A DNA stretch of 64,000 bases from Bacteroidota bacterium (GTDB lineage: Bacteria; Bacteroidota; Ignavibacteria; Ignavibacteriales; Ignavibacteriaceae): NCBI GenBank assembly GCA_021815405.1, contig JAKAGV010000011.1:1-64000 (forward strand), in the 5' to 3' direction. Made by a program: the position numbers and the translations under genes. Shown one piece after another: positions 1 to 64,000 of this stretch (position 1 is its first letter; every line of letters starts with the position of its first letter). The notes under the pieces are model-generated. The model was not told where the DNA came from, did not search any database, and worked only from the letters and a program-made list of their open reading frames with translations.

Positions 1-14
1 TCACTTCATAGTTT

Positions 15-1091
15 ATGGAAAGAGTTCAACATAAAGGCAGAGGTGCACAAGCTAATCTGCCTAATCGTTTTGAGAAACTTCATATTGAATATCTTCCTCC
101 TGAAGGTAGCCAAGATAATGAAAATGAATTTTATGATTCTCAAATAACAACCGTTTTCTTCAAAGATTATTCAAAATCAGTTGTAACCAAAAACGACAGC
201 CCAGATCTTTATTTCGACTATTCCTTTAATCCTTACCGCGGATGCGAGCATGGCTGTATTTACTGTTATGCTAGACCTTCTCACGAATATCTTGGCTTTT
301 CTTCGGGGATAGATTTTGAAACCAAAATTATGGTAAAGGAAAATTCTCCGGCATTACTTGAAGAATTCTTTAACAAGAAAAATTATAAGCCCGAAATAAT
401 AATGTTTAGCGGTAATACCGACTGTTATCAGCCAATAGAAAGAAAGCTGCAATTAACTAGAAAGTGCCTGGAAGTCTGCTTAAAGTTTGGAAATCCTGTT
501 TCGATAATTACAAAAAATTTTCTTGTTGTAAGAGATATTGACATTATTACAGAATTGGCAAAGAAAAATTTAGTCTCTGTTATGTTGACTATAACAAGTC
601 TTGATAAAGATTTAACAAGTAAAATGGAGCCGCGTACTTCTACTCCTGAGCGAAGACTTAAAGCGATAGAAGAGATAGCGAAGAATAAAATTCCAGTTGG
701 CGTGATGATAGCTCCTGTTATCCCTGGTCTTAATGATGAAGAAATTCCTGAAATCGTTCGTGAAGGAGCGATATGCGGAGCAGTATTTGCCGGCTACACA
801 ATTTTGCGGCTGCCATATTCTGTTAAGGATTTGTTTATTGATTGGCTAAACCGTGAATTTCCTGATCGTGTAAATAAAATTCTAAATAGGATTAAAGACA
901 TCCGCGGCGGCAAACTAAATGAAAATGAATTTAGGAAACGGTTTAAAGGAGAAGGTGAATTTGCAGAAGCAATCAGGAATCTTTTTATAATAAGCTGCCG
1001 TAAAAATAATATCAATCTTAAAAAGATTGAATTAACGACGGAACATTTCAAAAAACCATCCGTCCATCAATTGGATCTGTTCAATCTTTAG
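15..1091 (+). CDS. PA0069-family radical SAM protein
   Basis: This is a radical SAM enzyme related to the PA0069/Rv2578c and spore-photoproduct-lyase-like group; the substrate of this family is not established. The cluster-binding motif is C77-x3-C81-x2-C84, in the context RGCEHGCIYCYARPSHE, which is typical of the family. The N-terminal KGRGA..NRF segment and the total length of 358 residues also fit. The start is fixed by an in-frame stop at 9-11, just before the ATG at 15, so the gene is complete although it lies at the window edge. It is not obviously in an operon with the next gene, 150 bp downstream. Confidence 0.9.
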   Translation: MERVQHKGRGAQANLPNRFEKLHIEYLPPEGSQDNENEFYDSQITTVFFKDYSKSVVTKNDSPDLYFDYSFNPYRGCEHGCIYCYARPSHEYLGFSSGIDFETKIMVKENSPALLEEFFNKKNYKPEIIMFSGNTDCYQPIERKLQLTRKCLEVCLKFGNPVSIITKNFLVVRDIDIITELAKKNLVSVMLTITSLDKDLTSKMEPRTSTPERRLKAIEEIAKNKIPVGVMIAPVIPGLNDEEIPEIVREGAICGAVFAGYTILRLPYSVKDLFIDWLNREFPDRVNKILNRIKDIRGGKLNENEFRKRFKGEGEFAEAIRNLFIISCRKNNINLKKIELTTEHFKKPSVHQLDLFNL

Positions 1092-1241
1092 AAGATAAGA
1101 TGAATAGAATAGAAATTGGTAACTGCGGAAGCACCTTTTTATATTTATACCTTGTTTTATCAGAAATAGTTATAAAGATTTTTATTATTTTAGAAACGTA
1201 TTTAATTATTTGTCATCATATAACGAGAAGAATTATAATTT

Positions 1242-1505
1242 ATGGCGCAAAAAAAGTCTAAGCCAAGAGAAAGACAGATCGGTAAAAAACAGGTTGAAAA
1301 AAAGCCGCTGATAAATCCGAAATATAAAAATACATTTTGGACAGTGGTAATAATTCTCATTCTGCTGATATTTTTTATTATTAACAATACTCGTTCTGTA
1401 CCGAGTCATGGACCTTATCCGCCTAACTATAATTCTGCTACACAACCAAAGCCGGATACAGCAATCGATCCTCGGTTGCAAATGAATACCGGCAACAGTA
1501 AATAA
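1242..1505 (+). CDS. small single-span membrane protein, unknown function
   Basis: I do not recognise this 87-residue protein. It begins with a very basic, lysine-rich stretch of about 30 residues, then has one strongly hydrophobic segment (about residues 28-50, containing VVIILILLIFFII), then a polar proline-rich tail. This predicts an inner-membrane protein with a cytoplasmic N-terminus. It ends 17 bp before the TlpA-like gene, so the two are probably co-transcribed. No cysteines or known motifs are visible. A real gene is likely because the frame is clean and the spacing to the next gene is tight. Confidence 0.6.
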   Translation: MAQKKSKPRERQIGKKQVEKKPLINPKYKNTFWTVVIILILLIFFIINNTRSVPSHGPYPPNYNSATQPKPDTAIDPRLQMNTGNSK

Positions 1506-1522
1506 TTAAATAAGGAACAAAC

Positions 1523-2101
1523 ATGAAAAAGCGTTTGATAACTTTGATGGTTTTTGCCGCAGCATTTACTCTGCTTGGCTGCAATAAAAATGTTTCTACT
1601 ACCAATGATAATAATAGCGATGTGAGTGTTTCTAATACCTCGTCTGCTTCCTTAAGCCCGGCAACAGAAAGCAATGAATCATCTAATCAGAAGGCGCCGG
1701 CTTTTACTTTGCAGGATGTGAACGGGAAAAAGGTTAGTCTTTCCGATTTCAAAGGCAAAGTAGTTATTGTTGATTTTTGGGCAACATGGTGCCCTCCATG
1801 CCGCAGAAGTATTCCTGATTTGATCGATCTTCAAAAGAAGTATAAAAACAAAATAGCCGTAATCGGAATTTCGGTTGATATGGATACAAGATCTGATGTA
1901 GCACCTTTTGTAAAACAGAATAAAATTAATTATAAAGTTTTATATGCCACTCCTGAGGTGGTGCAGGCTTACGGCAACATCGATGCAATTCCTACTTCTT
2001 TTATTATTGATCAGCATGGAAACATTGTAACACAGCATGTTGGTCTAACTCCAAAGGAAACTTATATAAGTGAGATTAACAAACTGCTTGGTAAATCTTA
2101 A
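1523..2101 (+). CDS. TlpA-like thioredoxin-fold lipoprotein
   Basis: This is an exported thiol-disulfide oxidoreductase of the TlpA/ResA type. A lipoprotein signal ends in the lipobox LLGC with the acylated cysteine at residue 20. A serine- and asparagine-rich linker (about residues 21-55) follows, then an AhpC/TSA-type thioredoxin domain. The active site is WATWCPPC with C90 and C93, and the cis-proline is in AIPTSFIID near residue 159. Proteins of this type keep cysteines reduced outside the cytoplasm, for example during cytochrome c maturation; the partner here is unknown. The gene is followed by an 18-bp-arm terminator hairpin. Confidence 0.92.
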   Translation: MKKRLITLMVFAAAFTLLGCNKNVSTTNDNNSDVSVSNTSSASLSPATESNESSNQKAPAFTLQDVNGKKVSLSDFKGKVVIVDFWATWCPPCRRSIPDLIDLQKKYKNKIAVIGISVDMDTRSDVAPFVKQNKINYKVLYATPEVVQAYGNIDAIPTSFIIDQHGNIVTQHVGLTPKETYISEINKLLGKS

Positions 2102-2150
2102 AACCTTACAATAAAAATCTGCAGATGTTGAAATAGTCTTTGAATATTTA

Positions 2151-2198
2151 ATTGTTAAATTGTCTAATCGTCTTCATGCAATTAGACAATTTAACAAT
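2151..2198. terminator. bidirectional terminator hairpin with 18-bp perfect arms
   Basis: ATTGTTAAATTGTCTAAT at 2151-2168 is perfectly complementary to ATTAGACAATTTAACAAT at 2181-2198, with a 12-nt loop. It sits between the converging tlpA-like and DUF2905 genes and is followed by a T-rich stretch, so it probably ends transcription from both sides. A similar AT-rich word recurs at 20335-20400. Confidence 0.75.
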
Positions 2199-2250
2199 CA
2201 TATTTTTATATCCACTTCAATTTTATCCCCTTCATTTTAGCTTCTATAAC

Positions 2251-2475
2251 TCATTTCCTGAGTAGATACAAGATTAAACTAATTAATAGACTTAGTATAA
2301 TTGAAGTGGCTAGAGGGAAGTAAAAAGTGAAGTTCTTTTTCTTAATATAAAAATCGCCGGGTAATTTACCGATTAACGGAATTTTATCTCCAAAGAGAAA
2401 GAAGACTCCTAATAGTGCAATCAAAACACCAGCAAATATTAAAATCCTACCGAATTGTTGAAACTCTTGAAACAT
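2251..2475 (-). CDS. DUF2905 small membrane protein
   Basis: This 74-residue protein has two hydrophobic segments (about residues 9-29 and 49-71) separated by a short loop with KIPLIGKLPGDFYIKKKN. The following FTFYFPLATSIILS stretch is the hallmark of the DUF2905 family, and the length is normal for it. Family members are small membrane proteins of unknown role. The gene stands alone on the minus strand, converging on the TlpA-like gene across a strong terminator hairpin. Confidence 0.85.
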   Translation of the reverse strand: MFQEFQQFGRILIFAGVLIALLGVFFLFGDKIPLIGKLPGDFYIKKKNFTFYFPLATSIILSLLISLILYLLRK

Positions 2476-2831
2476 AAGTATGTTAATAAATTTATACTTC
2501 TAAGATAATAATCATGCCAACTAATTTCTATAACCGGCTTTTTAGTGAAAAATATAGATCTCCGGCAGGTTTACCTCTCGTAACTTATTCTAAAAAAAAT
2601 AATTATGGTAATTTATGAAATTATTTAGCTTAATAATCTGCGAACAGTAGCAACCAACTGTCTACTTTTTTATATACGTACTTGTACTGATTTTTTTTAG
2701 TTAAATATTATTTATCTTTTTAACCGTCATTTAAATTCGCTTAGGGCAGGGATTAGGGGAATTTAGGGAATCATTGGCAGAAGAGAACCAACCAATGATT
2801 CCCGTTCTTTTTTAATCGAGGAATTTATAGT
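2476..2831. other. intergenic region before the response regulator
   Basis: This 356-bp stretch separates the divergently read DUF2905 gene and the first response regulator. It holds a hairpin at 2766-2803, listed separately. A 34-codon ATG frame (2514-2618, +) is present but has no good ribosome binding site and no recognisable product, so I do not call it a gene. Nothing else is recognised. Confidence 0.6.
2766..2803 (+). promoter_or_regulatory. terminator-like hairpin in the leader of a response regulator gene
   Basis: GGGAATCATTGG at 2766-2777 is perfectly complementary to CCAATGATTCCC at 2792-2803, and the hairpin is followed by GTTCTTTTTT. This has the form of a Rho-independent terminator in + sense. 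It lies only 28 bp before the ATG of the response regulator, with the ribosome binding site GAGGAA just after the T-run. No rightward gene ends nearby. It therefore looks like an attenuator in the leader, or a terminator of an unseen short transcript. Confidence 0.6.
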
Positions 2832-3224
2832 ATGGAAAAAGAAAAAATTCTTATAATTGAAGATGATGAGGATACTAAGCTCTATTTGAAATATTTTATA
2901 GGGAAAAAATTTTATGTTTACTTATATAACTCCTCTGATTTCTATTATAAATTTAATGAATCTGTTAATTACGATTTAATTATCTTGGACTTATCAATCA
3001 AAAATAAAATAGAAGGTGAGCAGGTAATAAAAAAAATAAAAAGTTCGGAGAATCTTAGAAAAATATCACTCATTTGCATCTCTGCACAAACATCTTTAGA
3101 AGAAAAAGAAAATGTTATAGCCCTAGGGGCAGATGAATTTATGTTAAAGCCGGTAGCTAATGAAAAACTAATGGAAGCTATTTTAACTCACTTATATAAA
3201 GCTGCAAAAGCAAATCACAAATAA
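2832..3224 (+). CDS. single-domain response regulator
   Basis: This is a stand-alone receiver domain of 130 residues with no output domain. The acidic pocket is E10-D11-D12, the phosphoacceptor is D53 in LIILDLSI, and the conserved lysine is K106 in FMLKPV. Such proteins pass phosphoryl groups along relays or act by protein contact. It resembles the second response regulator at 9203-9601 in length and motifs, which suggests a duplicated signalling unit. It is followed by the tandem array of membrane proteins. A terminator-like hairpin precedes its ribosome binding site. Confidence 0.92.
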   Translation: MEKEKILIIEDDEDTKLYLKYFIGKKFYVYLYNSSDFYYKFNESVNYDLIILDLSIKNKIEGEQVIKKIKSSENLRKISLICISAQTSLEEKENVIALGADEFMLKPVANEKLMEAILTHLYKAAKANHK

Positions 3225-3319
3225 ACTGCGTTTTACATTCCCACGGATAGCAATCAAATTGCATTAACAGTACAATAGAAAATTAAGAATTTCCTCTTTA
3301 TACCAGAATATAATGTTAT

Positions 3320-3523
3320 ATGGTATTTAGGTTTCCAAAAGTCATTCAGAATATTTCTTTTGTTAAAAATACTACTTTTAGATATTTTGAATATAAACTT
3401 ATTGTAATGTTTTTATTTACAAATATCGTGTTAAAATTTATCTCATTTTTAGACCTTCTAATCGGCATATTCTTTTTAATTTTTAAGTCGGATAATCCCA
3501 AATTACAAATCCAAATTAATTAA
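3320..3523 (+). pseudogene. remnant copy of the tandem seven-span membrane protein family
   Basis: This 67-codon frame matches only the C-terminal part of the three genes that follow. Its end, GIFFLIFKSDNPKLQIQIN, aligns with GLFFWIFKEDNPKLLIKLN at the end of the next gene. The segment before it aligns with the last-but-one membrane span, while the intervening NGYFYFY stretch is missing. The N-terminal three quarters are absent. I read it as a decayed copy at the left edge of the array, although translation as a short membrane peptide cannot be excluded. Confidence 0.6.
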
Positions 3524-3553
3524 TCCGGAATAACATCAATAAGCATACACTAA

Positions 3554-4129
3554 ATGAGCATCCAGAATATTATTACTTATGTTTCAATTCTCGTTTGGTC
3601 CACAATTCCCTTTAGGCATACCGGCAATAAGTATTTCTATTTCTTTTATTTTACTGCCCTAATGGATCCGCTTACGCTTTATCTCCGGCTAGTTTTTCAT
3701 TCAAGTTCTAATTTTTTCTATATGCCGCTGCAATATCTTACATTAATTGCCTTGTTCAATAAGCAGATAATTATAAAAAATAAAGTTCCAATAATAATAT
3801 TACTTGTCATAATAGGTTTAATAAATATAAAAATTGATTTATTACGCGATTTACTTTTAAATAGTCTCATTATTTTTTCTATTCTTCTTAAATTATTTGT
3901 CGAATTATTTACTTCAACGTTTAAACAAAAATTGCTAAATCTATTTTTAATAACTCTAATTTTGAATATGGTATTGATGATTTTTCAATTCTTAGGAGTA
4001 TATACTGGTTACCTTAATGGCTATTTTTATTTTTACATTGCTATTATTTTAGAAATTTTTATAGGATTATTCTTCTGGATATTTAAAGAGGATAATCCCA
4101 AATTGTTAATCAAACTTAATAATAGATAG
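3554..4129 (+). CDS. tandem-array seven-span membrane protein, copy 1
   Basis: I do not recognise the family. The 191-residue protein has about seven hydrophobic segments and no signal peptide or catalytic motif. The features shared with its neighbours are W-x2-IPFR near residue 16, KYFYFFYF, LTLYLRLVFHSSSNFFY near residues 44-60, and a C-terminal block GYFYFY...EIFIGLFFW followed by DNPKLLIKL. The conserved polar residues lie at span ends, as in small sensor or channel proteins. It is 8 bp from copy 2, so the array is probably one transcript. A role as a sensory partner of the nearby kinase is an inference. Confidence 0.75.
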   Translation: MSIQNIITYVSILVWSTIPFRHTGNKYFYFFYFTALMDPLTLYLRLVFHSSSNFFYMPLQYLTLIALFNKQIIIKNKVPIIILLVIIGLINIKIDLLRDLLLNSLIIFSILLKLFVELFTSTFKQKLLNLFLITLILNMVLMIFQFLGVYTGYLNGYFYFYIAIILEIFIGLFFWIFKEDNPKLLIKLNNR

Positions 4130-4136
4130 ATCTAAT

Positions 4137-4715
4137 ATGCCTTTCAAGCCGGAATTTCTTATACTTTATTTTGACACTATTGTTTGGGCTGTTATACCAT
4201 TTAGACAATACCGTAAAAAATATTTTTATTATTTCTACTTCAACAACATTGGGGATTACCTAACATTATATATGAGGCTTCTTTTCCATTCCAGTTCCAA
4301 TTTTTTTTATATACCTGGAAGTATTTTGATGCTTATATTTATTCAGGATGAAAAGTCTCTTAAGAAATATCAAATATTTTATCTAATTAGCTTCATCGTT
4401 TTTAGCATACTTTATTTTAAATTAAATCTGGAAGGATATGTTATAACATACGGTTTAATTCATATACTGATATTGATAACCTTGTGCAGGGATTTCATAA
4501 AAGCTTTTTTCAGAGCGGGGACAATTATGACTTTCGTTGCAGCAATTATCTTAAATGAAGCTGTGGATACTTTTAAAATATTCGGGATTATATCCGGCAC
4601 TTCTAACGGTTACTTTTATTTCTATGCCTCGGTTGCTTTCGAAATTCTAATCGGCTTCTTCTTCTGGATTAAAGCAGATAATCCGAAACTTTTAATTAAA
4701 TTAAGTCGAAATTAA
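4137..4715 (+). CDS. tandem-array seven-span membrane protein, copy 2
   Basis: This is a 192-residue paralogue of the preceding gene, with the same W-x2-IPFRQ, KKYFYYFYF, LTLYMRLLFHSSSNFFY and C-terminal FFWI-x-ADNPKLLIKL blocks. About seven membrane segments are expected. Copies 2 and 3 are the most alike of the array, including GDYLTLYMR and the G-x-SNGYFYFY motif before the last span. The middle spans vary freely between copies, so the ends of the protein are what is conserved. Family and function are not known to me. Confidence 0.75.
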   Translation: MPFKPEFLILYFDTIVWAVIPFRQYRKKYFYYFYFNNIGDYLTLYMRLLFHSSSNFFYIPGSILMLIFIQDEKSLKKYQIFYLISFIVFSILYFKLNLEGYVITYGLIHILILITLCRDFIKAFFRAGTIMTFVAAIILNEAVDTFKIFGIISGTSNGYFYFYASVAFEILIGFFFWIKADNPKLLIKLSRN

Positions 4716-4733
4716 ATCCAAAATAATATAACC

Positions 4734-5306
4734 ATGTTTTCTAACCCATTATTCATTTTAATTTACTTTGACATAATTATCTGGACTGTGATCCCTTTTA
4801 GGCAATTGGGTAAAAAATACTTCTATTATTTTTATTTTAACACTTTGGGCGATTATCTAACATTATACATGAGGTTTCTTTTCCATTCTAGTACAAATTT
4901 TTTCTATATCCCATGTAATACTCTTATGTTGTTGGCTATTCTGGATGCATCTTATATTAAAAAATATAAATTAATTTACATAGCAGTCCTTTTTACTATG
5001 AGTGCAACTTTCTTTTTAATAAATGTCGATAATAACTTTATTTTAAATGCTTTAATTCATTTTTTAATCTTGATTACTTTATCAAAAGACTTTATAAAGA
5101 TTTACTTTAAGGAGAGAAAAATCTCTTTATTTGTTGCAGTAATTATTTTAGATGAATCCATAAATATTTTAAGATATCTCGGTGTTATATCCGGCGCATC
5201 TAATGGCTATTTTTATTTCTATGTCTCTACAGCTTTCGAAATTTTAGTGGGCTTTTTCTTCTGGATTAAGGAAGATAATCCGAAGCTTTTAATTCAATTA
5301 AAATAG
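4734..5306 (+). CDS. tandem-array seven-span membrane protein, copy 3
   Basis: This is the 190-residue third intact member of the array and is closest to copy 2. It keeps W-x2-IPFRQLGKKYFYYFYF, LTLYMRFLFHSSTNFFY, and the C-terminal FEILVGFFFWI with EDNPKLLIQLK. About seven hydrophobic segments are visible and there are no enzymatic motifs. It is the last gene of the array before a convergent terminator at 5321-5349. The high conservation of aromatic residues (Y, F, W) at segment ends would suit a ligand pocket or a packing interface, but this is speculation. Confidence 0.75.
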   Translation: MFSNPLFILIYFDIIIWTVIPFRQLGKKYFYYFYFNTLGDYLTLYMRFLFHSSTNFFYIPCNTLMLLAILDASYIKKYKLIYIAVLFTMSATFFLINVDNNFILNALIHFLILITLSKDFIKIYFKERKISLFVAVIILDESINILRYLGVISGASNGYFYFYVSTAFEILVGFFFWIKEDNPKLLIQLK

Positions 5307-5320
5307 AATTTTTTAAAGGA

Positions 5321-5349
5321 AAGGTCATTAGAAAAATTCCAATGACCTT
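5321..5349. terminator. hairpin between convergent genes
   Basis: AAGGTCATT at 5321-5329 is perfectly complementary to AATGACCTT at 5341-5349, with an 11-nt loop. It lies between the end of the membrane protein array (+) and the end of the FN3 protein gene (-), so it probably serves as a shared terminator. Confidence 0.65.
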
Positions 5350-5369
5350 AATTTGAAATGAAAAAGAAT

Positions 5370-5993
5370 TTAATAAGGTGCCGTTGTTGTAACAGGATTA
5401 CTCCATGCGCCTTTATCTTCACCTCGTAATGCACGGACTCTAATCCAGTACTTCTTTCCCGGTATCAAGTTATTAAATGTATGTTTTGAAGTTTTGCCTG
5501 CTGCACCTGCATTTGTCCAGTTTTCCGGATTGTCTATTGATAACTGGAATTCATAACCGGTTGCAGATTTAACCCTATCAAAGTTAATATCAATCTCGCC
5601 CGGTTCGTCTCCTGTTGCAGAGGAAAGATTGACAACCTGCTCTATAGGAGCGGCTGCGCTTCTCTCTTCGATTAACGGATAGCCGGTGGTTAATAGGATG
5701 CTTGCATCCTGAGATTGACTGTTAATAGAATTTACGATTGCCGCATCTATGCTTTCTAGTTCACTCTTTGCAGCATCGCGCTCTTCAACAGATAACTTAA
5801 GATTGTCCTTTGCTTTACTTACACCGCTTTCTTTTACTTCCAGTAAGTTTACTGCATTACTCTGCTTCGTAAGCAGATTGCCGTCAACTTTCACTTTTGA
5901 ATTCGCGTCGTTCAGCTTGCTGTTCCGGTCTTTGCTTATTCGAATTATCTCCGACACCGGTTTATCATTTAGAGCACTTTTAACCTTTGCCAT
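5370..5993 (-). CDS. small FN3-domain protein with helical N-terminus
   Basis: This 207-residue protein has a charged, helical, probably coiled-coil first half (about residues 1-105). A single fibronectin type III domain follows (about residues 118-205), recognisable by ATGYEFQLS, the LIPGKKYWIRVRAL strand pair and the final WSNPVT. There is no signal peptide. The layout resembles a group of roughly 200-residue FN3 proteins that I associate with Bacteroidota genomes; their function is unknown to me. The start has a perfect AGGAGG ribosome binding site at 5999-6004. A 21-bp tandem repeat array begins about 150 bp upstream. Confidence 0.8.
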   Translation of the reverse strand: MAKVKSALNDKPVSEIIRISKDRNSKLNDANSKVKVDGNLLTKQSNAVNLLEVKESGVSKAKDNLKLSVEERDAAKSELESIDAAIVNSINSQSQDASILLTTGYPLIEERSAAAPIEQVVNLSSATGDEPGEIDINFDRVKSATGYEFQLSIDNPENWTNAGAAGKTSKHTFNNLIPGKKYWIRVRALRGEDKGAWSNPVTTTAPY

Positions 5994-5998
5994 TTATT

Positions 5999-6004
5999 CC
6001 TCCT
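5999..6004 (-). promoter_or_regulatory. consensus ribosome binding site of the FN3 protein gene
   Basis: The minus strand reads AAGGAGGAATAAATG here. This is the best Shine-Dalgarno sequence noticed in the window, and it fixes the FN3 gene start at 5993. Confidence 0.8.
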
Positions 6005-6140
6005 TATTTTGTTTGGGATTATGTTAATTAAGGAATTTATCCCGATTACTTCGGGATGCTTATTTTATTTAGCAAAACCTTCGCTTTCCTTCCTCATTGC
6101 AACAAATTATTCGTTTTTATTCGATTTTCGCACTTTTCTG

Positions 6141-6450
6141 CTCTGGAAACCAAAATTCCTTGCAAGGAAATTTGATTTCCTGTCTTGGATTTTTCATTTC
6201 CTGTTCTGGAAATTTGGTTTCCTGTCTTGGAAATCTCATTTCGTGTACTGGATTTCAAATTTCTTGTCTTGGAAATCTCATTTCGTGTACTGGATTTCAA
6301 ATTTCTTGTCTTGGAAATCATTTTTCCTGTCTTGGAAATTTAATTTCTTGACAAGATTTTTCATTTTCTGTCTTGGAATTCTGATTTCCTGTTCTGTATT
6401 TTAAATTCCTTGTTATGGAAATGGAAATTCCTATCGTGGATTTTCCCTTT
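6141..6450. repeat. 21-bp tandem repeat array of hairpin-forming units
   Basis: About 14-15 head-to-tail units of 21 bp (rarely 20 or 22) fill this interval. Each carries a core close to GGAAATTTCATTTCC, preceded by CTT and followed by TGT. The core is an inverted repeat (GGAAAT/ATTTCC), and the same arms can also pair between adjacent units, so the array can fold as a chain of small hairpins on either strand. Some neighbouring pairs of units are duplicated exactly (around 6228-6311), showing recent expansion. Because 21 is a multiple of three, both strands contain long open frames here; I regard these as by-products. Confidence 0.85.
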
Positions 6451-6536
6451 TCATTTAAGGTATTTAAATTTTAGGATTTACTATTCATCATATCCCTTAT
6501 AAGTTTGATGATTTTTATCCTGTTTTTTTGAACTTA

Positions 6537-6560
6537 CCTTAAAGAAAGATTTCTTTAAGG
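6537..6560. promoter_or_regulatory. near-perfect 24-bp palindrome
   Basis: CCTTAAAGAAA (6537-6547) and TTTCTTTAAGG (6550-6560) are perfect complements around a 2-bp centre. So short a centre suits a dimeric protein binding site better than an RNA hairpin. No protein can be assigned to it. Confidence 0.45.
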
Positions 6561-6573
6561 GATTACAAAACAT

Positions 6574-6768
6574 TTACAAAGTAGTTTTTAGATTTTTTAT
6601 CGAAGATTTTAATAAAAGGGAAAGAGAAAAATTTTTATTAGAAAGCTCCCCGCCGGTATTTATTTCATTAAGCTGTATAAATAGAAAATAGTCGACTAAA
6701 CAAAATATCAAATCGTAATCATCAACCGGTGTAACTTCAGAATTATGAAATTTAGAACTTGATTTCAC
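6574..6768 (-). CDS. doubtful 64-residue hypothetical protein
   Basis: A GTG-initiated frame of 64 codons is preceded by GAGGAAAAG at a usable ribosome-binding distance. The product has acidic and hydrophobic stretches but no motif I recognise. It lies alone in an AT-rich intergenic region with no homologue elsewhere in the window. It may be a small gene or chance. Confidence 0.22.
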   Translation of the reverse strand: MKSSSKFHNSEVTPVDDYDLIFCLVDYFLFIQLNEINTGGELSNKNFSLSLLLKSSIKNLKTTL

Positions 6769-6938
6769 CTTTTCCTCAATTTTTACATGACAAATGTTAT
6801 AAAAGATTTTAAGATATGCAAGTTACTCTAAAATAATTTATCAAATGTTCTTTAAAGAAAAATTGGAGCTTCTCACCTATCAAATAACCAAACCTTTCAA
6901 ATAATTATTTTTGCAATTTTCTAATTACATCCCTATAA

Positions 6939-6967
6939 TTGTCAAGCTAATTAAAACGGTTTAATTC
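6939..6967 (+). promoter_or_regulatory. possible promoter of the secreted protein-kinase operon
   Basis: TTGTCA at 6939-6944 and TAATTC at 6962-6967 are separated by 17 bp. They would place a start of transcription about 13 bp before the ATG at 6987. The -10 match is only moderate. Confidence 0.35.
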
Positions 6968-6986
6968 ATTTTATGAAAGAGAAAAG

Positions 6987-7445
6987 ATGAAAAAAAATTT
7001 ACTACCAATTGTTGCAGCATTAATATTTCTTTCGGGTTTGTCCTTTGCCCAGACACAAACGACAACCGGTGTAATTGGTAAATTATATACTAAAACCCAG
7101 GCAGATCAAATTTATGGTCCTGTTCTGCAATCGGTTTCGATAAGCACATCCACTTTACAGTCTCTTCTTGCAAAATCACCAAAATATATTATGTTTAATA
7201 TAATAAATGGGCAATTGGTAATATCTACTCCTCAAAGAAGTGTTTTATCTGGACAAATGACTGCATTGAGTACAAGCCAACCAATGAGATTATATAGCAC
7301 AAGTATTATCAATCAGTTAATTCAGCAAGGAGGGGCTAGTACCACGACAATAGAGATTAGAGCTAATAATATAGTTACCCTGACAAATGGAACAGATACT
7401 CTTGAATCAGGAACTCCATGCCCGCCAAATTGTCCTACAAATTAA
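6987..7445 (+). CDS. secreted protein of unknown function
   Basis: The 152-residue product has a standard signal peptide (about residues 1-21, ending LSFAQ) and a threonine- and serine-rich mature part. No domain is recognised. Near the C-terminus is TPCPPNCP with two cysteines. It begins the rightward run secreted protein - membrane protein copy 4 - histidine kinase - response regulator, and ends 5 bp before the next ATG, so it is very likely part of that operon. A periplasmic or surface accessory role to the sensor unit would fit this context but is inference. Confidence 0.7.
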   Translation: MKKNLLPIVAALIFLSGLSFAQTQTTTGVIGKLYTKTQADQIYGPVLQSVSISTSTLQSLLAKSPKYIMFNIINGQLVISTPQRSVLSGQMTALSTSQPMRLYSTSIINQLIQQGGASTTTIEIRANNIVTLTNGTDTLESGTPCPPNCPTN

Positions 7446-7450
7446 TTGTT

Positions 7451-8023
7451 ATGAATATTTTTCAATTTATCCTTTTTTTATCAATTATAATTTGGCTTAT
7501 TATACCCTTTAGACAAATTGGGAAAAAGTATTTTTATTATTTTTTAAGTTTTGCTTTACTTGATCCCTTAACAGAATTTTTAAGAATAGCCTTTAAGTCT
7601 TCATCAAATTACTTTTTTGTACCCATTACTTGTTTAGCTCTTATTTCTATACTTAATATAAGCATTATCAAAAAGTATAGATATCAAATCATTGTTTTAT
7701 TTGTTTTAGTTTGCATATTTAATTTTACTAAAATAATGTCTGAAAATACTTTTATTATCCTGTGTATTATTCATTTGTTGATTTTCCTTAAGCTATTAAA
7801 GGTTTTTTCAATTAATTTTGTAAGAAATAAATTATTCGATATTTTTCTAACGATATTAATATTTTATGAAATTACAGTCATTTTAAAATTTTTAAATCTT
7901 TTGACTGGATTTACAAATGCTGATATTTATTTCTATATTACCACAACTTTCGAAATCCTTTTCGGACTCTTTTTCTGCATATTTAGGTCAGATGACAGTA
8001 GACTCGTTCTTCAGCTTAAGTAA
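7451..8023 (+). CDS. seven-span membrane protein, copy 4, overlapping the histidine kinase
   Basis: This is a 190-residue member of the family seen at 3554-5306. It keeps W-x2-IPFRQIGKKYFYYF, LT-x2-LRIAFKSSSNYFF near residues 38-55 and the C-terminal FEILFGLFFCIF. The last block is divergent (SDDSRLVLQLK instead of DNPKLLIKL). The ATG at 7451 is preferred to one 33 bp upstream because it lies just after the stop of the previous gene. Its 3' end overlaps the kinase start by 32 bp, which implies translational coupling and balanced amounts of the two proteins. It is a candidate sensory partner of the kinase. Confidence 0.78.
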   Translation: MNIFQFILFLSIIIWLIIPFRQIGKKYFYYFLSFALLDPLTEFLRIAFKSSSNYFFVPITCLALISILNISIIKKYRYQIIVLFVLVCIFNFTKIMSENTFIILCIIHLLIFLKLLKVFSINFVRNKLFDIFLTILIFYEITVILKFLNLLTGFTNADIYFYITTTFEILFGLFFCIFRSDDSRLVLQLK

Positions 8024-9188
8024 TCCGATTATCTTCTCGATACTTCTTCTTGTAGTAGTACTTGCCTTAATATTTATATTTTATAAATATATAGTTCAGC
8101 CAATGCGTACGCACTTTGACGCTGAAAAGCTGGATATAAAATTGCAATATGCTCAGTTAATGGCTGCCTTTGCAGAAGCCGATCCGGATCCAGTCTTCCG
8201 CTTTGATGAAACCGGTAAAATAACAATGACAAACGAAGCCGGAACAAATCTGCTTCATAGTTCTCAGCGAAATGGTAAAAACCTTAATATACTTATTCCT
8301 GAAGTTGCAGGAATGGATCTTAACTCATACATAAAAGAAGGTAAAACGATTGATGTTGTTTCTAAGATAAAGGATAAGTATTATAAATTTACTTTAACTG
8401 GTCTTCCGGAAATGAAGATCGGACAAATATACGGCAGCGATATTACAGAATTAAAATTAGCAGAAGAAAAATTAAAGTATGCCCTAACAAAGGCGGAAGA
8501 ATCGGAGAAGATTAAATCTTATTTCCTTGCGCAGATGTCCCATGAGATTAGATCGCCGCTTACTGCAGTGCTCGGATTTAATTCGATAATAAAAGATGAA
8601 ATTGCTGAGAATGTAACTCCAAACCTTGAATTTGCTTTTAATGCAATTGAAAAGAGCGGCAGAAGATTAACAAGAACCATCGATCAGTTGCTAAATATGG
8701 CAAACCTTCAAACCGGCGGCTATGAGCCAAAGCTTGAAGGTGTTGATATCCAGCGATTAATTGAGCATATTATGGAAGAATATAGTCCGGATATCTTTTC
8801 TAAAAATCTGAAATTTTTGTTTGAACATAAAACACAAGATAAATTTGTGCGAATAGATAAATACGGATTGACTCAGATTTTGGAAAGCATAATAGATAAC
8901 GCAATAAAATATACAAACCGGGGTGAGATTAAGATTATATTAGACAAAAACAAAGAAGGTAAAAAATTTGTTTCGATTACCGATACGGGTATTGGTATGT
9001 CTAAGGAATATGTTAATGATCTCTTTAAGCCTTTTACCCAGGAAATAATGGGATACAATCGACCGTTTGAAGGAAATGGGTTGGGGCTTGCTGTTAGTAA
9101 AAGATATGCAGAATTAAACAATATTGACATTTTAGTTGACAGTGAAAAGAATGTTGGATCTGTCTTTACAATTTTATTTGATGAATAA
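7992..9188 (+). CDS. membrane-anchored PAS histidine kinase
   Basis: This 398-residue kinase has one membrane span (about residues 12-34) with almost nothing outside the membrane. A PAS domain (about residues 55-150), a HisKA helix pair with H184 in MSHEIRSPL, and a HATPase domain follow. The ATPase has N-box DNAIKY, DTGIGMS and GNGLGLA. The start at 7992 is chosen over a longer frame from 7917 because the extra 25 residues overlap the upstream gene without domain sense. With no extracellular sensor of its own, it may listen through the overlapping membrane protein. The partner is probably the response regulator 14 bp downstream. Confidence 0.9.
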   Translation: MTVDSFFSLSNPIIFSILLLVVVLALIFIFYKYIVQPMRTHFDAEKLDIKLQYAQLMAAFAEADPDPVFRFDETGKITMTNEAGTNLLHSSQRNGKNLNILIPEVAGMDLNSYIKEGKTIDVVSKIKDKYYKFTLTGLPEMKIGQIYGSDITELKLAEEKLKYALTKAEESEKIKSYFLAQMSHEIRSPLTAVLGFNSIIKDEIAENVTPNLEFAFNAIEKSGRRLTRTIDQLLNMANLQTGGYEPKLEGVDIQRLIEHIMEEYSPDIFSKNLKFLFEHKTQDKFVRIDKYGLTQILESIIDNAIKYTNRGEIKIILDKNKEGKKFVSITDTGIGMSKEYVNDLFKPFTQEIMGYNRPFEGNGLGLAVSKRYAELNNIDILVDSEKNVGSVFTILFDE

Positions 9189-9202
9189 CTGGAGAATTTA
9201 CA

Positions 9203-9601
9203 ATGTCGGAAGTTAACGCAGAAAACAAACCTAAATTATTAATTACCGAAGACGATTTTGAAAATCAGAAATTCTTGGAGATGTTCCTGAAAAGGAATTT
9301 TGATGTTGAGATTTGCGATTCTGAACAATCTTTTTATGAAAGCTTAAAGAAGAAAAAGTTTGATGTTATCCTAATGGATATTTCATTGCGCGGCAACAAA
9401 AACGGACTAGAACTGACTAATGAATTAAAAAAGATGCCCGGCTATGAGAAGATTCCGGTTGTCTGTTTATCTGCTCATGCGTTCAAAAAAGATAGGGACA
9501 ATGCCATAAATGCCGGTGTGGATGTATTTCTTACAAAGCCGGTTGAGAATAAGATTTTAATGAATACTCTGTTGGAAGTTGTATCTAAAAGTAAGGATTG
9601 A
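9203..9601 (+). CDS. single-domain response regulator
   Basis: This is a receiver domain of 132 residues without an output domain. The acidic pocket is E16-D17-D18, the phosphoacceptor is D59 in VILMDISL, and the conserved lysine is K112 in FLTKPV. It lies 14 bp after the histidine kinase and is surely its cognate partner. It is similar to the regulator at 2832-3224, so kinase output could reach both. Lacking a DNA-binding or enzymatic domain, it must act by protein contact or within a phosphorelay. Confidence 0.92.
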   Translation: MSEVNAENKPKLLITEDDFENQKFLEMFLKRNFDVEICDSEQSFYESLKKKKFDVILMDISLRGNKNGLELTNELKKMPGYEKIPVVCLSAHAFKKDRDNAINAGVDVFLTKPVENKILMNTLLEVVSKSKD

Positions 9602-9603
9602 AT

Positions 9604-10647
9604 TTACCTTTTAAACTTTGGCTCTTCTAGTGTAAGGATAAGAGAAATCCGGTGTGTGTCCGGCAATCTTTCAATATCAGATTGACTGAATCGCGCGAAA
9701 GAATAATCGATATTTAACTTAGGAAGTTTTATCCCGGCTCCTATCGTAAATTGTTTCACATCGTTATAGCCAGCCCGTATCATAAAAATATTTTTGAAGT
9801 TGTATTCAAATCCCGCATGCGCATCAAAGCTTACCGGACCGACGTGAAATTCAGAAGCATATTCTCTATTTTCAAATCTTATATCAAAATCTGCTGCAGG
9901 CATTAAAGTTCCAAAAAGAAAATTAAAATGATAGGCTGCACCAACCTTTGCAGTAGGAGTTACAAGTTCGTTTCTACCGGTACTCCATGCAACAATCGTA
10001 GTTGTTATGTCTTGAAGATTTGCGCCTAGAGAAAAATCTTTAAATGGTGAATACAAAGCTGCTACATCGAAACCAATTCCGTAAGCATTGTATTCAGCGA
10101 TGCTTCTATAAATTAATTTTACGTTTGCGCCCAAATCCAGTTTGTCCGAATATTTTTTAGCAAAAGAGAAATAAAAAGCCCAATCCTGGTCGCTGAACTC
10201 AGTAATTTTGCTGTAGTCTAAACCAGCAGCCGGATCATTTATAAAATTTGGATCGGATACAACCTGTCCTGTATTCTTATCTATCAAAGCATTTCTGGTA
10301 TCCGGAATTCCATCAACACCAAGTCTCATTATACTTAAACCGAAACTCATATCTTTGCCGTAAGGAAGGGCAACGCCGGCGTAATCATAATTTACAAGAC
10401 TGCCGAATCGTTCTTCATGCATCAATGAAATCTCAGGATAATTAATCTGAATTAACCCGGCTGGATTATAGTATCCCGCAGTTACATCATTAGCAATTGC
10501 GACGAAAGCTCCGCCCATTCCAAGAGGTCTTCCACCGACTCCTATTGCCATAAATTCCCCGGCATATTTACCAACGACAGTTTGAGAAAATAAATTTGGG
10601 ATGCATAATAAAGATGCAAAAATAAGTAGCAATATTTTTTTAGGCAT
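9604..10647 (-). CDS. PorV/PorQ-family outer-membrane beta-barrel protein
   Basis: This 347-residue protein begins with a signal peptide (about residues 1-22, ending NLFSQ). It then has the family's N-terminal signature GEFMAIGVGGRPLGMGGA followed by VTAGYYNPAGL. The rest alternates short beta strands with turns, as in FadL-like barrels. PorV-type proteins of Bacteroidota act with the type IX secretion machinery, but many paralogues have unknown roles and no other T9SS gene lies in this window. It converges with the response regulator, leaving 2 bp between the two stops. Confidence 0.85.
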   Translation of the reverse strand: MPKKILLLIFASLLCIPNLFSQTVVGKYAGEFMAIGVGGRPLGMGGAFVAIANDVTAGYYNPAGLIQINYPEISLMHEERFGSLVNYDYAGVALPYGKDMSFGLSIMRLGVDGIPDTRNALIDKNTGQVVSDPNFINDPAAGLDYSKITEFSDQDWAFYFSFAKKYSDKLDLGANVKLIYRSIAEYNAYGIGFDVAALYSPFKDFSLGANLQDITTTIVAWSTGRNELVTPTAKVGAAYHFNFLFGTLMPAADFDIRFENREYASEFHVGPVSFDAHAGFEYNFKNIFMIRAGYNDVKQFTIGAGIKLPKLNIDYSFARFSQSDIERLPDTHRISLILTLEEPKFKR

Positions 10648-10756
10648 TAATGGAGATTCCCATCATTATACTTTGTAAAAACTTGACACAAAATTGATAA
10701 ATTGAAATTGAAAGTCAAGGCAAAACATTCTTTTAATATATCTTTTTTATTTATCA

Positions 10757-10788
10757 GGCACCCAAAGACTTGAAAACCTTGGGTGCCT
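10757..10788 (+). terminator. hairpin with T-tract in + sense
   Basis: GGCACCCAAAG (10757-10767) pairs with CTTGGGTGCC (10779-10788), and TTTTTATTTATTT follows on the + strand. It lies just past the end of gpmA, which reads leftward and so meets the hairpin with an A-tract before it and no T-tract after it. Hairpin strength makes it the likely gpmA terminator all the same. In strict Rho-independent form it faces the other way. Confidence 0.5.
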
Positions 10789-10807
10789 TTTTATTTATTT
10801 CACACTT

Positions 10808-11560
10808 TTATTTGCCTGCTTTGCCTTGATTAGCAACAGCCTGAGCCTTCTTTGCAATCTCTTCTGCATTTCCGAGGTAGTAGTGTTTTAAAGGCTGCAG
10901 TTTTTCATCAAGTTCATAAACAAGCGGAATTCCAGTTGGAATATTCAATCCAACAATTTCATTGTCAGGAATATTGTCAAGATATTTTACCAATGCCCTA
11001 AGGCTATTACCATGAGCAACGATAATAACTCTTTGTCCTTCTTTAACTATCGGAGCGATTCTCTGTTCCCAATAAGGGATGAAACGTGCGACTGTATCTT
11101 TAAGACATTCCGTGAGCGGCAATTCTGATTCTTTAAGGTTTTTATAACGAGGATCTATTCCAGGATATCGCGGGTCATTTTTTTCCAACTTTGGCGGTTG
11201 GATATCATAACTTCTTCTCCAGACGTGAACTTGTTCTTCGCCAAATTTTGCAGCGGTTTCAGCCTTGTTCAATCCTTGCAGCGCGCCGTAGTGCCGTTCA
11301 TTTAATCTCCAAGAACGCTCTACCGGAATCCACATTAAATCCAACTCATCAAGAGTAATCCATAAAGTCCTGATTGCTCTCTTCAACACCGAAGTGAAAG
11401 CCATATCAAAAACATAACCTTCACTCTTTAAAAGCTTGCCTGCATTATTTGCTTCTTTAATCCCTTGTTCCGAAAGGTCAACGTCAGTCCAGCCTGTAAA
11501 CCGGTTCTCTTTATTCCAGGTACTTTCACCATGTCTTAATAATACTATTTTGTAAATCAT
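10808..11560 (-). CDS. gpmA: 2,3-bisphosphoglycerate-dependent phosphoglycerate mutase
   Basis: This enzyme interconverts 3- and 2-phosphoglycerate in glycolysis and gluconeogenesis in the cytoplasm. The phosphohistidine motif [10 protein letters not shown] places the catalytic histidine at H10, the second active-site histidine is H183 in VAHGNSLR, and E88 lies in RLNERHYG. The length of 250 residues is typical of dPGM. It is a single gene with its own promoter (11609-11639) and an AGGAG ribosome binding site just before the ATG. It is divergent from the small secreted protein at 11730. Confidence 0.96.
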
Positions 11561-11608
11561 TACATTCTCCTAAAATTATAAATGAAAAAACTTCCCTCAT
11601 TACAATTA

Positions 11609-11639
11609 CAAAAATAGCCAAAGGGCTTCCCCGAATCAA
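11609..11639 (-). promoter_or_regulatory. gpmA promoter with Bacteroidota-type -10 box
   Basis: On the minus strand TTGATT (11639-11634) and TATTTTTG (11616-11609) are 17 bp apart. The -10 box matches the TAnnTTTG form known for the primary sigma factor of Bacteroidota. It lies about 50 bp upstream of the gpmA ATG. Confidence 0.6.
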
Positions 11640-11729
11640 AATAATTTTGAGTAAAGATTCGGCTGGATTATCTTTGAAGGAATTCTTAAATAAAATTTTC
11701 TTAACTTTATAGAAAAGTGAGGGAAGCTT

Positions 11730-12089
11730 ATGAAAATTATTATTTTGGTTATAATATGCCTGCTGCCGGTTTCATTTTCTATTTCACAGATAAAAACTGA
11801 AACCGATATCGACACTGCTTACCAGAACGCTAAGAAGGGAATCTACTGGGCACTTTCAAATATTCCGGAAAAGAAATCGAAACTTGAGAACGATTTGATA
11901 GCTAACGATAAGCTTTGCGCTTCTGTTAAACTTGATAAGGAGATAAACGGAATCAGAATTGTCTCTGTAGGCTTTAATAATTCGAATGAGGTAACGATTA
12001 AAATATTCAAGTCGTTCGATAATCTGGCGAAGGAAGGCTATCTGAAGGGTTATAAAATAGAAGAGCTTGATTTTTCAAAGAAAAAGTAA
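11730..12089 (+). CDS. small exported protein, unknown function
   Basis: The 119-residue product starts with a signal peptide (about residues 1-19, ending SFSISQ), followed by a soluble, lysine-rich part of about 100 residues. No family is recognised. A ribosome binding site GAGGGA lies 5-10 bp before the ATG. The gene is alone between divergent gpmA and the convergent Rrf2 regulator. It is probably periplasmic. Confidence 0.65.
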   Translation: MKIIILVIICLLPVSFSISQIKTETDIDTAYQNAKKGIYWALSNIPEKKSKLENDLIANDKLCASVKLDKEINGIRIVSVGFNNSNEVTIKIFKSFDNLAKEGYLKGYKIEELDFSKKK

Positions 12090-12099
12090 AAAAGATATT

Positions 12100-12585
12100 T
12101 TAAGAAAAGCTATTATTAAATTTCTTTTCTACTTTAAGGGCAAAGCTGCTTGCTAATGAATTGACTTCCATCTCGGTGCCGATGAGGTCTTTCAATGTAA
12201 TTTTACCTAAAACATTATCGAGCATCGACTGGACAGTTCGCCACAAGGAACGGATAGAGCAGTCTATTGAGTGTGTGCAAATAAGTTCAGCACCGGAATG
12301 GTCAGCACAGAAATCTGCTTCGAATAATTTTCCACCAAGAGCAGCAAGAACTTCACTGATGATTATCTGGTCAGCAGGTCTGGCTAATTTATACCCGCCG
12401 GTTTGACCACGCGAGCTTTCAATAAATCCACCGAGGCGCAGGGCTCTTAAAAGCTTTCCGGCATTAGCTTCGGATAAGCCCTCCAAAAGACTAATCTCCG
12501 GGATTGTTAGTCCATTTGGAGATTTTGATTTACTTATCCTAAGCAAACATCTTAAACCATATTCTTCTTGCGTACTGAATTTCAT
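12100..12585 (-). CDS. Rrf2-family transcriptional regulator of the suf region
   Basis: This 161-residue protein has the N-terminal winged helix-turn-helix of the Rrf2/IscR family (FSTQEEYGLRCLLRIS, then LSEANAGKLLRALRLGGFI). The family's wing motif SSRGQTGGYKLARP is also present. Three cysteines, C93, C103 and C109, sit where IscR-type proteins bind an iron-sulfur cluster. It is the last gene of the leftward suf cluster, so it probably senses cluster supply and controls suf; this is inferred from position and family. A pair of overlapping hairpins lies in the gap before it. Confidence 0.9.
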   Translation of the reverse strand: MKFSTQEEYGLRCLLRISKSKSPNGLTIPEISLLEGLSEANAGKLLRALRLGGFIESSRGQTGGYKLARPADQIIISEVLAALGGKLFEADFCADHSGAELICTHSIDCSIRSLWRTVQSMLDNVLGKITLKDLIGTEMEVNSLASSFALKVEKKFNNSFS

Positions 12586-12640
12586 TTCAAATTCTAAAAC
12601 ATTATTTAAATAATACTTTTTTATTTAACATTAATTTATC

Positions 12641-12689
12641 AATCATCATGAAGACGGAAGCATGATGATTTGTGGTTCAACATGCTTCC
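12641..12689 (-). promoter_or_regulatory. two overlapping, mutually exclusive hairpins before the Rrf2 gene
   Basis: On the transcribed (minus) strand the first possible hairpin pairs GGAAGCATG (12689-12681) with CATGCTTCC (12664-12656). The second pairs AATCATCATG (12670-12661) with CATGATGATT (12650-12641). They share the four bases at 12661-12664, so only one can form fully. This is the arrangement of an attenuator, between the bacilliredoxin gene and the Rrf2 regulator. No T-run follows the second hairpin directly, so control at translation or RNA processing is as likely as termination. Confidence 0.5.
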
Positions 12690-12709
12690 ATGCAATCATA
12701 CATTCTTAG

Positions 12710-13243
12710 TTAACCTTTGAATAATGGAATCTTTGAACCGCACATTTTTGCGTGCATTACCTGTGCAAATTCATCAGGGGTGATTGACGGTCCTTTTGCC
12801 GTACAAAGCTCATCAAATGCCTGGATTAAAGTCTCAGCAATTTCTTCTGCTCTTCTTCCTTCAATCTCATACCGCTGCAAGAAGTAGATGAGCGAACTAT
12901 TTTTAAATATCGCTATGCTCGGTGATGAAGGAGGAAAATTCCCAATATATTGGCGTACCTTATCCACAGCATCTCTTTCTTGTCCGGCAAACGCTGTGTA
13001 TAGTTTATCAGGTATTACTTTGTTCTGAAGAGCCAGCGAAACTCCTGGGCGTGCACTTCCGGCTGCACATCCGCAAACAGAATTTATCATTACCAAAGTT
13101 ACTTTATCGTCTTTTATATTAATTGCTTTATCAACATCAGCGGGAGTTAGCAATTCTTCGAAACCGACCGCGATTAATTCGTCTCTCATCGGTTGTACTG
13201 CATCCTGATCATAAATTGGAGGACGCGAAATTATATTGAACAT
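12710..13243 (-). CDS. BrxA/BrxB-family bacilliredoxin
   Basis: This thioredoxin-fold protein belongs to the YphP/YqiW (DUF1094) family, which removes bacillithiol from S-bacillithiolated proteins. The active site is the characteristic C57-G-C59 in NSVCGCAAGSARPG. The first 140 residues match the family; about 35 extra residues at the C-terminus, including a further cysteine in AKMCGSK, make it longer than usual (177 residues). Its place between sufT and the Rrf2 gene in the suf cluster links low-molecular-weight thiol redox control to iron-sulfur assembly. Confidence 0.88.
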   Translation of the reverse strand: MFNIISRPPIYDQDAVQPMRDELIAVGFEELLTPADVDKAINIKDDKVTLVMINSVCGCAAGSARPGVSLALQNKVIPDKLYTAFAGQERDAVDKVRQYIGNFPPSSPSIAIFKNSSLIYFLQRYEIEGRRAEEIAETLIQAFDELCTAKGPSITPDEFAQVMHAKMCGSKIPLFKG

Positions 13244-13338
13244 GTTTTCTCCTTATCTCTGTTATTGTTTTTATTATTCATTCCATCTCAAACTCAATCT
13301 TTCAGTTCAACTTAAGAGTAATCATTAAGTTCAGGTTT

Positions 13339-13758
13339 TCAATACATTCCCAATTCAATTTTAGCAACATCCGACATCATGTCTCTATCCCATGGAGGAT
13401 TCCAGACTAATTCTATGTTTACATTCTTTACTTGTGGGATGGATTTAATTTTCATCTCAACTTCTCCGGGCAAGGAACCTGCGACCGGACACGCAGGAGA
13501 TGTAAGAGTCATCTTGATGTTGACGTTTGCTTCATCGTCAATTTTAATTTCGTAGATTAATCCAAGCTCAAAAATATCAACAGGAATTTCAGGATCGTAG
13601 CAGGTCTTTAAGCCCTGGATAATTTTTTCTTCAAGTTCCTGTTTGCTTATATTTGAAGTCTGTGGAACTTCCGTAGAAGCTTCATTTTGCTTCACTTCAA
13701 CTTCATTATGATTCATCTCTTGAACTTCGTCTTTATTTTTTTCTTTCTTAAAAAACAT
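13339..13758 (-). CDS. SufT-like MIP18/DUF59 iron-sulfur assembly factor
   Basis: This protein of 139 residues has a charged, low-complexity start (about residues 1-40) and then one DUF59/MIP18 domain. Family features are YDPEIPVDIFELGLIYEI following C53 and the TSPACPVAG motif with C90. Proteins of this type help mature iron-sulfur proteins and are often encoded in suf operons. It begins 3 bp after sufU ends, so the two are translationally close. The charged N-terminal extension is the only oddity. Confidence 0.88.
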   Translation of the reverse strand: MFFKKEKNKDEVQEMNHNEVEVKQNEASTEVPQTSNISKQELEEKIIQGLKTCYDPEIPVDIFELGLIYEIKIDDEANVNIKMTLTSPACPVAGSLPGEVEMKIKSIPQVKNVNIELVWNPPWDRDMMSDVAKIELGMY

Positions 13759-13761
13759 TTC

Positions 13762-14220
13762 CTACTCCTCCGTAGACACTACACTCTTTCCATCCTTTAA
13801 AGCTGAGATTAAAGTATGCCATGCAAGGCTAGCACACTTTACTCTTGCAGGAAAATCCCGCACTCCTGCAAACACTGCAAGTTTTCCAAGTTCTTCAATT
13901 TCCTTTTCATCAGTCAGCTTACCGGTTACGAGGTCATGAAATTTTTCAAATAATTTTTCTACTTCTTCTTTTTTCATTCCTTTTATAATTGAACTCATCA
14001 AAGAAGCAGATGCTTTTGAAATAGCACATCCAGAGCCTTGAAAGCTGACATCCTTTACTACATCATCTTCCATAATAAGATAAAGATTGATCTTATCGCC
14101 GCATAACGGATTATAGCCTTCCGCTGAATGATTGGCATTGTCAAGCTTCTTAAAATTTCTCGGACTCTTATTATGGTCCAGTATTACCTGTTGATATAGT
14201 TCTCTTAATTCCGCATCCAT
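13762..14220 (-). CDS. sufU: iron-sulfur cluster assembly protein SufU
   Basis: This IscU-fold protein accepts sulfur from SufS, as shown for the Gram-positive SufU group, where it acts as a zinc-dependent sulfurtransferase. The metal ligands are C40 and D42 in PLCGDKI, C65 in GSGCAIS and C129 in VKCASLAW. The spacer between the second and third cysteines contains the SufU-type insertion rather than the shorter IscU form. The length of 152 residues is normal. It lies 18 bp after sufS in the operon; no sufE is present, which agrees with SufU as the sulfur acceptor. Confidence 0.93.
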   Translation of the reverse strand: MDAELRELYQQVILDHNKSPRNFKKLDNANHSAEGYNPLCGDKINLYLIMEDDVVKDVSFQGSGCAISKASASLMSSIIKGMKKEEVEKLFEKFHDLVTGKLTDEKEIEELGKLAVFAGVRDFPARVKCASLAWHTLISALKDGKSVVSTEE

Positions 14221-14238
14221 GATTTTTATTGTACCCTG

Positions 14239-15489
14239 TTAGTTAAAAACTTCAATAATTTTCTTAAGACTGTTTACAAGCGTGTCAACTTCTTCTTTTG
14301 TGTTGTACATTGCGAATGAAGCCCGTGAAGTTGCGGGTATATTATATCTATCCATTACCGGCTGAGTGCAATGATGTCCCGTTCTAATTGCGACTCCTTC
14401 GAAGTCCAAAAATGTACCGACATCGTGAGGATGGATATTTTGTATTACAAAAGAAAGTACGCTGCTCTTCTTCTTCGCTTGTCCGATTATTTTTATTTCA
14501 GGTAATTCAGAAATTCTATCGGTTGCATAGTCTAGAAGCTCTCCTTCATGCCTAGCTATTGCATCAATGCCGATGATTGAAACATAGTCGATAGCCGTTC
14601 CTAACCCGATTGCATCAGCTATATTTGATGTACCTGCTTCAAATTTATAAGGAAGCGAATTAAAAGTTGTTTCTTCAAAAGTAACCTTGGCAATCATATC
14701 GCCGCCTCCCTGGTACGGAGGAAGCTCGTTTAACAGTTTCTCTTTTCCGTAAAGAATACCGATACCTGTTGGTCCGTAAATCTTATGACCGGAGAATGCA
14801 AGCATATCGCAATCAAGCTTTTGAACATCAATATTAAGATGCTGGATTGCCTGCGCTGCATCTAGTATTACCGGGATGTCGAACTTGTGTGATGTCTCAA
14901 TTATCTTTTCAACCGGATTGACCGTACCGAGAGAATTCGAGACATAAACAACCGATACCAGTTTAGTCTTTTCATTTATCATCTTTTCAAATTCTTCAAA
15001 GATGATTTCACCTTTGTCAGTAATTGGAATGACTCTCAATTTAATATTTTTCTCTTTCGCAATTAACTGCCATGGAACGATATTGGAGTGATGTTCCATT
15101 CCAGTAATTATAATTTCGTCGCCGGATTTTAATTTGCCTCTTCCGAAAGCTATTGCCGCAAGATTAAGAGAATCAGTTGTACCTTTGGTAAAGATAATTT
15201 CTTTTTCACTCTTAGCATTTATGAAGTTCTTTATCTTTGCTCGTGCATCCTCAAATTCTTTAGTTGAAATCTCACTCAAGAAGTGAACTCCGCGGTGAAT
15301 GTTCGCATTCATCGTTGTGTAAAATTCAACAAGCTTGTCAATAACAACTTGTGGTTTCTGCGTTGTTGCAGCATTGTCTAGATAGCAAAGCGGCTTTCCA
15401 TGAACTATGGTTTTAAGTATCGGGAAATCCGTTCTTATCTTTTCGATGTCAAATATTTTTGATTCGGTATGTATTGCAGACTTATTCAC
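14239..15489 (-). CDS. sufS: cysteine desulfurase SufS
   Basis: This PLP enzyme releases sulfur from cysteine for cluster assembly. The PLP lysine is K236 in FSGHKIYGPTGIG, and the persulfide-forming cysteine is C374 in RTGHHCTQPVM. HHSN at 133-136 and the length of 416 residues fit group II desulfurases. It stands between sufD and sufU, with 10 and 18 bp gaps, within a single leftward operon. Confidence 0.95.
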   Translation of the reverse strand: MNKSAIHTESKIFDIEKIRTDFPILKTIVHGKPLCYLDNAATTQKPQVVIDKLVEFYTTMNANIHRGVHFLSEISTKEFEDARAKIKNFINAKSEKEIIFTKGTTDSLNLAAIAFGRGKLKSGDEIIITGMEHHSNIVPWQLIAKEKNIKLRVIPITDKGEIIFEEFEKMINEKTKLVSVVYVSNSLGTVNPVEKIIETSHKFDIPVILDAAQAIQHLNIDVQKLDCDMLAFSGHKIYGPTGIGILYGKEKLLNELPPYQGGGDMIAKVTFEETTFNSLPYKFEAGTSNIADAIGLGTAIDYVSIIGIDAIARHEGELLDYATDRISELPEIKIIGQAKKKSSVLSFVIQNIHPHDVGTFLDFEGVAIRTGHHCTQPVMDRYNIPATSRASFAMYNTKEEVDTLVNSLKKIIEVFN

Positions 15490-15499
15490 GTTAGTAAAA

Positions 15500-16813
15500 T
15501 TATTTATTAAATCTTTTTTCTAAAACTTCTTCAAGATATTTTTTTACTTCTTCTATTTTGATTGTCCTAACTACATCGCTTGCAAATGCATGGATCAGAA
15601 TTGCCTTTGCCTTCTCTTCACCAATGCCGCGAGACTTTAAATAGAACATTGCATCTTCATCAAGCTGACCAATTGTTGCACCGTGACTGCATTTTACATC
15701 ATCGGCAAATATTTCAAGCTGCGGCTTTGTATTAATCAGTGCGCCGTTTGAAAGTATAATGTTTTTATTTTCCTGGAAAGCATTAGTCTTTTGCGCATCG
15801 CGTCTAACAATTACCTTACCGTTAAAAACTCCGTGTGAAGTATCGTCAAGTATTCCTTTGTACTTCTCATGACTGCTGCAATTTGGTTTTGCATGATCAA
15901 TAAGTGAATGTGTATCAAAAAGCTGATTGCCCGTTAGCAAGAATAATCCGTTTAAATTACATTCACTGCCTTCGTCGTTAAAACGTGCGTTGATATCGTG
16001 CCTTGCTATCTCTCCGCCAAGTGAAATAGAATAGGAAGTAAAATTGCTTCCCTTTTCCTGGTCAACTTCAGTTCGTGATATATGGAAAGCTTTAAGATTT
16101 TCTTCCTGCAGTTTTATATGATTAATTATTGAGTTTTCTCCGGCATAAATTTCGGTTACCACGTTAGTAAAATAAACACCATCATCTAACGATAAATAGC
16201 GTTCAATAATCGACACTTGTGAGTTCGTTCCTGTAACATAAAGATTACGCGGCTGGGACAAAATATTTTTATTACTTGTTGTGGTGATAAAAAGTATTTG
16301 TACCGGTTCTTCCAGAATTTTATTATCCGGCACATAAATGAAAGCGCCGTCCCTAGTAAATGCAGTGCTTAACGCAGTAAATATTTGTTCTCTATGATTA
16401 GCGTATTTCCCGAGATGCTGACTGATGACCGGGGAACCGTTTTTCAATTGATTAGCAAGACTGCAAACAATTATTCCGTCATTTGATTTTTTTACGTGAG
16501 AAAGTTTCGGGATGAAAAATCCATTTACAAAGATTAAAGTATTACCTTTTAGATTTTCAAAGAGAAAGTTCTTTGTTTGTTGTGTTTTTAACTCAGCCAT
16601 TGCAGCCGGTTCAAAATTGTATTTTAAAAGTGGCGCAATGTTGGTAAACCGCCAGTCTTCATCATGGGTAGTAGGGAAGTTAAGTTGAGAAAATTTCTCC
16701 ATAGCTTCCTTTCTAATCTGATGGAATGGCTTCGAACTCTCACCATTTAAACTGCTTTCGAATGATTCGAAGCTTTTAATGTACCAGTTCTTTATATCTA
16801 AAATATTGCTCAT
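15500..16813 (-). CDS. sufD: Fe-S cluster assembly protein SufD
   Basis: SufD forms the scaffold complex with SufB and the ATPase SufC. The 437-residue protein has a variable helical N-terminal part and the beta-helix core typical of SufB/SufD, with the ending GATIGQLDEDAMFYLKSRGI followed by a helical tail. The histidine in CSHGATIG near residue 365 matches the residue important at the SufB-SufD interface. Its start is 1 bp from the end of sufC, indicating coupled translation. Confidence 0.93.
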   Translation of the reverse strand: MSNILDIKNWYIKSFESFESSLNGESSKPFHQIRKEAMEKFSQLNFPTTHDEDWRFTNIAPLLKYNFEPAAMAELKTQQTKNFLFENLKGNTLIFVNGFFIPKLSHVKKSNDGIIVCSLANQLKNGSPVISQHLGKYANHREQIFTALSTAFTRDGAFIYVPDNKILEEPVQILFITTTSNKNILSQPRNLYVTGTNSQVSIIERYLSLDDGVYFTNVVTEIYAGENSIINHIKLQEENLKAFHISRTEVDQEKGSNFTSYSISLGGEIARHDINARFNDEGSECNLNGLFLLTGNQLFDTHSLIDHAKPNCSSHEKYKGILDDTSHGVFNGKVIVRRDAQKTNAFQENKNIILSNGALINTKPQLEIFADDVKCSHGATIGQLDEDAMFYLKSRGIGEEKAKAILIHAFASDVVRTIKIEEVKKYLEEVLEKRFNK

Positions 16814-16814
16814 A

Positions 16815-17570
16815 TTATGCGAATTCTTTCTGCTCTTTCAACCAATCATACCCTTTTGCTTCAAGTTCAAGTGCTAATTCCTTTGTACCGGATTTAACTA
16901 TCTTTCCATTATAAAGGACATGCACATAATCTGGAACGATGTAATTCAGCAATCTCTGATAATGTGTAACTACAATCGTTGATCTGTCCGGCGATTTCAA
17001 TTTATTTACGCCGTTGGCTACAATTCTCAAAGCATCAATATCAAGCCCGGAATCCGTCTCATCTAATATTGATAATTTCGGCTCAAGCACTGCCATCTGG
17101 AGAATTTCATTTCTTTTTTTCTCGCCGCCAGAGAAGCCATCATTTACCGATCGACTTAAAAGCGATTGGTCCATTTCAACAAGTTTCATTTTCTTTTTAA
17201 GAAGAGTCATAAACTCCATAGCGTCCAATTCTTCTTCGCTATTGTATTTTCTTATTTCATTTATAGCTGTCTTAAGTAAATTAACGTTACTTACACCTGG
17301 AATTTCCACAGGATACTGAAACGCAAGAAATATTCCTTCACGAGCTCTATCTTCCGGTGATAATTCCAGAAGGTTTTTGCCGTTAAAAATTACTTCGCCT
17401 TTTGTAACTTCATATTCTTTTCTTCCTGCAAGAACTTGAGCTAGTGTACTCTTGCCGCTTCCGTTAGGTCCCATTATTGCATGAACCTCGCCGGTATTTA
17501 CTGTTAAATCAATACCTTTTAATATTTCTTTTCCTCCAACATTTGCGTGAAGGTTTTTTATTTCTAACAT
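16815..17570 (-). CDS. sufC: Fe-S cluster assembly ATPase SufC
   Basis: This ABC-type ATPase powers conformational changes in SufBCD. Walker A is GPNGSGKS at residues 34-41, the signature is SGGEKKR at 147-153, and Walker B ends in LSILDE at 166-171. The D171-E replacement of flanking residues is the usual SufC form. The protein is 251 residues long. It lies 57 bp downstream of sufB. Confidence 0.95.
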   Translation of the reverse strand: MLEIKNLHANVGGKEILKGIDLTVNTGEVHAIMGPNGSGKSTLAQVLAGRKEYEVTKGEVIFNGKNLLELSPEDRAREGIFLAFQYPVEIPGVSNVNLLKTAINEIRKYNSEEELDAMEFMTLLKKKMKLVEMDQSLLSRSVNDGFSGGEKKRNEILQMAVLEPKLSILDETDSGLDIDALRIVANGVNKLKSPDRSTIVVTHYQRLLNYIVPDYVHVLYNGKIVKSGTKELALELEAKGYDWLKEQKEFA

Positions 17571-17627
17571 TATAGTGTCCCGATTACTAAATTTTTTTGA
17601 ATTTTGAATTTGTAATTTTTAATTGAT

Positions 17628-19073
17628 TTATCCAACGCTTCCTTCAAGACTTACGCTTAAAAGTTTCTGAGCCTCTACAGCAAACTCCATTGGAAGCTCT
17701 TTGAACACTTCTTTACAATATCCATTGACAATTAGATTAACAGCATCTTCTCTCGAAATTCCTCTCTGGTTAAGATAAAAGATTTGATCATCTCCAATCT
17801 TTGAAGTCGTTGCTTCATGTTCCATCTGAGCTGTCGGATTATTTATTTCTAGATAGGGGAAAGTATGCGCACCGCATTTATCGCCGATTAAAAGTGAATC
17901 GCACTGTGAGAAGTTGCGTGCGTTATCTGCCTTCCTTATTATCTTAACTTGACCGCGGTAGCTATTATTGCTCTTGCCGGCAGAAATACCTTTTGAAACG
18001 ATTGTACTTCTCGTATTCTTTCCCATATGAATCATCTTAGTACCGGTATCTGCCTGCTGGTAGTTGTTTGTTACAGCTACAGAATAAAATTCACCAATTG
18101 AATTATCTCCAATTAAAAGGCAACTTGGATATTTCCATGTAATTGCAGAGCCGGTTTCAACCTGCGTCCAAGATATTTTTGAATTAACACCCTTGCACAT
18201 TCCGCGCTTGGTTACAAAATTGTAAATGCCGCCTTTGCCGTTTTTATCACCGGGGTACCAGTTCTGAACAGTTGAATATTTTACCGTTGCATTATCAAGC
18301 GCAACTAATTCAACAACCGCGGCATGAAGCTGGTTCTCATCTCTCATCGGAGCTGTGCAGCCTTCAAGATAGCTTACGTATGCGCCTTCGTCTGCAATAA
18401 TTAAAGTTCGCTCAAACTGTCCGGTGTTTGCTGCATTAATTCTAAAATAAGTTGAGAGCTCCATCGGGCAGCGAACACCCTTTGGGATGTAAGCGAACGA
18501 GCCGTCGCTGAACACTGCAGAGTTAAGGGATGCATAATAGTTATCTGTATAAGGAACAACACTGCCTAAATACTGTTTAACAAGATCGGGATGATTCTTT
18601 ATTGCCTCGGACATTGAACAAAAGATTATTCCGAGTTCGCTCAATTTTTCTTTAAATGTAGTAGCAACAGAAACACTGTCGAATACAGCGTCTACGGCAA
18701 CGCCGGTGAATATTTTTTGTTCTTCAAGAGATATGCCCAGCTTCTGATAAGTCTTAATTAATTCCGGGTCGGCTTCATCAAGGCTATTTAGCTTCGGTTT
18801 CTTTTTAGGTGCCGAGTAATAAGAAATATCTTGGTAATCAATAGGGTCAAAATGAACGTTCGCCCAATTCGGTTCTTTAAGGGTAAGCCAATGGCGATAA
18901 GCTTTCAGCCTCCATTCAAGCATAAATTCCGGTTCTTCCTTAACTGCAGAAAGCCGTCGGATGATATCTTCATTTAGTCCTTTAGGAAATGTTTCAGCTT
19001 CAACATTGCTGACAAATCCATACTTATATTCTTTATTTGCTAATTCTTCTATTTGACTAACTTCGGTACTCAT
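17628..19073 (-). CDS. sufB: Fe-S cluster assembly protein SufB
   Basis: SufB is the main scaffold on which the cluster is built with SufC and SufD. From the ATG at 19073 the protein is 481 residues; a longer frame reaches 19127 but would run through the promoter, so the internal start beginning [12 protein letters not shown] is chosen. Family features include the [16 protein letters not shown] segment, the conserved [16 protein letters not shown] cysteine region and [22 protein letters not shown]. It is the first gene of the suf operon. Confidence 0.95.
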
Positions 19074-19096
19074 TATATTCTCAAAAAAATTACATT

Positions 19097-19127
19097 CAAA
19101 CCTACTGTATCTGTACAAAAATGTCAA
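19097..19127 (-). promoter_or_regulatory. suf operon promoter
   Basis: On the minus strand TTGACA (19127-19122) and TAGGTTTG (19104-19097) are exactly 17 bp apart. They join a perfect -35 box to a Bacteroidota-type TAnnTTTG -10 box, 24 bp before the sufB ATG. GTATCT at 19108-19113 and AGATAC at 19134-19139 form an inverted repeat that brackets the -35 box and could be an operator, for example for the Rrf2 protein; the operator role is inferred. Confidence 0.7.
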
Positions 19128-19656
19128 GATAAAAGATACAATTTTTCAATAAAATATTATAAATGTGATTATAATTTATCACTATCAACCGATTAAATTT
19201 CAATTTATGTAAAAAAGTTTAGAAAAGGGAAAATATTCAAGCAAGATTTCGCATTATCAAAAGCAGACCTCCTCAAGTTATATTGCCAATAGGCTTGGTG
19301 TTAGTTTATCTGATTTCTTTTTCTAATTTATTCTTTCAAGGCTTCACCCCACGATCATGTTTGTAGAATTTTGAAAGCACATGCCGGAAGTGATCGATTA
19401 ACTAGCATTATTCCTTTTGAACACTCACCCTCATCCCATATGAGTCGCTTCAAGGTCGCTTTAATTGAAGATTTGAAGCGATTAAGTAGCGACTCATATA
19501 TGGTTTGTATAGTTCCCTTGTGTGTTTTTTGCTAATACATAGTTATGACATCCGGAAGCTGACTCTTAGTGGCTACCGATTTATTATTTTCCGGTGAGTA
19601 GTGATAAATAATATTCAAATCTCTGAAAGATAGAAATCCTTTTCTTAAACTAGCGG
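19128..19656. other. intergenic region upstream of suf
   Basis: This 529-bp stretch between sufB and the leftward methyltransferase gene contains a large hairpin at 19438-19499, listed separately. On the minus strand a frame without ATG, from about 19535 to 19360, encodes a plausible but unrecognised peptide that runs through the hairpin. It may be a relic of a gene. Nothing else is identified. Confidence 0.5.
19438..19499. repeat. 62-bp two-level inverted repeat
   Basis: ATATGAGTCGCT (19438-19449) pairs perfectly with AGCGACTCATAT (19488-19499). Inside it TCGCTT (19456-19461) pairs with AAGCGA (19476-19481). The two stems are stacked across a small internal loop. No T-run follows on either strand. 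The size and symmetry resemble a small mobile palindromic element or a structured RNA rather than a plain terminator. Confidence 0.6.
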
Positions 19657-20295
19657 TTAATTTAATTTCTTGCCAATATGAATTTTCTGGTGATTAGTAA
19701 TTGTGTTTGTATCTGAATATTTCAATGCGGTTAATTTGAAAAGGTTTTTAAACTCTTCAGTGCTGTACATTTTAACATGCTCACGTTCAAGCAGCTTTAC
19801 AATTTTATCTATTAGTTTCAAAAATACGCTGTCGGCAGTCGGATCAAGAATATAAAGCTTGCCGCCGGGTTTAAGTAGTCTGTGAAATTCTTTTAATGCT
19901 TTGTCCGGGTGGAGATAATGATGAAAAGAATTTGTGCTGATTATGATATCGAAGCAATTATCCTCTAAGGGAATTGATTCCGCATTAGCTTTTATAAAAT
20001 GAATATTCACATAGCCTTTGAAATTTTCCTTTGCTTTCTCAATCATCTTTTCGGAAAGATCGGCGCCGTAAAAAGTGCCTTTGCCGTTGAATAATTTGAA
20101 TGCTTGTCCTACCGCCCAGCCGGTACCGCAGCCGACATCGAGAAAACGCACATCATCTTTAGGATTCAGTAAGTTTATGACTTCTTGCTGCGCCTGCCTA
20201 AGGAATTTGGATTTCCACCCATCGCTGTCAAGAGAGGCTGACCATCTATCCCACTTCTTTTCATTCAACTCTAAATGTTTCTTTTCTCTATTCAT
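19657..20295 (-). CDS. class I SAM-dependent methyltransferase
   Basis: The 212-residue protein has the UbiE-like Rossmann fold. Motif I is FLDVGCGTGWAVGQA near residues 53-67, the acidic ribose ligand is in YGADLSEKM, and a FDIIISTNSFHHYLHP stretch and LKPGGKLYILDP follow. The substrate is not evident. It stands at the left border of the polysaccharide locus and is divergent from the first glycosyltransferase. It may belong to that locus or be independent. Confidence 0.85.
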   Translation of the reverse strand: MNREKKHLELNEKKWDRWSASLDSDGWKSKFLRQAQQEVINLLNPKDDVRFLDVGCGTGWAVGQAFKLFNGKGTFYGADLSEKMIEKAKENFKGYVNIHFIKANAESIPLEDNCFDIIISTNSFHHYLHPDKALKEFHRLLKPGGKLYILDPTADSVFLKLIDKIVKLLEREHVKMYSTEEFKNLFKLTALKYSDTNTITNHQKIHIGKKLN

Positions 20296-20334
20296 CCTTA
20301 TAAATAATTTGTTGAGTGTTAGATAATTTGAAAA

Positions 20335-20400
20335 AATTGTTTAACTGTTACATTGCCAAATTGTTAAAGACAATTAAACAATTAAGCAATTTAACAATTT
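20335..20400. repeat. interleaved AT-rich inverted repeats
   Basis: AATTGTTTAA (20335-20344) can pair with TTAAACAATT (20374-20383), and AAATTGTTAAA (20358-20368) with TTTAACAATTT (20390-20400). The arms interleave, so both stems together would give a pseudoknot-like fold, or one may exclude the other. The word is nearly the same as in the hairpin at 2151-2198. It lies between divergent genes. Confidence 0.5.
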
Positions 20401-20458
20401 ATCATCAAATTGTTTTTATCCGATTATTGAGTTAATTTTCAACTCAAATTATTAGGAA

Positions 20459-21556
20459 ATGGATAAATTATTGGAAGAGAATACGAATACTAATACCGGT
20501 AATGCCGGGGGACCGATTGAGAGACAGGAAAAAAGTTCTGATGACAATCATGCGAAGAATTATTATCGAAAGCCGTATTACCAAAGGAGAAGGAAATTTT
20601 ACAAGCAAAACCAGCAGCAAGAAAAAACACAATTTAAGAAACTTTCTATTGTAATCCCGCTCTTTAATGAAGAAGAGTCGTTGAATCCTTTAACTAATGA
20701 AATCAGAAAAGCATTAAAACAGTTAGAGATGGGCTTTGAGGTAATTTTTGTCGACGATGGAAGTACGGACGGTTCTCTAAAAATAGTAAAAGATATTTGC
20801 AGGCAAGACAAACGTTTTAAATATGTCAGCTTTCGTAAAAATTATGGTAAATCCGCTGCACTTCAAACGGGATTTAAACATGTTACCGGGGATGTAGTAG
20901 TTACAATGGATGCCGATCTTCAGGATGATCCGAACGAAATTCCTAACCTTCTTAAAAAAATGAATGAAGGATTTGACCTCGTTTCAGGCTGGAAGAAAAA
21001 GCGTCACGATCCATTCATTAAAAAACAATCCTCCAAGTTTTTCAATTTTGTAACAAGAATAATGAGCGGTATAAAACTTCATGATTTTAACTGCGGTTTG
21101 AAAGCATACCGGAGAGAAGTAACCGATAACATTAAAGTTTACGGCGAACTCCATCGCTACATGCCTGTGCTTGCAGATTGGGAAGGATTTTCCGTTGCTG
21201 AAATCGTTGTAACTCACCATCCAAGACGTTATGGAAAAACCAAATTCGGAATCTCGAGGTTCTTTAAAGGATTTGTTGATCTAATCACGGTAATTTTTTC
21301 TACAAGATATATAAAACGTCCGATGCATTTTTTCGGCTTCTTCGGCGCATTATCATTCATAATAGGATTACTTGTAAACGGATACTTGACCATAGATTGG
21401 ATTAACGGCAAGCCGTTAAGCAACCGACCTATGCTGTTCCTCGGTATGCTGTTAATTATAGTCGGTGTTCAGTTGTTTAGCGTTGGTCTGCTTGGCGAAA
21501 TGCTGGTAAAAAGCTCACTTCATGATGAAGAATATATAATTAAAGACAAAGGCTGA
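20459..21556 (+). CDS. family 2 glycosyltransferase, DPM1/GtrB type, membrane anchored
   Basis: This 365-residue enzyme probably transfers a sugar from a nucleotide donor to polyprenyl phosphate on the cytoplasmic side. After an unusual polar N-terminal extension rich in Asn, Gln, Arg and Lys (about residues 1-58), the GT-A domain has SIVIPLFNEEESL, VDDGSTDGS and the DADLQDDP metal-binding motif. Two membrane spans end the protein (about residues 281-303 and 323-347), as in GtrB-like enzymes. It opens the rightward part of the polysaccharide locus. Confidence 0.92.
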   Translation: MDKLLEENTNTNTGNAGGPIERQEKSSDDNHAKNYYRKPYYQRRRKFYKQNQQQEKTQFKKLSIVIPLFNEEESLNPLTNEIRKALKQLEMGFEVIFVDDGSTDGSLKIVKDICRQDKRFKYVSFRKNYGKSAALQTGFKHVTGDVVVTMDADLQDDPNEIPNLLKKMNEGFDLVSGWKKKRHDPFIKKQSSKFFNFVTRIMSGIKLHDFNCGLKAYRREVTDNIKVYGELHRYMPVLADWEGFSVAEIVVTHHPRRYGKTKFGISRFFKGFVDLITVIFSTRYIKRPMHFFGFFGALSFIIGLLVNGYLTIDWINGKPLSNRPMLFLGMLLIIVGVQLFSVGLLGEMLVKSSLHDEEYIIKDKG

Positions 21557-21635
21557 AAAATTAGAGGAGAAGTTTCCCTCGAAGCTTGCACAATAAAGGA
21601 AAGCAAATTTTAATTTTCATAGTTAAATCTGTTGA

Positions 21636-22754
21636 ATGAAAATAATCATACTTTCAACTGCATATCCATTGCGCGGAGGAATTGCACATTTTGTTGGATT
21701 GCTTTATAAAGAATTATTACAAGAAAATGAAGTTAAAGTGATTACTTTCAAGAGGCAGTATCCTGCAATTTTATTCCCCGGAAAATCTCAATTAGAAACC
21801 GGCGATACAACTGAGAAAATTGATTCCGAAGTATTAGTCGATTCGATAAATCCGTTGAATTGGATTAAAGTCGGCTTGAAGATAAAAAAGGAAAAGCCTG
21901 ACCTCTTAATTTTCAAATATTGGATGCCGTTCTTTGCGCCATGCTTCGGAACCATATCCAGAATAGCAAAAAAGAATTCCGTAACCAAAGTGTTAACGAT
22001 TTGCGACAATGTAATTCCGCATGAAAGAAAACCCGGGGATATTGCTTTAACAAAATATTTTTTAAAAGCGGTGGATTATTTTGTCTTACTCTCTGAGAAA
22101 GTCTGGAAAGATCTTTTGAGTATTAATCCAGCGTCAAAGAACAAAATTTTACCGCATCCGATTTATTCCAATTTTGGTTTACCAATTGATAAACATGAAG
22201 CCCGAAATCATCTGAAACTTAAAGAAGGCAAATTGATTTTATTTTTCGGTTTCATCCGGGATTATAAAGGACTTGATATACTTTTCAATTCTCTTAATAT
22301 TTTGAAGAATGAGATTGACTTGAAATTAATTGTTGCTGGTGAATTTTATTCTAACCGGGAAAAATATTTGAAGCTTGCCGATGAACTAGGATTGAAAGAA
22401 AATCTATTATTATTTACGGATTTTATTCCTACTTCGGATGTAAAGTATTATTTTTCGGCTGCGGATTGTGTTATTTTACCTTATCGGGATGCAACTCAAA
22501 GCGGTATTGTTCAGATTGCCATGAACTTTAGAAAACCGGTTATTGCAACAAATGTCGGCGGGCTTGGTGAGGTAATTGGAGATGGCAAAACAGGCTTTAT
22601 AGTTGAGAAAGATAATCCGGGCGCTTTGGCAAGCTCAATAAAGAAATTCTATTTAGAAAATAAGGAAGAAGAATTTATAAAAAATATTTCTGCGGAAGTT
22701 GAAAAATACTCGTGGAAAAATTTTGTAAATGGAATTTATCAACTGGTAAAATAA
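21636..22754 (+). CDS. family 4 glycosyltransferase
   Basis: This 372-residue GT-B enzyme has an N-terminal acceptor domain starting IIILSTAYPLRGGIAHFV and a C-terminal nucleotide-sugar domain. Donor-binding features are LFFGFIRDYKGLDIL and the E-x7-E-like region PVIATNVGGLGEVIGDGKTGFIV. It is predicted to act in the cytoplasm, adding one sugar of the surface polysaccharide. The acceptor and sugar cannot be told from sequence. It lies 79 bp after the GT2 gene. Confidence 0.9.
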   Translation: MKIIILSTAYPLRGGIAHFVGLLYKELLQENEVKVITFKRQYPAILFPGKSQLETGDTTEKIDSEVLVDSINPLNWIKVGLKIKKEKPDLLIFKYWMPFFAPCFGTISRIAKKNSVTKVLTICDNVIPHERKPGDIALTKYFLKAVDYFVLLSEKVWKDLLSINPASKNKILPHPIYSNFGLPIDKHEARNHLKLKEGKLILFFGFIRDYKGLDILFNSLNILKNEIDLKLIVAGEFYSNREKYLKLADELGLKENLLLFTDFIPTSDVKYYFSAADCVILPYRDATQSGIVQIAMNFRKPVIATNVGGLGEVIGDGKTGFIVEKDNPGALASSIKKFYLENKEEEFIKNISAEVEKYSWKNFVNGIYQLVK

Positions 22755-22843
22755 AAATAGGTAACGATAAAACTAAACGTTTGTTTAATTGCTGAAAACA
22801 ATATGGCAATTTCATTTTGAATTTATAATTTTTAATTGTAACA

Positions 22844-23653
22844 GTGTATTACGACCCGATAAAAGACATATTTGCAAGTTTAATCCGAAAATTTCCCACG
22901 CTTAGAATTTTATTCTACAAATTGCTGGATGTAATGTTCTTGCGCTCATGGTATGTCCGAAGAGAGCTTAGAAACCTGAGAGAAATTTTAGGAGAAAAAG
23001 AAATTTCAATTTACGATGCCGGCACCGGCTACGGACAATATTCATACTTTATGGCGAGGAAACTTCAGCCGAATAATATTTATGCTATCGACGTAAAAGA
23101 GAAATGGATAAACGACTGTAAAGAATTTTTCCGTAAAAGAAATCATAATAAAGTAGAATTTGGAATTGAAGATCTTACAGAAATAAATCATAAGGAAAGA
23201 TTTGATCTGATAGTTTCAGTCGATGTAATGGAACATATTGTTGATGATGTAAAAGTCTTTCAGAATTTTTATAAGGCGCTTAAGCCAGGCGGTTATTTGC
23301 TAATAAATACTCCGTCTATTTACGGCGGCAGCGACGTTCATGATGACAGCGAAGAAAGCTTTATTGGCGAGCATGCAAGGGAAGGATATTCATTTCAAGA
23401 TTTGGAATCAAAGCTGACTCCGCTTGGTTTTAAAATCTACCGTTCCCGTTATACATACGGTTTTTGGGGCGATAAGGCTTGGCGTCTCGGCATTAAATAT
23501 CCTATGCAGATGCTGAACAAATCAAAAATATTTTTTATAGTTTTACCATTGTATTATCTGGTAACTCTGCCGTTTACATTTTTAATGATGTATATGGATT
23601 ATTCCGGTGAAAATAAAGTTGGTGCCGGAGTCAATTTTATTGTAAGAAAATAA
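22844..23653 (+). CDS. class I SAM-dependent methyltransferase
   Basis: The 269-residue product starts at a GTG. It has a basic N-terminal segment and then a Rossmann fold with motif I IYDAGTGYGQYSYF and acidic IYAIDVKE. FDLIVSVDVMEHI and LKPGGYLLINTPS follow. A hydrophobic stretch near the C-terminus (about residues 228-250) may dip into the membrane. Position in the locus suggests sugar or lipid-carrier modification. Confidence 0.85.
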   Translation: MYYDPIKDIFASLIRKFPTLRILFYKLLDVMFLRSWYVRRELRNLREILGEKEISIYDAGTGYGQYSYFMARKLQPNNIYAIDVKEKWINDCKEFFRKRNHNKVEFGIEDLTEINHKERFDLIVSVDVMEHIVDDVKVFQNFYKALKPGGYLLINTPSIYGGSDVHDDSEESFIGEHAREGYSFQDLESKLTPLGFKIYRSRYTYGFWGDKAWRLGIKYPMQMLNKSKIFFIVLPLYYLVTLPFTFLMMYMDYSGENKVGAGVNFIVRK

Positions 23654-23689
23654 TTTTATAAACTTTAACCTCATACAAATGGTGGCTGG

Positions 23690-26257
23690 ATGGCAAAGAC
23701 AATAAAGAACATTAAGCAGAAGAAAGCAGAAGAGACACCGCTCTCAAAATTTAAATTGGAAGATATTCTTCCGCAAAAATATCATTTGCTGGCAGTAATA
23801 CTCGTAATCGTAATTCTCTTCATGGCATTTCTAAATCCGCTATACTTCGGCGGAAAGACTTTTGAATCCGGAGATATAATTTCCAGCAAAGCCATGACGC
23901 CTTATATACTTAACCATAAAGATGGATTTACGCTCTGGAATCCACTTATCTTTTGCGGTATGCCTGCATACGCTATCGGAATAGGTACTGTTTGGTTTAA
24001 TGTTATTGCCGATATTTATAATCAGGTACGCACCTTGTATGCAAGTCTGTTTTCTGTCGAATACGTAACATGGACATTTTTCTTAATACTTCTCGGAATA
24101 AATTCATTCCTGCTTATGAAGTACTTAACTAAAAACACTCTTGTAAGTTTGTTTACTGCACTTGCTACATCGTTCAGTACCGGAATAATTGTTTTCCTTT
24201 ATATCGGGCATGTTACAAAGCTGACTTCGCTGTGTATGTTTCCGCTTGTATTCCTTTTGCTCTTCAGGATGAGAGAAAAAATAAAGTTGATAGACTTTTT
24301 GCTTTTGATAATAATAATTCAATTAATGCTACAGGGTTTTCATGCTCAAATTATTTTTTATACATTCTTCTCTGTTGCGATTTATTTTATATACTTCTTT
24401 TTAAGAGGACTTATTAAGAAAGAAAAAAACAATCAATTAAATCTTTTAAAGACCGCAGGCTTATTTGCTGTAGCAGCGATTATTGCCTTATTAATTCAAG
24501 CAGATAACATAACACAGATTTATCAATATACTCCGTACTCAACTAGAGGCGGACAGAGTATTGTTGAAAAAAGTTCAAGTGTTGAAAATCCGTCTTCATC
24601 AGAATATTATGATTATCATACAATGTGGTCATTTTCTCCGGGTGAAGTTTTAACTTTTATTGTTCCTTCTTATTATGGATTCGGAGGATCAACCTATCAA
24701 GGCTCTCTTTCAAATGATCAGCCCATAGATGTAAATACTTACTTCGGGCAGATGCCTTTTGTAGATGTTGCAATGTATATGGGTGTAATAGTTTTCTTCC
24801 TTGGATTGTTTGCGCTATTAACGCGGTGGCGTGAACCGCTGGTTCAATTCTTCGGAATATTGGCATTCGTTTCATTGTTAATTTCGTTCGGCAAAACTTT
24901 TCCCGTTTTATTTAATTTGCTTTTCTATCATCTTCCATACTTTAATAAATTCCGCGTACCCTCTATGATTTTAGTTCTTGTGCAGCTAAGTTTTCCGATA
25001 CTTGCAGGTTTTGGTCTGATGAAAATAATCTCATTAAAGCAATTCAGAGATTTAAGAACAATTAAAATTATAAAAAATACTGCTTTCGTATTCGGTGGCT
25101 TATTTATTATTTCTATGCTTCTTAAAGGATCGGTTTCAGATTGGTTTGTTGGAAGAGTAAGTGATTATACTGCCGGTATTCAACAATCGCAGCCTCAAAT
25201 GGCGCAGCAGTTCACGGCATTATCTTCGTATATGGCTGATATGTTTACCGGAGATTTGCTGATTGCTCTTGCACTTCTAGCATTAACATTTTGGCTCGCA
25301 TATTCTTATATCAATTCTAAAATTAGCCGGGATATTTTTGTTACGGCAGTTATTGCACTTACAATTTTTGATCTTTTTAGAATTGATTCACGTGATGAAA
25401 AATATGTTGATAATCCGGACATTAAAAATATGTTCAATCCTCCGGATTATGTTACCGCAATTAAAAATCAACATGATAAAGAACCCTTTAGGATGCTGAA
25501 CATAAAGCAAGATCGTTCACTCGGCTCACTAAACAACAATTCAAACTTTAATGCTTACTTTATGCTGGAAGATTTTTACGGATATTCTGCTATTAAGCCG
25601 AGGGGCTATCAGGATTTAATGGATGTTATCGGTCCCGTAAATGAAACGCTCTGGCGTATGTTAAATGTAAAATATATAGTTTCTGATCAGCAGATTCCTT
25701 ATCCGGGATTTCAATCAATTTATCAGCAGGGTAAAGAGTATGTTTACAAAAATAACGATGCACTTCAAAGAGCATATTTTGTTGATAGTGTTAAATCAGA
25801 GCCGGGCTTAGAAGTTCTTAATGAAATTAAAACTAATTCCTTTGATCCTAAAAATGTTGCCTTTGTTGATATTAAAATTCCAAAGGTAAATAAACCTGAT
25901 TCTGCCGATTATGCAAACATTACAGAATATAAAGATGAAACTGTTGCATTAAATGTTAAAGCCACAGGAAATAATTTTCTATTCTTCGGAGATACTTATC
26001 TTCCAACAGGTTGGAAGGCTTATATCGATGGGAACAAAACGGAAATTTATAAAACTAACCATGACTTTATGGGAATCGTTGTTCCGAACGGAACTCACAA
26101 AGTAGAATTTGTGTATGCACCGACATCATTTTACATAAGCAAATACATGGCTTTAATTTTAAGTTCACTTGTGGTTCTTGGTGTAATTATTATTAGTCTT
26201 TTTGAAATTAAAAAATCAAAGAAGTTGAAAGCAGCATTAGAAAGTCAGGAAAAATAG
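23690..26257 (+). CDS. YfhO-family membrane protein
   Basis: This 855-residue protein has a long hydrophobic region with a dozen or more spans (about residues 30-560) followed by a soluble domain of about 230 residues and a final span. The C-terminal beta-rich block with DTYLPTGWKAYIDG and FMGIVVPNGTHKVEFVYAP is typical of YfhO proteins. The family is related in fold to GT-C glycosyltransferases and is linked to lipoteichoic acid glycosylation in Gram-positives. The role here is presumably sugar transfer outside the membrane. It ends 2 bp before the next ATG. Confidence 0.9.
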   Translation: MAKTIKNIKQKKAEETPLSKFKLEDILPQKYHLLAVILVIVILFMAFLNPLYFGGKTFESGDIISSKAMTPYILNHKDGFTLWNPLIFCGMPAYAIGIGTVWFNVIADIYNQVRTLYASLFSVEYVTWTFFLILLGINSFLLMKYLTKNTLVSLFTALATSFSTGIIVFLYIGHVTKLTSLCMFPLVFLLLFRMREKIKLIDFLLLIIIIQLMLQGFHAQIIFYTFFSVAIYFIYFFLRGLIKKEKNNQLNLLKTAGLFAVAAIIALLIQADNITQIYQYTPYSTRGGQSIVEKSSSVENPSSSEYYDYHTMWSFSPGEVLTFIVPSYYGFGGSTYQGSLSNDQPIDVNTYFGQMPFVDVAMYMGVIVFFLGLFALLTRWREPLVQFFGILAFVSLLISFGKTFPVLFNLLFYHLPYFNKFRVPSMILVLVQLSFPILAGFGLMKIISLKQFRDLRTIKIIKNTAFVFGGLFIISMLLKGSVSDWFVGRVSDYTAGIQQSQPQMAQQFTALSSYMADMFTGDLLIALALLALTFWLAYSYINSKISRDIFVTAVIALTIFDLFRIDSRDEKYVDNPDIKNMFNPPDYVTAIKNQHDKEPFRMLNIKQDRSLGSLNNNSNFNAYFMLEDFYGYSAIKPRGYQDLMDVIGPVNETLWRMLNVKYIVSDQQIPYPGFQSIYQQGKEYVYKNNDALQRAYFVDSVKSEPGLEVLNEIKTNSFDPKNVAFVDIKIPKVNKPDSADYANITEYKDETVALNVKATGNNFLFFGDTYLPTGWKAYIDGNKTEIYKTNHDFMGIVVPNGTHKVEFVYAPTSFYISKYMALILSSLVVLGVIIISLFEIKKSKKLKAALESQEK

Positions 26258-26259
26258 TT

Positions 26260-27216
26260 ATGAAAAATTTTGGTATTACAGGAGTTGCCGGTTACATAGC
26301 ACCGAGGCATCTCCAAGCTATTAAAGAGACTGGGAATAGATTAATTGCGGCTATGGATCCTCATGATTCAGTTGGAATATTGGACAGATATTTTCCCCAC
26401 GCAGCCTTCTTTACTGAGTTTGAAAGATTTGACAGACATCTTGAAAGATTAAGAAGAACATCATCTGAAGAAAAGATTGATTACCTTACTATCTGCTCTC
26501 CGAATCATCTTCATGATGCCCATATAAGATTAGCTTTAAGACTTAATGCCAATGCAATTTGCGAAAAGCCGCTTGTATTAAATCCTTGGAATCTTGATGC
26601 ACTCCATGAACTTGAGAAAGATTCAGAAGGCAAGGTTTATACTATTCTTCAACTTAGAGTTCATCCGTCTCTGATTGAGCTTAAGAACAAGTTAGATCTT
26701 GAAAAGCAAAAGAAGCATGACGTAGTGTTAACTTATATAACGTCGCGCGGTCCGTGGTATAAATTTTCATGGAAAGGTGATCATCATAAGAGCGGAGGAA
26801 TTGCAACCAACATAGGAATCCATTTCTTTGATTTATTGATGTGGTACTTTGGAACAACTCAAAGAGTTGAGGTACATTATTCTTCCGATGATAAAATGTC
26901 GGGCTTTATTGAATTGGAAAAAGCTAATGTAAGATGGTTTCTTTCTATTGATAGAAATGATTTGCCGGATGATGTTGTGAAAAACGGCAAGACAACTTTT
27001 CGTTCAATCCGGGTTGATGATAAAGAAGTCGAGTTTACCGAAGGCTTCACTGATCTTCATACAAAAGTGTACAGCGAAACATTGGAAGGAAGAGGATTTG
27101 GAATAGAAACTGCGCGTCCTTCGGTTGAGCTTGTTCAAAAAATTAGAAATGAAAAGATTACTCTTAAACCGACTGTAATTCATCCGTTTGCTGAAAAGAT
27201 TTTAGGAATCAAATAA
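26260..27216 (+). CDS. WlbA/WbpB-like sugar oxidoreductase
   Basis: This 318-residue Gfo/Idh/MocA enzyme matches the WlbA/WbpB group that oxidises C3 of UDP-N-acetylglucosaminuronate. It has the GVAGYIAPRHLQAI Rossmann start, the LTICSPNHLHD strand, the catalytic CEKPLVLNPWNLD loop and GGIATNIGIHFFDLL. It is followed directly by a WlbB/WbpD-like acetyltransferase, the usual partner. The aminotransferase that normally acts between the two (WlbC/WbpE) is not in the window. Confidence 0.9.
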   Translation: MKNFGITGVAGYIAPRHLQAIKETGNRLIAAMDPHDSVGILDRYFPHAAFFTEFERFDRHLERLRRTSSEEKIDYLTICSPNHLHDAHIRLALRLNANAICEKPLVLNPWNLDALHELEKDSEGKVYTILQLRVHPSLIELKNKLDLEKQKKHDVVLTYITSRGPWYKFSWKGDHHKSGGIATNIGIHFFDLLMWYFGTTQRVEVHYSSDDKMSGFIELEKANVRWFLSIDRNDLPDDVVKNGKTTFRSIRVDDKEVEFTEGFTDLHTKVYSETLEGRGFGIETARPSVELVQKIRNEKITLKPTVIHPFAEKILGIK

Positions 27217-27293
27217 CAGAAAAAATTAATAACGATTGACTGTTGTGGATTATAAAGTGCAATCGTTATTCGAAAATTTTAAGGGAACAAAGA

Positions 27294-27884
27294 ATGTCTG
27301 AAGAAAAAAATTACTTTGTGCACGAATCATCTTACATAGATGAGCCGTGTGAAGTTGGAGAAGGAACAAAGATCTGGCATTTCTGCCATATTCAAAAGAA
27401 TGCAAAGATTGGGAAGAACTGCGTATTTGGACAAAACATTAATGTTGCAAACAACGTTACTATTGGAAACTTCTGTAAGATACAAAATAATGTTTCGATA
27501 TATGAAGGTGTAACTCTGGAAGATTATGTTTTCTGCGGACCTTCAATGGTATTTACAAACATTCTTGATCCAAAATGTAAGTATCCGCAGGTGGGTGCGC
27601 AATACTATAAAAATACTTTAGTAAAAGAAGGTGCCTCGATTGGTGCCAATGCAACTATAGTTTGCGGACATACAATCGGCAGGCATGCAATGATTGGTGC
27701 CGGTGCAGTAGTTACCAAAGATGTTCCGGATTATGCTTTAGTTGTCGGCAATCCCGGAAGAGTCGTCGGCTGGGTAAGTGAAGCAGGGAAAAAGCTAAAG
27801 TTTGATGAAAACGGAATGGCATACTGCGAAAAGTCGAAGAAGAAATATTTATTTAAGGATGGAACAGTTAGGGAAATTAATTAA
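27294..27884 (+). CDS. WlbB/WbpD-like UDP-sugar N-acetyltransferase
   Basis: This left-handed beta-helix enzyme acetylates the 3-amino group of UDP-2-acetamido-3-amino-2,3-dideoxy-glucuronate. Hexapeptide repeats run from about residue 15 to 165, with the family motifs [21 protein letters not shown] and [13 protein letters not shown]. The ATG at 27294 has an AAGGGA ribosome binding site and is preferred to a TTG 51 bp upstream. The length from there is 196 residues. It forms a pair with the preceding oxidoreductase. Confidence 0.9.
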
Positions 27885-28051
27885 TTACCCATTAGTAAAT
27901 TAAAAACTGAAGTTGTGGAAGGGAATGGTGTTGTCTCCTTGAAGATTTTTTATTTGTTTTTGCTTTACAAATTTAATCTCTTTGAGTGGCACCTTCTTTT
28001 TTCTTTTTACACAAATTTATGAACTTAACTCACATTCAGTCTGTAAAAATT

Positions 28052-28477
28052 CTACTTTTCAATAACCTTTGCTGATAATTCGCCACTTCAGACAATCCTC
28101 ATAAAAGTACGGGGAAGAAATACCCAAATTTTATTTAGAAAAAAGTTTAGAAACTTTAAGATTGGATTATTGCTTTTGATAGTTTCAAAATCATGACCGT
28201 CTCTATTCAAATAGAAAAGTCCGTAAAATAATTTCAAGAATGGTTTCTTCCTATAATTTTTTTTGAAGTAGATGGTAGTTCCTCTTCTAGTAACTGTCCT
28301 TTTGTGCGCGATTGAAGGAAGAAAAAATTCAGTCAGCGGACCCGGCGTTTCAATGTAGCCGCTCTTAGCAACTCTTTTTAATTCGGAACAAAATATTACC
28401 GGGTCGTCTATATGTTCGCCAATGTGGGATGCAATTACAAAATCAAACTGATTGTCTTTGAAAGGCATTGATAGCAT
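28052..28477 (-). pseudogene. broken copy of a SAM methyltransferase gene
   Basis: The translated frame, beginning MLSMPFKDNQFDFVIAS, matches the gene at 31419-32027 closely, including HIGEHIDDPV and SGYIETPGPLTEFFLPS. It lacks the entire 5' third with the SAM-binding motif I; homology stops at about 28475, and an in-frame TAA lies two codons upstream. Near the 3' end a TGG codon of the other copy is replaced by TGA (28088-28090). Beyond this the frame still aligns (SGELSAKVIEK against KDELIAETIEQ) to a shared stop. It is a decayed duplicate. Confidence 0.8.
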
Positions 28478-28591
28478 TGTCCGTTAGTGTTGCATACATG
28501 AAGAATTAAATTGCTTAATGCTTATTTGACAATATATTAATAAATATGTAATTTTTATAAAACATATTGATAATATAATATGTGAGGATAG

Positions 28592-30433
28592 ATGAATAGT
28601 ATAACGATTTACGATTCAGTTTCTTATTCTGAAGCTCAATCTTTAGTCAGCGGGAATAATTTGACACCTAATGCTCTTTATTATATAACAAATAAAAATG
28701 TCCTCCTAACTGCTGTTAATTTTAATCAATTTTCTTCAAAAGGAATTTATTTATATTCTTCAGGAAAAAAAGCATGGGGTGGTTTTTTATTAGGTGGAAC
28801 CAGCGGAAATGTCTCTGCTATAACAATAGGCAGTGATAGCTTATTAACATCTACGCAGACATACGCTTCTACAAGTGAAAGCGCAAGGGTGAACCCTGGA
28901 TGGACAACAGCACCTTCAGTAAACACTTCACTTCAAAACCTAGCAACGAATAATGTTAATAATATCAATGCTAATTCTGCAATTAATTCGAAATATAAAG
29001 CTTATGCGATTGGAAAATATGTAATAATAAGAGCGCAAACTTCTGGTACTACATTAAATGGTAGTACTATTAATGTAACATCATCCATGACTATAACATC
29101 TGTTACTTCGATGCAAGGAGGTACTTCAGATTTAGCAACACCGATTTTATATGAATGTTCATATGATTTTACAAATGATAAGCTATTAGAATTATTTGAG
29201 CCAACTTATAACAATAGAGTAACATTTGATAATCAAGCTATAAATCTTGCTGATATGTTTGAGTTTAATTGGAATAATTCTTCAGTTAGGGATACTATCT
29301 TAGTAAATTGTACGATTCAACATCAGTTTATTCTGTCTGGGACAATGATTGGGAATGAATTTTATTCTAGTGATTTTCTATCAAACTTAATTACTAATGG
29401 AGGAAATATTTCTCATAATGTTGGGAGGTCTGCTCAATTTGCTGGTAATGCAGTTATTAGTGGCGCTTCTGGTATTTCAGGGAATATTCTTGTAGGTATG
29501 ATCGATGCCTATTATAAGGGAACAGCGCAATCAGATATTTCCTATAATATTTGCTCTGGTAGTAGCGGTGGTGGTATAGAACAAAACAGATTATTTGCTG
29601 GAGGTTCAATAAGATATTGTAATGAAACATCTGGAGCTTATGGAATACGGGATAATGAAGTTGGCTTTATGACATGCCTTTGGAATGTATCGGGATGGAA
29701 AGCATGTAAGTCAAACCAATTAAGGGCTCGATTTCAATTAATAAATTTAGTAGATACAGGTTTTTCTATCTTTGCTCAAAATGAATGCATGGATGATAGA
29801 GTTTTAAATTACATAAATTTTAGTGGCAATTGTTATTTTATTGACAATAAATGTCATAATCTTGGTACAATGCCATACTCTCCGTCAACACCCGTTGTGC
29901 AAACATGGGTAAATGTTTCGGTAATGTTTTGTGCTTTTTTAAGTGATTACCTTGATCAAAATACATTGACAAACGTTAATATATTTAGATTTTATGGGGG
30001 ATCAATTAGTCAGTTAACTCTCTCTGGAAATTCTAGTTCTCCAATATGGATAACAGAAAGCGGCACCAATCTGGGAAGATTTTCTATTGATGTTACAATT
30101 ATCTTTGACGGAACAAATATTGGCGTAAATGGACAAAGTTATACTATCGCTACAATTTTCCAACCCAACAGTATTATTGATATTGGATTCATATATGGAA
30201 ATGGTTTAACTGGTGCGGGTGCAAATATTTCTTTGGGAATTTCCACAGACTCACCGACAGGTATATTGGCAGCTACGTCAATTACTAGCATAAATAATAC
30301 AAAAGTAAATATTTCTCCTTCCCCTCTTCCTATTTCAACGGTTTTGTTTAGAAGCATAATTATCAATATTACAGGTGCAACTATTACTGCTGGTACATTA
30401 ACAGTACATGTTGAGGGTTTTAGAAGAAATTAA
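28592..30433 (+). CDS. phage tail-fibre-like beta-helix protein
   Basis: The 613-residue product has no signal peptide or membrane span. The N-terminal part (about residues 1-60), with LTPNALYYITNKNVLLTAV, resembles a domain I associate with tail or virion proteins of Bacteroidota phages. The middle (about residues 210-460) is rich in short N-x-I/G-N repeats as in pectate-lyase-like beta-helices. The end is a small beta-sandwich-like domain closing in LTVHVEGFRRN. No other phage gene is near. Assignment as virion-like is by pattern, not by a firm family match. It is flanked by damaged copies of one methyltransferase gene. Confidence 0.6.
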   Translation: MNSITIYDSVSYSEAQSLVSGNNLTPNALYYITNKNVLLTAVNFNQFSSKGIYLYSSGKKAWGGFLLGGTSGNVSAITIGSDSLLTSTQTYASTSESARVNPGWTTAPSVNTSLQNLATNNVNNINANSAINSKYKAYAIGKYVIIRAQTSGTTLNGSTINVTSSMTITSVTSMQGGTSDLATPILYECSYDFTNDKLLELFEPTYNNRVTFDNQAINLADMFEFNWNNSSVRDTILVNCTIQHQFILSGTMIGNEFYSSDFLSNLITNGGNISHNVGRSAQFAGNAVISGASGISGNILVGMIDAYYKGTAQSDISYNICSGSSGGGIEQNRLFAGGSIRYCNETSGAYGIRDNEVGFMTCLWNVSGWKACKSNQLRARFQLINLVDTGFSIFAQNECMDDRVLNYINFSGNCYFIDNKCHNLGTMPYSPSTPVVQTWVNVSVMFCAFLSDYLDQNTLTNVNIFRFYGGSISQLTLSGNSSSPIWITESGTNLGRFSIDVTIIFDGTNIGVNGQSYTIATIFQPNSIIDIGFIYGNGLTGAGANISLGISTDSPTGILAATSITSINNTKVNISPSPLPISTVLFRSIIINITGATITAGTLTVHVEGFRRN

Positions 30434-30536
30434 AACATTATTCAAATCTAATTAAATTATACAAGCTAAAGTGAATAAACTATTAATTAAATGACGAATA
30501 GTAAAATAAGATTCACAATATTATGTTTAAAAATAT

Positions 30537-31352
30537 ATGTTATTAAACGAAAACTATACTAATCAAGAAAATCATATTATAGGCCTTTCGATAAAAGAAA
30601 GAAGCCACAGGTTAGCACACATTAAGGACAAAAACAGTGATATCTATAAAATTACAGTTGAGCCGTTAAAATTTTTGGATGTTTTTCTTAAAAAAGAAGA
30701 AAACAATTGGTTAACCATTGGTGATTATAACGGAGTTGAAGCGAACTATCTGCTTCAGCGTAATCAAAAGGCGACAGCTTCAGATATTTCGGATGCTCTT
30801 CTTAAAGAAGCTTACAAGGATAATTTAATTACCGACTACAGCAAGCAAAATGCAGAGCATTTGTCTTTCGATGACGATACGTTTGATTATGTAATGTGCA
30901 AGGAAACATATCATCATTTCCCAAGACCCTATATGGCGATGTATGAAATGATACGTGTCTGTAAAAAAGCCATAATTGTTATTGGGGAACCGATCGATAT
31001 TTTATCTAAAATGGCTTTACTTGTTTTTATTAAGAATATTTTAGATAAAATTGATCCTGTATTAATCAATTCTTTGTGGAAGAATAGATTTTCTTTCGAA
31101 GAAGTTGGAAATTATGTTTATAAGGTTTCCGAAAGAGAAATAGAAAAACTTGCCGTTGGAATGGGATTACCGCTTGTAGGATTCAAAAGTCATAATATAA
31201 ATACGGGGCAGTTGTATAATTTATTATCCAAACTAAGAATGATACCTAAAAGTGCGCTTACTTTTGTAATTTTTAAAAGAAAACCTTCTCCTCAATTGGT
31301 ACGTGAAATGCGACGAGACAATTTTAAAATATTAGACTTACCAGGGAAATAA
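30537..31352 (+). CDS. SAM methyltransferase with atypical motif I
   Basis: This 271-residue protein has a methyltransferase type 11 layout: WLTIGDYNGVEANYLLQ in the place of motif I, TASDISDALLKEA for the ribose-binding acid, and DDDTFDYVMCKETYHHFPRP. The motif I glycines are reduced (GDYNG rather than GxGxG), so cofactor binding is likely but not certain. It lies in the insert between the two related methyltransferase copies and follows the tail-fibre-like gene. Confidence 0.75.
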   Translation: MLLNENYTNQENHIIGLSIKERSHRLAHIKDKNSDIYKITVEPLKFLDVFLKKEENNWLTIGDYNGVEANYLLQRNQKATASDISDALLKEAYKDNLITDYSKQNAEHLSFDDDTFDYVMCKETYHHFPRPYMAMYEMIRVCKKAIIVIGEPIDILSKMALLVFIKNILDKIDPVLINSLWKNRFSFEEVGNYVYKVSEREIEKLAVGMGLPLVGFKSHNINTGQLYNLLSKLRMIPKSALTFVIFKRKPSPQLVREMRRDNFKILDLPGK

Positions 31353-31418
31353 AGAATGTTAAATATTTTGATTAGCAAAGACCTTTTTCTAGATTACTTG
31401 TGGCGATATATTCTCATC

Positions 31419-32027
31419 CTATTGTTCGATAGTCTCAGCAATTAATTCATCTTTCCAAACAATTCTAATGTAAGTCCGGGGGAGGAGCACCCAAATTTTA
31501 ATTAGAATGAAATTTATAAATTTTAAAATCGGGTTATTACTTTTTATAGTTTTGAAATTATAGCCGTCGCGGTTCAAATAAAAAATTGAATAAAATAATT
31601 TTGAGAACGGCTCCTTTCGATTATTCTTCTTGAAGAGAATTGTACTGCCCTTTCTTGTTACCGTCCACTTGTGAGCTAACGATGGAAGAAAGAATTCTGT
31701 CAGCGGACCAGGCGTTTCAATGTAGCCGCTCTTTGCAACTCTTCTTAACTCTGAACAAAATACTACCGGATCATCTATGTGCTCGCCAATGTGGGATGCA
31801 ATTACAAAATCAAATTGCTTATCCTCGAAGGGCATTGATAATGCATCGCCTATAATTAATTGCTTGTCCTCCGGAGTTTCAACTTTGTCAACTGTTCGAT
31901 GAATAGTTTCTCCCATATATTTTTCTAAAATCACATTGGCTCTACGGTTTGGCTGATGTCCACTGCCGACATCCAGAACAATCCATTCCGGATCAATATT
32001 TACGATGTAATTTGTATTGCCCGCTCT
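31419..32027 (-). CDS. SAM methyltransferase gene with no visible start codon
   Basis: The reading frame codes for a class I methyltransferase with motif I VLDVGSGHQPNRRANVI, then FDFVIASHIGEHIDDPV and SGYIETPGPLTEFF. It runs in the same frame as the upstream glycosyltransferase, separated from it only by that gene's TAG at 32028-32030. Between the TAG and motif I there is no ATG, GTG or TTG. The first usable codon is a GTG at 31934, which would delete motif I. Either the 5' end was lost in a rearrangement, or translation relies on readthrough or a rare ATT/ATC start. It is probably a degenerate gene. Confidence 0.65.
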   Translation of the reverse strand, partial: RAGNTNYIVNIDPEWIVLDVGSGHQPNRRANVILEKYMGETIHRTVDKVETPEDKQLIIGDALSMPFEDKQFDFVIASHIGEHIDDPVVFCSELRRVAKSGYIETPGPLTEFFLPSLAHKWTVTRKGSTILFKKNNRKEPFSKLFYSIFYLNRDGYNFKTIKSNNPILKFINFILIKIWVLLPRTYIRIVWKDELIAETIEQ

Positions 32028-33233
32028 CTATATTCTTAAAGCATTTTTGTAAACTTTATAAGTATCTTGACAAATCACTTCCGGACTGAAATTCTTTTTG
32101 CCGTATTCTTGAAGGACAGCAGGATCATAGTTTTGTGAATTATCCATCATGTAGAGAATTGCATCTATAAGTTGCTGAAGATTCCTTCTCTCAATTAAAA
32201 TTCCAACTTCCTTTGGTACAAAATCTTCCGGTCCGCCGCATTTAGTAGCGATTACCGGAATTCCATATAAAATAGATTCAGCAGTTACTACGGAGAATCC
32301 TTCTTCATCACTGTTTAAAATGTGAAAATCTGAATTGGTAAGAATTTCCAATTTCTGTTTCTCATCAACAAATCCATGGAAGAAAATGTTTTTATTCAAC
32401 AGACCGAATTCTCCGGCTAAAGATTCCAGTTGAGCTTTTTGTTCACCCTCACCAATTAGATGGAACTCAACATTTTTTCTGCTCAACTTATTGCATATAT
32501 TATCAAATGCACGGATAATGTCTGTAACATTTTTCCTTTCATTTAAAATTGAAATATGAACCGCTCTTTTAATATTATCCTTTTTTATTCTGTCTTTCTT
32601 AACTAAGAACTCCGGCTTAATTTCCACAACATTTTTTATAACGCCGAATTTCCCTTTGAAGCCTACCTTTTTATAATATTCTAAAGATGTAAAAGAATCG
32701 ACATTCATGAATTCGCTGTTTTTAATAACAAGACTTTTTAGAAATCTTAAAGGAATTTTCGTCTTATTAGTTATTCCTCTTAGATAATTTATATCCGGCG
32801 TGGAATGTTCGGTGATTACGTATCTGATCTTTTTAAAATACTTAAACAGCAAAGCAATGTATCCAGATCTATCAATAACATTAACATGAATTAAGTCAGG
32901 TTTTCCCCAAACCTGTTTAATCTTTTTCCAGCCGAGATAATGAGCAATTATAAAGCTGAAGTTGTAGAAAATCTTTTTGATAATACCGCTGCCGATATAT
33001 TTAAAATACACTCTGGTAATAAGCAGTCCGTCTTCATTTCGGTAGTCTACTTCAAATTTCTTATCCTTCATGGAAGCATCGGCGGTTACGTAAAGTACTG
33101 CAACATTACATTTGGCTGAAACAGCTAAGGCTTTTCTCTTTACAAAAATGCCGAGTACTTTGCTCGTTCTGTTTGGAAACCAGCTTGCAAAAAATAGAAT
33201 TTTAAATCGCAGAGGTTTAATAGTATCAATCAT
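32028..33233 (-). CDS. family 4 glycosyltransferase
   Basis: This 401-residue GT-B enzyme shows FFASWFPNRTSKVLGIFVKR at the start, typical of GT4 enzymes. In the donor domain it has HLIGEGEQKAQLESL, FFHGFVDEKQKLEIL and DEEGFSVVTAESILYGIPVI with GGPEDFV. It is predicted to be cytoplasmic and to build the surface polysaccharide. It reads leftward, opposite to most of the locus, and its TAG stop abuts the in-frame methyltransferase described above. Confidence 0.9.
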   Translation of the reverse strand: MIDTIKPLRFKILFFASWFPNRTSKVLGIFVKRKALAVSAKCNVAVLYVTADASMKDKKFEVDYRNEDGLLITRVYFKYIGSGIIKKIFYNFSFIIAHYLGWKKIKQVWGKPDLIHVNVIDRSGYIALLFKYFKKIRYVITEHSTPDINYLRGITNKTKIPLRFLKSLVIKNSEFMNVDSFTSLEYYKKVGFKGKFGVIKNVVEIKPEFLVKKDRIKKDNIKRAVHISILNERKNVTDIIRAFDNICNKLSRKNVEFHLIGEGEQKAQLESLAGEFGLLNKNIFFHGFVDEKQKLEILTNSDFHILNSDEEGFSVVTAESILYGIPVIATKCGGPEDFVPKEVGILIERRNLQQLIDAILYMMDNSQNYDPAVLQEYGKKNFSPEVICQDTYKVYKNALRI

Positions 33234-33525
33234 TAAATTTTAGATTATGTTTAACGAAATTAGATGTTATCATCCATTCAAAAATCGATAAAGATAAGAC
33301 TAAATGAATAGAAATTTGATGGTGACTAATTCTTCAAAATAGCTTTTCAATTATAGAAATTTTCATTTTAATATAAAAATAAGAAACCGAATTATTAACA
33401 GTAATATCTTTTCTGGTAAAATAATGGCCGGAAAGAACTTAATTGAATTTAAAAAATATTACATTTACAAATAAATTTTTCAAGGTTTATATTAAAACCA
33501 GTAATATTTATTTTAGCGGTAAGTT

Positions 33526-34488
33526 ATGAAAAGAGCATTAATAATTGGAATATCCGGTCAGGATGGTACTTACTTAACGAAGTTTCTCCTATCTAAAGGT
33601 TATGAAGTACACGGAACTTCGAGGGACGCCGACCTGTCTAATTTTTCCGGGCTCAAAAAGTTGAATATTTATGACAAAGTTTCGCTCCATTCCATGTCGC
33701 TGATAGATTTCAGAAGTGTTATGCAGACAATTCTGCAGGTCGAACCGACAGAGATCTATAATTTGTCTGGTCAAACTTCTGTCGGTTTATCCTTTCTTCA
33801 GCCGGTTGAAACCTTGGAAAGTATAAGTATCGGTACTCTAAATATTCTTGAAGTTATTCGCTTTCATAAATTACAGACAAAGTTTTACAATGCATGTTCA
33901 AGTGAATGCTTTGGTGATACCGATGGAAAACCCGCTAATGAAGAGACTCCTTTCAGACCTAGAAGCCCGTATGCCGTTGCAAAGGCTGCTGCATTTTGGC
34001 AGTTGTCGAATTATAGAGAAGCCTATAATTTGTTTGCGTGCTCGGGTATTCTTTTTAATCACGAATCTCCTTTAAGACCTAAAAGATTTGTTACAAAAAA
34101 AATTATTGAAACCGCCTGCAGAATTTCAAAAGGTTCAAATGAAAAGCTTAAGCTAGGTAATATATCGATTAAAAGGGACTGGGGGTGGGCTCCGGAATAT
34201 GTTGAAGCCATGTTCAAGATCCTTCAAAATTCAAAGCCGGATGATTTTGTAATTGCTACCGGGAAAAGCATTACTCTGGAAGAATTCATCCAAAAAACTT
34301 TTGAATATTTTAATTTGAATTATAAAGATTATCTTGAGTACGATAATAGTTTAATAAGACCGACTGACTTATCTAACAGCCTTGGGGACCCTTCCAAAGC
34401 AAAAAAGATTTTGAATTGGCATCCGAAATATTTTGTGGATGATGTTGTTAGGATGATGATTGAAGATGAATTATCTAAAAATAATTGA
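33526..34488 (+). CDS. gmd: GDP-mannose 4,6-dehydratase
   Basis: This extended short-chain dehydrogenase converts GDP-mannose to GDP-4-keto-6-deoxymannose, the precursor of fucose, rhamnose and related sugars. It has the NAD(P) motif GISGQDGTYL, NLSGQTSVGLSF, ACSSECFGD and the catalytic Y-x3-K in SPYAVAKAAA. SGILFNHESPLRP is a strong GMD signature. The 320 residues are at the short end for the family. No reductase to finish a 6-deoxyhexose is in the window. Confidence 0.92.
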   Translation: MKRALIIGISGQDGTYLTKFLLSKGYEVHGTSRDADLSNFSGLKKLNIYDKVSLHSMSLIDFRSVMQTILQVEPTEIYNLSGQTSVGLSFLQPVETLESISIGTLNILEVIRFHKLQTKFYNACSSECFGDTDGKPANEETPFRPRSPYAVAKAAAFWQLSNYREAYNLFACSGILFNHESPLRPKRFVTKKIIETACRISKGSNEKLKLGNISIKRDWGWAPEYVEAMFKILQNSKPDDFVIATGKSITLEEFIQKTFEYFNLNYKDYLEYDNSLIRPTDLSNSLGDPSKAKKILNWHPKYFVDDVVRMMIEDELSKNN

Positions 34489-34535
34489 TAATGAATTTTA
34501 GATTTATAATAAATAATGCCGGGCTCTTTTAGTTT

Positions 34536-36041
34536 ATGGGAATAGTCATCCGACAAAGCGCTAAATCGGTAGTCCTTACTTATATCGGGATTGCTATCGG
34601 CGTTATTAATACTCTATGGCTGTTTCCTTATGTTCTAACACAGGCTCAAATTGGGCTTGTGAGAACGTTGATAAATGTTGCTACCTTGCTTGCAACATTT
34701 GCATGCCTGTCAGCAGGAAATATTCCGAACAGATATTTTCCGTATTTCAAAGATTATCAAAAAAGGCACCACGGATTTTTATTTTTCCTTTTAGTTATTG
34801 GTGTTATCGGTTCTGCAATATTCATCGTACTCTTTCTGAATTTCAGGTTTTTGTTTGTTGATGCCTTTGTAAAGAACTCTCCTATGCTGATAAATTATTT
34901 TTATCAGCTTCTGCCGTTTACTATAATAATGGTTTTCATAACCATCTTTGAATCCTACAATGTAATCCAGCAGAACCCGGTTGCGCCGATTTTTACAAGA
35001 GAAGTATTAACCAGGTTTTTCCTTTCAGCCAGTTTGATAATGTTTTTATTCTTTAAATATGATTACAAATGGTTTATAAATATTCTCATTAGTTTCTACG
35101 GTATGGTATTACTGATTCTAATTATTTATACTTATTATAAGAAATATTTGTACGTCAAGCCTAACTTTGAAACCTTCAGGAGTCCTTTGCTTAAAAGCAT
35201 GCTTGTTTATGCCGGATTTGTCCTTATGGGAAATGCGAGCGGCGTAGTAATTAACAATATTGACAGTTTAATGCTAAGCGCATATGCTGGCTTAACAAGT
35301 ACAGGAATTTATACCATTGCTTTTTTTATTGCGACATTTATCGAAATTCCGAAGAGGTCAATGTCCCAGGTTTTAATTCCTCTTGTGGCAGACGCGAATA
35401 AAGAAAATGATATTAAACAGCTTGATGTTTTATATAAGAAGTCTGCCATAACGCAGTTAATAATCGGCGGAATAATTTTTCTCGTAATCTGGATAAACAT
35501 TGGAAATATTTTCTTCCTTATTCCGCACGGCAATTTATACGTTGAAGGAAAGTGGGTAGTATTCTTTATTGGTTTAGGAAAAATTTTTGATATGGCTACA
35601 GGAGTTAACCAGGAAATAATCGGATCATCTAAATATTATAAATTTGATTTATCACTTTTTCCGTTTTATGGATTAATTGCAATAGCTGCTAATATGCTCT
35701 TTATCCCAAAGCTTGGCATGACCGGAGCAGCTATAGCTACTGCGTCCTCACTCTTTTTAATAAACACGATTAGATCAACAATATTAATGCTTACTCTAAA
35801 AATTCAGCCGTTCTCAATCAATACTTTAAAGGTTTTAGCATTTGCCGGATTAGCATTTTTAATCAATTACTTTCTTCCGCATATTCAAAAACATTTTGTA
35901 ATTGATATTGCAGTAAGGTCAATTATTATCGGCGGAATTTTTATTCTGCTGATATTGATTTTTAAAGTATCCGAGGATGTTAATTCTGTTACAAACAAAT
36001 TGTTTCTAAGATTTTTTCCGAATACAAGGTTGAAATTTTAA
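34536..36041 (+). CDS. Wzx-like polysaccharide flippase
   Basis: This 501-residue protein has about 14 hydrophobic segments and resembles the polysaccharide transporter (MOP/MATE) superfamily, with paired repeats of spans and a conserved start containing TYIGIAIGVINTLWLFP. Such proteins move lipid-linked oligosaccharide units across the inner membrane. It follows gmd by 47 bp. Its presence shows that the locus builds a lipid-linked repeat unit. A Wzy-type polymerase was not recognised. Confidence 0.87.
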   Translation: MGIVIRQSAKSVVLTYIGIAIGVINTLWLFPYVLTQAQIGLVRTLINVATLLATFACLSAGNIPNRYFPYFKDYQKRHHGFLFFLLVIGVIGSAIFIVLFLNFRFLFVDAFVKNSPMLINYFYQLLPFTIIMVFITIFESYNVIQQNPVAPIFTREVLTRFFLSASLIMFLFFKYDYKWFINILISFYGMVLLILIIYTYYKKYLYVKPNFETFRSPLLKSMLVYAGFVLMGNASGVVINNIDSLMLSAYAGLTSTGIYTIAFFIATFIEIPKRSMSQVLIPLVADANKENDIKQLDVLYKKSAITQLIIGGIIFLVIWINIGNIFFLIPHGNLYVEGKWVVFFIGLGKIFDMATGVNQEIIGSSKYYKFDLSLFPFYGLIAIAANMLFIPKLGMTGAAIATASSLFLINTIRSTILMLTLKIQPFSINTLKVLAFAGLAFLINYFLPHIQKHFVIDIAVRSIIIGGIFILLILIFKVSEDVNSVTNKLFLRFFPNTRLKF

Positions 36042-36082
36042 TTGATTTCTGATAAAAGTATAAGTTGGATTAATTAAAAAAT

Positions 36083-37312
36083 ATGGGCTATCGCTTTGTA
36101 AAAATAACCTCATATTATAGAGACTTTCTAAAACAATATTACAGCATGAATAGTACTATTGTAAATAAGAGTTATGCCGAGCAATTAAATCACTTAATGA
36201 ATCAGGCATATGCGTGGTCCAATTTTTATTCTATCCATCTTAATAAACTTGGTTATGATGCTCATGAGATAGTGTGTAATGCCGAACCACTTCAGAACAC
36301 ATGGGCTATAGAAAACGGCTCATCTTCTAAGGATTTAAAAATTGTTTTTGACCAGTTGAAAAGCTTGAAACCGGAGGTAGTATTTTTCCAGGACAGTTTC
36401 AAATTCAATGGTGCATGGATTACCGAACTAAAAGAGAAAATTTCTTCAATTAAATTGACGATCGGTTTTTGCTGTACAAGTTTTAACGAAATGTATCTTG
36501 AGCAATTCAAAGCATTCGATTTTGTCATCGTATGCTCTCCTAGGTTCGAAAAATCATTTAAAGAATTTGGTCTTAATGTCTATACTATTATGCATGCATT
36601 CGATGCTTCTATCATAGATAGAATAAATGTAAATAATAATTATCCCGAAACAGATTTTATTTTTCTCGGTTCATTTATACCAGGACCTGATATTCATGAT
36701 TTACGGCAGCAAGTTGTTGAACATCTCCTTAAATCAAATATTAATATGGAGCTATATTCACACATTTTGACAATTAAACCGGTTGATTTATTTTTCAGGC
36801 AAAGTGCTTATATTGCAGCAAATGCTTTAAAGAAAATGAGGCTTTCTTTTATTGCTGAAAATCTACCGGGCATTAAGAAGGCTTTCTTATTAGACCGGAT
36901 GCCGCAGAATCCGAAAAACATTTCGCTCATAAAAAAGAATTCCAAGCCTTCTATTTATGGTATGGAAATGTTCAAAGCATTATCGCGCTCAAAGATAGGC
37001 TTTAATTATCATGGAAATGTTGCCGGTGATTATGCCGCAAACATTCGTCTATTTGAAGTTACCGGAGTAGGTTCATGTTTAATTACGGATTGGAAGAAAA
37101 ACCTGAATGATATTTTTGAAATCGATAAAGAAGTTACAGCTTTCAATTCAGCAGATGAATGTATTGAGAAAGTTAAATGGCTGTTGAACCATGAACAGGA
37201 AAGGAAAGCCATTGCAGAAGCCGGACAAAAGCGTGTGTTAAAAGATCATACCTTTGAGATAAGAGCAAAGCAGCTTGACGAAATTATCCGAAAAGAATTA
37301 AATAAAAAATAA
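36083..37312 (+). CDS. CgeB-like glycosyltransferase
   Basis: The 409-residue product fits the glycosyl transferase group that includes CgeB. An N-terminal domain contains LKSLKPEVVFFQDS and FDFVIVCSPRFEKSF. The C-terminal donor domain contains SRSKIGFNYHG, the NIRLFEVTGVGSCLITDWK motif and a terminal helical segment rich in Lys and Glu. The NIRLFE-x-T-x-G-x-G pattern is the characteristic nucleotide-sugar end of this group. The sugar is unknown. It is followed closely by a methyltransferase. Confidence 0.85.
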   Translation: MGYRFVKITSYYRDFLKQYYSMNSTIVNKSYAEQLNHLMNQAYAWSNFYSIHLNKLGYDAHEIVCNAEPLQNTWAIENGSSSKDLKIVFDQLKSLKPEVVFFQDSFKFNGAWITELKEKISSIKLTIGFCCTSFNEMYLEQFKAFDFVIVCSPRFEKSFKEFGLNVYTIMHAFDASIIDRINVNNNYPETDFIFLGSFIPGPDIHDLRQQVVEHLLKSNINMELYSHILTIKPVDLFFRQSAYIAANALKKMRLSFIAENLPGIKKAFLLDRMPQNPKNISLIKKNSKPSIYGMEMFKALSRSKIGFNYHGNVAGDYAANIRLFEVTGVGSCLITDWKKNLNDIFEIDKEVTAFNSADECIEKVKWLLNHEQERKAIAEAGQKRVLKDHTFEIRAKQLDEIIRKELNKK

Positions 37313-37327
37313 AAAATTTACAAAAAG

Positions 37328-38050
37328 ATGTACGAGGATTATTATAATAATTTTTATAAAGAGCTTGCAAGGATAGACGATAAGAACAATTCCTTTGATA
37401 AGATAAAAAATCTTTTACCGGAACTTAAAGGGAAAGAAAGAATTATTGATATCGGCTGCGGGCATGGTTCCGTAAGCCATGAGTTGATTAAAAAAGGCTT
37501 TGAAGTTTACGGGCTTGAGATTAACGATGAAGCGCTTGAGAATCTAAAGTCAAAGGGATTTAAGATTATCAAGAAAGATATAACCCGGCCGCTGGAAATT
37601 AATGACCGGTTCAATGTTGTTCTTCTGCTTGATGTCCTTGAACATGTCTTTGATCCTTATGGTTTACTTGCCGAAGCAAAGAAGATTACTTCGAAGGACG
37701 GTTACATTATTATTTCAGTGCCTCTATATTTTGATTTGCTTGACAGACTGAAAATTCTTTTTACCGGCAACATTATTAGCCTGGATAATCTTTGTTACGG
37801 CGTGGAGAATTATAAAAAGTTTAGAACCTTTAATTATGACCACATTAGATTCTTTCGCCCTAAAGAAATCCTTGAAATGGGTAATAAATTAAATCTGAAA
37901 TTCGATAAGGTAGAATATCTTCCAACTTTTTATTTAGGCAGGAATAAACTGTTGAAGCTGGTAATGAAAATTATAAGCAATAAGATTACTGCTCCTATTT
38001 ATCCTAATCTGCTCGCGCATTCGATGAAAGTAAGATGGAAGGTAAGTTGA
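37328..38050 (+). CDS. class I SAM-dependent methyltransferase
   Basis: The 240-residue protein has motif I IIDIGCGHGSVSHEL, the acid VYGLEINDEAL, then VVLLLDVLEHVFDPYGLL and DGYIIISVPLYFD. This is the pattern of methyltransferases found beside glycosyltransferases. Its final codons overlap the next gene by 16 bp, so translation is coupled. The target is probably a sugar of the polymer or its lipid carrier. Confidence 0.88.
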   Translation: MYEDYYNNFYKELARIDDKNNSFDKIKNLLPELKGKERIIDIGCGHGSVSHELIKKGFEVYGLEINDEALENLKSKGFKIIKKDITRPLEINDRFNVVLLLDVLEHVFDPYGLLAEAKKITSKDGYIIISVPLYFDLLDRLKILFTGNIISLDNLCYGVENYKKFRTFNYDHIRFFRPKEILEMGNKLNLKFDKVEYLPTFYLGRNKLLKLVMKIISNKITAPIYPNLLAHSMKVRWKVS

Positions 38051-39198
38051 AGAAAATCGGGATTCTCGCTTTTGTAAATAAAGATGCAGGCGGAGTCTAT
38101 CAATACACTCAGTCACTGATAGATGCGCTCGCAAAAGATAATACTAACCAATATGTAATATTCATCGATTCCAATTCAGGCAATATTAATTCTTACAACC
38201 TTGAAGTTAGAAAAGTAAATACTTCAAGACCGAATACAGTTATAAGGATTTTAAAAGCTGTTCAATTATTGCTGCTCGTTAAATCTTCTTTCTTAGAGAA
38301 AGTTAAAAAATCCGACTATAATGACATTGATTTATTTTTGTGTCCTCGTGTAATAATGTACACTCAATTCTTCGCAGTAAAACCATTTATACTAACCTTG
38401 CATGATTTGCAGGAATATTATTTTCCTGAATTCTTTTCATTTCAAGAAAGGATAGTAAGGTTTGTTACAACCCGTTTCCTGTCCCGAAAGGCTCAGAAGA
38501 TTATCTGCGAATCGAATTACGTTAAAAACGACATTAAAAAGTTTTTAAAAATTGAAGATAAAAAGATTGTCGTCTTGCCTGCACCTCCTCCGGCAAATGT
38601 TATGAATATTCAAATTACCGAAGTACAGAAATTGACTGTAAAACAGAAATACAATTTGCCTGATAAATATATTTTTTATCCGGCAGCATTCTGGCAGCAT
38701 AAAAATCATATTAAGCTTGTCGAAGCCTTCAAAATACTAACAGAAAAACATCATGACTTACATTTAGTTCTCAGCGGTTCAAAACAAAAAAATTATTCGG
38801 CAGTTATTAATAAAATTGATGAGTTGAATTTAAAAGATAAAGTTTTATTTCCGGGCTATGTGGATTATGAAGATCTGCCTTACTTATATGTTTTATCCCA
38901 AATGCTGGTTATGCCGAGCTTATTCGAGAGCATAAGCATTCCTATCTTCGAAGCCTTTGCGTTAAAAGTTCCGGTTTGTGTTTCTAACATATTGGCGATT
39001 CCCGAACAAGTTGGCGATGCCGCTCTTATGTTTAATCCTGAAGATGAAAAAGATATGGCGAGACGGATAGATATTTTACTCTGTGATGACAAATTTCGAC
39101 ACGATATTGGATTAAAGGGATACAACAGATTAAAACAATTTTCGCATGAAGATTATAAGAAAAAGATTGAAGAAGTTATAAATTACTCCAAAACATAA
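38035..39198 (+). CDS. family 4 glycosyltransferase
   Basis: This 387-residue GT-B enzyme has an N-terminal GGVYQYTQSLIDAL motif, LTLHDLQEYYFPEFF in the acceptor side and YFYPAAFWQHKNHIKL-type donor contacts (KYIFYPAAFWQHKNH). FESISIPIFEAFALKVPV is the E-x7-E motif region. It resembles mannosyltransferase-like GT4 enzymes. It starts inside the end of the preceding methyltransferase gene and ends the rightward part of the polysaccharide locus. Confidence 0.9.
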   Translation: MEGKLKKIGILAFVNKDAGGVYQYTQSLIDALAKDNTNQYVIFIDSNSGNINSYNLEVRKVNTSRPNTVIRILKAVQLLLLVKSSFLEKVKKSDYNDIDLFLCPRVIMYTQFFAVKPFILTLHDLQEYYFPEFFSFQERIVRFVTTRFLSRKAQKIICESNYVKNDIKKFLKIEDKKIVVLPAPPPANVMNIQITEVQKLTVKQKYNLPDKYIFYPAAFWQHKNHIKLVEAFKILTEKHHDLHLVLSGSKQKNYSAVINKIDELNLKDKVLFPGYVDYEDLPYLYVLSQMLVMPSLFESISIPIFEAFALKVPVCVSNILAIPEQVGDAALMFNPEDEKDMARRIDILLCDDKFRHDIGLKGYNRLKQFSHEDYKKKIEEVINYSKT

Positions 39199-39621
39199 TT
39201 CTGAAGGAATATTTAACTCCAATATTCAACCCTCATTTACAAAACAGCCGCAGCTAACTTCTAAAATTATTTGCAGCTATTCAAAACGTATTTTTGTAAC
39301 AGCCAATCACGTCTTGAGCTAAACAAATTATATCTTATAAACTGCAAAGCTCATTTTTGTGAGTGCGAATCATATCTGGGGTTGTGCGAAATTATCCTGG
39401 GTCACTGCGCAACTTAACTGGGGCTCTGCGGAACTTAACTGGCATTCTGCTAAACTTAACTGCATGCGTGCTTAACTTATCGGGGACTGTGCTTGAACCA
39501 TCAAACACTATTCTAAGTTTTTTTGAACAGTTGTAAAACCAATCCGGCTAAATCCGAATAACATTCAATATTATGTAAAGTCCATTTAGCAATCTGCAAA
39601 ATGAAATTATACTGCTGCGCT
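39199..39621. other. intergenic region containing a 21-bp periodic array
   Basis: This 423-bp stretch lies between two convergent glycosyltransferase genes. Its centre (39343-39510) is the periodic array listed separately. The flanks are AT-rich with no gene recognised. Confidence 0.65.
39343..39510. repeat. degenerate tandem repeat with strict 21-bp period
   Basis: TGC recurs at 39343, 39364, 39385, 39406, 39427, 39448, 39469 and (as TGC of TGTGC) 39490, always exactly 21 bp apart. The four central units fit the consensus TGCGGAACTTAACTGGGG plus three variable bases; outer units are progressively more diverged. No insertion or deletion breaks the phase. The unit is not the same sequence as in the array at 6141-6450, but the period is. 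Confidence 0.75.
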
Positions 39622-40881
39622 TTACAAATGTTCATCCATAATTTTACTTAGCTCTCCTGCAATCCTTTCTCTATCAAAAACTTTCACTTTGGATAAGTCT
39701 GTTTTATATTGACTGCTGCATTCAAATATTTTCCCGCCGTCTTCATCGTATCTAAACATCATTCCCGCATTTGTATCTTCTAAGATCTGCTTAACTTCGT
39801 TATTATCATTTCCAAACGCGATTATCGGTTTACCGGTTCTAAGATATTCAAATAATTTGCCTGGTACATGCCTTGGCTCTGTAGAACAAACAAGTAAGTA
39901 AGATGCGTTTATTAATTCTTTAAGCATCTTTCTATAAGGAAGTAGACCAACATACTCAGCGTAATTAGTTAGCCCTGCATCATCTATTGATTGCTTAATT
40001 CCCGGACTTACGGTTCCGATAAATTTTAATTTAAGCTTTCTGTTGTTATCAATTTCTTTTTTTACTCTTGCCCAGAAAGCCGGAATGTCCTGGAAGTCAA
40101 AAATATTCCCGGCATGGACGATTATTTCTTCATCCCTGTTTGGTCGGATTTCAAGGTTTTCAAAATCATCTTCATTATATCCCCAATATAAAACAAAAGA
40201 TTTATCCTTTGCGAATGGATATTTCCTAATGTAATTATTCTTCATTGTATCTGTAACAAAAACAGAAGCCGAGGATTTATTGATAACCTTTTTTTCAAGA
40301 TGATTATCAATTACTAATGTAATTTGGCTTCGCTTAAAGTTTTTGTAATAGACAATATCAACCCACGGATCTATAAAAACGGGATAAAAAGGTTTTCTAA
40401 ATTTTTTTGATAAGGATAATCCGATGAGATGAACCGAATGTGGTGGACCGATTGATACTATCGCATCGATCTTTTCTTCACGTAAAATTTTCTTCCCGGA
40501 TTTTACTCCTGAAAAGTACCAGCCGATACGAGCATCCGGTATAAATAAATTCATTCGTATCCAGATTGAAATTTTGTGAGTTATACTTTTGTTTGTTGTC
40601 GAAATAGTTTCTGAAGCAACTAACTGATCGTCTTTTTTCTTACCTATAAATTTTTTATAAAAGTTGAAAGGCTCGAACGTTTTACTTTTATAAACTTTTA
40701 AATCCGGTCTAACTTCTTTTAATAAACTTTCGTCCTTTGCAGAAAAGGTATCTTCGTCTACAGTCAGCACAACTGGCTGCCAGTCGTATTCCGGCAAGTA
40801 TTTGATTATTTTCAATGGCCAGTGCAGTGATGCTTTACCAGAAGGCGGCCAAAAGTATGTTATGAATAGTACTTTCTTCAT
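39622..40881 (-). CDS. family 4-like glycosyltransferase
   Basis: This 419-residue enzyme begins VLFITYFWPPSGKASLHWPL, a start seen in a group of GT4-like transferases of polysaccharide loci. It has DAIVSIGPPHSVHLIGL in the N-terminal domain, and IVHAGNIFDFQDIPAF and HVPGKLFEYLRTGKPIIAF in the donor domain. It is probably cytoplasmic. It reads leftward, opposing the preceding glycosyltransferase, and marks the right end of the locus. Confidence 0.87.
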   Translation of the reverse strand: MKKVLFITYFWPPSGKASLHWPLKIIKYLPEYDWQPVVLTVDEDTFSAKDESLLKEVRPDLKVYKSKTFEPFNFYKKFIGKKKDDQLVASETISTTNKSITHKISIWIRMNLFIPDARIGWYFSGVKSGKKILREEKIDAIVSIGPPHSVHLIGLSLSKKFRKPFYPVFIDPWVDIVYYKNFKRSQITLVIDNHLEKKVINKSSASVFVTDTMKNNYIRKYPFAKDKSFVLYWGYNEDDFENLEIRPNRDEEIIVHAGNIFDFQDIPAFWARVKKEIDNNRKLKLKFIGTVSPGIKQSIDDAGLTNYAEYVGLLPYRKMLKELINASYLLVCSTEPRHVPGKLFEYLRTGKPIIAFGNDNNEVKQILEDTNAGMMFRYDEDGGKIFECSSQYKTDLSKVKVFDRERIAGELSKIMDEHL

Positions 40882-41094
40882 TATATATGTCTTACATACG
40901 ATCTTGCTAATGTACGGTAAAAGATAAAATCTGAATAATTAAATTTAAATATATTTATCTCATTCAAAAAATTTTGATTTATTAAAGGACTGATTTATAT
41001 CCACGTACTTATTGCATCAATATTTTTAAGTCAACCACATTAAACAAATTATTTGAGTACACAATGATGCCTTCTTCGTGATGAGTAATTTTTT

Positions 41095-41102
41095 TATATT
41101 TG
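41095..41102 (+). promoter_or_regulatory. possible -10 box before the GroES-like gene
   Basis: TATATTTG matches the TAnnTTTG form and lies 50 bp before the chosen ATG. The -35 region (TTCTTC, 17 bp upstream) is poor. Confidence 0.3.
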
Positions 41103-41151
41103 TCTTAGAGTTTTAATTTAATTGCAGTGGGCAGTATATAAAAATACACAG

Positions 41152-41532
41152 ATGTTTATGGAAATCAGTTTGAAAAATATACAGAAGTTTATTGTCGTTG
41201 GTGATCGTGTTTTAATAAGACCTGAAGAAGATACTTCGAGGACGGCAAGCGGGCTTTATCTTCCGCCTGGAGTTTCTGAAAAAGAAAAAATCCAAAGCGG
41301 TTATGTTATTAAATCAGGCCCTGGTTATCCTTTAGCTGCACCTTCTGAAGAAGAGCCTTGGAAAGAATCTAAGGAACCAGTAAAATACATTCCATTACAA
41401 GCAAAAGAAGGCGATCTGGCTATCTTCTTACGCAAAGAAGCTTATGAAATTGAATTCGAAAAGGAGAAATTCCTAATCGTTCCCCATTCTGCCATTCTTC
41501 TATTAATTAGAAATGAATCTTTCGAGCTTTAA
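41152..41532 (+). CDS. GroES-like co-chaperonin family protein
   Basis: The protein of about 126 residues contains the Cpn10 fold features VVGDRVLIRPEEDTSRTASGLYLP and KEGDLAIFLRKEAYEIEFEKEKFLIVPHSAILL. Between them is an extended, charged stretch where GroES has its mobile loop and roof, so it is longer than the 95 residues of true GroES. No groEL is next to it. It may be a diverged paralogue rather than the main co-chaperonin. The ATG at 41152 (or 41158) is preferred to an upstream TTG. Confidence 0.75.
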   Translation: MFMEISLKNIQKFIVVGDRVLIRPEEDTSRTASGLYLPPGVSEKEKIQSGYVIKSGPGYPLAAPSEEEPWKESKEPVKYIPLQAKEGDLAIFLRKEAYEIEFEKEKFLIVPHSAILLLIRNESFEL

Positions 41533-41536
41533 TATT

Positions 41537-41752
41537 CTACCTAACTAGCTTTTCAAGTACCGAAAATACCGACACCAGCACAGTTATGGACAAGATTATG
41601 AAAAATACCTTAGTAAAGGATGATTTTCCATAATCTCTAATTTTTATTGATGAGAAGTTCACATTCCAATCTTCGTTATTGGAAACAAATGAATTGTAAC
41701 TCCTGTCGTCAAAAACGAGTTTCTTTCCTTCTGTCATCGTATCTCCTAACAT
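41537..41752 (-). CDS. small tail-anchored membrane protein
   Basis: This 71-residue (or 66, from an internal ATG) protein has a polar N-terminal part and one hydrophobic span near the C-terminus (about residues 48-66, KVFFIILSITVLVSVFSVL). No family is recognised. It is the last of four closely spaced leftward genes, 13 bp after the pilin-like protein gene at 41766, and so presumably belongs to that unit. Confidence 0.5.
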   Translation of the reverse strand: MLGDTMTEGKKLVFDDRSYNSFVSNNEDWNVNFSSIKIRDYGKSSFTKVFFIILSITVLVSVFSVLEKLVR

Positions 41753-41765
41753 ATTAACATAAATA

Positions 41766-42773
41766 CTATTCCCACCAACTTAAGATTTTAAACCTTGAAG
41801 ACTTCAAATTTACTTTTGCATTGTTGATGGCTTGACTGCTGTAATAAAATGTTGCATTGCCGGTAGCTTGAAAATCTATACTCTCACCCACAAAAATTGA
41901 TGCACCGTAAATACCGGCGTTTCCTGTCGTCTTAGTTTCAACTTCTGATTTGCCGTAAACAATCAAGATTCCATAAAATGTAAAATTACCGCTCATAGAT
42001 AAATCTCCATTTACTATCATAACACCATAGCCAGATGCTTGCCCAGTAAGCTGGACATCTCCGTTTACATAAGTTATTTTCGGATTAGATAAGGTTCCGA
42101 AAGTTCCAGAAGAATACGTACCGGAAGCTACGGTTGTATCTGCAGCAAAAATAAAATTCTGTGTAATTGCATCCCAGTTTGTAGTATCAGGAGTTGTATA
42201 AACACTTGGCGTGCCACCTGCACCTTGGATTGCATTTGATATTTTCGGTTTAAGATCATTTACAACATAAGCGCTGTCTGAAGAGCTTGAAACACCTATC
42301 CCCGGCAATGGTGGATTTGGACCTGCAGTACCATCCATATTATGATCGTTGCCATCAATATACATATTACCAGCTAAATTTAATCCTAGATCATTTGTTG
42401 AAACATAAATTGATGAGGTAATTGCTGGCAGTGTAACCGGATCTCGTCTCGCTTTTATTAAACTTGTGTGGGATACATCATTAAAATTGCCAACGGATTT
42501 AATTTCAAGTGCCGTATCAGGTCCCCAAATAGTCACGTCGTAATCGCCGTTCATTAAAGAGTTATCTAAGAATGTACCGGTAAGAGTTTTATCTCTTCTT
42601 AATTTTTCCAGGTAGATTTCAATTCCGGAATTTGAGATTAACCTTGCCTGCATTGCATCAAAATAAGCTACGGTGGTTTTTGTCCCTTGGTTATTATTTG
42701 AATTTAAACTTAGAATTAGTAATGTGATTATTATAGATACCCCTGCAATTATTATTAAGATTCCTTTTCCCAT
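41766..42773 (-). CDS. pilin-like membrane protein with beta-helical C-terminal domain
   Basis: The 335-residue protein starts with a hydrophobic helix (about residues 4-25) followed by a helical segment with ARLISNSGIEIYLEKLRRD, as in type IV pilin-related PilX proteins. The last 150 residues have short glycine-rich repeats (for example VNGDVQLTGQASGYGVMIVNG) resembling the beta-helix of polymer-forming domains. No Gly-Phe/Met-Thr-x2-Glu prepilin cleavage site is visible at the N-terminus. It probably works with the next two genes in a surface filament or secretion-like structure; the function is unknown. Confidence 0.65.
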   Translation of the reverse strand: MGKGILIIIAGVSIIITLLILSLNSNNNQGTKTTVAYFDAMQARLISNSGIEIYLEKLRRDKTLTGTFLDNSLMNGDYDVTIWGPDTALEIKSVGNFNDVSHTSLIKARRDPVTLPAITSSIYVSTNDLGLNLAGNMYIDGNDHNMDGTAGPNPPLPGIGVSSSSDSAYVVNDLKPKISNAIQGAGGTPSVYTTPDTTNWDAITQNFIFAADTTVASGTYSSGTFGTLSNPKITYVNGDVQLTGQASGYGVMIVNGDLSMSGNFTFYGILIVYGKSEVETKTTGNAGIYGASIFVGESIDFQATGNATFYYSSQAINNAKVNLKSSRFKILSWWE

Positions 42774-42774
42774 A

Positions 42775-43323
42775 TCATAGATTCCTTGGATTAACAGTTA
42801 TTTCCCAATAGGTCTTTGCATAGCTTGTATCAATTTTTGATGTGGATTCTAACCAGACTTCGGCTTCTATGTATTGGATGCTGTCCGGCACTGTTGTAAC
42901 ATATCCTAATGCATCTTTATAAGTAAATTTTAGCCTAGTCAATCCAAGAGAAGCTGCTTTCAGTGTGTCTCCATCAACTATTCTGTAATAAATTCTATCT
43001 TTTGGATTTTGAGTCTCTGGTAGAAGTGTTGTATCGCTTTCCGTTAAGGTTAAACTATCTACTGTTCCATTTGAATCTATATCAGCATAAAAAGAAAATT
43101 TTGATGAATCAGCATCGATTATTGGACTTCCGCTGTAATTATAACCGACTTTTCTTAAATCACTTTCAATCATACTTGCTAGTGTCTTAGCATTTTGCTG
43201 TAAGGTCAATTCTGTATCAGATGTAAACTTATCCTTTGACGAATAGGTATTTAAATTTGTAATCAAAAGGAAAATCAATCCTCCGATAATTGTAGCGCCA
43301 AGTATATCCAACATTGTGTTCAT
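42775..43323 (-). CDS. pilin-like membrane protein
   Basis: The 182-residue protein has an N-terminal hydrophobic helix (about residues 6-25, LGATIIGGLIFLLITNL). It continues into an amphipathic stretch with LQQNAKTLASMIESDLRKVGY, like the minor pseudopilins PilW/GspJ, and then a soluble beta-rich domain. The usual GFTLIE-type motif is missing. Its start overlaps the end of the preceding gene by 4 bp (ATGA), which indicates translational coupling. Confidence 0.65.
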   Translation of the reverse strand: MNTMLDILGATIIGGLIFLLITNLNTYSSKDKFTSDTELTLQQNAKTLASMIESDLRKVGYNYSGSPIIDADSSKFSFYADIDSNGTVDSLTLTESDTTLLPETQNPKDRIYYRIVDGDTLKAASLGLTRLKFTYKDALGYVTTVPDSIQYIEAEVWLESTSKIDTSYAKTYWEITVNPRNL

Positions 43324-43805
43324 TTTAGTGTAAAGATTGAAGAGACTGAAACATCGTGGCTTAAATATGGGCTAGAAACTGTAACAGTTACTTTCTTGTA
43401 GAAGGTTTGAGTGCTGCTAACCGCATCAGGATCATTACTATTAACATAATAAACTGAGCAGCTGACATAATAAGTCTCGAAATAGGGTGCTGTAAGTGTG
43501 TCTTGAAATCCATTATAATCATCAACATCATTAAAATTAGGGTAAATTTCACCGGAATCCGGACCTAATAATGACGGAGGTGTTAAGCTTGCCGGATTTG
43601 TAGTTGGAAATTCAATAGTAGTCTGATCAAAGCTTTTTCCTTTAATTTCCTCAATAAGATTATCAGCTATAGAAAAAGCAGTCAAATATATTTTATTTTG
43701 TGTCTGTGAGTCAGATGTATTCAAGACTGTTGAGTTGAACCTGAGCGATATTAAAGCCAGAATTAACATACCAGCTATTGTCAGCATTGTTTGGACATTA
43801 CTCAT
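43320..43805 (-). CDS. pilin-like membrane protein
   Basis: This 161-residue protein begins MSNVQTMLTIAGMLILALISLRF, a single hydrophobic helix (about residues 6-22). SIADNLIEEIKGKSFD follows and resembles the minor-pilin PilV/GspI arrangement, then a soluble domain. As with the two following genes there is no prepilin cleavage motif. It is the first gene after the NtrC-type regulator, 173 bp away. Confidence 0.65.
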   Translation of the reverse strand: MSNVQTMLTIAGMLILALISLRFNSTVLNTSDSQTQNKIYLTAFSIADNLIEEIKGKSFDQTTIEFPTTNPASLTPPSLLGPDSGEIYPNFNDVDDYNGFQDTLTAPYFETYYVSCSVYYVNSNDPDAVSSTQTFYKKVTVTVSSPYLSHDVSVSSIFTLK

Positions 43806-43849
43806 AACATTTGTTAATTAATTAACCCTACTAATTTCTTTTACTTAAT

Positions 43850-43877
43850 CAATTATTGTACCCTGATACAATAATTG
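43850..43877. promoter_or_regulatory. inverted repeat upstream of the pilin-like genes
   Basis: CAATTATTGTA (43850-43860) and TACAATAATTG (43867-43877) are perfect complements around CCCTGA. It lies about 45-72 bp before the first pilin-like start. A second small inverted repeat (GGTAA...TTACC, 43927-43939) lies further upstream. Either could bind the NtrC-type regulator encoded next door, or the larger one could weakly terminate its transcript. Confidence 0.4.
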
Positions 43878-43978
43878 GAAAAGGCTTATTTAATTTAGAA
43901 TTGTGAGTTTTAAAAGATCTTTCGCTGGTAAAAATTACCGATGTGACTAGGTTGACGTCAAATTTGCCGTCTTGTAAA

Positions 43979-45337
43979 CTACCCTTTTTCCCTGATTTTC
44001 TGAATTCTGCGCTGCAGCGTTCTTTCGCTAACCCCCAATATTGCAGCCGCTTTCTGCACACTGCCGCCGACATAAGTTAAAACGGATTTAATATGTTCTT
44101 CAATCGCATCTTCAATCGATAATAATTTTAAGTTATCGTTCTTAAGTTTTAAGTATTTAGATTGAAGATTTATTTCCGATACGGTGTTGCTATCCTTTGT
44201 TTTTGCTACAGCGTTAAAAATTATATTTTCAAGTTCCCTTACATTGCCCGGAAATTTATAGCTGCTTAAAATTTTTAATACTTCATTTGAAAATCCAGAA
44301 ACATTTTTATTATAAGTAATGTTGCTCATTTTCAAGAAATGATCTGCAAGAAGAATAACATCATCGCCTCTCTCACGTAGTGGTGGAAGCTGGATGAGTC
44401 CTCTATTCAATCTATAATAAAGATCTGCTCTGAACTCTTTGATGTTGACGGCATCTATCAGGTTGCGGTTTGTGGCGGCTATAATTCTAATATCTAATTT
44501 TGTTGGCTTTGCGCTTCCTATTCTATGAATCTCATTATATTGAATAGTTCTCAGGAGCTTTCCCTGTAATTCCTTAGGAAGTTCTCCGATTTCATCAAGA
44601 AAAATTGTTCCTCCATTTGCCTCCTCAAAAAAACCTCTCTTCTCAGATATAGCACCGGTGAATGATCCTCTCTCATGTCCAAAAAGTTCGCTTTCAAAAA
44701 GTGAGCTTGATATAGAAGCCAGATTAACAGCGACAAAGGGATTTAGTCTCCTTGGTGAAAGCTCATGAATTTTTCTTGCAACCAGATCTTTACCTGTTCC
44801 TGTCTCTCCGGTAATCAAAATCATTTCATTTGTTGGTGCAAAAATTTCGATTAGTTCAAACACCTTGTACATTAGCGGAGATGAAGTAATTATGTCGGAA
44901 AAATATGTTCTGGAAGGTGGAGTTTTTGCGGCAACGGATCTATGGGAATCAAGTTCCAGTTCCAGTATACGCTGATCCAATGCTCTTTTAATAGTAAGGA
45001 ACAGTCTATCAATATCCGGCGGCTTGGTAATATATTCATAAGCACCAAGCTTCACCGCCTTCAAAGCTATTTCAACTTCATCTACTGCTGTAACCATTAT
45101 TACCGGAATATGCGGATTGCTCTGGTTTATTTTTTCCAGCAGTTCTAATCCATTAATCACTGGCATGTAAACATCAAGCAGTATTAAATCAATTTGCCTT
45201 GATTCTACTATCTGCATAACATTTTCAGGATATTGCTCAGTGATTATTTCCTGATACCCCTCTTGTTCCAGCAAGCCTTTAAGTAAATACAAATACGATG
45301 TCTCGTCATCAACAATCAAAATAGTTATGTTTCTCAT
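43979..45337 (-). CDS. NtrC-family sigma-54-dependent response regulator
   Basis: The 452-residue protein has three domains. First is a receiver (residues 1-120, phosphoacceptor D55 in LILLDVYMP, lysine in YITKPP). Then comes a sigma-54 interaction AAA+ domain with Walker A GETGTGKD and the sigma-54 contact loop GSFTGA in place of the common GAFTGA. A Fis-type helix-turn-helix ([18 protein letters not shown]) ends the protein. It is an activator of sigma-54 promoters. Position suggests control of the downstream pilin-like genes; no histidine kinase partner is adjacent. Confidence 0.93.
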
Positions 45338-45504
45338 CTAAGCCGTTTAAATTTCTCTTTTAGTGATAGGAATATAAAATAAAATCCTTTGATTTGTCAA
45401 TCAGAAAAATTTTTGCCGTACAATCTATCAAGCAATTTTAACATCTTTTTCTTATTTTCGTAACAAAAATATGGTTTTTAAAGATTAATCAAAGGGCTCT
45501 TATT

Positions 45505-47766
45505 ATGACAGCAAATATCGACATGATAAAAAAAGTTTATTCGAATTATAAAACTAAACTTGATGAAGCGAGAAAAGTCGTTAATCGTCCGCTTACTTAT
45601 GCTGAAAAAATTCTTTATTCGCATCTGTGGGAGACTCCGAAAGAAGTTTTAAAACGAGGGAAAGATTATTCAGAGTTATCACCAGATAGAGTTGCAATGC
45701 AGGATGCAACAGCGCAGATGGCTTTGCTTCAATTTATGTCTGCAGGAAGAAAAACAACTGCAGTCCCTTCTACGGTTCACTGCGATCATTTGATTCAGGC
45801 GCAGGTTGGAGCTAAAGATGACTTGTTAAGAGCTACGACTGAAAACAAAGAAGTTTATGATTTTCTGGAAAGCATTTCAAAAAAGTACGGCATCGGATTT
45901 TGGAAACCAGGCGCTGGAATAATTCATCAAGTAGTTTTGGAAAATTATGCATTCCCCGGCGGGATGATGATTGGAACAGACTCTCACACCCCTAATGCTG
46001 GTGGTTTGGGAATGATCGCAATCGGTGTTGGCGGTGCGGATGCTGTTGATGTCATGGCTGGTATGCCATGGGAATTAAAATGGCCTAAGCTAATCGGTGT
46101 AAAGCTTACAGGTAAATTAAGTGGATGGGCTTCTCCAAAAGATATTATCTTAAAGCTTGCCGGAATCCTAACTGTTAAAGGCGGTACGGGTGCAATTGTA
46201 GAATATTTCGGTGAAGGTACAGCTACCATTTCTTGCACAGGTAAAGGAACGATTTGTAACATGGGCGCTGAAATTGGTGCAACAACTTCACTCTTTCCAT
46301 TTGATGAAAAGATGGCAGCTTATCTTAGAATAACAAACCGCGCCGATGTCGCGGCTCTTGCTGAAGGTCTTGCTGATGAACTTATTGCAGATAAAGAAGT
46401 GTATCAAACTCCAAATCAATTCTATGATCAGATTGTAGAAATTAATTTAAGCGAGCTTGAGCCACATCTTAATGGACCATTTACACCTGATAGAGCAATC
46501 CCTGTTTCTAAAATGAAAGAGGAAGCTAAGAAAAATAATTTTCCGGATGAATTAAAAGTTGCTCTCATCGGAAGCTGTACTAACTCCAGCTACGAAGATA
46601 TTGACCGGGCTGCTAGTATTGCACGGCAGGCTCTTTCAAAAGGATTAAAGGCAAAATCTCAGTTTACGATAACTCCGGGTTCAGAACAAGTTAGAGCTAC
46701 AATCGAACGCGACGGACAGCTTCAAACTTTGACTGAATTCGGCGGAACCATCCTTGCCAATGCTTGCGGTCCTTGTATTGGTATGTGGAAAAGAATGGAT
46801 ATAAAGACTGGCGATAAAAATACAATCGTTACTTCGTTCAATAGAAATTTTGCAAAAAGAAATGACGGTAATCCTGAAACACTCGCTTTTGTTGCAAGCC
46901 CTGAGTTAACGACTGCACTTGCGATTGCCGGTAGTCTTTCATTTAATCCAGTTACGGATGAACTTGTAAATGAGAAAGGTGAAAAAGTAAAATTAGATCC
47001 TCCTGTTGGAGAAGAACTTCCTTTAAACGGATTTAAGAAAGGTGAAGAAGGATTTGTAGCTCCGGCAGCAGATGGTTCAAGTGTTCAGGTAATAGTTGAT
47101 CCGAAGAGTGATAGACTTCAATTGCTAAAACCATTCGAACCTTGGAACGGAAAAGATTATACGGATCTTGCTGTACTTATAAAAGCAAAAGGCAAATGCA
47201 CAACAGATCATATCTCGATGGCAGGTCCCTGGTTGAAGTACAGAGGTCATCTTGATAATATTTCGAATAACATGTTCCTCGGTGCCATTAATGCTTTTAC
47301 TGGTGATGCCGGTAAGACTAAAAATATATTTACAAGCGAATATAAAACAGTGCCTGAAGTTGCACGAGAGTATAAAGCAAAAGGAACCGGCTGGGTTGTA
47401 GTCGGCGATGAAAATTACGGTGAAGGTTCAAGTCGAGAGCATGCAGCAATGGAACCGCGTTTCTTAGGCGGCAAAGCTATCATCGTTAAGAGCTTTGCAA
47501 GAATTCATGAAACTAATTTGAAGAAGCAGGGAATGCTTCCCTTAACCTTTGCTAATCCTTCTGATTACGACAAAATTCAAGAAGACGACAGATTAAGCAT
47601 AACCGGATTAACAGAACTTGCGCCTGAAAAGCAGCTTACACTTTTAATCAAGCATAAAGACGGCAAGCAGGAAAAGGCTGCATTGAACCACACAATGAAT
47701 GAAGCTCAGATAAAGTGGTTTAAAGCCGGAAGCGCGTTAAACTTAATTGCCCAAGCAAATAAATGA
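45505..47766 (+). CDS. aconitate hydratase
   Basis: This 753-residue enzyme of the mitochondrial-type aconitase group isomerises citrate to isocitrate in the TCA cycle. The cluster-binding cysteines are in [10 protein letters not shown] and [11 protein letters not shown], and [12 protein letters not shown] is the family signature. The swivel domain follows with [23 protein letters not shown]. An AAAGGG ribosome binding site precedes the ATG, and a strong hairpin terminator follows. Confidence 0.95.
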
Positions 47767-47784
47767 AATAACTTTCCCTTTTTT

Positions 47785-47826
47785 ATGAAAGCGATGCTGG
47801 TTATTTTTAACCGGTATCGCTTTCAT
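47785..47826 (+). terminator. terminator of the aconitase gene
   Basis: ATGAAAGCGATGCTGGTTA (47785-47803) pairs with TAACCGGTATCGCTTTCAT (47808-47826) over nearly all its length with a very short loop. TTTTAAT follows at once. It ends 40 bp before the BatA-like gene. Confidence 0.75.
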
Positions 47827-47866
47827 TTTAATAGGCAAGCCAACAAAAGATGAGACATATTTTTAA

Positions 47867-50020
47867 ATGATTTTTCTAAACCCAGCAGTATTATTCGGTT
47901 TATTAGCCGCTTCCATTCCGGTGCTGATTCATCTTTTGAACTTACGAAAGTTGAAACGCATTGAGTTTAGTACGCTTTCTTTTCTGAAGGAACTTCAGAA
48001 AAATAAAATCCGAAAGATAAAGCTGAAACAGTGGCTGCTGCTCGTTTTGCGAATGCTGATTATTCTTTTTCTTGTTACTGCTTTTGCGCGACCTACATTA
48101 AAAGGAGTAGCAATCGGAGGTACAACCTCTGCAGCAAAAACTACGGCGGTATTTATTCTCGATAATACTCCAAGCATGTCGGTTGTTGACGCAAAAGGCT
48201 CTTATTTTAATCAAGCTAAAGCTGCTGCTAAACAACTTCTCGCTCAGCTTCAGGAAGGTGATGATGCTGCTTTAATTTTAATTTCGGATCATTCTGGGAA
48301 TGAAATTAAGACGACAACCAATCTTGCCGATTTTCAAAAACAAATTGATGCGGTTAAGATTTCTGATGAAAGCGGCTACATTAATGATGCACTTGTAAAA
48401 GCAGCAGAGGTACTCTCAAAATCACAAAACTTCAACAAGGAAATTTATATCCTCTCGGATTTTCAACAGGGAAGATTAGCCGCACCCGGTTCTATTTCCG
48501 ATCTCAGTCAGCTTCTAAATGATAAAGTAAGATTGTATGCATTCAACTTTTCAGGCAAAGAAGTTTATAACCTCGGGATCGATCAACTTAAACTTAACAC
48601 TCAGATTTTTGAAAAGGATAAGCCGGTTGACTTTGCTGCAACAGTTACAAACTATTCCACTCAACCGGTAAGCAATCTTGTAGTTTCGCTTTTTATTAAT
48701 GGTGAAAGAAGCGCACAGCAAAGTATATCGCTAAATCCAGGTGAATCTAAAATTGCAGACATGAATGCTGTGGTAAAATCATCCGGATTTGTTAACGCAT
48801 TTGCTGAGATAGAGGACGATGAAATAATGCAAGATAATAAGCGCTACATAAATTTCTTTATTCCGAAAGAAATTCCTGTAGCAATTTTTTCTGATGATCC
48901 TTCGGATTCTAAATTTGTTAATCTTGCGTTGACAGCCTCTAATCTTAACAGTAATCAATTCGGAAATGATAATCAGACTTCTAGTTCCTTGAAAATTACC
49001 GAGAAAAATCTTAATCAAATTTCTGCACTGGACTTATCACAATATGATGTTCTGATTATAATTGGTCCAGGTAGCAATTTAAGCGCTCTGGATAGGCTTA
49101 AAGCCTATGTAGACAACGGTGGAAGTATCCTTTTAATGCCTGGAAGTAATACTTCTCCACAGGGGTTTCAGCAGGTTACAAGCGCATTAAATATTCCTTC
49201 ACCAACCGGCGCATCGGGAAATATAAATTCATCCGGAAATGGTGTTCGATTCGACAAAGTGGATCTTAATCATCCCGTTTTTAAAGATATTTTTTCCAAT
49301 GCGGATAAAAAGAATATTGAATCGCCTGATATCTATTATCATTTTAAAATTAATCCTGAAGGGAAAGGCGAGAGTATTATTACGCTAGCCGACGGTTCTT
49401 CATTCTTAACTGAATATAAAATCGGGAAAGGGAAAATTTTCTGTTTCAATACCGCACCGGTTTTAAGCTGGAGTAATTTTCCATTGAAAGGAATCTTTGC
49501 CCCGTTGATGAACAAATCGGTTTTTTATCTGGCATCAAAAAATGAATCTATCAGCCATACAATTGCCGGCACTCCAGCCATAATCAATTTAAGGAATAAC
49601 GCCTCGCCTCAAATAAAAATTGTACGACCTGATAAGTCGGAAGACTTTATCAACCTGCAGAATGAACATTCATCAAATTATTATGAATATAAAAAAACAG
49701 ATATTGCCGGAAATTATTTGGTTTATGCTGGATCGAAATTAATTGATGAGTTTTCGGTAAATCTTGATCCTCAAGAATCGGTTACAAAATATCTATCCAC
49801 TGCCGATTTTGAAAACTACCTGAAGAAGATAGATTTCAAAGGGAAATTTATAAATGTCGGAAAGAATGAAAATCCGGCAAAAGTTGTAATGCAATCGCGA
49901 TTTGGCTCGGAGTTGTGGCGATTATTTTTAGCGATCGCAATTATTTTAGCGCTAATCGAAATGGCAGTTGCAAGGAATGCTAAGAAAGAATTGGTGCAGG
50001 TATCCACAGCACAGGCTTAG
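47867..50020 (+). CDS. BatA-domain von Willebrand factor A protein
   Basis: The 717-residue protein begins with the BatA N-terminal region: a short span and IPVLIHLLNLRKLKRIEFSTL with a second span around residues 55-75. A vWA domain follows whose metal site reads DNTPS (residues about 104-108, a D-x-T-x-S form of the usual D-x-S-x-S). A long mid-region resembles a glutamine-amidotransferase-like fold, and a final span is near residue 695. Such proteins sit in the membrane beside DUF4159 and DUF4175 proteins, which also occur in this window at 55-59 kb. Confidence 0.85.
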   Translation: MIFLNPAVLFGLLAASIPVLIHLLNLRKLKRIEFSTLSFLKELQKNKIRKIKLKQWLLLVLRMLIILFLVTAFARPTLKGVAIGGTTSAAKTTAVFILDNTPSMSVVDAKGSYFNQAKAAAKQLLAQLQEGDDAALILISDHSGNEIKTTTNLADFQKQIDAVKISDESGYINDALVKAAEVLSKSQNFNKEIYILSDFQQGRLAAPGSISDLSQLLNDKVRLYAFNFSGKEVYNLGIDQLKLNTQIFEKDKPVDFAATVTNYSTQPVSNLVVSLFINGERSAQQSISLNPGESKIADMNAVVKSSGFVNAFAEIEDDEIMQDNKRYINFFIPKEIPVAIFSDDPSDSKFVNLALTASNLNSNQFGNDNQTSSSLKITEKNLNQISALDLSQYDVLIIIGPGSNLSALDRLKAYVDNGGSILLMPGSNTSPQGFQQVTSALNIPSPTGASGNINSSGNGVRFDKVDLNHPVFKDIFSNADKKNIESPDIYYHFKINPEGKGESIITLADGSSFLTEYKIGKGKIFCFNTAPVLSWSNFPLKGIFAPLMNKSVFYLASKNESISHTIAGTPAIINLRNNASPQIKIVRPDKSEDFINLQNEHSSNYYEYKKTDIAGNYLVYAGSKLIDEFSVNLDPQESVTKYLSTADFENYLKKIDFKGKFINVGKNENPAKVVMQSRFGSELWRLFLAIAIILALIEMAVARNAKKELVQVSTAQA

Positions 50021-50103
50021 GCTTGTGTTTCAAGTTTAATCGATTGGATATTTTAATAAATTTTGTTTAATTATATCAAGGTAAAGTAAAAATTTTTTAA
50101 AGA

Positions 50104-51369
50104 ATGATAGAAATACCAAGAAAGCAAAACGAACAAGCAATTTTAGTTGCAATAGATACGAAAGAACAAAGTAGGGATTTAGTCGAAGAGCATTTAGCAG
50201 AGCTCGAAGAACTTGCCAACACAGCCGGCGCAGAAACAATTCTGAAAGTAATTCAAGATAAAGCCACACCTGATCCGGCATTCTACATCGGCAAAGGAAA
50301 AGCAGAAGAGCTTGCTTCCCTTGCCGAAGTTAACGAGGTCAATTTAATTATTTTTGATGATGACCTTTCACCAGTTCAAGTAAGGAATCTTGAAAATCTT
50401 TTAGAGAAAAAAATTGTAGATAGGAGCGGACTTATTCTTGATATCTTTGCTACCCGTGCGAAGTCAAAAGAAGCGAAAACTCAAGTTGAGCTTGCACAGC
50501 TACAATACATGCTGCCGCGGCTTACTCGCGCATGGACTCACTTATCAAAGCAATATGGCGGCATTGGAACAAAAGGTCCTGGTGAAACCCAGATTGAAAC
50601 CGACCGTAGAATGATCAGAACGAGAATAAGTTTATTAAAAGAAAAACTTGTTAAGATTGAATCTCAGCGAAACACTCAAAGCCGTGGTAGAAAAGATTTC
50701 ACAAGAATTTCATTAGTCGGATACACTAACGTCGGCAAGTCAACTCTGTTCAATTTGCTTACAAACTCAAATGTCTTTGCCGAAGATAAATTGTTCGCCA
50801 CGCTGGATTCAACTACAAGAATGGTTCGGCTTGGAAAAAACGATAAAATACTTTTAAGCGATACAGTTGGATTTATCCGTAAGCTTCCTCATAACCTTGT
50901 AGCGTCGTTTAAGAGCACGCTTGATGAAGTTCGGGAGGCGGATATTATTCTGCATGTTATCGATCTTTCACATCCGTTCTTTGAAGATCAAATTAAAGTT
51001 GTTGAACAAACTTTGAATGAATTGGGATGCCGAGATAAAAAAGTCGTTAAAGTGTTTAACAAAGTTGATGCTGTGCTTGACAGAAGTAGAATTCAGTTTG
51101 TAAAGAAACATTATGAAAACAACGTAATCATTTCCGCTCAACGCGGAATAAATATTTCCGGTCTGAATGAACTGCTGACAAATATAATTGAAGAATCTTT
51201 TGTTGAAGAAAAGGTTGATATAGGTTTGGCAGAATCAAAGAAAGCGGCGACAATCCATTCTTTGGCTGAAGTGCTTTCAACAAAGTACGACCATAAATCA
51301 ATGCATATTACATACCGGGCAAGAAAAGAAACATCGGAAAAAATTAAGAAAATAGTTTATGGCAGATAA
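50104..51369 (+). CDS. hflX: ribosome-associated GTPase HflX
   Basis: HflX splits or rescues ribosomes under stress. The N-terminal domain (residues 1-110) has PAFYIGKGKAEEL. The linker contains RAWTHLSKQYGGIGTKGPGE, and the GTPase has G1 GYTNVGKS at residues 206-213, G3 DTVGFI and G4 NKVD. The length of 421 residues is standard. The last 11 bp overlap the ammonia-lyase gene, so both are translated from one transcript. Confidence 0.95.
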   Translation: MIEIPRKQNEQAILVAIDTKEQSRDLVEEHLAELEELANTAGAETILKVIQDKATPDPAFYIGKGKAEELASLAEVNEVNLIIFDDDLSPVQVRNLENLLEKKIVDRSGLILDIFATRAKSKEAKTQVELAQLQYMLPRLTRAWTHLSKQYGGIGTKGPGETQIETDRRMIRTRISLLKEKLVKIESQRNTQSRGRKDFTRISLVGYTNVGKSTLFNLLTNSNVFAEDKLFATLDSTTRMVRLGKNDKILLSDTVGFIRKLPHNLVASFKSTLDEVREADIILHVIDLSHPFFEDQIKVVEQTLNELGCRDKKVVKVFNKVDAVLDRSRIQFVKKHYENNVIISAQRGINISGLNELLTNIIEESFVEEKVDIGLAESKKAATIHSLAEVLSTKYDHKSMHITYRARKETSEKIKKIVYGR

Positions 51370-52921
51370 ATTAGTTATTGACGGCACAAATCTAACCCTA
51401 GAACAAATCGAAAACTTCCTTCATGAAAATCCCGATATTAAAATTTCTCAAGAATCGATTGCAAGGATAAATAAATCCAGAGCGTTGGTTGAGAAGTGGG
51501 TGAACAGCGGAGAATCAATTTACGGCGTTACTACCGGCTTCGGAGAATTTTCCAATGTAAGTATATCAAAGGAAAATTTGAAGTTGCTTCAAGAAAATTT
51601 AATCTTAAGCCATGCTGTCGGCTGCGGAGAAAATCTTCCGCCTTTCATAGTAAAGATAATGATGCTTTTGCGTTTGAATGCTTTGGCACGAGGTTACTCC
51701 GGAGTAAGAATTGAAACGCTTGAGCTTCTTATTAAAATGATGAAGCTAAATATAATTCCGGTTGTTCCGTCTCAAGGTTCGGTCGGCTCAAGCGGAGATT
51801 TGGTGCAGCTTGCTCATCTTGTACTGGCTATGATTGGTAAAGGCAGAGTTCAAATTATAAAAAATGTTTTAGATGAAGACACGGCGGGTACGCAAATTAT
51901 TCCCTCGACAGAAGGATTAAAAAAATTCGGATTAAAGCCGATTGTTCTTGAAGCGAAAGAAGGGCTGGCATTAATCAACGGAACACAGATGATGACGTCG
52001 TTTGCATCTTATATTGCTATCCGCGCAAAAAAGTTGAATAAGATTGCAGACTTGAGTGCATCGCTCACTCACGAAGCTCTTCGCTCCACGGATAAGGCTT
52101 TCGATCCTAAGATTCACGAACTACGTCCATTCCCAGGTCAGATTACCACTGCTAAAAATATTTTATCTTTAATCAAGAACAGCGAGATAAGAAAATCTCA
52201 TTTGAGAAATGACAGCAGAGTTCAGGATGCTTATTCAATCCGATGCGTACCTCAGATTCACGGCGCTTCGAGAGATGCTATCGATTATGTTTGTTCTCGG
52301 GTGAATATTGAAATTAATTCTGTAAATGATAATCCAATCATCTTTCCTGATACGGAAGAACACATCGAAGGTGGAAATTTTCACGGGCAGTCAATGGCGC
52401 TTGCAATGGATTTTATGAGCATCGCACTTTCTGAACTTGCAAATGTTTCCGAAAGAAGAACTGAAAGAATGGTTAATGGCGCACTTAGCGGCTTGCCGAG
52501 ATTTCTTACTAACAACGGCGGATTAAATTCTGGTTTGATGATTGCACAATATACTGCTGCTAGTCTTGTTTCTGAAAATAAAGTTCTTTCGCATCCGGCA
52601 AGTGTGGATTCGATTCCGACATCTGCAAACCAGGAAGATCATAACTCGATGGGCTCAATTGCTGCGCAGAAATGTTTCCGCATAATGAAGAATCTTGAAA
52701 ATGTTTTGGCAATTGAATTGTTAACGGCAGCTCAAGCTTTAGAGTTCTTAAAGCCTCATAAACCCGGAGCCGGTACATTAATTGCTTATGAAGAAATAAG
52801 GAAGGTTGTGCAGCCTTTAGATGGAGACAGATTGATTTACGATGATGTAAAAAAAGTTGCTGGATTGATAAAGGATGACAGTCTACTAAACACCGTAGAG
52901 AAATTTGTGAAATTTAATTAA
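51359..52921 (+). CDS. hutH: histidine/aromatic amino acid ammonia-lyase
   Basis: This 520-residue enzyme belongs to the MIO-cofactor lyases. It has YGVTTGFG (Y55), LSHAVGCGE (H85), NGTQMMTS, QDAYSIRCVPQIHGA and HPASVDSIPTSANQEDHNSMG. The cofactor triad, Ala-Ser-Gly in most relatives, reads S144-S145-G146. H85 matches the histidine usual in histidine-specific enzymes, but other hut genes are absent here, so the substrate is not certain. The gene starts within the end of hflX. Confidence 0.88.
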   Translation: MADKLVIDGTNLTLEQIENFLHENPDIKISQESIARINKSRALVEKWVNSGESIYGVTTGFGEFSNVSISKENLKLLQENLILSHAVGCGENLPPFIVKIMMLLRLNALARGYSGVRIETLELLIKMMKLNIIPVVPSQGSVGSSGDLVQLAHLVLAMIGKGRVQIIKNVLDEDTAGTQIIPSTEGLKKFGLKPIVLEAKEGLALINGTQMMTSFASYIAIRAKKLNKIADLSASLTHEALRSTDKAFDPKIHELRPFPGQITTAKNILSLIKNSEIRKSHLRNDSRVQDAYSIRCVPQIHGASRDAIDYVCSRVNIEINSVNDNPIIFPDTEEHIEGGNFHGQSMALAMDFMSIALSELANVSERRTERMVNGALSGLPRFLTNNGGLNSGLMIAQYTAASLVSENKVLSHPASVDSIPTSANQEDHNSMGSIAAQKCFRIMKNLENVLAIELLTAAQALEFLKPHKPGAGTLIAYEEIRKVVQPLDGDRLIYDDVKKVAGLIKDDSLLNTVEKFVKFN

Positions 52922-52981
52922 AGGACCTTTGAGAAGCTTTATTAAATAAAATTAGACGCAAAGGTACGGAGAAAAAGGTAA

Positions 52982-54346
52982 ATGGAAATATTTTTTTTAC
53001 TGATAGGAATAGTCATAGGAGCAGTCGTTGCCTGGTTATTCCTAAAATCTAAAATTGAAAGCTCTAAGGGAATTTCAACAGAAGAAGCAGAAGGATTAAA
53101 AAGCCAGATAAGCAATCTTTCAATTGATAAAAGCAAGATCGAAGAACGTAATGCATTAAATGAAAATAGTTTGAAACAGGCAACTGCTGAATTGAACTTG
53201 GAAAGAGCCAAGGTCATCGAACTGAATTCATCTTTGTCATCACTAAAGTCCGATTACAATAATCTTCAGGATAAATTAGGCGAACAAAAAACAGAAATTG
53301 AAAAACTTCAGGAAAAATTTACGAAGGAGTTTGAAAATCTTGCAAACAAAATCCTGGATGAGAAGAGTACCAAGTTTACCCAACAGAATAAAGATAATCT
53401 TGACCAGATTTTAAAACCGCTTAATGAAAAGATAAAGGACTTTGAGAAGAAGGTCGAAGATATTCATTTGAAAGATTCAAATGAGAGAGCCGGACTGAGA
53501 GAGCAAATAAAAAGTCTGCATGAGCTGAACCAACAGATGACGAAAGAAGCTGCAAATCTTACGAGTGCACTTAAGGGGCAGACGAAAACTCAAGGCAACT
53601 GGGGCGAGTTTATTCTGGAAAGCATTCTTGAAAAATCCGGATTGGTTAAAGGAAGAGAATATCTTGTTCAAGAAAGCTTGACTACAGAAAGTGGAAAGAG
53701 GTTTCAGCCTGATGTTCTTGTAATGCTTCCGGAAAGCAAAACTATAGTAGTTGACTCAAAAGTTACGCTGGTTGCGTATGAAAGATTCTGTTCGGCAGAA
53801 AATGATGAAGATAAATCATACGCGCTGCGGGAACATATTTTAGCTATAAGAAATCATATTAAGAATTTAAGTTCAAAGAATTATCAGCAGCTTTATCAAA
53901 TACAAAGTCTTGACTTTGTTTTAATGTTCCTTCCGGTTGAGCCTGCATTCAGTCTTGCTGTTCAATACGACAGTGAAATTTTTAACGACGCATTTGAAAA
54001 GAACATTGTCATTGTAAGCCCTTCAACACTTTTAGCAACTTTAAGAACAATTGCTAGTATTTGGCGGCAGGAAAATCAAAATAAAAATGCTTTGGAAATT
54101 GCACGACAAAGCGGTGCGCTGTATGATAAGTTTGTTGGCTTTGTTGATGATCTAATTACAGTCGGCAAAAAAATCGACGATGCAAAAGGAAGCTATTCAG
54201 ATGCGATGAAGAAACTTCACGAAGGCAGAGGAAATTTAGTAACCAGCGCAGAAAAAATAAAAGCCCTTGGTGCGAAAGCGACAAAGTCATTGCCAAAACC
54301 TCTGCTTGATAGAACGGATAATGAAGAAGAAGATTTATTAAACTGA
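52982..54346 (+). CDS. rmuC: RmuC-family DNA recombination protein
   Basis: This 454-residue protein has an N-terminal membrane span (about residues 2-20), a long coiled coil (about 25-200) and the RmuC nuclease-like domain with KGQTKTQGNWGEFILESILE. FQPDVLVMLPESKTIVVDSKVTL holds the acidic and lysine residues expected of a PD-(D/E)xK fold, and LVMFLPVEPAFS-like sequence follows. RmuC limits inversions at short repeats in E. coli. It converges with the EVE-domain gene. Confidence 0.92.
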   Translation: MEIFFLLIGIVIGAVVAWLFLKSKIESSKGISTEEAEGLKSQISNLSIDKSKIEERNALNENSLKQATAELNLERAKVIELNSSLSSLKSDYNNLQDKLGEQKTEIEKLQEKFTKEFENLANKILDEKSTKFTQQNKDNLDQILKPLNEKIKDFEKKVEDIHLKDSNERAGLREQIKSLHELNQQMTKEAANLTSALKGQTKTQGNWGEFILESILEKSGLVKGREYLVQESLTTESGKRFQPDVLVMLPESKTIVVDSKVTLVAYERFCSAENDEDKSYALREHILAIRNHIKNLSSKNYQQLYQIQSLDFVLMFLPVEPAFSLAVQYDSEIFNDAFEKNIVIVSPSTLLATLRTIASIWRQENQNKNALEIARQSGALYDKFVGFVDDLITVGKKIDDAKGSYSDAMKKLHEGRGNLVTSAEKIKALGAKATKSLPKPLLDRTDNEEEDLLN

Positions 54347-54363
54347 TTTTCTAATTGGAAAAA

Positions 54364-54834
54364 TTACAATCCGCCCATTTTCAAAACTTCATCAAATTCT
54401 TCTTTTGTTACCGGCATAACAGAAAGCCGGTTCCCTTTTTGAATAAGCTTCATCTTCTGGAGTTTCTTATTGTTTTTGATTTCTTGAAGAGAAACCGGTC
54501 TTTTGAATTCTTTAACCAGTTTTATGTCAACCATATACCAAACCGGATTCTCCGGTGTTGCGGTAGGAAAGAAGTGGTGACTATCGGGGTCAAATTGTGT
54601 GTGGTCCGGGTAACCTTCATTTACAACTTGGCAAACGCCGACAACTGCAGTAGGTTCTGTACTGCTATGATAAAATAAAACTCCATCGCCAACTTTCATC
54701 TCGTCGCGTAAAAAATTTCTTGCCTGGTAATTGCGGACTCCATCCCAATATGTAGTTTGGTTTTTACTTTTCTTTAAATCTTCAATTGAAAATGCTTCAG
54801 GTTCTGATTTAAGGAGCCAGTACTTTTTTGACAT
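54364..54834 (-). CDS. EVE-domain protein
   Basis: The protein of about 156 residues is an EVE (PUA-like) domain of the thymocyte nuclear protein 1 type. It begins KYWLLKSEPEAFSIEDL and contains TYWDGVRNYQARNFLRDEMKVGDGVLFYHSS, both hallmarks. EVE domains are proposed to bind modified bases in nucleic acids. The ATG at 54834 is preferred over one three codons upstream because the homologous region begins there. Confidence 0.92.
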   Translation of the reverse strand: MSKKYWLLKSEPEAFSIEDLKKSKNQTTYWDGVRNYQARNFLRDEMKVGDGVLFYHSSTEPTAVVGVCQVVNEGYPDHTQFDPDSHHFFPTATPENPVWYMVDIKLVKEFKRPVSLQEIKNNKKLQKMKLIQKGNRLSVMPVTKEEFDEVLKMGGL

Positions 54835-55013
54835 CACTTTCACTTAAGGTTGCTTAAAATCTTATTTTAAATTTAAATCAGGATTTGGAGAAGTCAATTG
54901 CTTAAAATCATCAAAGACTTGTATGATCCGAAAATTCAACCTTAATATGACAGCTAAGTAAATTGATATTCTATCCGGCGGTAGATATATTAAAATTCAA
55001 AATTTTAAGAATT

Positions 55014-55679
55014 ATGAAAAGAATAATATTATTCATTCCTATTTTAATTTTAGTTTTAGTGCAAATTAATTTTGCGCAGAATGAAGGTGCCTTCCAGATT
55101 GCCCGCCTCAAATACGGAGGAGGCGGTGACTGGTATAATGGTCAGTCTGAAGAGCCTAACTTGCTTAACTTTGTTGCACAGAATACAAACATAAAAGTAA
55201 AAGCAGATTACACTTGGGTGGATATTAATTCCGATGCGATCTTTTCATATCCTTTTTTATTTATGACCGGACATGGAAATATTCTCTTCACAAAAGATGA
55301 GTGTGATAGATTAAGAAAATATTTGGAGGCGGGTGGTTTCCTTTATGCTGATGATGATTACGGAATGAATCAATCTTTCAGAAGGGAGATGAAAAAAGTT
55401 TTTCCGGATAAAGATTTGGTGCAGCTTCCATTTGATTACGGAATGTATCATGACCTGTTTGATTTACCCAAAGGTGTTCCTAAAACTATGGAGCATAACG
55501 GCAAGCCGCCTCAGGCATTTGGGATTTTTATAAATGGTCGTCTTGCAGTTTTATATACTTATGAGTCCAATCCAAGCGACGGTTGGGATGATCAAGAAGT
55601 TCATGGAGTCCCTGAAAATAAAAGAGAAGAAGCGTTGAAGTTCGGGGCAGATATGGTTGTATGGGCTCTTTCAAATTAG
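55014..55679 (+). CDS. DUF4159 exported protein
   Basis: From the ATG at 55014 the protein has a signal peptide (about residues 1-21, ending INFAQ) and a DUF4159 domain of about 200 residues. Family features are QIARLKYGGGGDWY, FMTGHGNILFT, LEAGGFLYADDDYG and the closing DGWDD near the C-terminus. The fold is glutamine-amidotransferase-like without an obvious nucleophile. It precedes the DUF4175 gene by 23 bp and belongs with it. Confidence 0.9.
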   Translation: MKRIILFIPILILVLVQINFAQNEGAFQIARLKYGGGGDWYNGQSEEPNLLNFVAQNTNIKVKADYTWVDINSDAIFSYPFLFMTGHGNILFTKDECDRLRKYLEAGGFLYADDDYGMNQSFRREMKKVFPDKDLVQLPFDYGMYHDLFDLPKGVPKTMEHNGKPPQAFGIFINGRLAVLYTYESNPSDGWDDQEVHGVPENKREEALKFGADMVVWALSN

Positions 55680-55702
55680 AAATATGAAATTCAAAATTAA
55701 AA

Positions 55703-58700
55703 ATGGGTTCTAATTCAAAATATTATAAAGAGATAATTGACAAGCTTGAAAAACTCGTAAAGAGAGAGTATGCTTTTGCTGCATCAATCGGCATACAAAA
55801 ATCTCTAGCTTTTGCGGTATTGCTCTTTTCTTTTTTTGTACTTGCTGAAATGTTAGGTCACTTTTCTTCCGGTGTAAGGACCATCTTATACTTTTTATTT
55901 CTGCTGCTTACCGTTTTTTCTCTTTTTGTTCTTTTTATAAATCCTATCCTAAAATATTTTAAGATACTTAGAAAGACAAACTATTTTGAAACTGCAAAAA
56001 AGGTTGGTGAAAGGTTCCCGGAGATAAAGGACGATCTGGTAAATTCAATGCAGCTTGTATCATCGGAGGAACCGGAAGCGCAATATTCAAGAGGATTGAT
56101 TGAAGCTGCGTTCATTAACATTTATAATAAAATAAAAGATGCTGACTTCACTACAGTTATAAGCTTTAAGAAATCAAAAGAGTTATTATTATACTTTGTT
56201 GGTGTTGTTGCCTTCTGCAGTGTGCTTCTGGCATTTGTACCGGGTCTTAAAGCGGCAACGTATAGATTTGTTCATTACAATCGTGAATTTATTCCTCCGC
56301 CCAAATTTATTTTCGAAGTTGAACCAGGAAATTCTAAGGTGACTAAAGGAGACAACATCAAAATTAGCATTGGAATAACCGGTCAGGTTCCAAAGGAAGT
56401 TCATCTTGCTATAAAGAACGCAGAGCAAACTAACTTTGAAATGCAGAAGCTTTATCCAGATTCGCTTGGCAAATTTTATTATATCATACCGGCTGTAAGG
56501 TCTTCATTTAAGTATTACGCTGCTTCCGAAAATATCAAAAGCGAAACTTACCAAATTGAAGTAATCGATAGACCGATAATTAAGACGATGGACTTAACAA
56601 TCACTTCTCCGTCTTATTCAAAGATTCCTCCGGTTCAGCAGAAAGACAACGGCAATGTAACTGCACTTTTGGGCAGCGTAGTCGATCTGAAAATCTCTTC
56701 AACAAAGAATCTAAAGGCAGCAAGGTTTGAATTCGACGACACCACGAAGAAAGATATGGAGGTGAATGGCAACGAAGCGCAAGGAAAATTTATTATCAGG
56801 AAAGATATCAATTACCATATACTCCTGACAGATTTAGATAGAAATAATAATCTTGAGCCGATTGAGTATTCTGTTAAAGCTTTAATCGATGCTTATCCGA
56901 CAATTGAAATGATCGCGCCGAACAAAGATGTCAATCTCCCGAATGATAACCGCGTTGGATTAGCTGCAAAGATTTCAGATGATTTTGGATTTACAAAGCT
57001 CCTTCTTCATTACAAGCTTTCATCATCAAGGTACGAAAAAGTACAAAATGATTATAAGTCTCTTGAGATTCTAATAAATAAAAATCAAACAGAAGAAGAT
57101 GCTAATTATATCTGGAATCTTTCCGATTTGAATCTTTCCTCCGAAGACGTAGTAACTTACTATCTGGAAGTTTTTGATAATGATTATATAAGCGGACCGA
57201 AATCGGCTAAGACTTCAACATTTAATATCCGCGTGCCTTCGTTAAATGAAATCTTAAACCAGGCAACCGATGTTCAGAATCAATCTGAAAATGATCTGCA
57301 AAATACTCTTAAGGAGGCTCAGGATTTAAAGCAAAAGCTGAATGACATCAAAAATGAATTACGGCAAGATAAGAAAGATATCTCATGGCAGGAGAAGCAA
57401 AAAATAGAGCAGGCCGCAGAGCAATTTAAAAAGCTTCAGGATAAAGTAAGTGATGTAGGAAAGAACCTTGCCAAAATGCAGCAGAACCTTCAGGAGAATA
57501 ATCTTCTTTCTAAGGAAACACTTCAGAAATATATGGAACTTCAAAAGCTTTTTAATGAATTGTCTACAGACGAGATGAAGAAGGCAATGGAACAGCTTCA
57601 AAATGCATTGCAAAATTTGAGCAGGCAGATGACTCAGGAAGCTATGGAAAAGATGACATTTAACGAAGAACAGTTCAAGCAAACAATTGAACGGACGTTG
57701 AATTTATTGAAGCGAATCCAGGTTGAACAGAAGGTAGACGAATTGTTGAAACGAACAGAACAAATTTCAAAGCAACAAAACGATGTACAGAACAAAACTA
57801 AAAACTTAAATTCTCAAAGTGCAAACGAGAAAAATCAGTTAGGAGAAAGACAAAAAGAAATTTCGAAAGAGCTGAATGACTTTTCGAAACAGCTTGATGA
57901 GCTATCCAAGAAGGCTTCCGAACTTAAGGATTTGCCAAAAGACCAATTACAACAAATACAAAAAGAATTTGAGCAACAGCAGAATGAACAACTTTCGCAG
58001 CAAGCCTCTAATGAAATACAGCAGAATCAAAATCAGCAGGCTCAGAAGAATCAATCTCAAATTTCTCAGAATATGGGTAATATGAAGAAGCAGCTTCAGA
58101 AATTCCAGCAGTCGATGAACCAGCAAGGTCAAATGCAAGCTTTCAAAGACATGATGAAGATAACCGATAATCTTATTACACTTTCCAAACAGCAGGAAGC
58201 TCTAAAGAATCAATCACAGCAAATGGATCCTGGTTCTATGCAGTTTGATAAGGATGCCAGGCAGCAGCATGAGATGCGGAATAACCTAGATAGAATAATG
58301 CAGCAGATGACTCAGCTTTCGCAGAAAACATTTGCAATTACTCCGGAAATGGGTAAGGCGCTTGGAGATGCTCAGAGACAGATGGATGAATCGATTCAAA
58401 GTTTGCAGAATCGTAATGGCACTTCCGCTTCGTCAAATCAAAATCAGGCGATGAAATCATTGAATGAAGCTGCTGAAATGATGAAGAATTCGATGGAACA
58501 GATGATGCAGAACGGCGGACAAGGTGGTGGAATGATGTCGTTCATGCAACAGTTGCAAAAGATGTCTGGTATGCAAATGAACTTGAACAACCTGACTCAA
58601 ATGCTTCAACAAGCGATGCAAGGAAACTTGAGTATGCAGCAGCAAGCTGAAATACAGCGGCTTGCTCAGCAGCAGGATTTAATCAAAAAATCATTACAGC

Positions 58701-59098
58701 AATTAAACAAGGAAGCGATGCGGTCCGGCGAAGCTAGAAAAATTCCGGCAGATCTAAATGAAATTGCAAAGCAGATGGAAGAAGTAGTTAAGAACATGAG
58801 CTCGGATCAACTAAATGAAAAGACGGTTCAACAGCAGGAACATATTTTGTCCAGGCTTCTCGATGCACAGCGCTCAATAAATGAACGTGATTATGAGAAT
58901 AGGAGAGAAGGACCAATCGGAAAAGATATGAACTTACAATCTCCGGCAGAATTAAATTTATCATCACAAAAGGAGAAGAGTAAAATTAAAGATGAATTGA
59001 ACAGGGCGGTGCAGGAAGGTTATTCAAAAGATTATGAGAATTTAATTCGTAAATATTATGAAGCACTTGAAAAAGAGAATGTTAATAAAAAGCAATGA
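55703..59098 (+). CDS. DUF4175-like membrane protein with long Gln-rich coiled coil
   Basis: The 1131-residue protein has three hydrophobic segments near the N-terminus (about residues 30-50, 56-78 and 156-178), then immunoglobulin-like beta domains (about 180-510). A very long helical part (about 515-1120) dominated by Gln, Asn, Met and Lys follows. This layout matches DUF4175-type proteins of Bacteroidota. The coil may span the periplasm. It follows the DUF4159 gene and may work with the BatA-like protein. Confidence 0.87.
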   Translation: MGSNSKYYKEIIDKLEKLVKREYAFAASIGIQKSLAFAVLLFSFFVLAEMLGHFSSGVRTILYFLFLLLTVFSLFVLFINPILKYFKILRKTNYFETAKKVGERFPEIKDDLVNSMQLVSSEEPEAQYSRGLIEAAFINIYNKIKDADFTTVISFKKSKELLLYFVGVVAFCSVLLAFVPGLKAATYRFVHYNREFIPPPKFIFEVEPGNSKVTKGDNIKISIGITGQVPKEVHLAIKNAEQTNFEMQKLYPDSLGKFYYIIPAVRSSFKYYAASENIKSETYQIEVIDRPIIKTMDLTITSPSYSKIPPVQQKDNGNVTALLGSVVDLKISSTKNLKAARFEFDDTTKKDMEVNGNEAQGKFIIRKDINYHILLTDLDRNNNLEPIEYSVKALIDAYPTIEMIAPNKDVNLPNDNRVGLAAKISDDFGFTKLLLHYKLSSSRYEKVQNDYKSLEILINKNQTEEDANYIWNLSDLNLSSEDVVTYYLEVFDNDYISGPKSAKTSTFNIRVPSLNEILNQATDVQNQSENDLQNTLKEAQDLKQKLNDIKNELRQDKKDISWQEKQKIEQAAEQFKKLQDKVSDVGKNLAKMQQNLQENNLLSKETLQKYMELQKLFNELSTDEMKKAMEQLQNALQNLSRQMTQEAMEKMTFNEEQFKQTIERTLNLLKRIQVEQKVDELLKRTEQISKQQNDVQNKTKNLNSQSANEKNQLGERQKEISKELNDFSKQLDELSKKASELKDLPKDQLQQIQKEFEQQQNEQLSQQASNEIQQNQNQQAQKNQSQISQNMGNMKKQLQKFQQSMNQQGQMQAFKDMMKITDNLITLSKQQEALKNQSQQMDPGSMQFDKDARQQHEMRNNLDRIMQQMTQLSQKTFAITPEMGKALGDAQRQMDESIQSLQNRNGTSASSNQNQAMKSLNEAAEMMKNSMEQMMQNGGQGGGMMSFMQQLQKMSGMQMNLNNLTQMLQQAMQGNLSMQQQAEIQRLAQQQDLIKKSLQQLNKEAMRSGEARKIPADLNEIAKQMEEVVKNMSSDQLNEKTVQQQEHILSRLLDAQRSINERDYENRREGPIGKDMNLQSPAELNLSSQKEKSKIKDELNRAVQEGYSKDYENLIRKYYEALEKENVNKKQ

Positions 59099-59257
59099 GT
59101 TAATGATTCAAGTAAAGATTTAAGTATGAGTTGTGAGTTCGAAAATGCTGAATGAAAGTAGTTTGATTAAAAAGATAGGATACAAAATCATAGTAATTGA
59201 GAAAAGTAAACGTTCAAAGATTAAGAATTCAATCTGCTTATAAAAAAATATAAATTT

Positions 59258-59286
59258 TTGACATATCTGTTATAATTGGTTATATT
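59258..59286 (+). promoter_or_regulatory. strong sigma-70-like promoter
   Basis: TTGACA (59258-59263) and TATATT (59281-59286) are exactly 17 bp apart. This is a near-consensus promoter, more E. coli-like than the TAnnTTTG promoters elsewhere in the window. Transcription would start near 59293, leaving over 400 nt before the sugar transferase ATG. Confidence 0.5.
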
Positions 59287-59403
59287 CTCAATAGTTAACG
59301 AGTGCTGTTGAGTCCCTGAAAAAAAATGGTGAAACGGAGTGAGTGTTTTTTATTCAAAAGCCTTTTTCTCTTTTTATAACCATCTATTTGGCAGCGGAAA
59401 ATA

Positions 59404-59608
59404 ATGCATTGCAAAACCCCCTACCGACCACGATAATTTAAGCCAAACATTAAAAATAATTTATTCATTAGTTAATTCTATTCCGAAAAATTATAAGGAA
59501 TTTTTATGGATTGTAACAAAAGACCATTTCAATTGTTTTTATGACTATGACTTTAAATCATTTAAGAATGTTCATTCTGATACTTCAAAAATTTTAATTG
59601 ATTCTTAA
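59404..59608 (+). pseudogene. possible frameshifted small gene
   Basis: A frame open from 59405 to the TAA at 59606-59608 encodes a protein-like sequence with SIPKNYKEFLWIVTKDHF, but it has no start codon. An ATG at 59404 lies one base out of phase, and an AAAACCCCC run follows at 59413-59421. Deleting one base in that run would join them into a product of 67 residues. This suggests a frameshifted or phase-variable gene, or a relic. The family is unknown. Confidence 0.35.
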
Positions 59609-59718
59609 AACATTTACAATGAAAAGAAATTCATTTTTACCAAGAAAGGAAACATCAAATTATAAATACCTACTAATTGTTGGAACAAATTTTCAACTTA
59701 AAAGAAAGGATCAGTAAA

Positions 59719-60399
59719 ATGAAAAGTGTAAGTTACTTATCGATTAAGTACATGGTTGATCGTCCGTTGGCTTTTTTTCTTTTCATACTTGCAGTCCCGT
59801 TTATGTTGATTTTTGCCGTTCTTGTCGCACTCGAACTTAAAACCTTTCCCTTTATAGTTCAAAGTAGAGGGCTGGCATTAAAAAGTAGTCGTATTAAAAT
59901 TTATAAATTCCGAACTATTAAGAAACACTCAATCAATATTACTGTGGATGTGAAAAGTATTTTCGATAAGCATTTTCTTGAAAGTTATGTGCCTCCTTTC
60001 TGCAGATGGTTGAGGCGAACAGGATTAGATGAGCTTCCTCAGCTGCTTAATGTAATAAGCAGCGAGATGAGCCTAGTTGGACCTCGCCCTTTAACTTTGA
60101 CAGATCTGATCTTTATTAAAGATAAAGATAGTTGTTCGTATGAAGATGTGGATAAGTTAACGGTAAAACCGGGTATGACCGGATTCTGGCAGGTAAAGGG
60201 CAGCCGCTGGCAAGGTGTTGCAAATATTGTTTGGCTTCAAAAATTTTACAATTTGAATATCACCTTTTTACTTGATGTAAAAATATTTCTTTCAACACTT
60301 CCATTAATATTTTTCAGAGAACATACCGATACAATAGTAGTTAGAGAATTTGGTGGAAGAAACGGAAAACTTGTCAGAAGTTTTAGCCCGCGTCAGTAA
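59719..60399 (+). CDS. bacterial sugar transferase (initiating glycosyl-1-phosphate transferase)
   Basis: This 226-residue enzyme attaches the first sugar phosphate of a polysaccharide unit to undecaprenyl phosphate. It has one hydrophobic segment (about residues 17-40) and then the catalytic domain with KIYKFRTI. The family signature is RRTGLDELPQLLNVIS and SLVGPRPL, and the end contains PGMTGFWQVKGS. It lacks the extra spans of WcaJ-type enzymes, like the short PglC group. The ATG at 59719 has an AAAGGA site and is preferred to an upstream TTG. It lies 19 kb from the rest of the polysaccharide locus. Confidence 0.9.
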   Translation: MKSVSYLSIKYMVDRPLAFFLFILAVPFMLIFAVLVALELKTFPFIVQSRGLALKSSRIKIYKFRTIKKHSINITVDVKSIFDKHFLESYVPPFCRWLRRTGLDELPQLLNVISSEMSLVGPRPLTLTDLIFIKDKDSCSYEDVDKLTVKPGMTGFWQVKGSRWQGVANIVWLQKFYNLNITFLLDVKIFLSTLPLIFFREHTDTIVVREFGGRNGKLVRSFSPRQ

Positions 60400-60548
60400 T
60401 TTTCTTCTTAAAGGAAGTTAATGTAGATATTTTTATACCGGATACTCATTCTTAAATGTTATTAAGAGATTTAGTATACAGTATAGAATATTTACAATTC
60501 ATTTTTGAAAATTATTTGAGTGATGATAATTTTCAAAAGTTTTAGTTA

Positions 60549-62540
60549 TTATTCTTTTACAGGTTTTGCTCGCATAGAATCCCAGATTACATATGAGCAG
60601 AGAATTGCGAATGCAATCAAGGAAACAAGTTCTGCCGAGTGAGATTCCTGCCAGTCATTGTTGACCCAATCAAATCCAAAGTAACGAAGCAGAGCGCTTA
60701 CAACACCCATTAAAGCTCCGCCTGCAATAAAACCTGAGGCTATTAAAGTTCCGCGCTCTCTTCTTGCAGTATTTAGCTTTTGATCTTTACTTCTTGTAGA
60801 AACATAATGGGCAATAAGCCCGCCAACTAGTAAAGGTGTATTCAATTCAAGAGGAATATACATACCAAGTGCAAATGCCAGAGCAGGAACATTCAACATT
60901 GTAAGAACAAGAGCCATTAAAGCGCCTGCAATATATAGCAGCCATGGTGCCGGTTCATGAGCCATCAATGGCTGAATAACTGCTGCCATAGCATTTGCCT
61001 GTGGTGCTACTAATGCATTTGGTCCGGTGAATCCATATGTTTTATTCAATAATAAAATTACCCAGCCAACTGTAGCGGCAGAAACAAGTACACCCAGAAA
61101 CTTCCAGCTTTCTTGTTTGTAAGGCGAAGAGCCAAGCCAATATCCAATTTTTAAATCTGTTATGAATCCGCCAGCCATTGATAAAGCAGTACAAACAACT
61201 CCACCAATTAAAAGTGCGGCAACCATTCCAGAATTTCCACTGAGTCCAGCAGAAACAAGTATAACAGAAGAAAGGATGAGAGTCATCAAAGTCATTCCGG
61301 AGACAGGATTTGTTCCTACAATTGCTGTTGCTGTAGCGGCGACGGTTGTGAAAAGAAAAGAGATAATCAGAACAATGAGTAGTCCAAGGACAGCCCAACC
61401 TACATTATATACAACTCCAAAGTAGTAATAGATAAAAATTAATATTGCAGTGGTAACAAGGGCAAGTACAATAAACTTCATACTAACATCTTTATGAGTG
61501 CGAAGCTGATTTTCAATCAATTTTTTCTTTCCTAATAGCTCTTTCGCGGCAAGAGAAAAAGCCTTGGCAATAATTTTTGATGACTTGATAATTCCAATTA
61601 TACCCGCCATTGCAATTCCTCCAATGCCTATATGTCTTACATAATTATTAAAAATTTGCTCAGCAGACATATCTTTAATAAGCAATGTTACGTTTGCGCC
61701 TAAAGGATGAACAAGTCCTTGACCGATATAAGCAACAATCGGAATAAGTACATACCACGCAACGAAAGAGCCGGCACAGATCATCGCGGAATACTTTAAT
61801 CCTATTATATAACCTAATCCGGTAACTGCCGCACCTGTATTCATTCTAAAAACTAATTTAGTTTTATCAGCAAGCTTTTCACCAATTGGCAGTACTCTTG
61901 AAGTGAAGACATCACTCCACCAGCCAAAGGATGCAACAATAAAATCATACAAGCCTCCAATAATTCCGCTTACAACGAGTACAAGTGCTTGTTTTCCACC
62001 CTTCTCACCGGCAACTAATACTTCGGTTGAAGCGGTAGCTTCCGGGAAAGGATATTTGCCGTGCATGTCGCTTACAAAAAATTTTCTAAAAGGAATTAGG
62101 AATAAAATGCCGAGAACTCCGCCGAATAATGAGGCTAAGAAAATTTTGTAAAACTCAGCGTTTAAGTTTAATATGTATAATGCCGGTATCGTAAAGATTG
62201 CTCCAGCGACTATCAAACCTGAGTTTTGCCCGATTGACTGAATAATAACATTTTCTCCCAAGGCATTTTTTCTTTTTGATCCGGCAGATAATCCGACCGC
62301 GATAATTGCAATTGGAATAGCAGCTTCAAAAACTTGTCCGATTTTTAGTCCTAAATAAGCAGCAGCCGCAGAAAAAACTATAGCCATAATAACTCCCCAA
62401 ATAACCGAATATGGAGTCACTTCAGGTACAGCTTTGAATGGTGGCATTACAGGAACATATTCTTCGCCCGGCTTAAGCTCGGTGTATGCATTTGAAGGGA
62501 TACTCTTTAAATTTTCTCCGTTGATATGTGTTTCATTCAT
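60549..62540 (-). CDS. OPT-family oligopeptide transporter
   Basis: This 663-residue protein has about 15 membrane spans and features of the OPT family, including SVIWGVIMAIVFSAAAAYLG near the start, KYPFPEATASTEVLVAGEKG and VLTMLNVPALAFALGMYIP. Bacterial members take up short peptides or metal chelates across the inner membrane. It stands alone and converges with the sugar transferase gene; a GGGAA ribosome binding site lies before the ATG. Confidence 0.92.
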   Translation of the reverse strand: MNETHINGENLKSIPSNAYTELKPGEEYVPVMPPFKAVPEVTPYSVIWGVIMAIVFSAAAAYLGLKIGQVFEAAIPIAIIAVGLSAGSKRKNALGENVIIQSIGQNSGLIVAGAIFTIPALYILNLNAEFYKIFLASLFGGVLGILFLIPFRKFFVSDMHGKYPFPEATASTEVLVAGEKGGKQALVLVVSGIIGGLYDFIVASFGWWSDVFTSRVLPIGEKLADKTKLVFRMNTGAAVTGLGYIIGLKYSAMICAGSFVAWYVLIPIVAYIGQGLVHPLGANVTLLIKDMSAEQIFNNYVRHIGIGGIAMAGIIGIIKSSKIIAKAFSLAAKELLGKKKLIENQLRTHKDVSMKFIVLALVTTAILIFIYYYFGVVYNVGWAVLGLLIVLIISFLFTTVAATATAIVGTNPVSGMTLMTLILSSVILVSAGLSGNSGMVAALLIGGVVCTALSMAGGFITDLKIGYWLGSSPYKQESWKFLGVLVSAATVGWVILLLNKTYGFTGPNALVAPQANAMAAVIQPLMAHEPAPWLLYIAGALMALVLTMLNVPALAFALGMYIPLELNTPLLVGGLIAHYVSTRSKDQKLNTARRERGTLIASGFIAGGALMGVVSALLRYFGFDWVNNDWQESHSAELVSLIAFAILCSYVIWDSMRAKPVKE

Positions 62541-62653
62541 AAAAAATTCCCGAATAAAAAATAATGCTTGAAAATTAAGAAGAATTCTATCGATAAAGCA
62601 ATAAAAATTTTATTTTTTTGTAATGATATTGTTGTTTAATTAACTTTAGCTTC

Positions 62654-63337
62654 ATGAAAGGAAAGCTTTATCTTGTTGCTACTCCGATTGGCAATTACGA
62701 AGACATCACGCTGCGTGCCTTGAATATTCTCAAATCGGTTGATTTTATTATTTGTGAAGAGTTCAAGGAAGCTCGTCGTCTACTTTCTCATTTTCAAATT
62801 AATAAAGAATTATTTTCTTTGAATGAGCATAATGAAAAAGACAATGCTGATGAAATTCTGTTTAAAATAATTGAAGGCAAATCAGCTGCGATAATTTCGG
62901 ATTGCGGGACCCCGTTGTTTTCCGATCCTGGGCATCTACTTGTAGGACTTTGTATTTCTCAAAACATTGATGTTGTCCCTGTTCCAGGTGCTAATTCACT
63001 TTTACCGGCATTAACAGCATCAGGATTCGATATCGAAAAGTTTTATTATTATGGCTGGCTTTCACCCAAAAAAGACGTACGAAAACAACAGCTAATCAAA
63101 TTGAAAAGTATAAATGAGGTAATCATTTTGATGGATACACCTTATCGGTTGAAAAGTCTATTGGAAGATGTAGTAAAAATTTTCGGAAAAAATATTCCTA
63201 TTGTATTAGGCTATCAATTAACTATGCATAATGAAAAATTTTTCCGCGGGTATGCTTTCGAAATTTTGAAGATAGCTGAAGAGAAAAAACTGAAAGGTGA
63301 GTTTGTTCTGCTTTTAAATAATAGGAAAAATTTCTAG
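62654..63337 (+). CDS. rsmI: 16S rRNA 2'-O-methyltransferase RsmI
   Basis: RsmI methylates the ribose of C1402 in 16S rRNA. The 227-residue protein has the tetrapyrrole-methylase fold with LVATPIGNYEDITLRAL at the start, ISDCGTPLFSDPGHLL and VVPVPGANSLLPALTASGF, which are the RsmI signatures. It is shorter than E. coli RsmI (286 residues) and lacks the C-terminal HTH-like extension. Its stop overlaps the end of the convergent rRNA methyltransferase gene by 4 bp. Confidence 0.92.
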   Translation: MKGKLYLVATPIGNYEDITLRALNILKSVDFIICEEFKEARRLLSHFQINKELFSLNEHNEKDNADEILFKIIEGKSAAIISDCGTPLFSDPGHLLVGLCISQNIDVVPVPGANSLLPALTASGFDIEKFYYYGWLSPKKDVRKQQLIKLKSINEVIILMDTPYRLKSLLEDVVKIFGKNIPIVLGYQLTMHNEKFFRGYAFEILKIAEEKKLKGEFVLLLNNRKNF

Positions 63338-64000
63338 GAAGCTTCCAAGAGTGCTACATTTTCAATATGATAGGTATGCGGAAACATATCTACAGGTCTA
63401 ATCTTAATTAACTTATATCCGGAATTCCCAAATATTTTAATATCCCTTACTTGTGTTGCCGGATTGCAGCTTACATAAACAATTTTCTTTGGCTTTAATT
63501 TAATTACATCATCAATCGTATTAGCATGCATCCCGCTTCTCGGCGGATCAAGAATAATAACATCCGGTAAAGGGAGGTTATTCGTATCAACTATAGGTAA
63601 GAATGATTTGTATAAATCAGCCGAAAAGAAATGAACATTAACAGCATTATTTATCTTTTTATTCTCTTCAGCATCATTAACGGCTGATTCAACTGTTTCG
63701 AAAGCATATACCTCTTGTGACTTCCCTGAAACAAATATTGAAATTGTTCCGGCACCGGAATAAAGATCGTAAATAATTTCTTTCCCATTCAATTCCGCAA
63801 AGTCGAGAGCTGTCTGGTATAGCTTTTCAGCCTGCAATGTATTAGTTTGAAAAAAAGAGTTGGCGCTTATTCTAAACTTATAATTTCCGATTAAATCAAA
63901 AATAAATCCGCTTCCGAAAATAATTTTCTCATAATCTCCTGTAGCTATGGAAGATTTTTTTTGATTGATGTTGTTTATAATTGTAGTAATCTCAGGTATT
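63334..64000 (-). CDS. 23S rRNA uracil C5-methyltransferase, RlmD/TrmA family (cut by window end)
   Basis: This is the C-terminal 222 codons of a gene that enters from beyond 64000. The frame is open to the window edge, and FRISANSFFQTNT lies upstream of the only internal TTG, so that TTG is not the start. Motifs are IYDLYSGAGTISIF for SAM binding, IILDPPRSGMH, and the catalytic cysteine in VYVSCNPATQ. The family methylates U1939 (or U747) of 23S rRNA or U54 of tRNA; which one needs the missing N-terminus. Confidence 0.9.
   Translation of the reverse strand, partial: IPEITTIINNINQKKSSIATGDYEKIIFGSGFIFDLIGNYKFRISANSFFQTNTLQAEKLYQTALDFAELNGKEIIYDLYSGAGTISIFVSGKSQEVYAFETVESAVNDAEENKKINNAVNVHFFSADLYKSFLPIVDTNNLPLPDVIILDPPRSGMHANTIDDVIKLKPKKIVYVSCNPATQVRDIKIFGNSGYKLIKIRPVDMFPHTYHIENVALLEAS

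Follow-up and report, generated by a model that had tools for sequence, protein, structure and literature searches.

In capsule and O-antigen loci, the swapping of gene cassettes between conserved flanks is a known kind of event. Loci shaped in this way combine conserved flanks with a replaced middle, contain glycosyltransferases, methyltransferases, and a flippase, and carry remnant genes at the joins. The same features are found in the stretch of 64,000 nucleotides analysed here (the window), and a second member of the genus (G012; G and L numbers are our own handles) carries another block in the corresponding position. Two things set the window apart from a typical cassette-swapped locus: a phage-type gene is present, and the join falls within a fusion gene, of which a remnant is left. 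The arrangement is likely to be the scar left when recombination replaced a cassette in a surface-polysaccharide cluster, the host being an environmental bacterium of Ignavibacteriaceae type. Nothing on this locus was found in the literature, as judged from titles and the beginnings of abstracts.

Closer comparisons concern individual genes. The fusions of a GT4 glycosyltransferase with a methyltransferase that occur in the family agree with the window gene in domains, order, frame, and neighbours, the difference being that a TAG divides the two halves of the window gene. For the 613-residue orphan protein, the comparison is with an ORF of the uncultured phage LR756504.1, which sits among other long same-strand ORFs; in contrast, the window protein lacks about 400 N-terminal residues and stands alone, no other phage-type gene being recognised nearby. 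Table 1 lists the features of the locus. Elsewhere in the window, four similar membrane-protein-like ORFs of about 190-200 residues were observed, three in tandem (3554-5306) and one further on (7418-8023). A promoter scan gave a chance-level result (19 found versus 21.7 expected), and the terminator scan gave 0.

Table 1. Features of the variable block and its flanks, with positions in the window.
Feature	Position	Strand	Basis
Gfo/Idh/MocA oxidoreductase gene, conserved left flank	26260..27216	+	Pfam PF01408/PF02894
Hexapeptide-repeat acyltransferase gene, last conserved gene ahead of the variable block	27294..27884	+	Pfam Hexapep
Remnant of the glycosyltransferase-methyltransferase fusion (3' end, 142 codons), pseudogene	28052..28480	-	Homology; 6/50 invariant residues gone
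613-residue orphan ORF (613 codons)	28592..30433	+	Phage ORF relative by tblastn; atypical tetranucleotide use
Class I SAM-dependent methyltransferase gene, 271 residues (271 codons)	30537..31352	+	Pfam Methyltransf_11 E 2e-13
Fusion gene, methyltransferase half, 3' of the in-frame TAG	31419..32027	-	Keeps 50/50 C-part invariant residues
In-frame TAG splitting the fusion gene	32028..32030	-	Trp in 7/7 intact relatives
Fusion gene, GT4 glycosyltransferase half, frame intact	32031..33233	-	Pfam Glycos_transf_1 E 3e-27
Gene of the GDP-mannose 4,6-dehydratase family, conserved right flank	33526..34488	+	Pfam PF16363 E 5e-105

The initial annotation placed two homologous, same-strand copies of a methyltransferase gene on either side of an inserted segment, and their homology is borne out. 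The left copy (the remnant) and the right copy (the methyltransferase half) match at 73% identity over 300 nt without a gap; tblastn with the right copy recovers the left one at 79% (E 1e-73) across one TGA, and the two are 78.0% identical over 141 residues, a similarity far beyond chance. The TGA noted in the left copy opposite a tryptophan of the right copy was also confirmed, at 28088-28090, and tryptophan occupies this position in all seven intact relatives. These relatives (G011, G005, G010, G016, G441, G458, and G464; G453 was omitted, its methyltransferase half being frameshifted) define a set of invariant residues. Of the 50 in the C-terminal part, 6 are gone from the left copy, whereas all persist in the right copy. 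In the N-terminal part, 22 of 23 invariant positions are retained in the right copy, the sole exception being the TAG position, which gives 72 of 73 overall.

The nature of the gene itself proved different from that first proposed. When the right copy was searched against 31 genomes (its own and 30 relatives), the four strong outside matches all lay inside long open frames, of 606, 615, 607, and 597 codons (G011, G005, G010, and G016, respectively). In the window, the GT4 ORF and the adjacent methyltransferase ORF occupy one frame with the TAG alone between them, and in Pfam both window ORFs, as well as two intact relatives, show the succession of a GT4 domain and then a class I methyltransferase domain. 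The right copy is thus the C-terminal half of a glycosyltransferase-methyltransferase fusion of about 604 residues, and the next ORF supplies the other half. The start codon of the right copy, described earlier as lost, is thus not missing, because the copy is in the same frame as the upstream GT4 ORF and is split from it only by the TAG, its close relatives being internal domains of 597-615-codon frames. Since each of these relatives is a single fusion gene, what is missing from the left copy is about three quarters of the true gene and not its 5' third, and the description of both copies as a stand-alone methyltransferase gene does not hold. With the TAG interrupting the single frame that would hold both domains, the window gene is a broken member of its family.

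Fusion homologues were found in 9 of 80 family genomes, counting the window's own. The glycosyltransferase half is 77-81% identical to those of G011, G005, G010, and G453 and 78-81% identical to those of the first three of these, and among named records the best-matching fusions belong to metagenome-assembled genomes labelled Bacteroidetes and Ignavibacteriaceae. In G441, a TAA precedes the start codon, and the frame is intact. In G453, two single-base losses put the methyltransferase half out of frame (L086 9460-10013) beside an open glycosyltransferase half; the losses may be real or may be sequencing errors. The methyltransferase half is broken in two of the nine genomes (the window's and G453), whereas the glycosyltransferase half is open in all nine. 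The TAG could itself be an assembly error. With the TAG between the halves, the window's glycosyltransferase could still be made, the attached methyltransferase is probably no longer made, and methylation may have been lost with it.

The comparison of gene order, proposed earlier as a check on the ancestral arrangement, yielded a cargo-free order in relatives. In G011, the oxidoreductase gene is followed by the hexapeptide acyltransferase gene, the fusion gene on the opposite strand, the dehydratase gene, and the flippase gene; no cargo is present, and the end of the fusion gene lies 8 bp from the acyltransferase stop. The full stretch recurs in the same order, again cargo-free, in G453, and part of it, from the acyltransferase end onward, in G005. 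The dehydratase gene follows the fusion gene in G011, G005, G016, G453, G458, and G464, whereas the gene beyond the fusion 3' end differs in G010, G016, G441, G458, and G464; in G005, G010, and G441, the short contigs show near neighbours only. A second copy occurs in G000, the window's own genome, alone, and none of the eight other fusion-bearing genomes has a second copy or cargo adjoining the fusion, nor were intact orthologues of both copies with the same middle genes found among them. From the cargo-free order, it follows that the left copy is the truncated 3' end of a fusion gene at the ancestral place and that 28481-31418 is extra.

The oxidoreductase gene is 85-89% identical at the equivalent site in G011, G453, and G012, and in G012 (L104) the oxidoreductase and acyltransferase are 89% and 87% identical to those of the window. 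Past the acyltransferase gene of G012, the block consists of different sugar-modification genes, up to a homologue of the window's 36083-37312, which marks the end of the acyltransferase gene as a block-swap point in the genus. Conserved flanks with a differing middle block are thus seen when G011 and G453 are set against G012.

Two genes make up the cargo. The 613-residue ORF, called tail-fibre-like at the outset, is phage-type insofar as a search of 50,697 phage records gave one match, to LR756504.1 (636 kb; tblastn E 6e-8); the tail-fibre label has no counterpart in Pfam, PHROGs, or NCBIfam, none of which matched the protein to a family, and the phage ORF likewise has no function label in PHROGs or Pfam. 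The protein aligns end to end with the C-terminal 600 or so residues of the 1031-residue phage ORF at 24-28% identity, and in a shuffle control the similarity scored z 22 over the whole alignment and 8.3 over the last 73 residues. The phage protein occurs with an identical sequence in IMGVR_UViG_3300012582_000005. No relative of the 613-residue protein was found in 394 other genomes of the phylum, among GTDB genomes by peptide patterns, in plasmids, or in PDB sequences; a two-sequence profile run over 391 genomes of the class found the gene in its own genome and in none of the 390 others. In IMG/VR, its peptide patterns matched nothing, and the two-sequence alignment and the phage protein matched only the one phage contig. 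Two structure predictions were unusable (pLDDT 31.8 and 32.8). A tail-fibre or other virion role may be suggested for this protein on the basis of its phage relative.

The second cargo gene agrees with the earlier description of another methyltransferase between the copies. Matches at E 1e-12 or better were found in 5 of 394 other genomes of the phylum, the best, at 56-57% identity, in other families of the class; in the alignment, the window protein is without a loop of about 25 residues present in its relatives. One of the relatives at 56-57% adjoins a homologue of the window's 39622-40881 glycosyltransferase, a second adjoins a homologue of the membrane protein at 23690, and the neighbours of a third include no sugar genes of this window. 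The enzyme is of the sugar-cluster type. Within the genus, a clear relative (44%) exists in G002 only; it was observed (L045 3412-5398) to be cut short beside an ORF that we take to be transposase-like, near homologues of the 39622 glycosyltransferase and of the GroES-like gene at 41122. A compositional difference between 28500-31400 and its flanks, also proposed as a check, applies to one of the two genes: in a comparison of 1.5-kb windows of the 64 kb that leaves out the acyltransferase gene, the 613-residue gene is atypical (tetranucleotide z up to 2.9; GC3 19.5%), whereas the methyltransferase gene is ordinary (z 0.66 to -0.58 for windows starting at 30001 to 30501).

Under a cassette replacement, the ancestral order would have been oxidoreductase, acyltransferase, opposite-strand GT4-methyltransferase fusion, dehydratase, and flippase. 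Recombination with DNA of another lineage bearing a homologous fusion gene would then have joined the 3' end of one gene to incoming DNA, leaving the 142-codon remnant. The incoming segment, 28481-31418, would have carried the phage-type gene and the second methyltransferase gene, with a full-length fusion gene beyond it. Later, the remnant would have decayed and the full-length gene would have gained the TAG between its halves. Both the recombination route and which copy is the resident one are what we infer from these comparisons. A donor with the same cargo was not found among the 394 other phylum genomes or by GTDB peptide patterns, and the right-hand gene gave no position for a recombination breakpoint. 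Nor do the cargo borders share a direct or inverted repeat of 8 nt or more that would account for the join.

The age and kinship of the copies bear on the main competing account. Duplication or replacement had both been offered for the arrival of the cargo; the cargo-free order in relatives supports replacement, and recent tandem duplication was rejected because synonymous sites between the copies are saturated. Their pS of 0.714 lies inside the range (0.606-0.840) spanned by the 14 remaining pairs drawn from six sequences (the left and right copies, G453, G011, G005, and G010, compared from the FCSEL motif on), so the copies split about as long ago as the compared species did; together with a pN of 0.123, the saturation indicates that both copies were constrained for most of their separation. 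An old tandem duplication in the lineage, followed by loss of the first three quarters of the left copy and by arrival of the cargo, either as a later insertion or in place of what had been lost, accommodates the 78.0% identity of the copies, and their sister grouping is compatible with the trees (AU p 0.22 for DNA and 0.156 for protein), none of the four placements being rejected. It is nevertheless unlikely, as the 80 family genomes searched hold no second copy in any of the eight other fusion-bearing members, and in the best protein tree the left copy groups with G453 (support 87/72); its identity across the shared part is 85.5% to G453 and 76.8% to the right copy. The DNA tree is without that grouping. 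The trees and AU tests used the 115 columns that begin at the FCSEL motif, and for G453 the last in-frame piece was taken. On these sequences, two diverged orthologues joined by recombination would give the best fit.

Had a phage-derived element, or a mobile element of another kind, inserted here with the tail-fibre-like gene and the methyltransferase as cargo, this would explain why the only relative of the 613-residue protein lies in a 636-kb uncultured phage and why its gene is atypical in composition. Such an event appears highly improbable, as the ORFs of the insert include no integrase or transposase, no Rfam family matches anywhere in the window, and two diverged copies of one gene end would be left unaccounted for. 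A prophage or transposon insertion was rejected on the first of these grounds and because the borders of the cargo share no 8-mer; no direct or inverted repeats of at least 8 nt were found between them, and a repeat scan found no tandem repeats. A different objection, which concerns the right-hand gene only and is compatible with cassette replacement, holds that the TAG is not damage, the fusion being produced by low-level readthrough or the methyltransferase half being translated separately from a rare start codon. The otherwise undecayed state of that half, with the TAG as its one departure from the invariant positions, is in keeping with this, but a recent nonsense mutation yields the identical picture, and between the TAG and the first GTG there is no ATG, GTG, or TTG, while that GTG would remove what is presumably the SAM-binding motif; this objection is considered improbable.

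Under cassette replacement, the new methyltransferase may alter the structure of the sugar. It is conceivable, though a very long shot, that the swapped-in pair forms an anti-phage unit, in which a domesticated phage protein of receptor-binding type, retained singly and undamaged within the sugar cluster, would mask or decoy the surface sugar, and the new methyltransferase would replace the lost methylation and alter the receptor. As a replacement, the locus would provide a readable scar of change in a sugar cluster of a little-studied family, with the join inside a glycosyltransferase-methyltransferase fusion, and it documents a lone phage-type gene in a sugar cluster.
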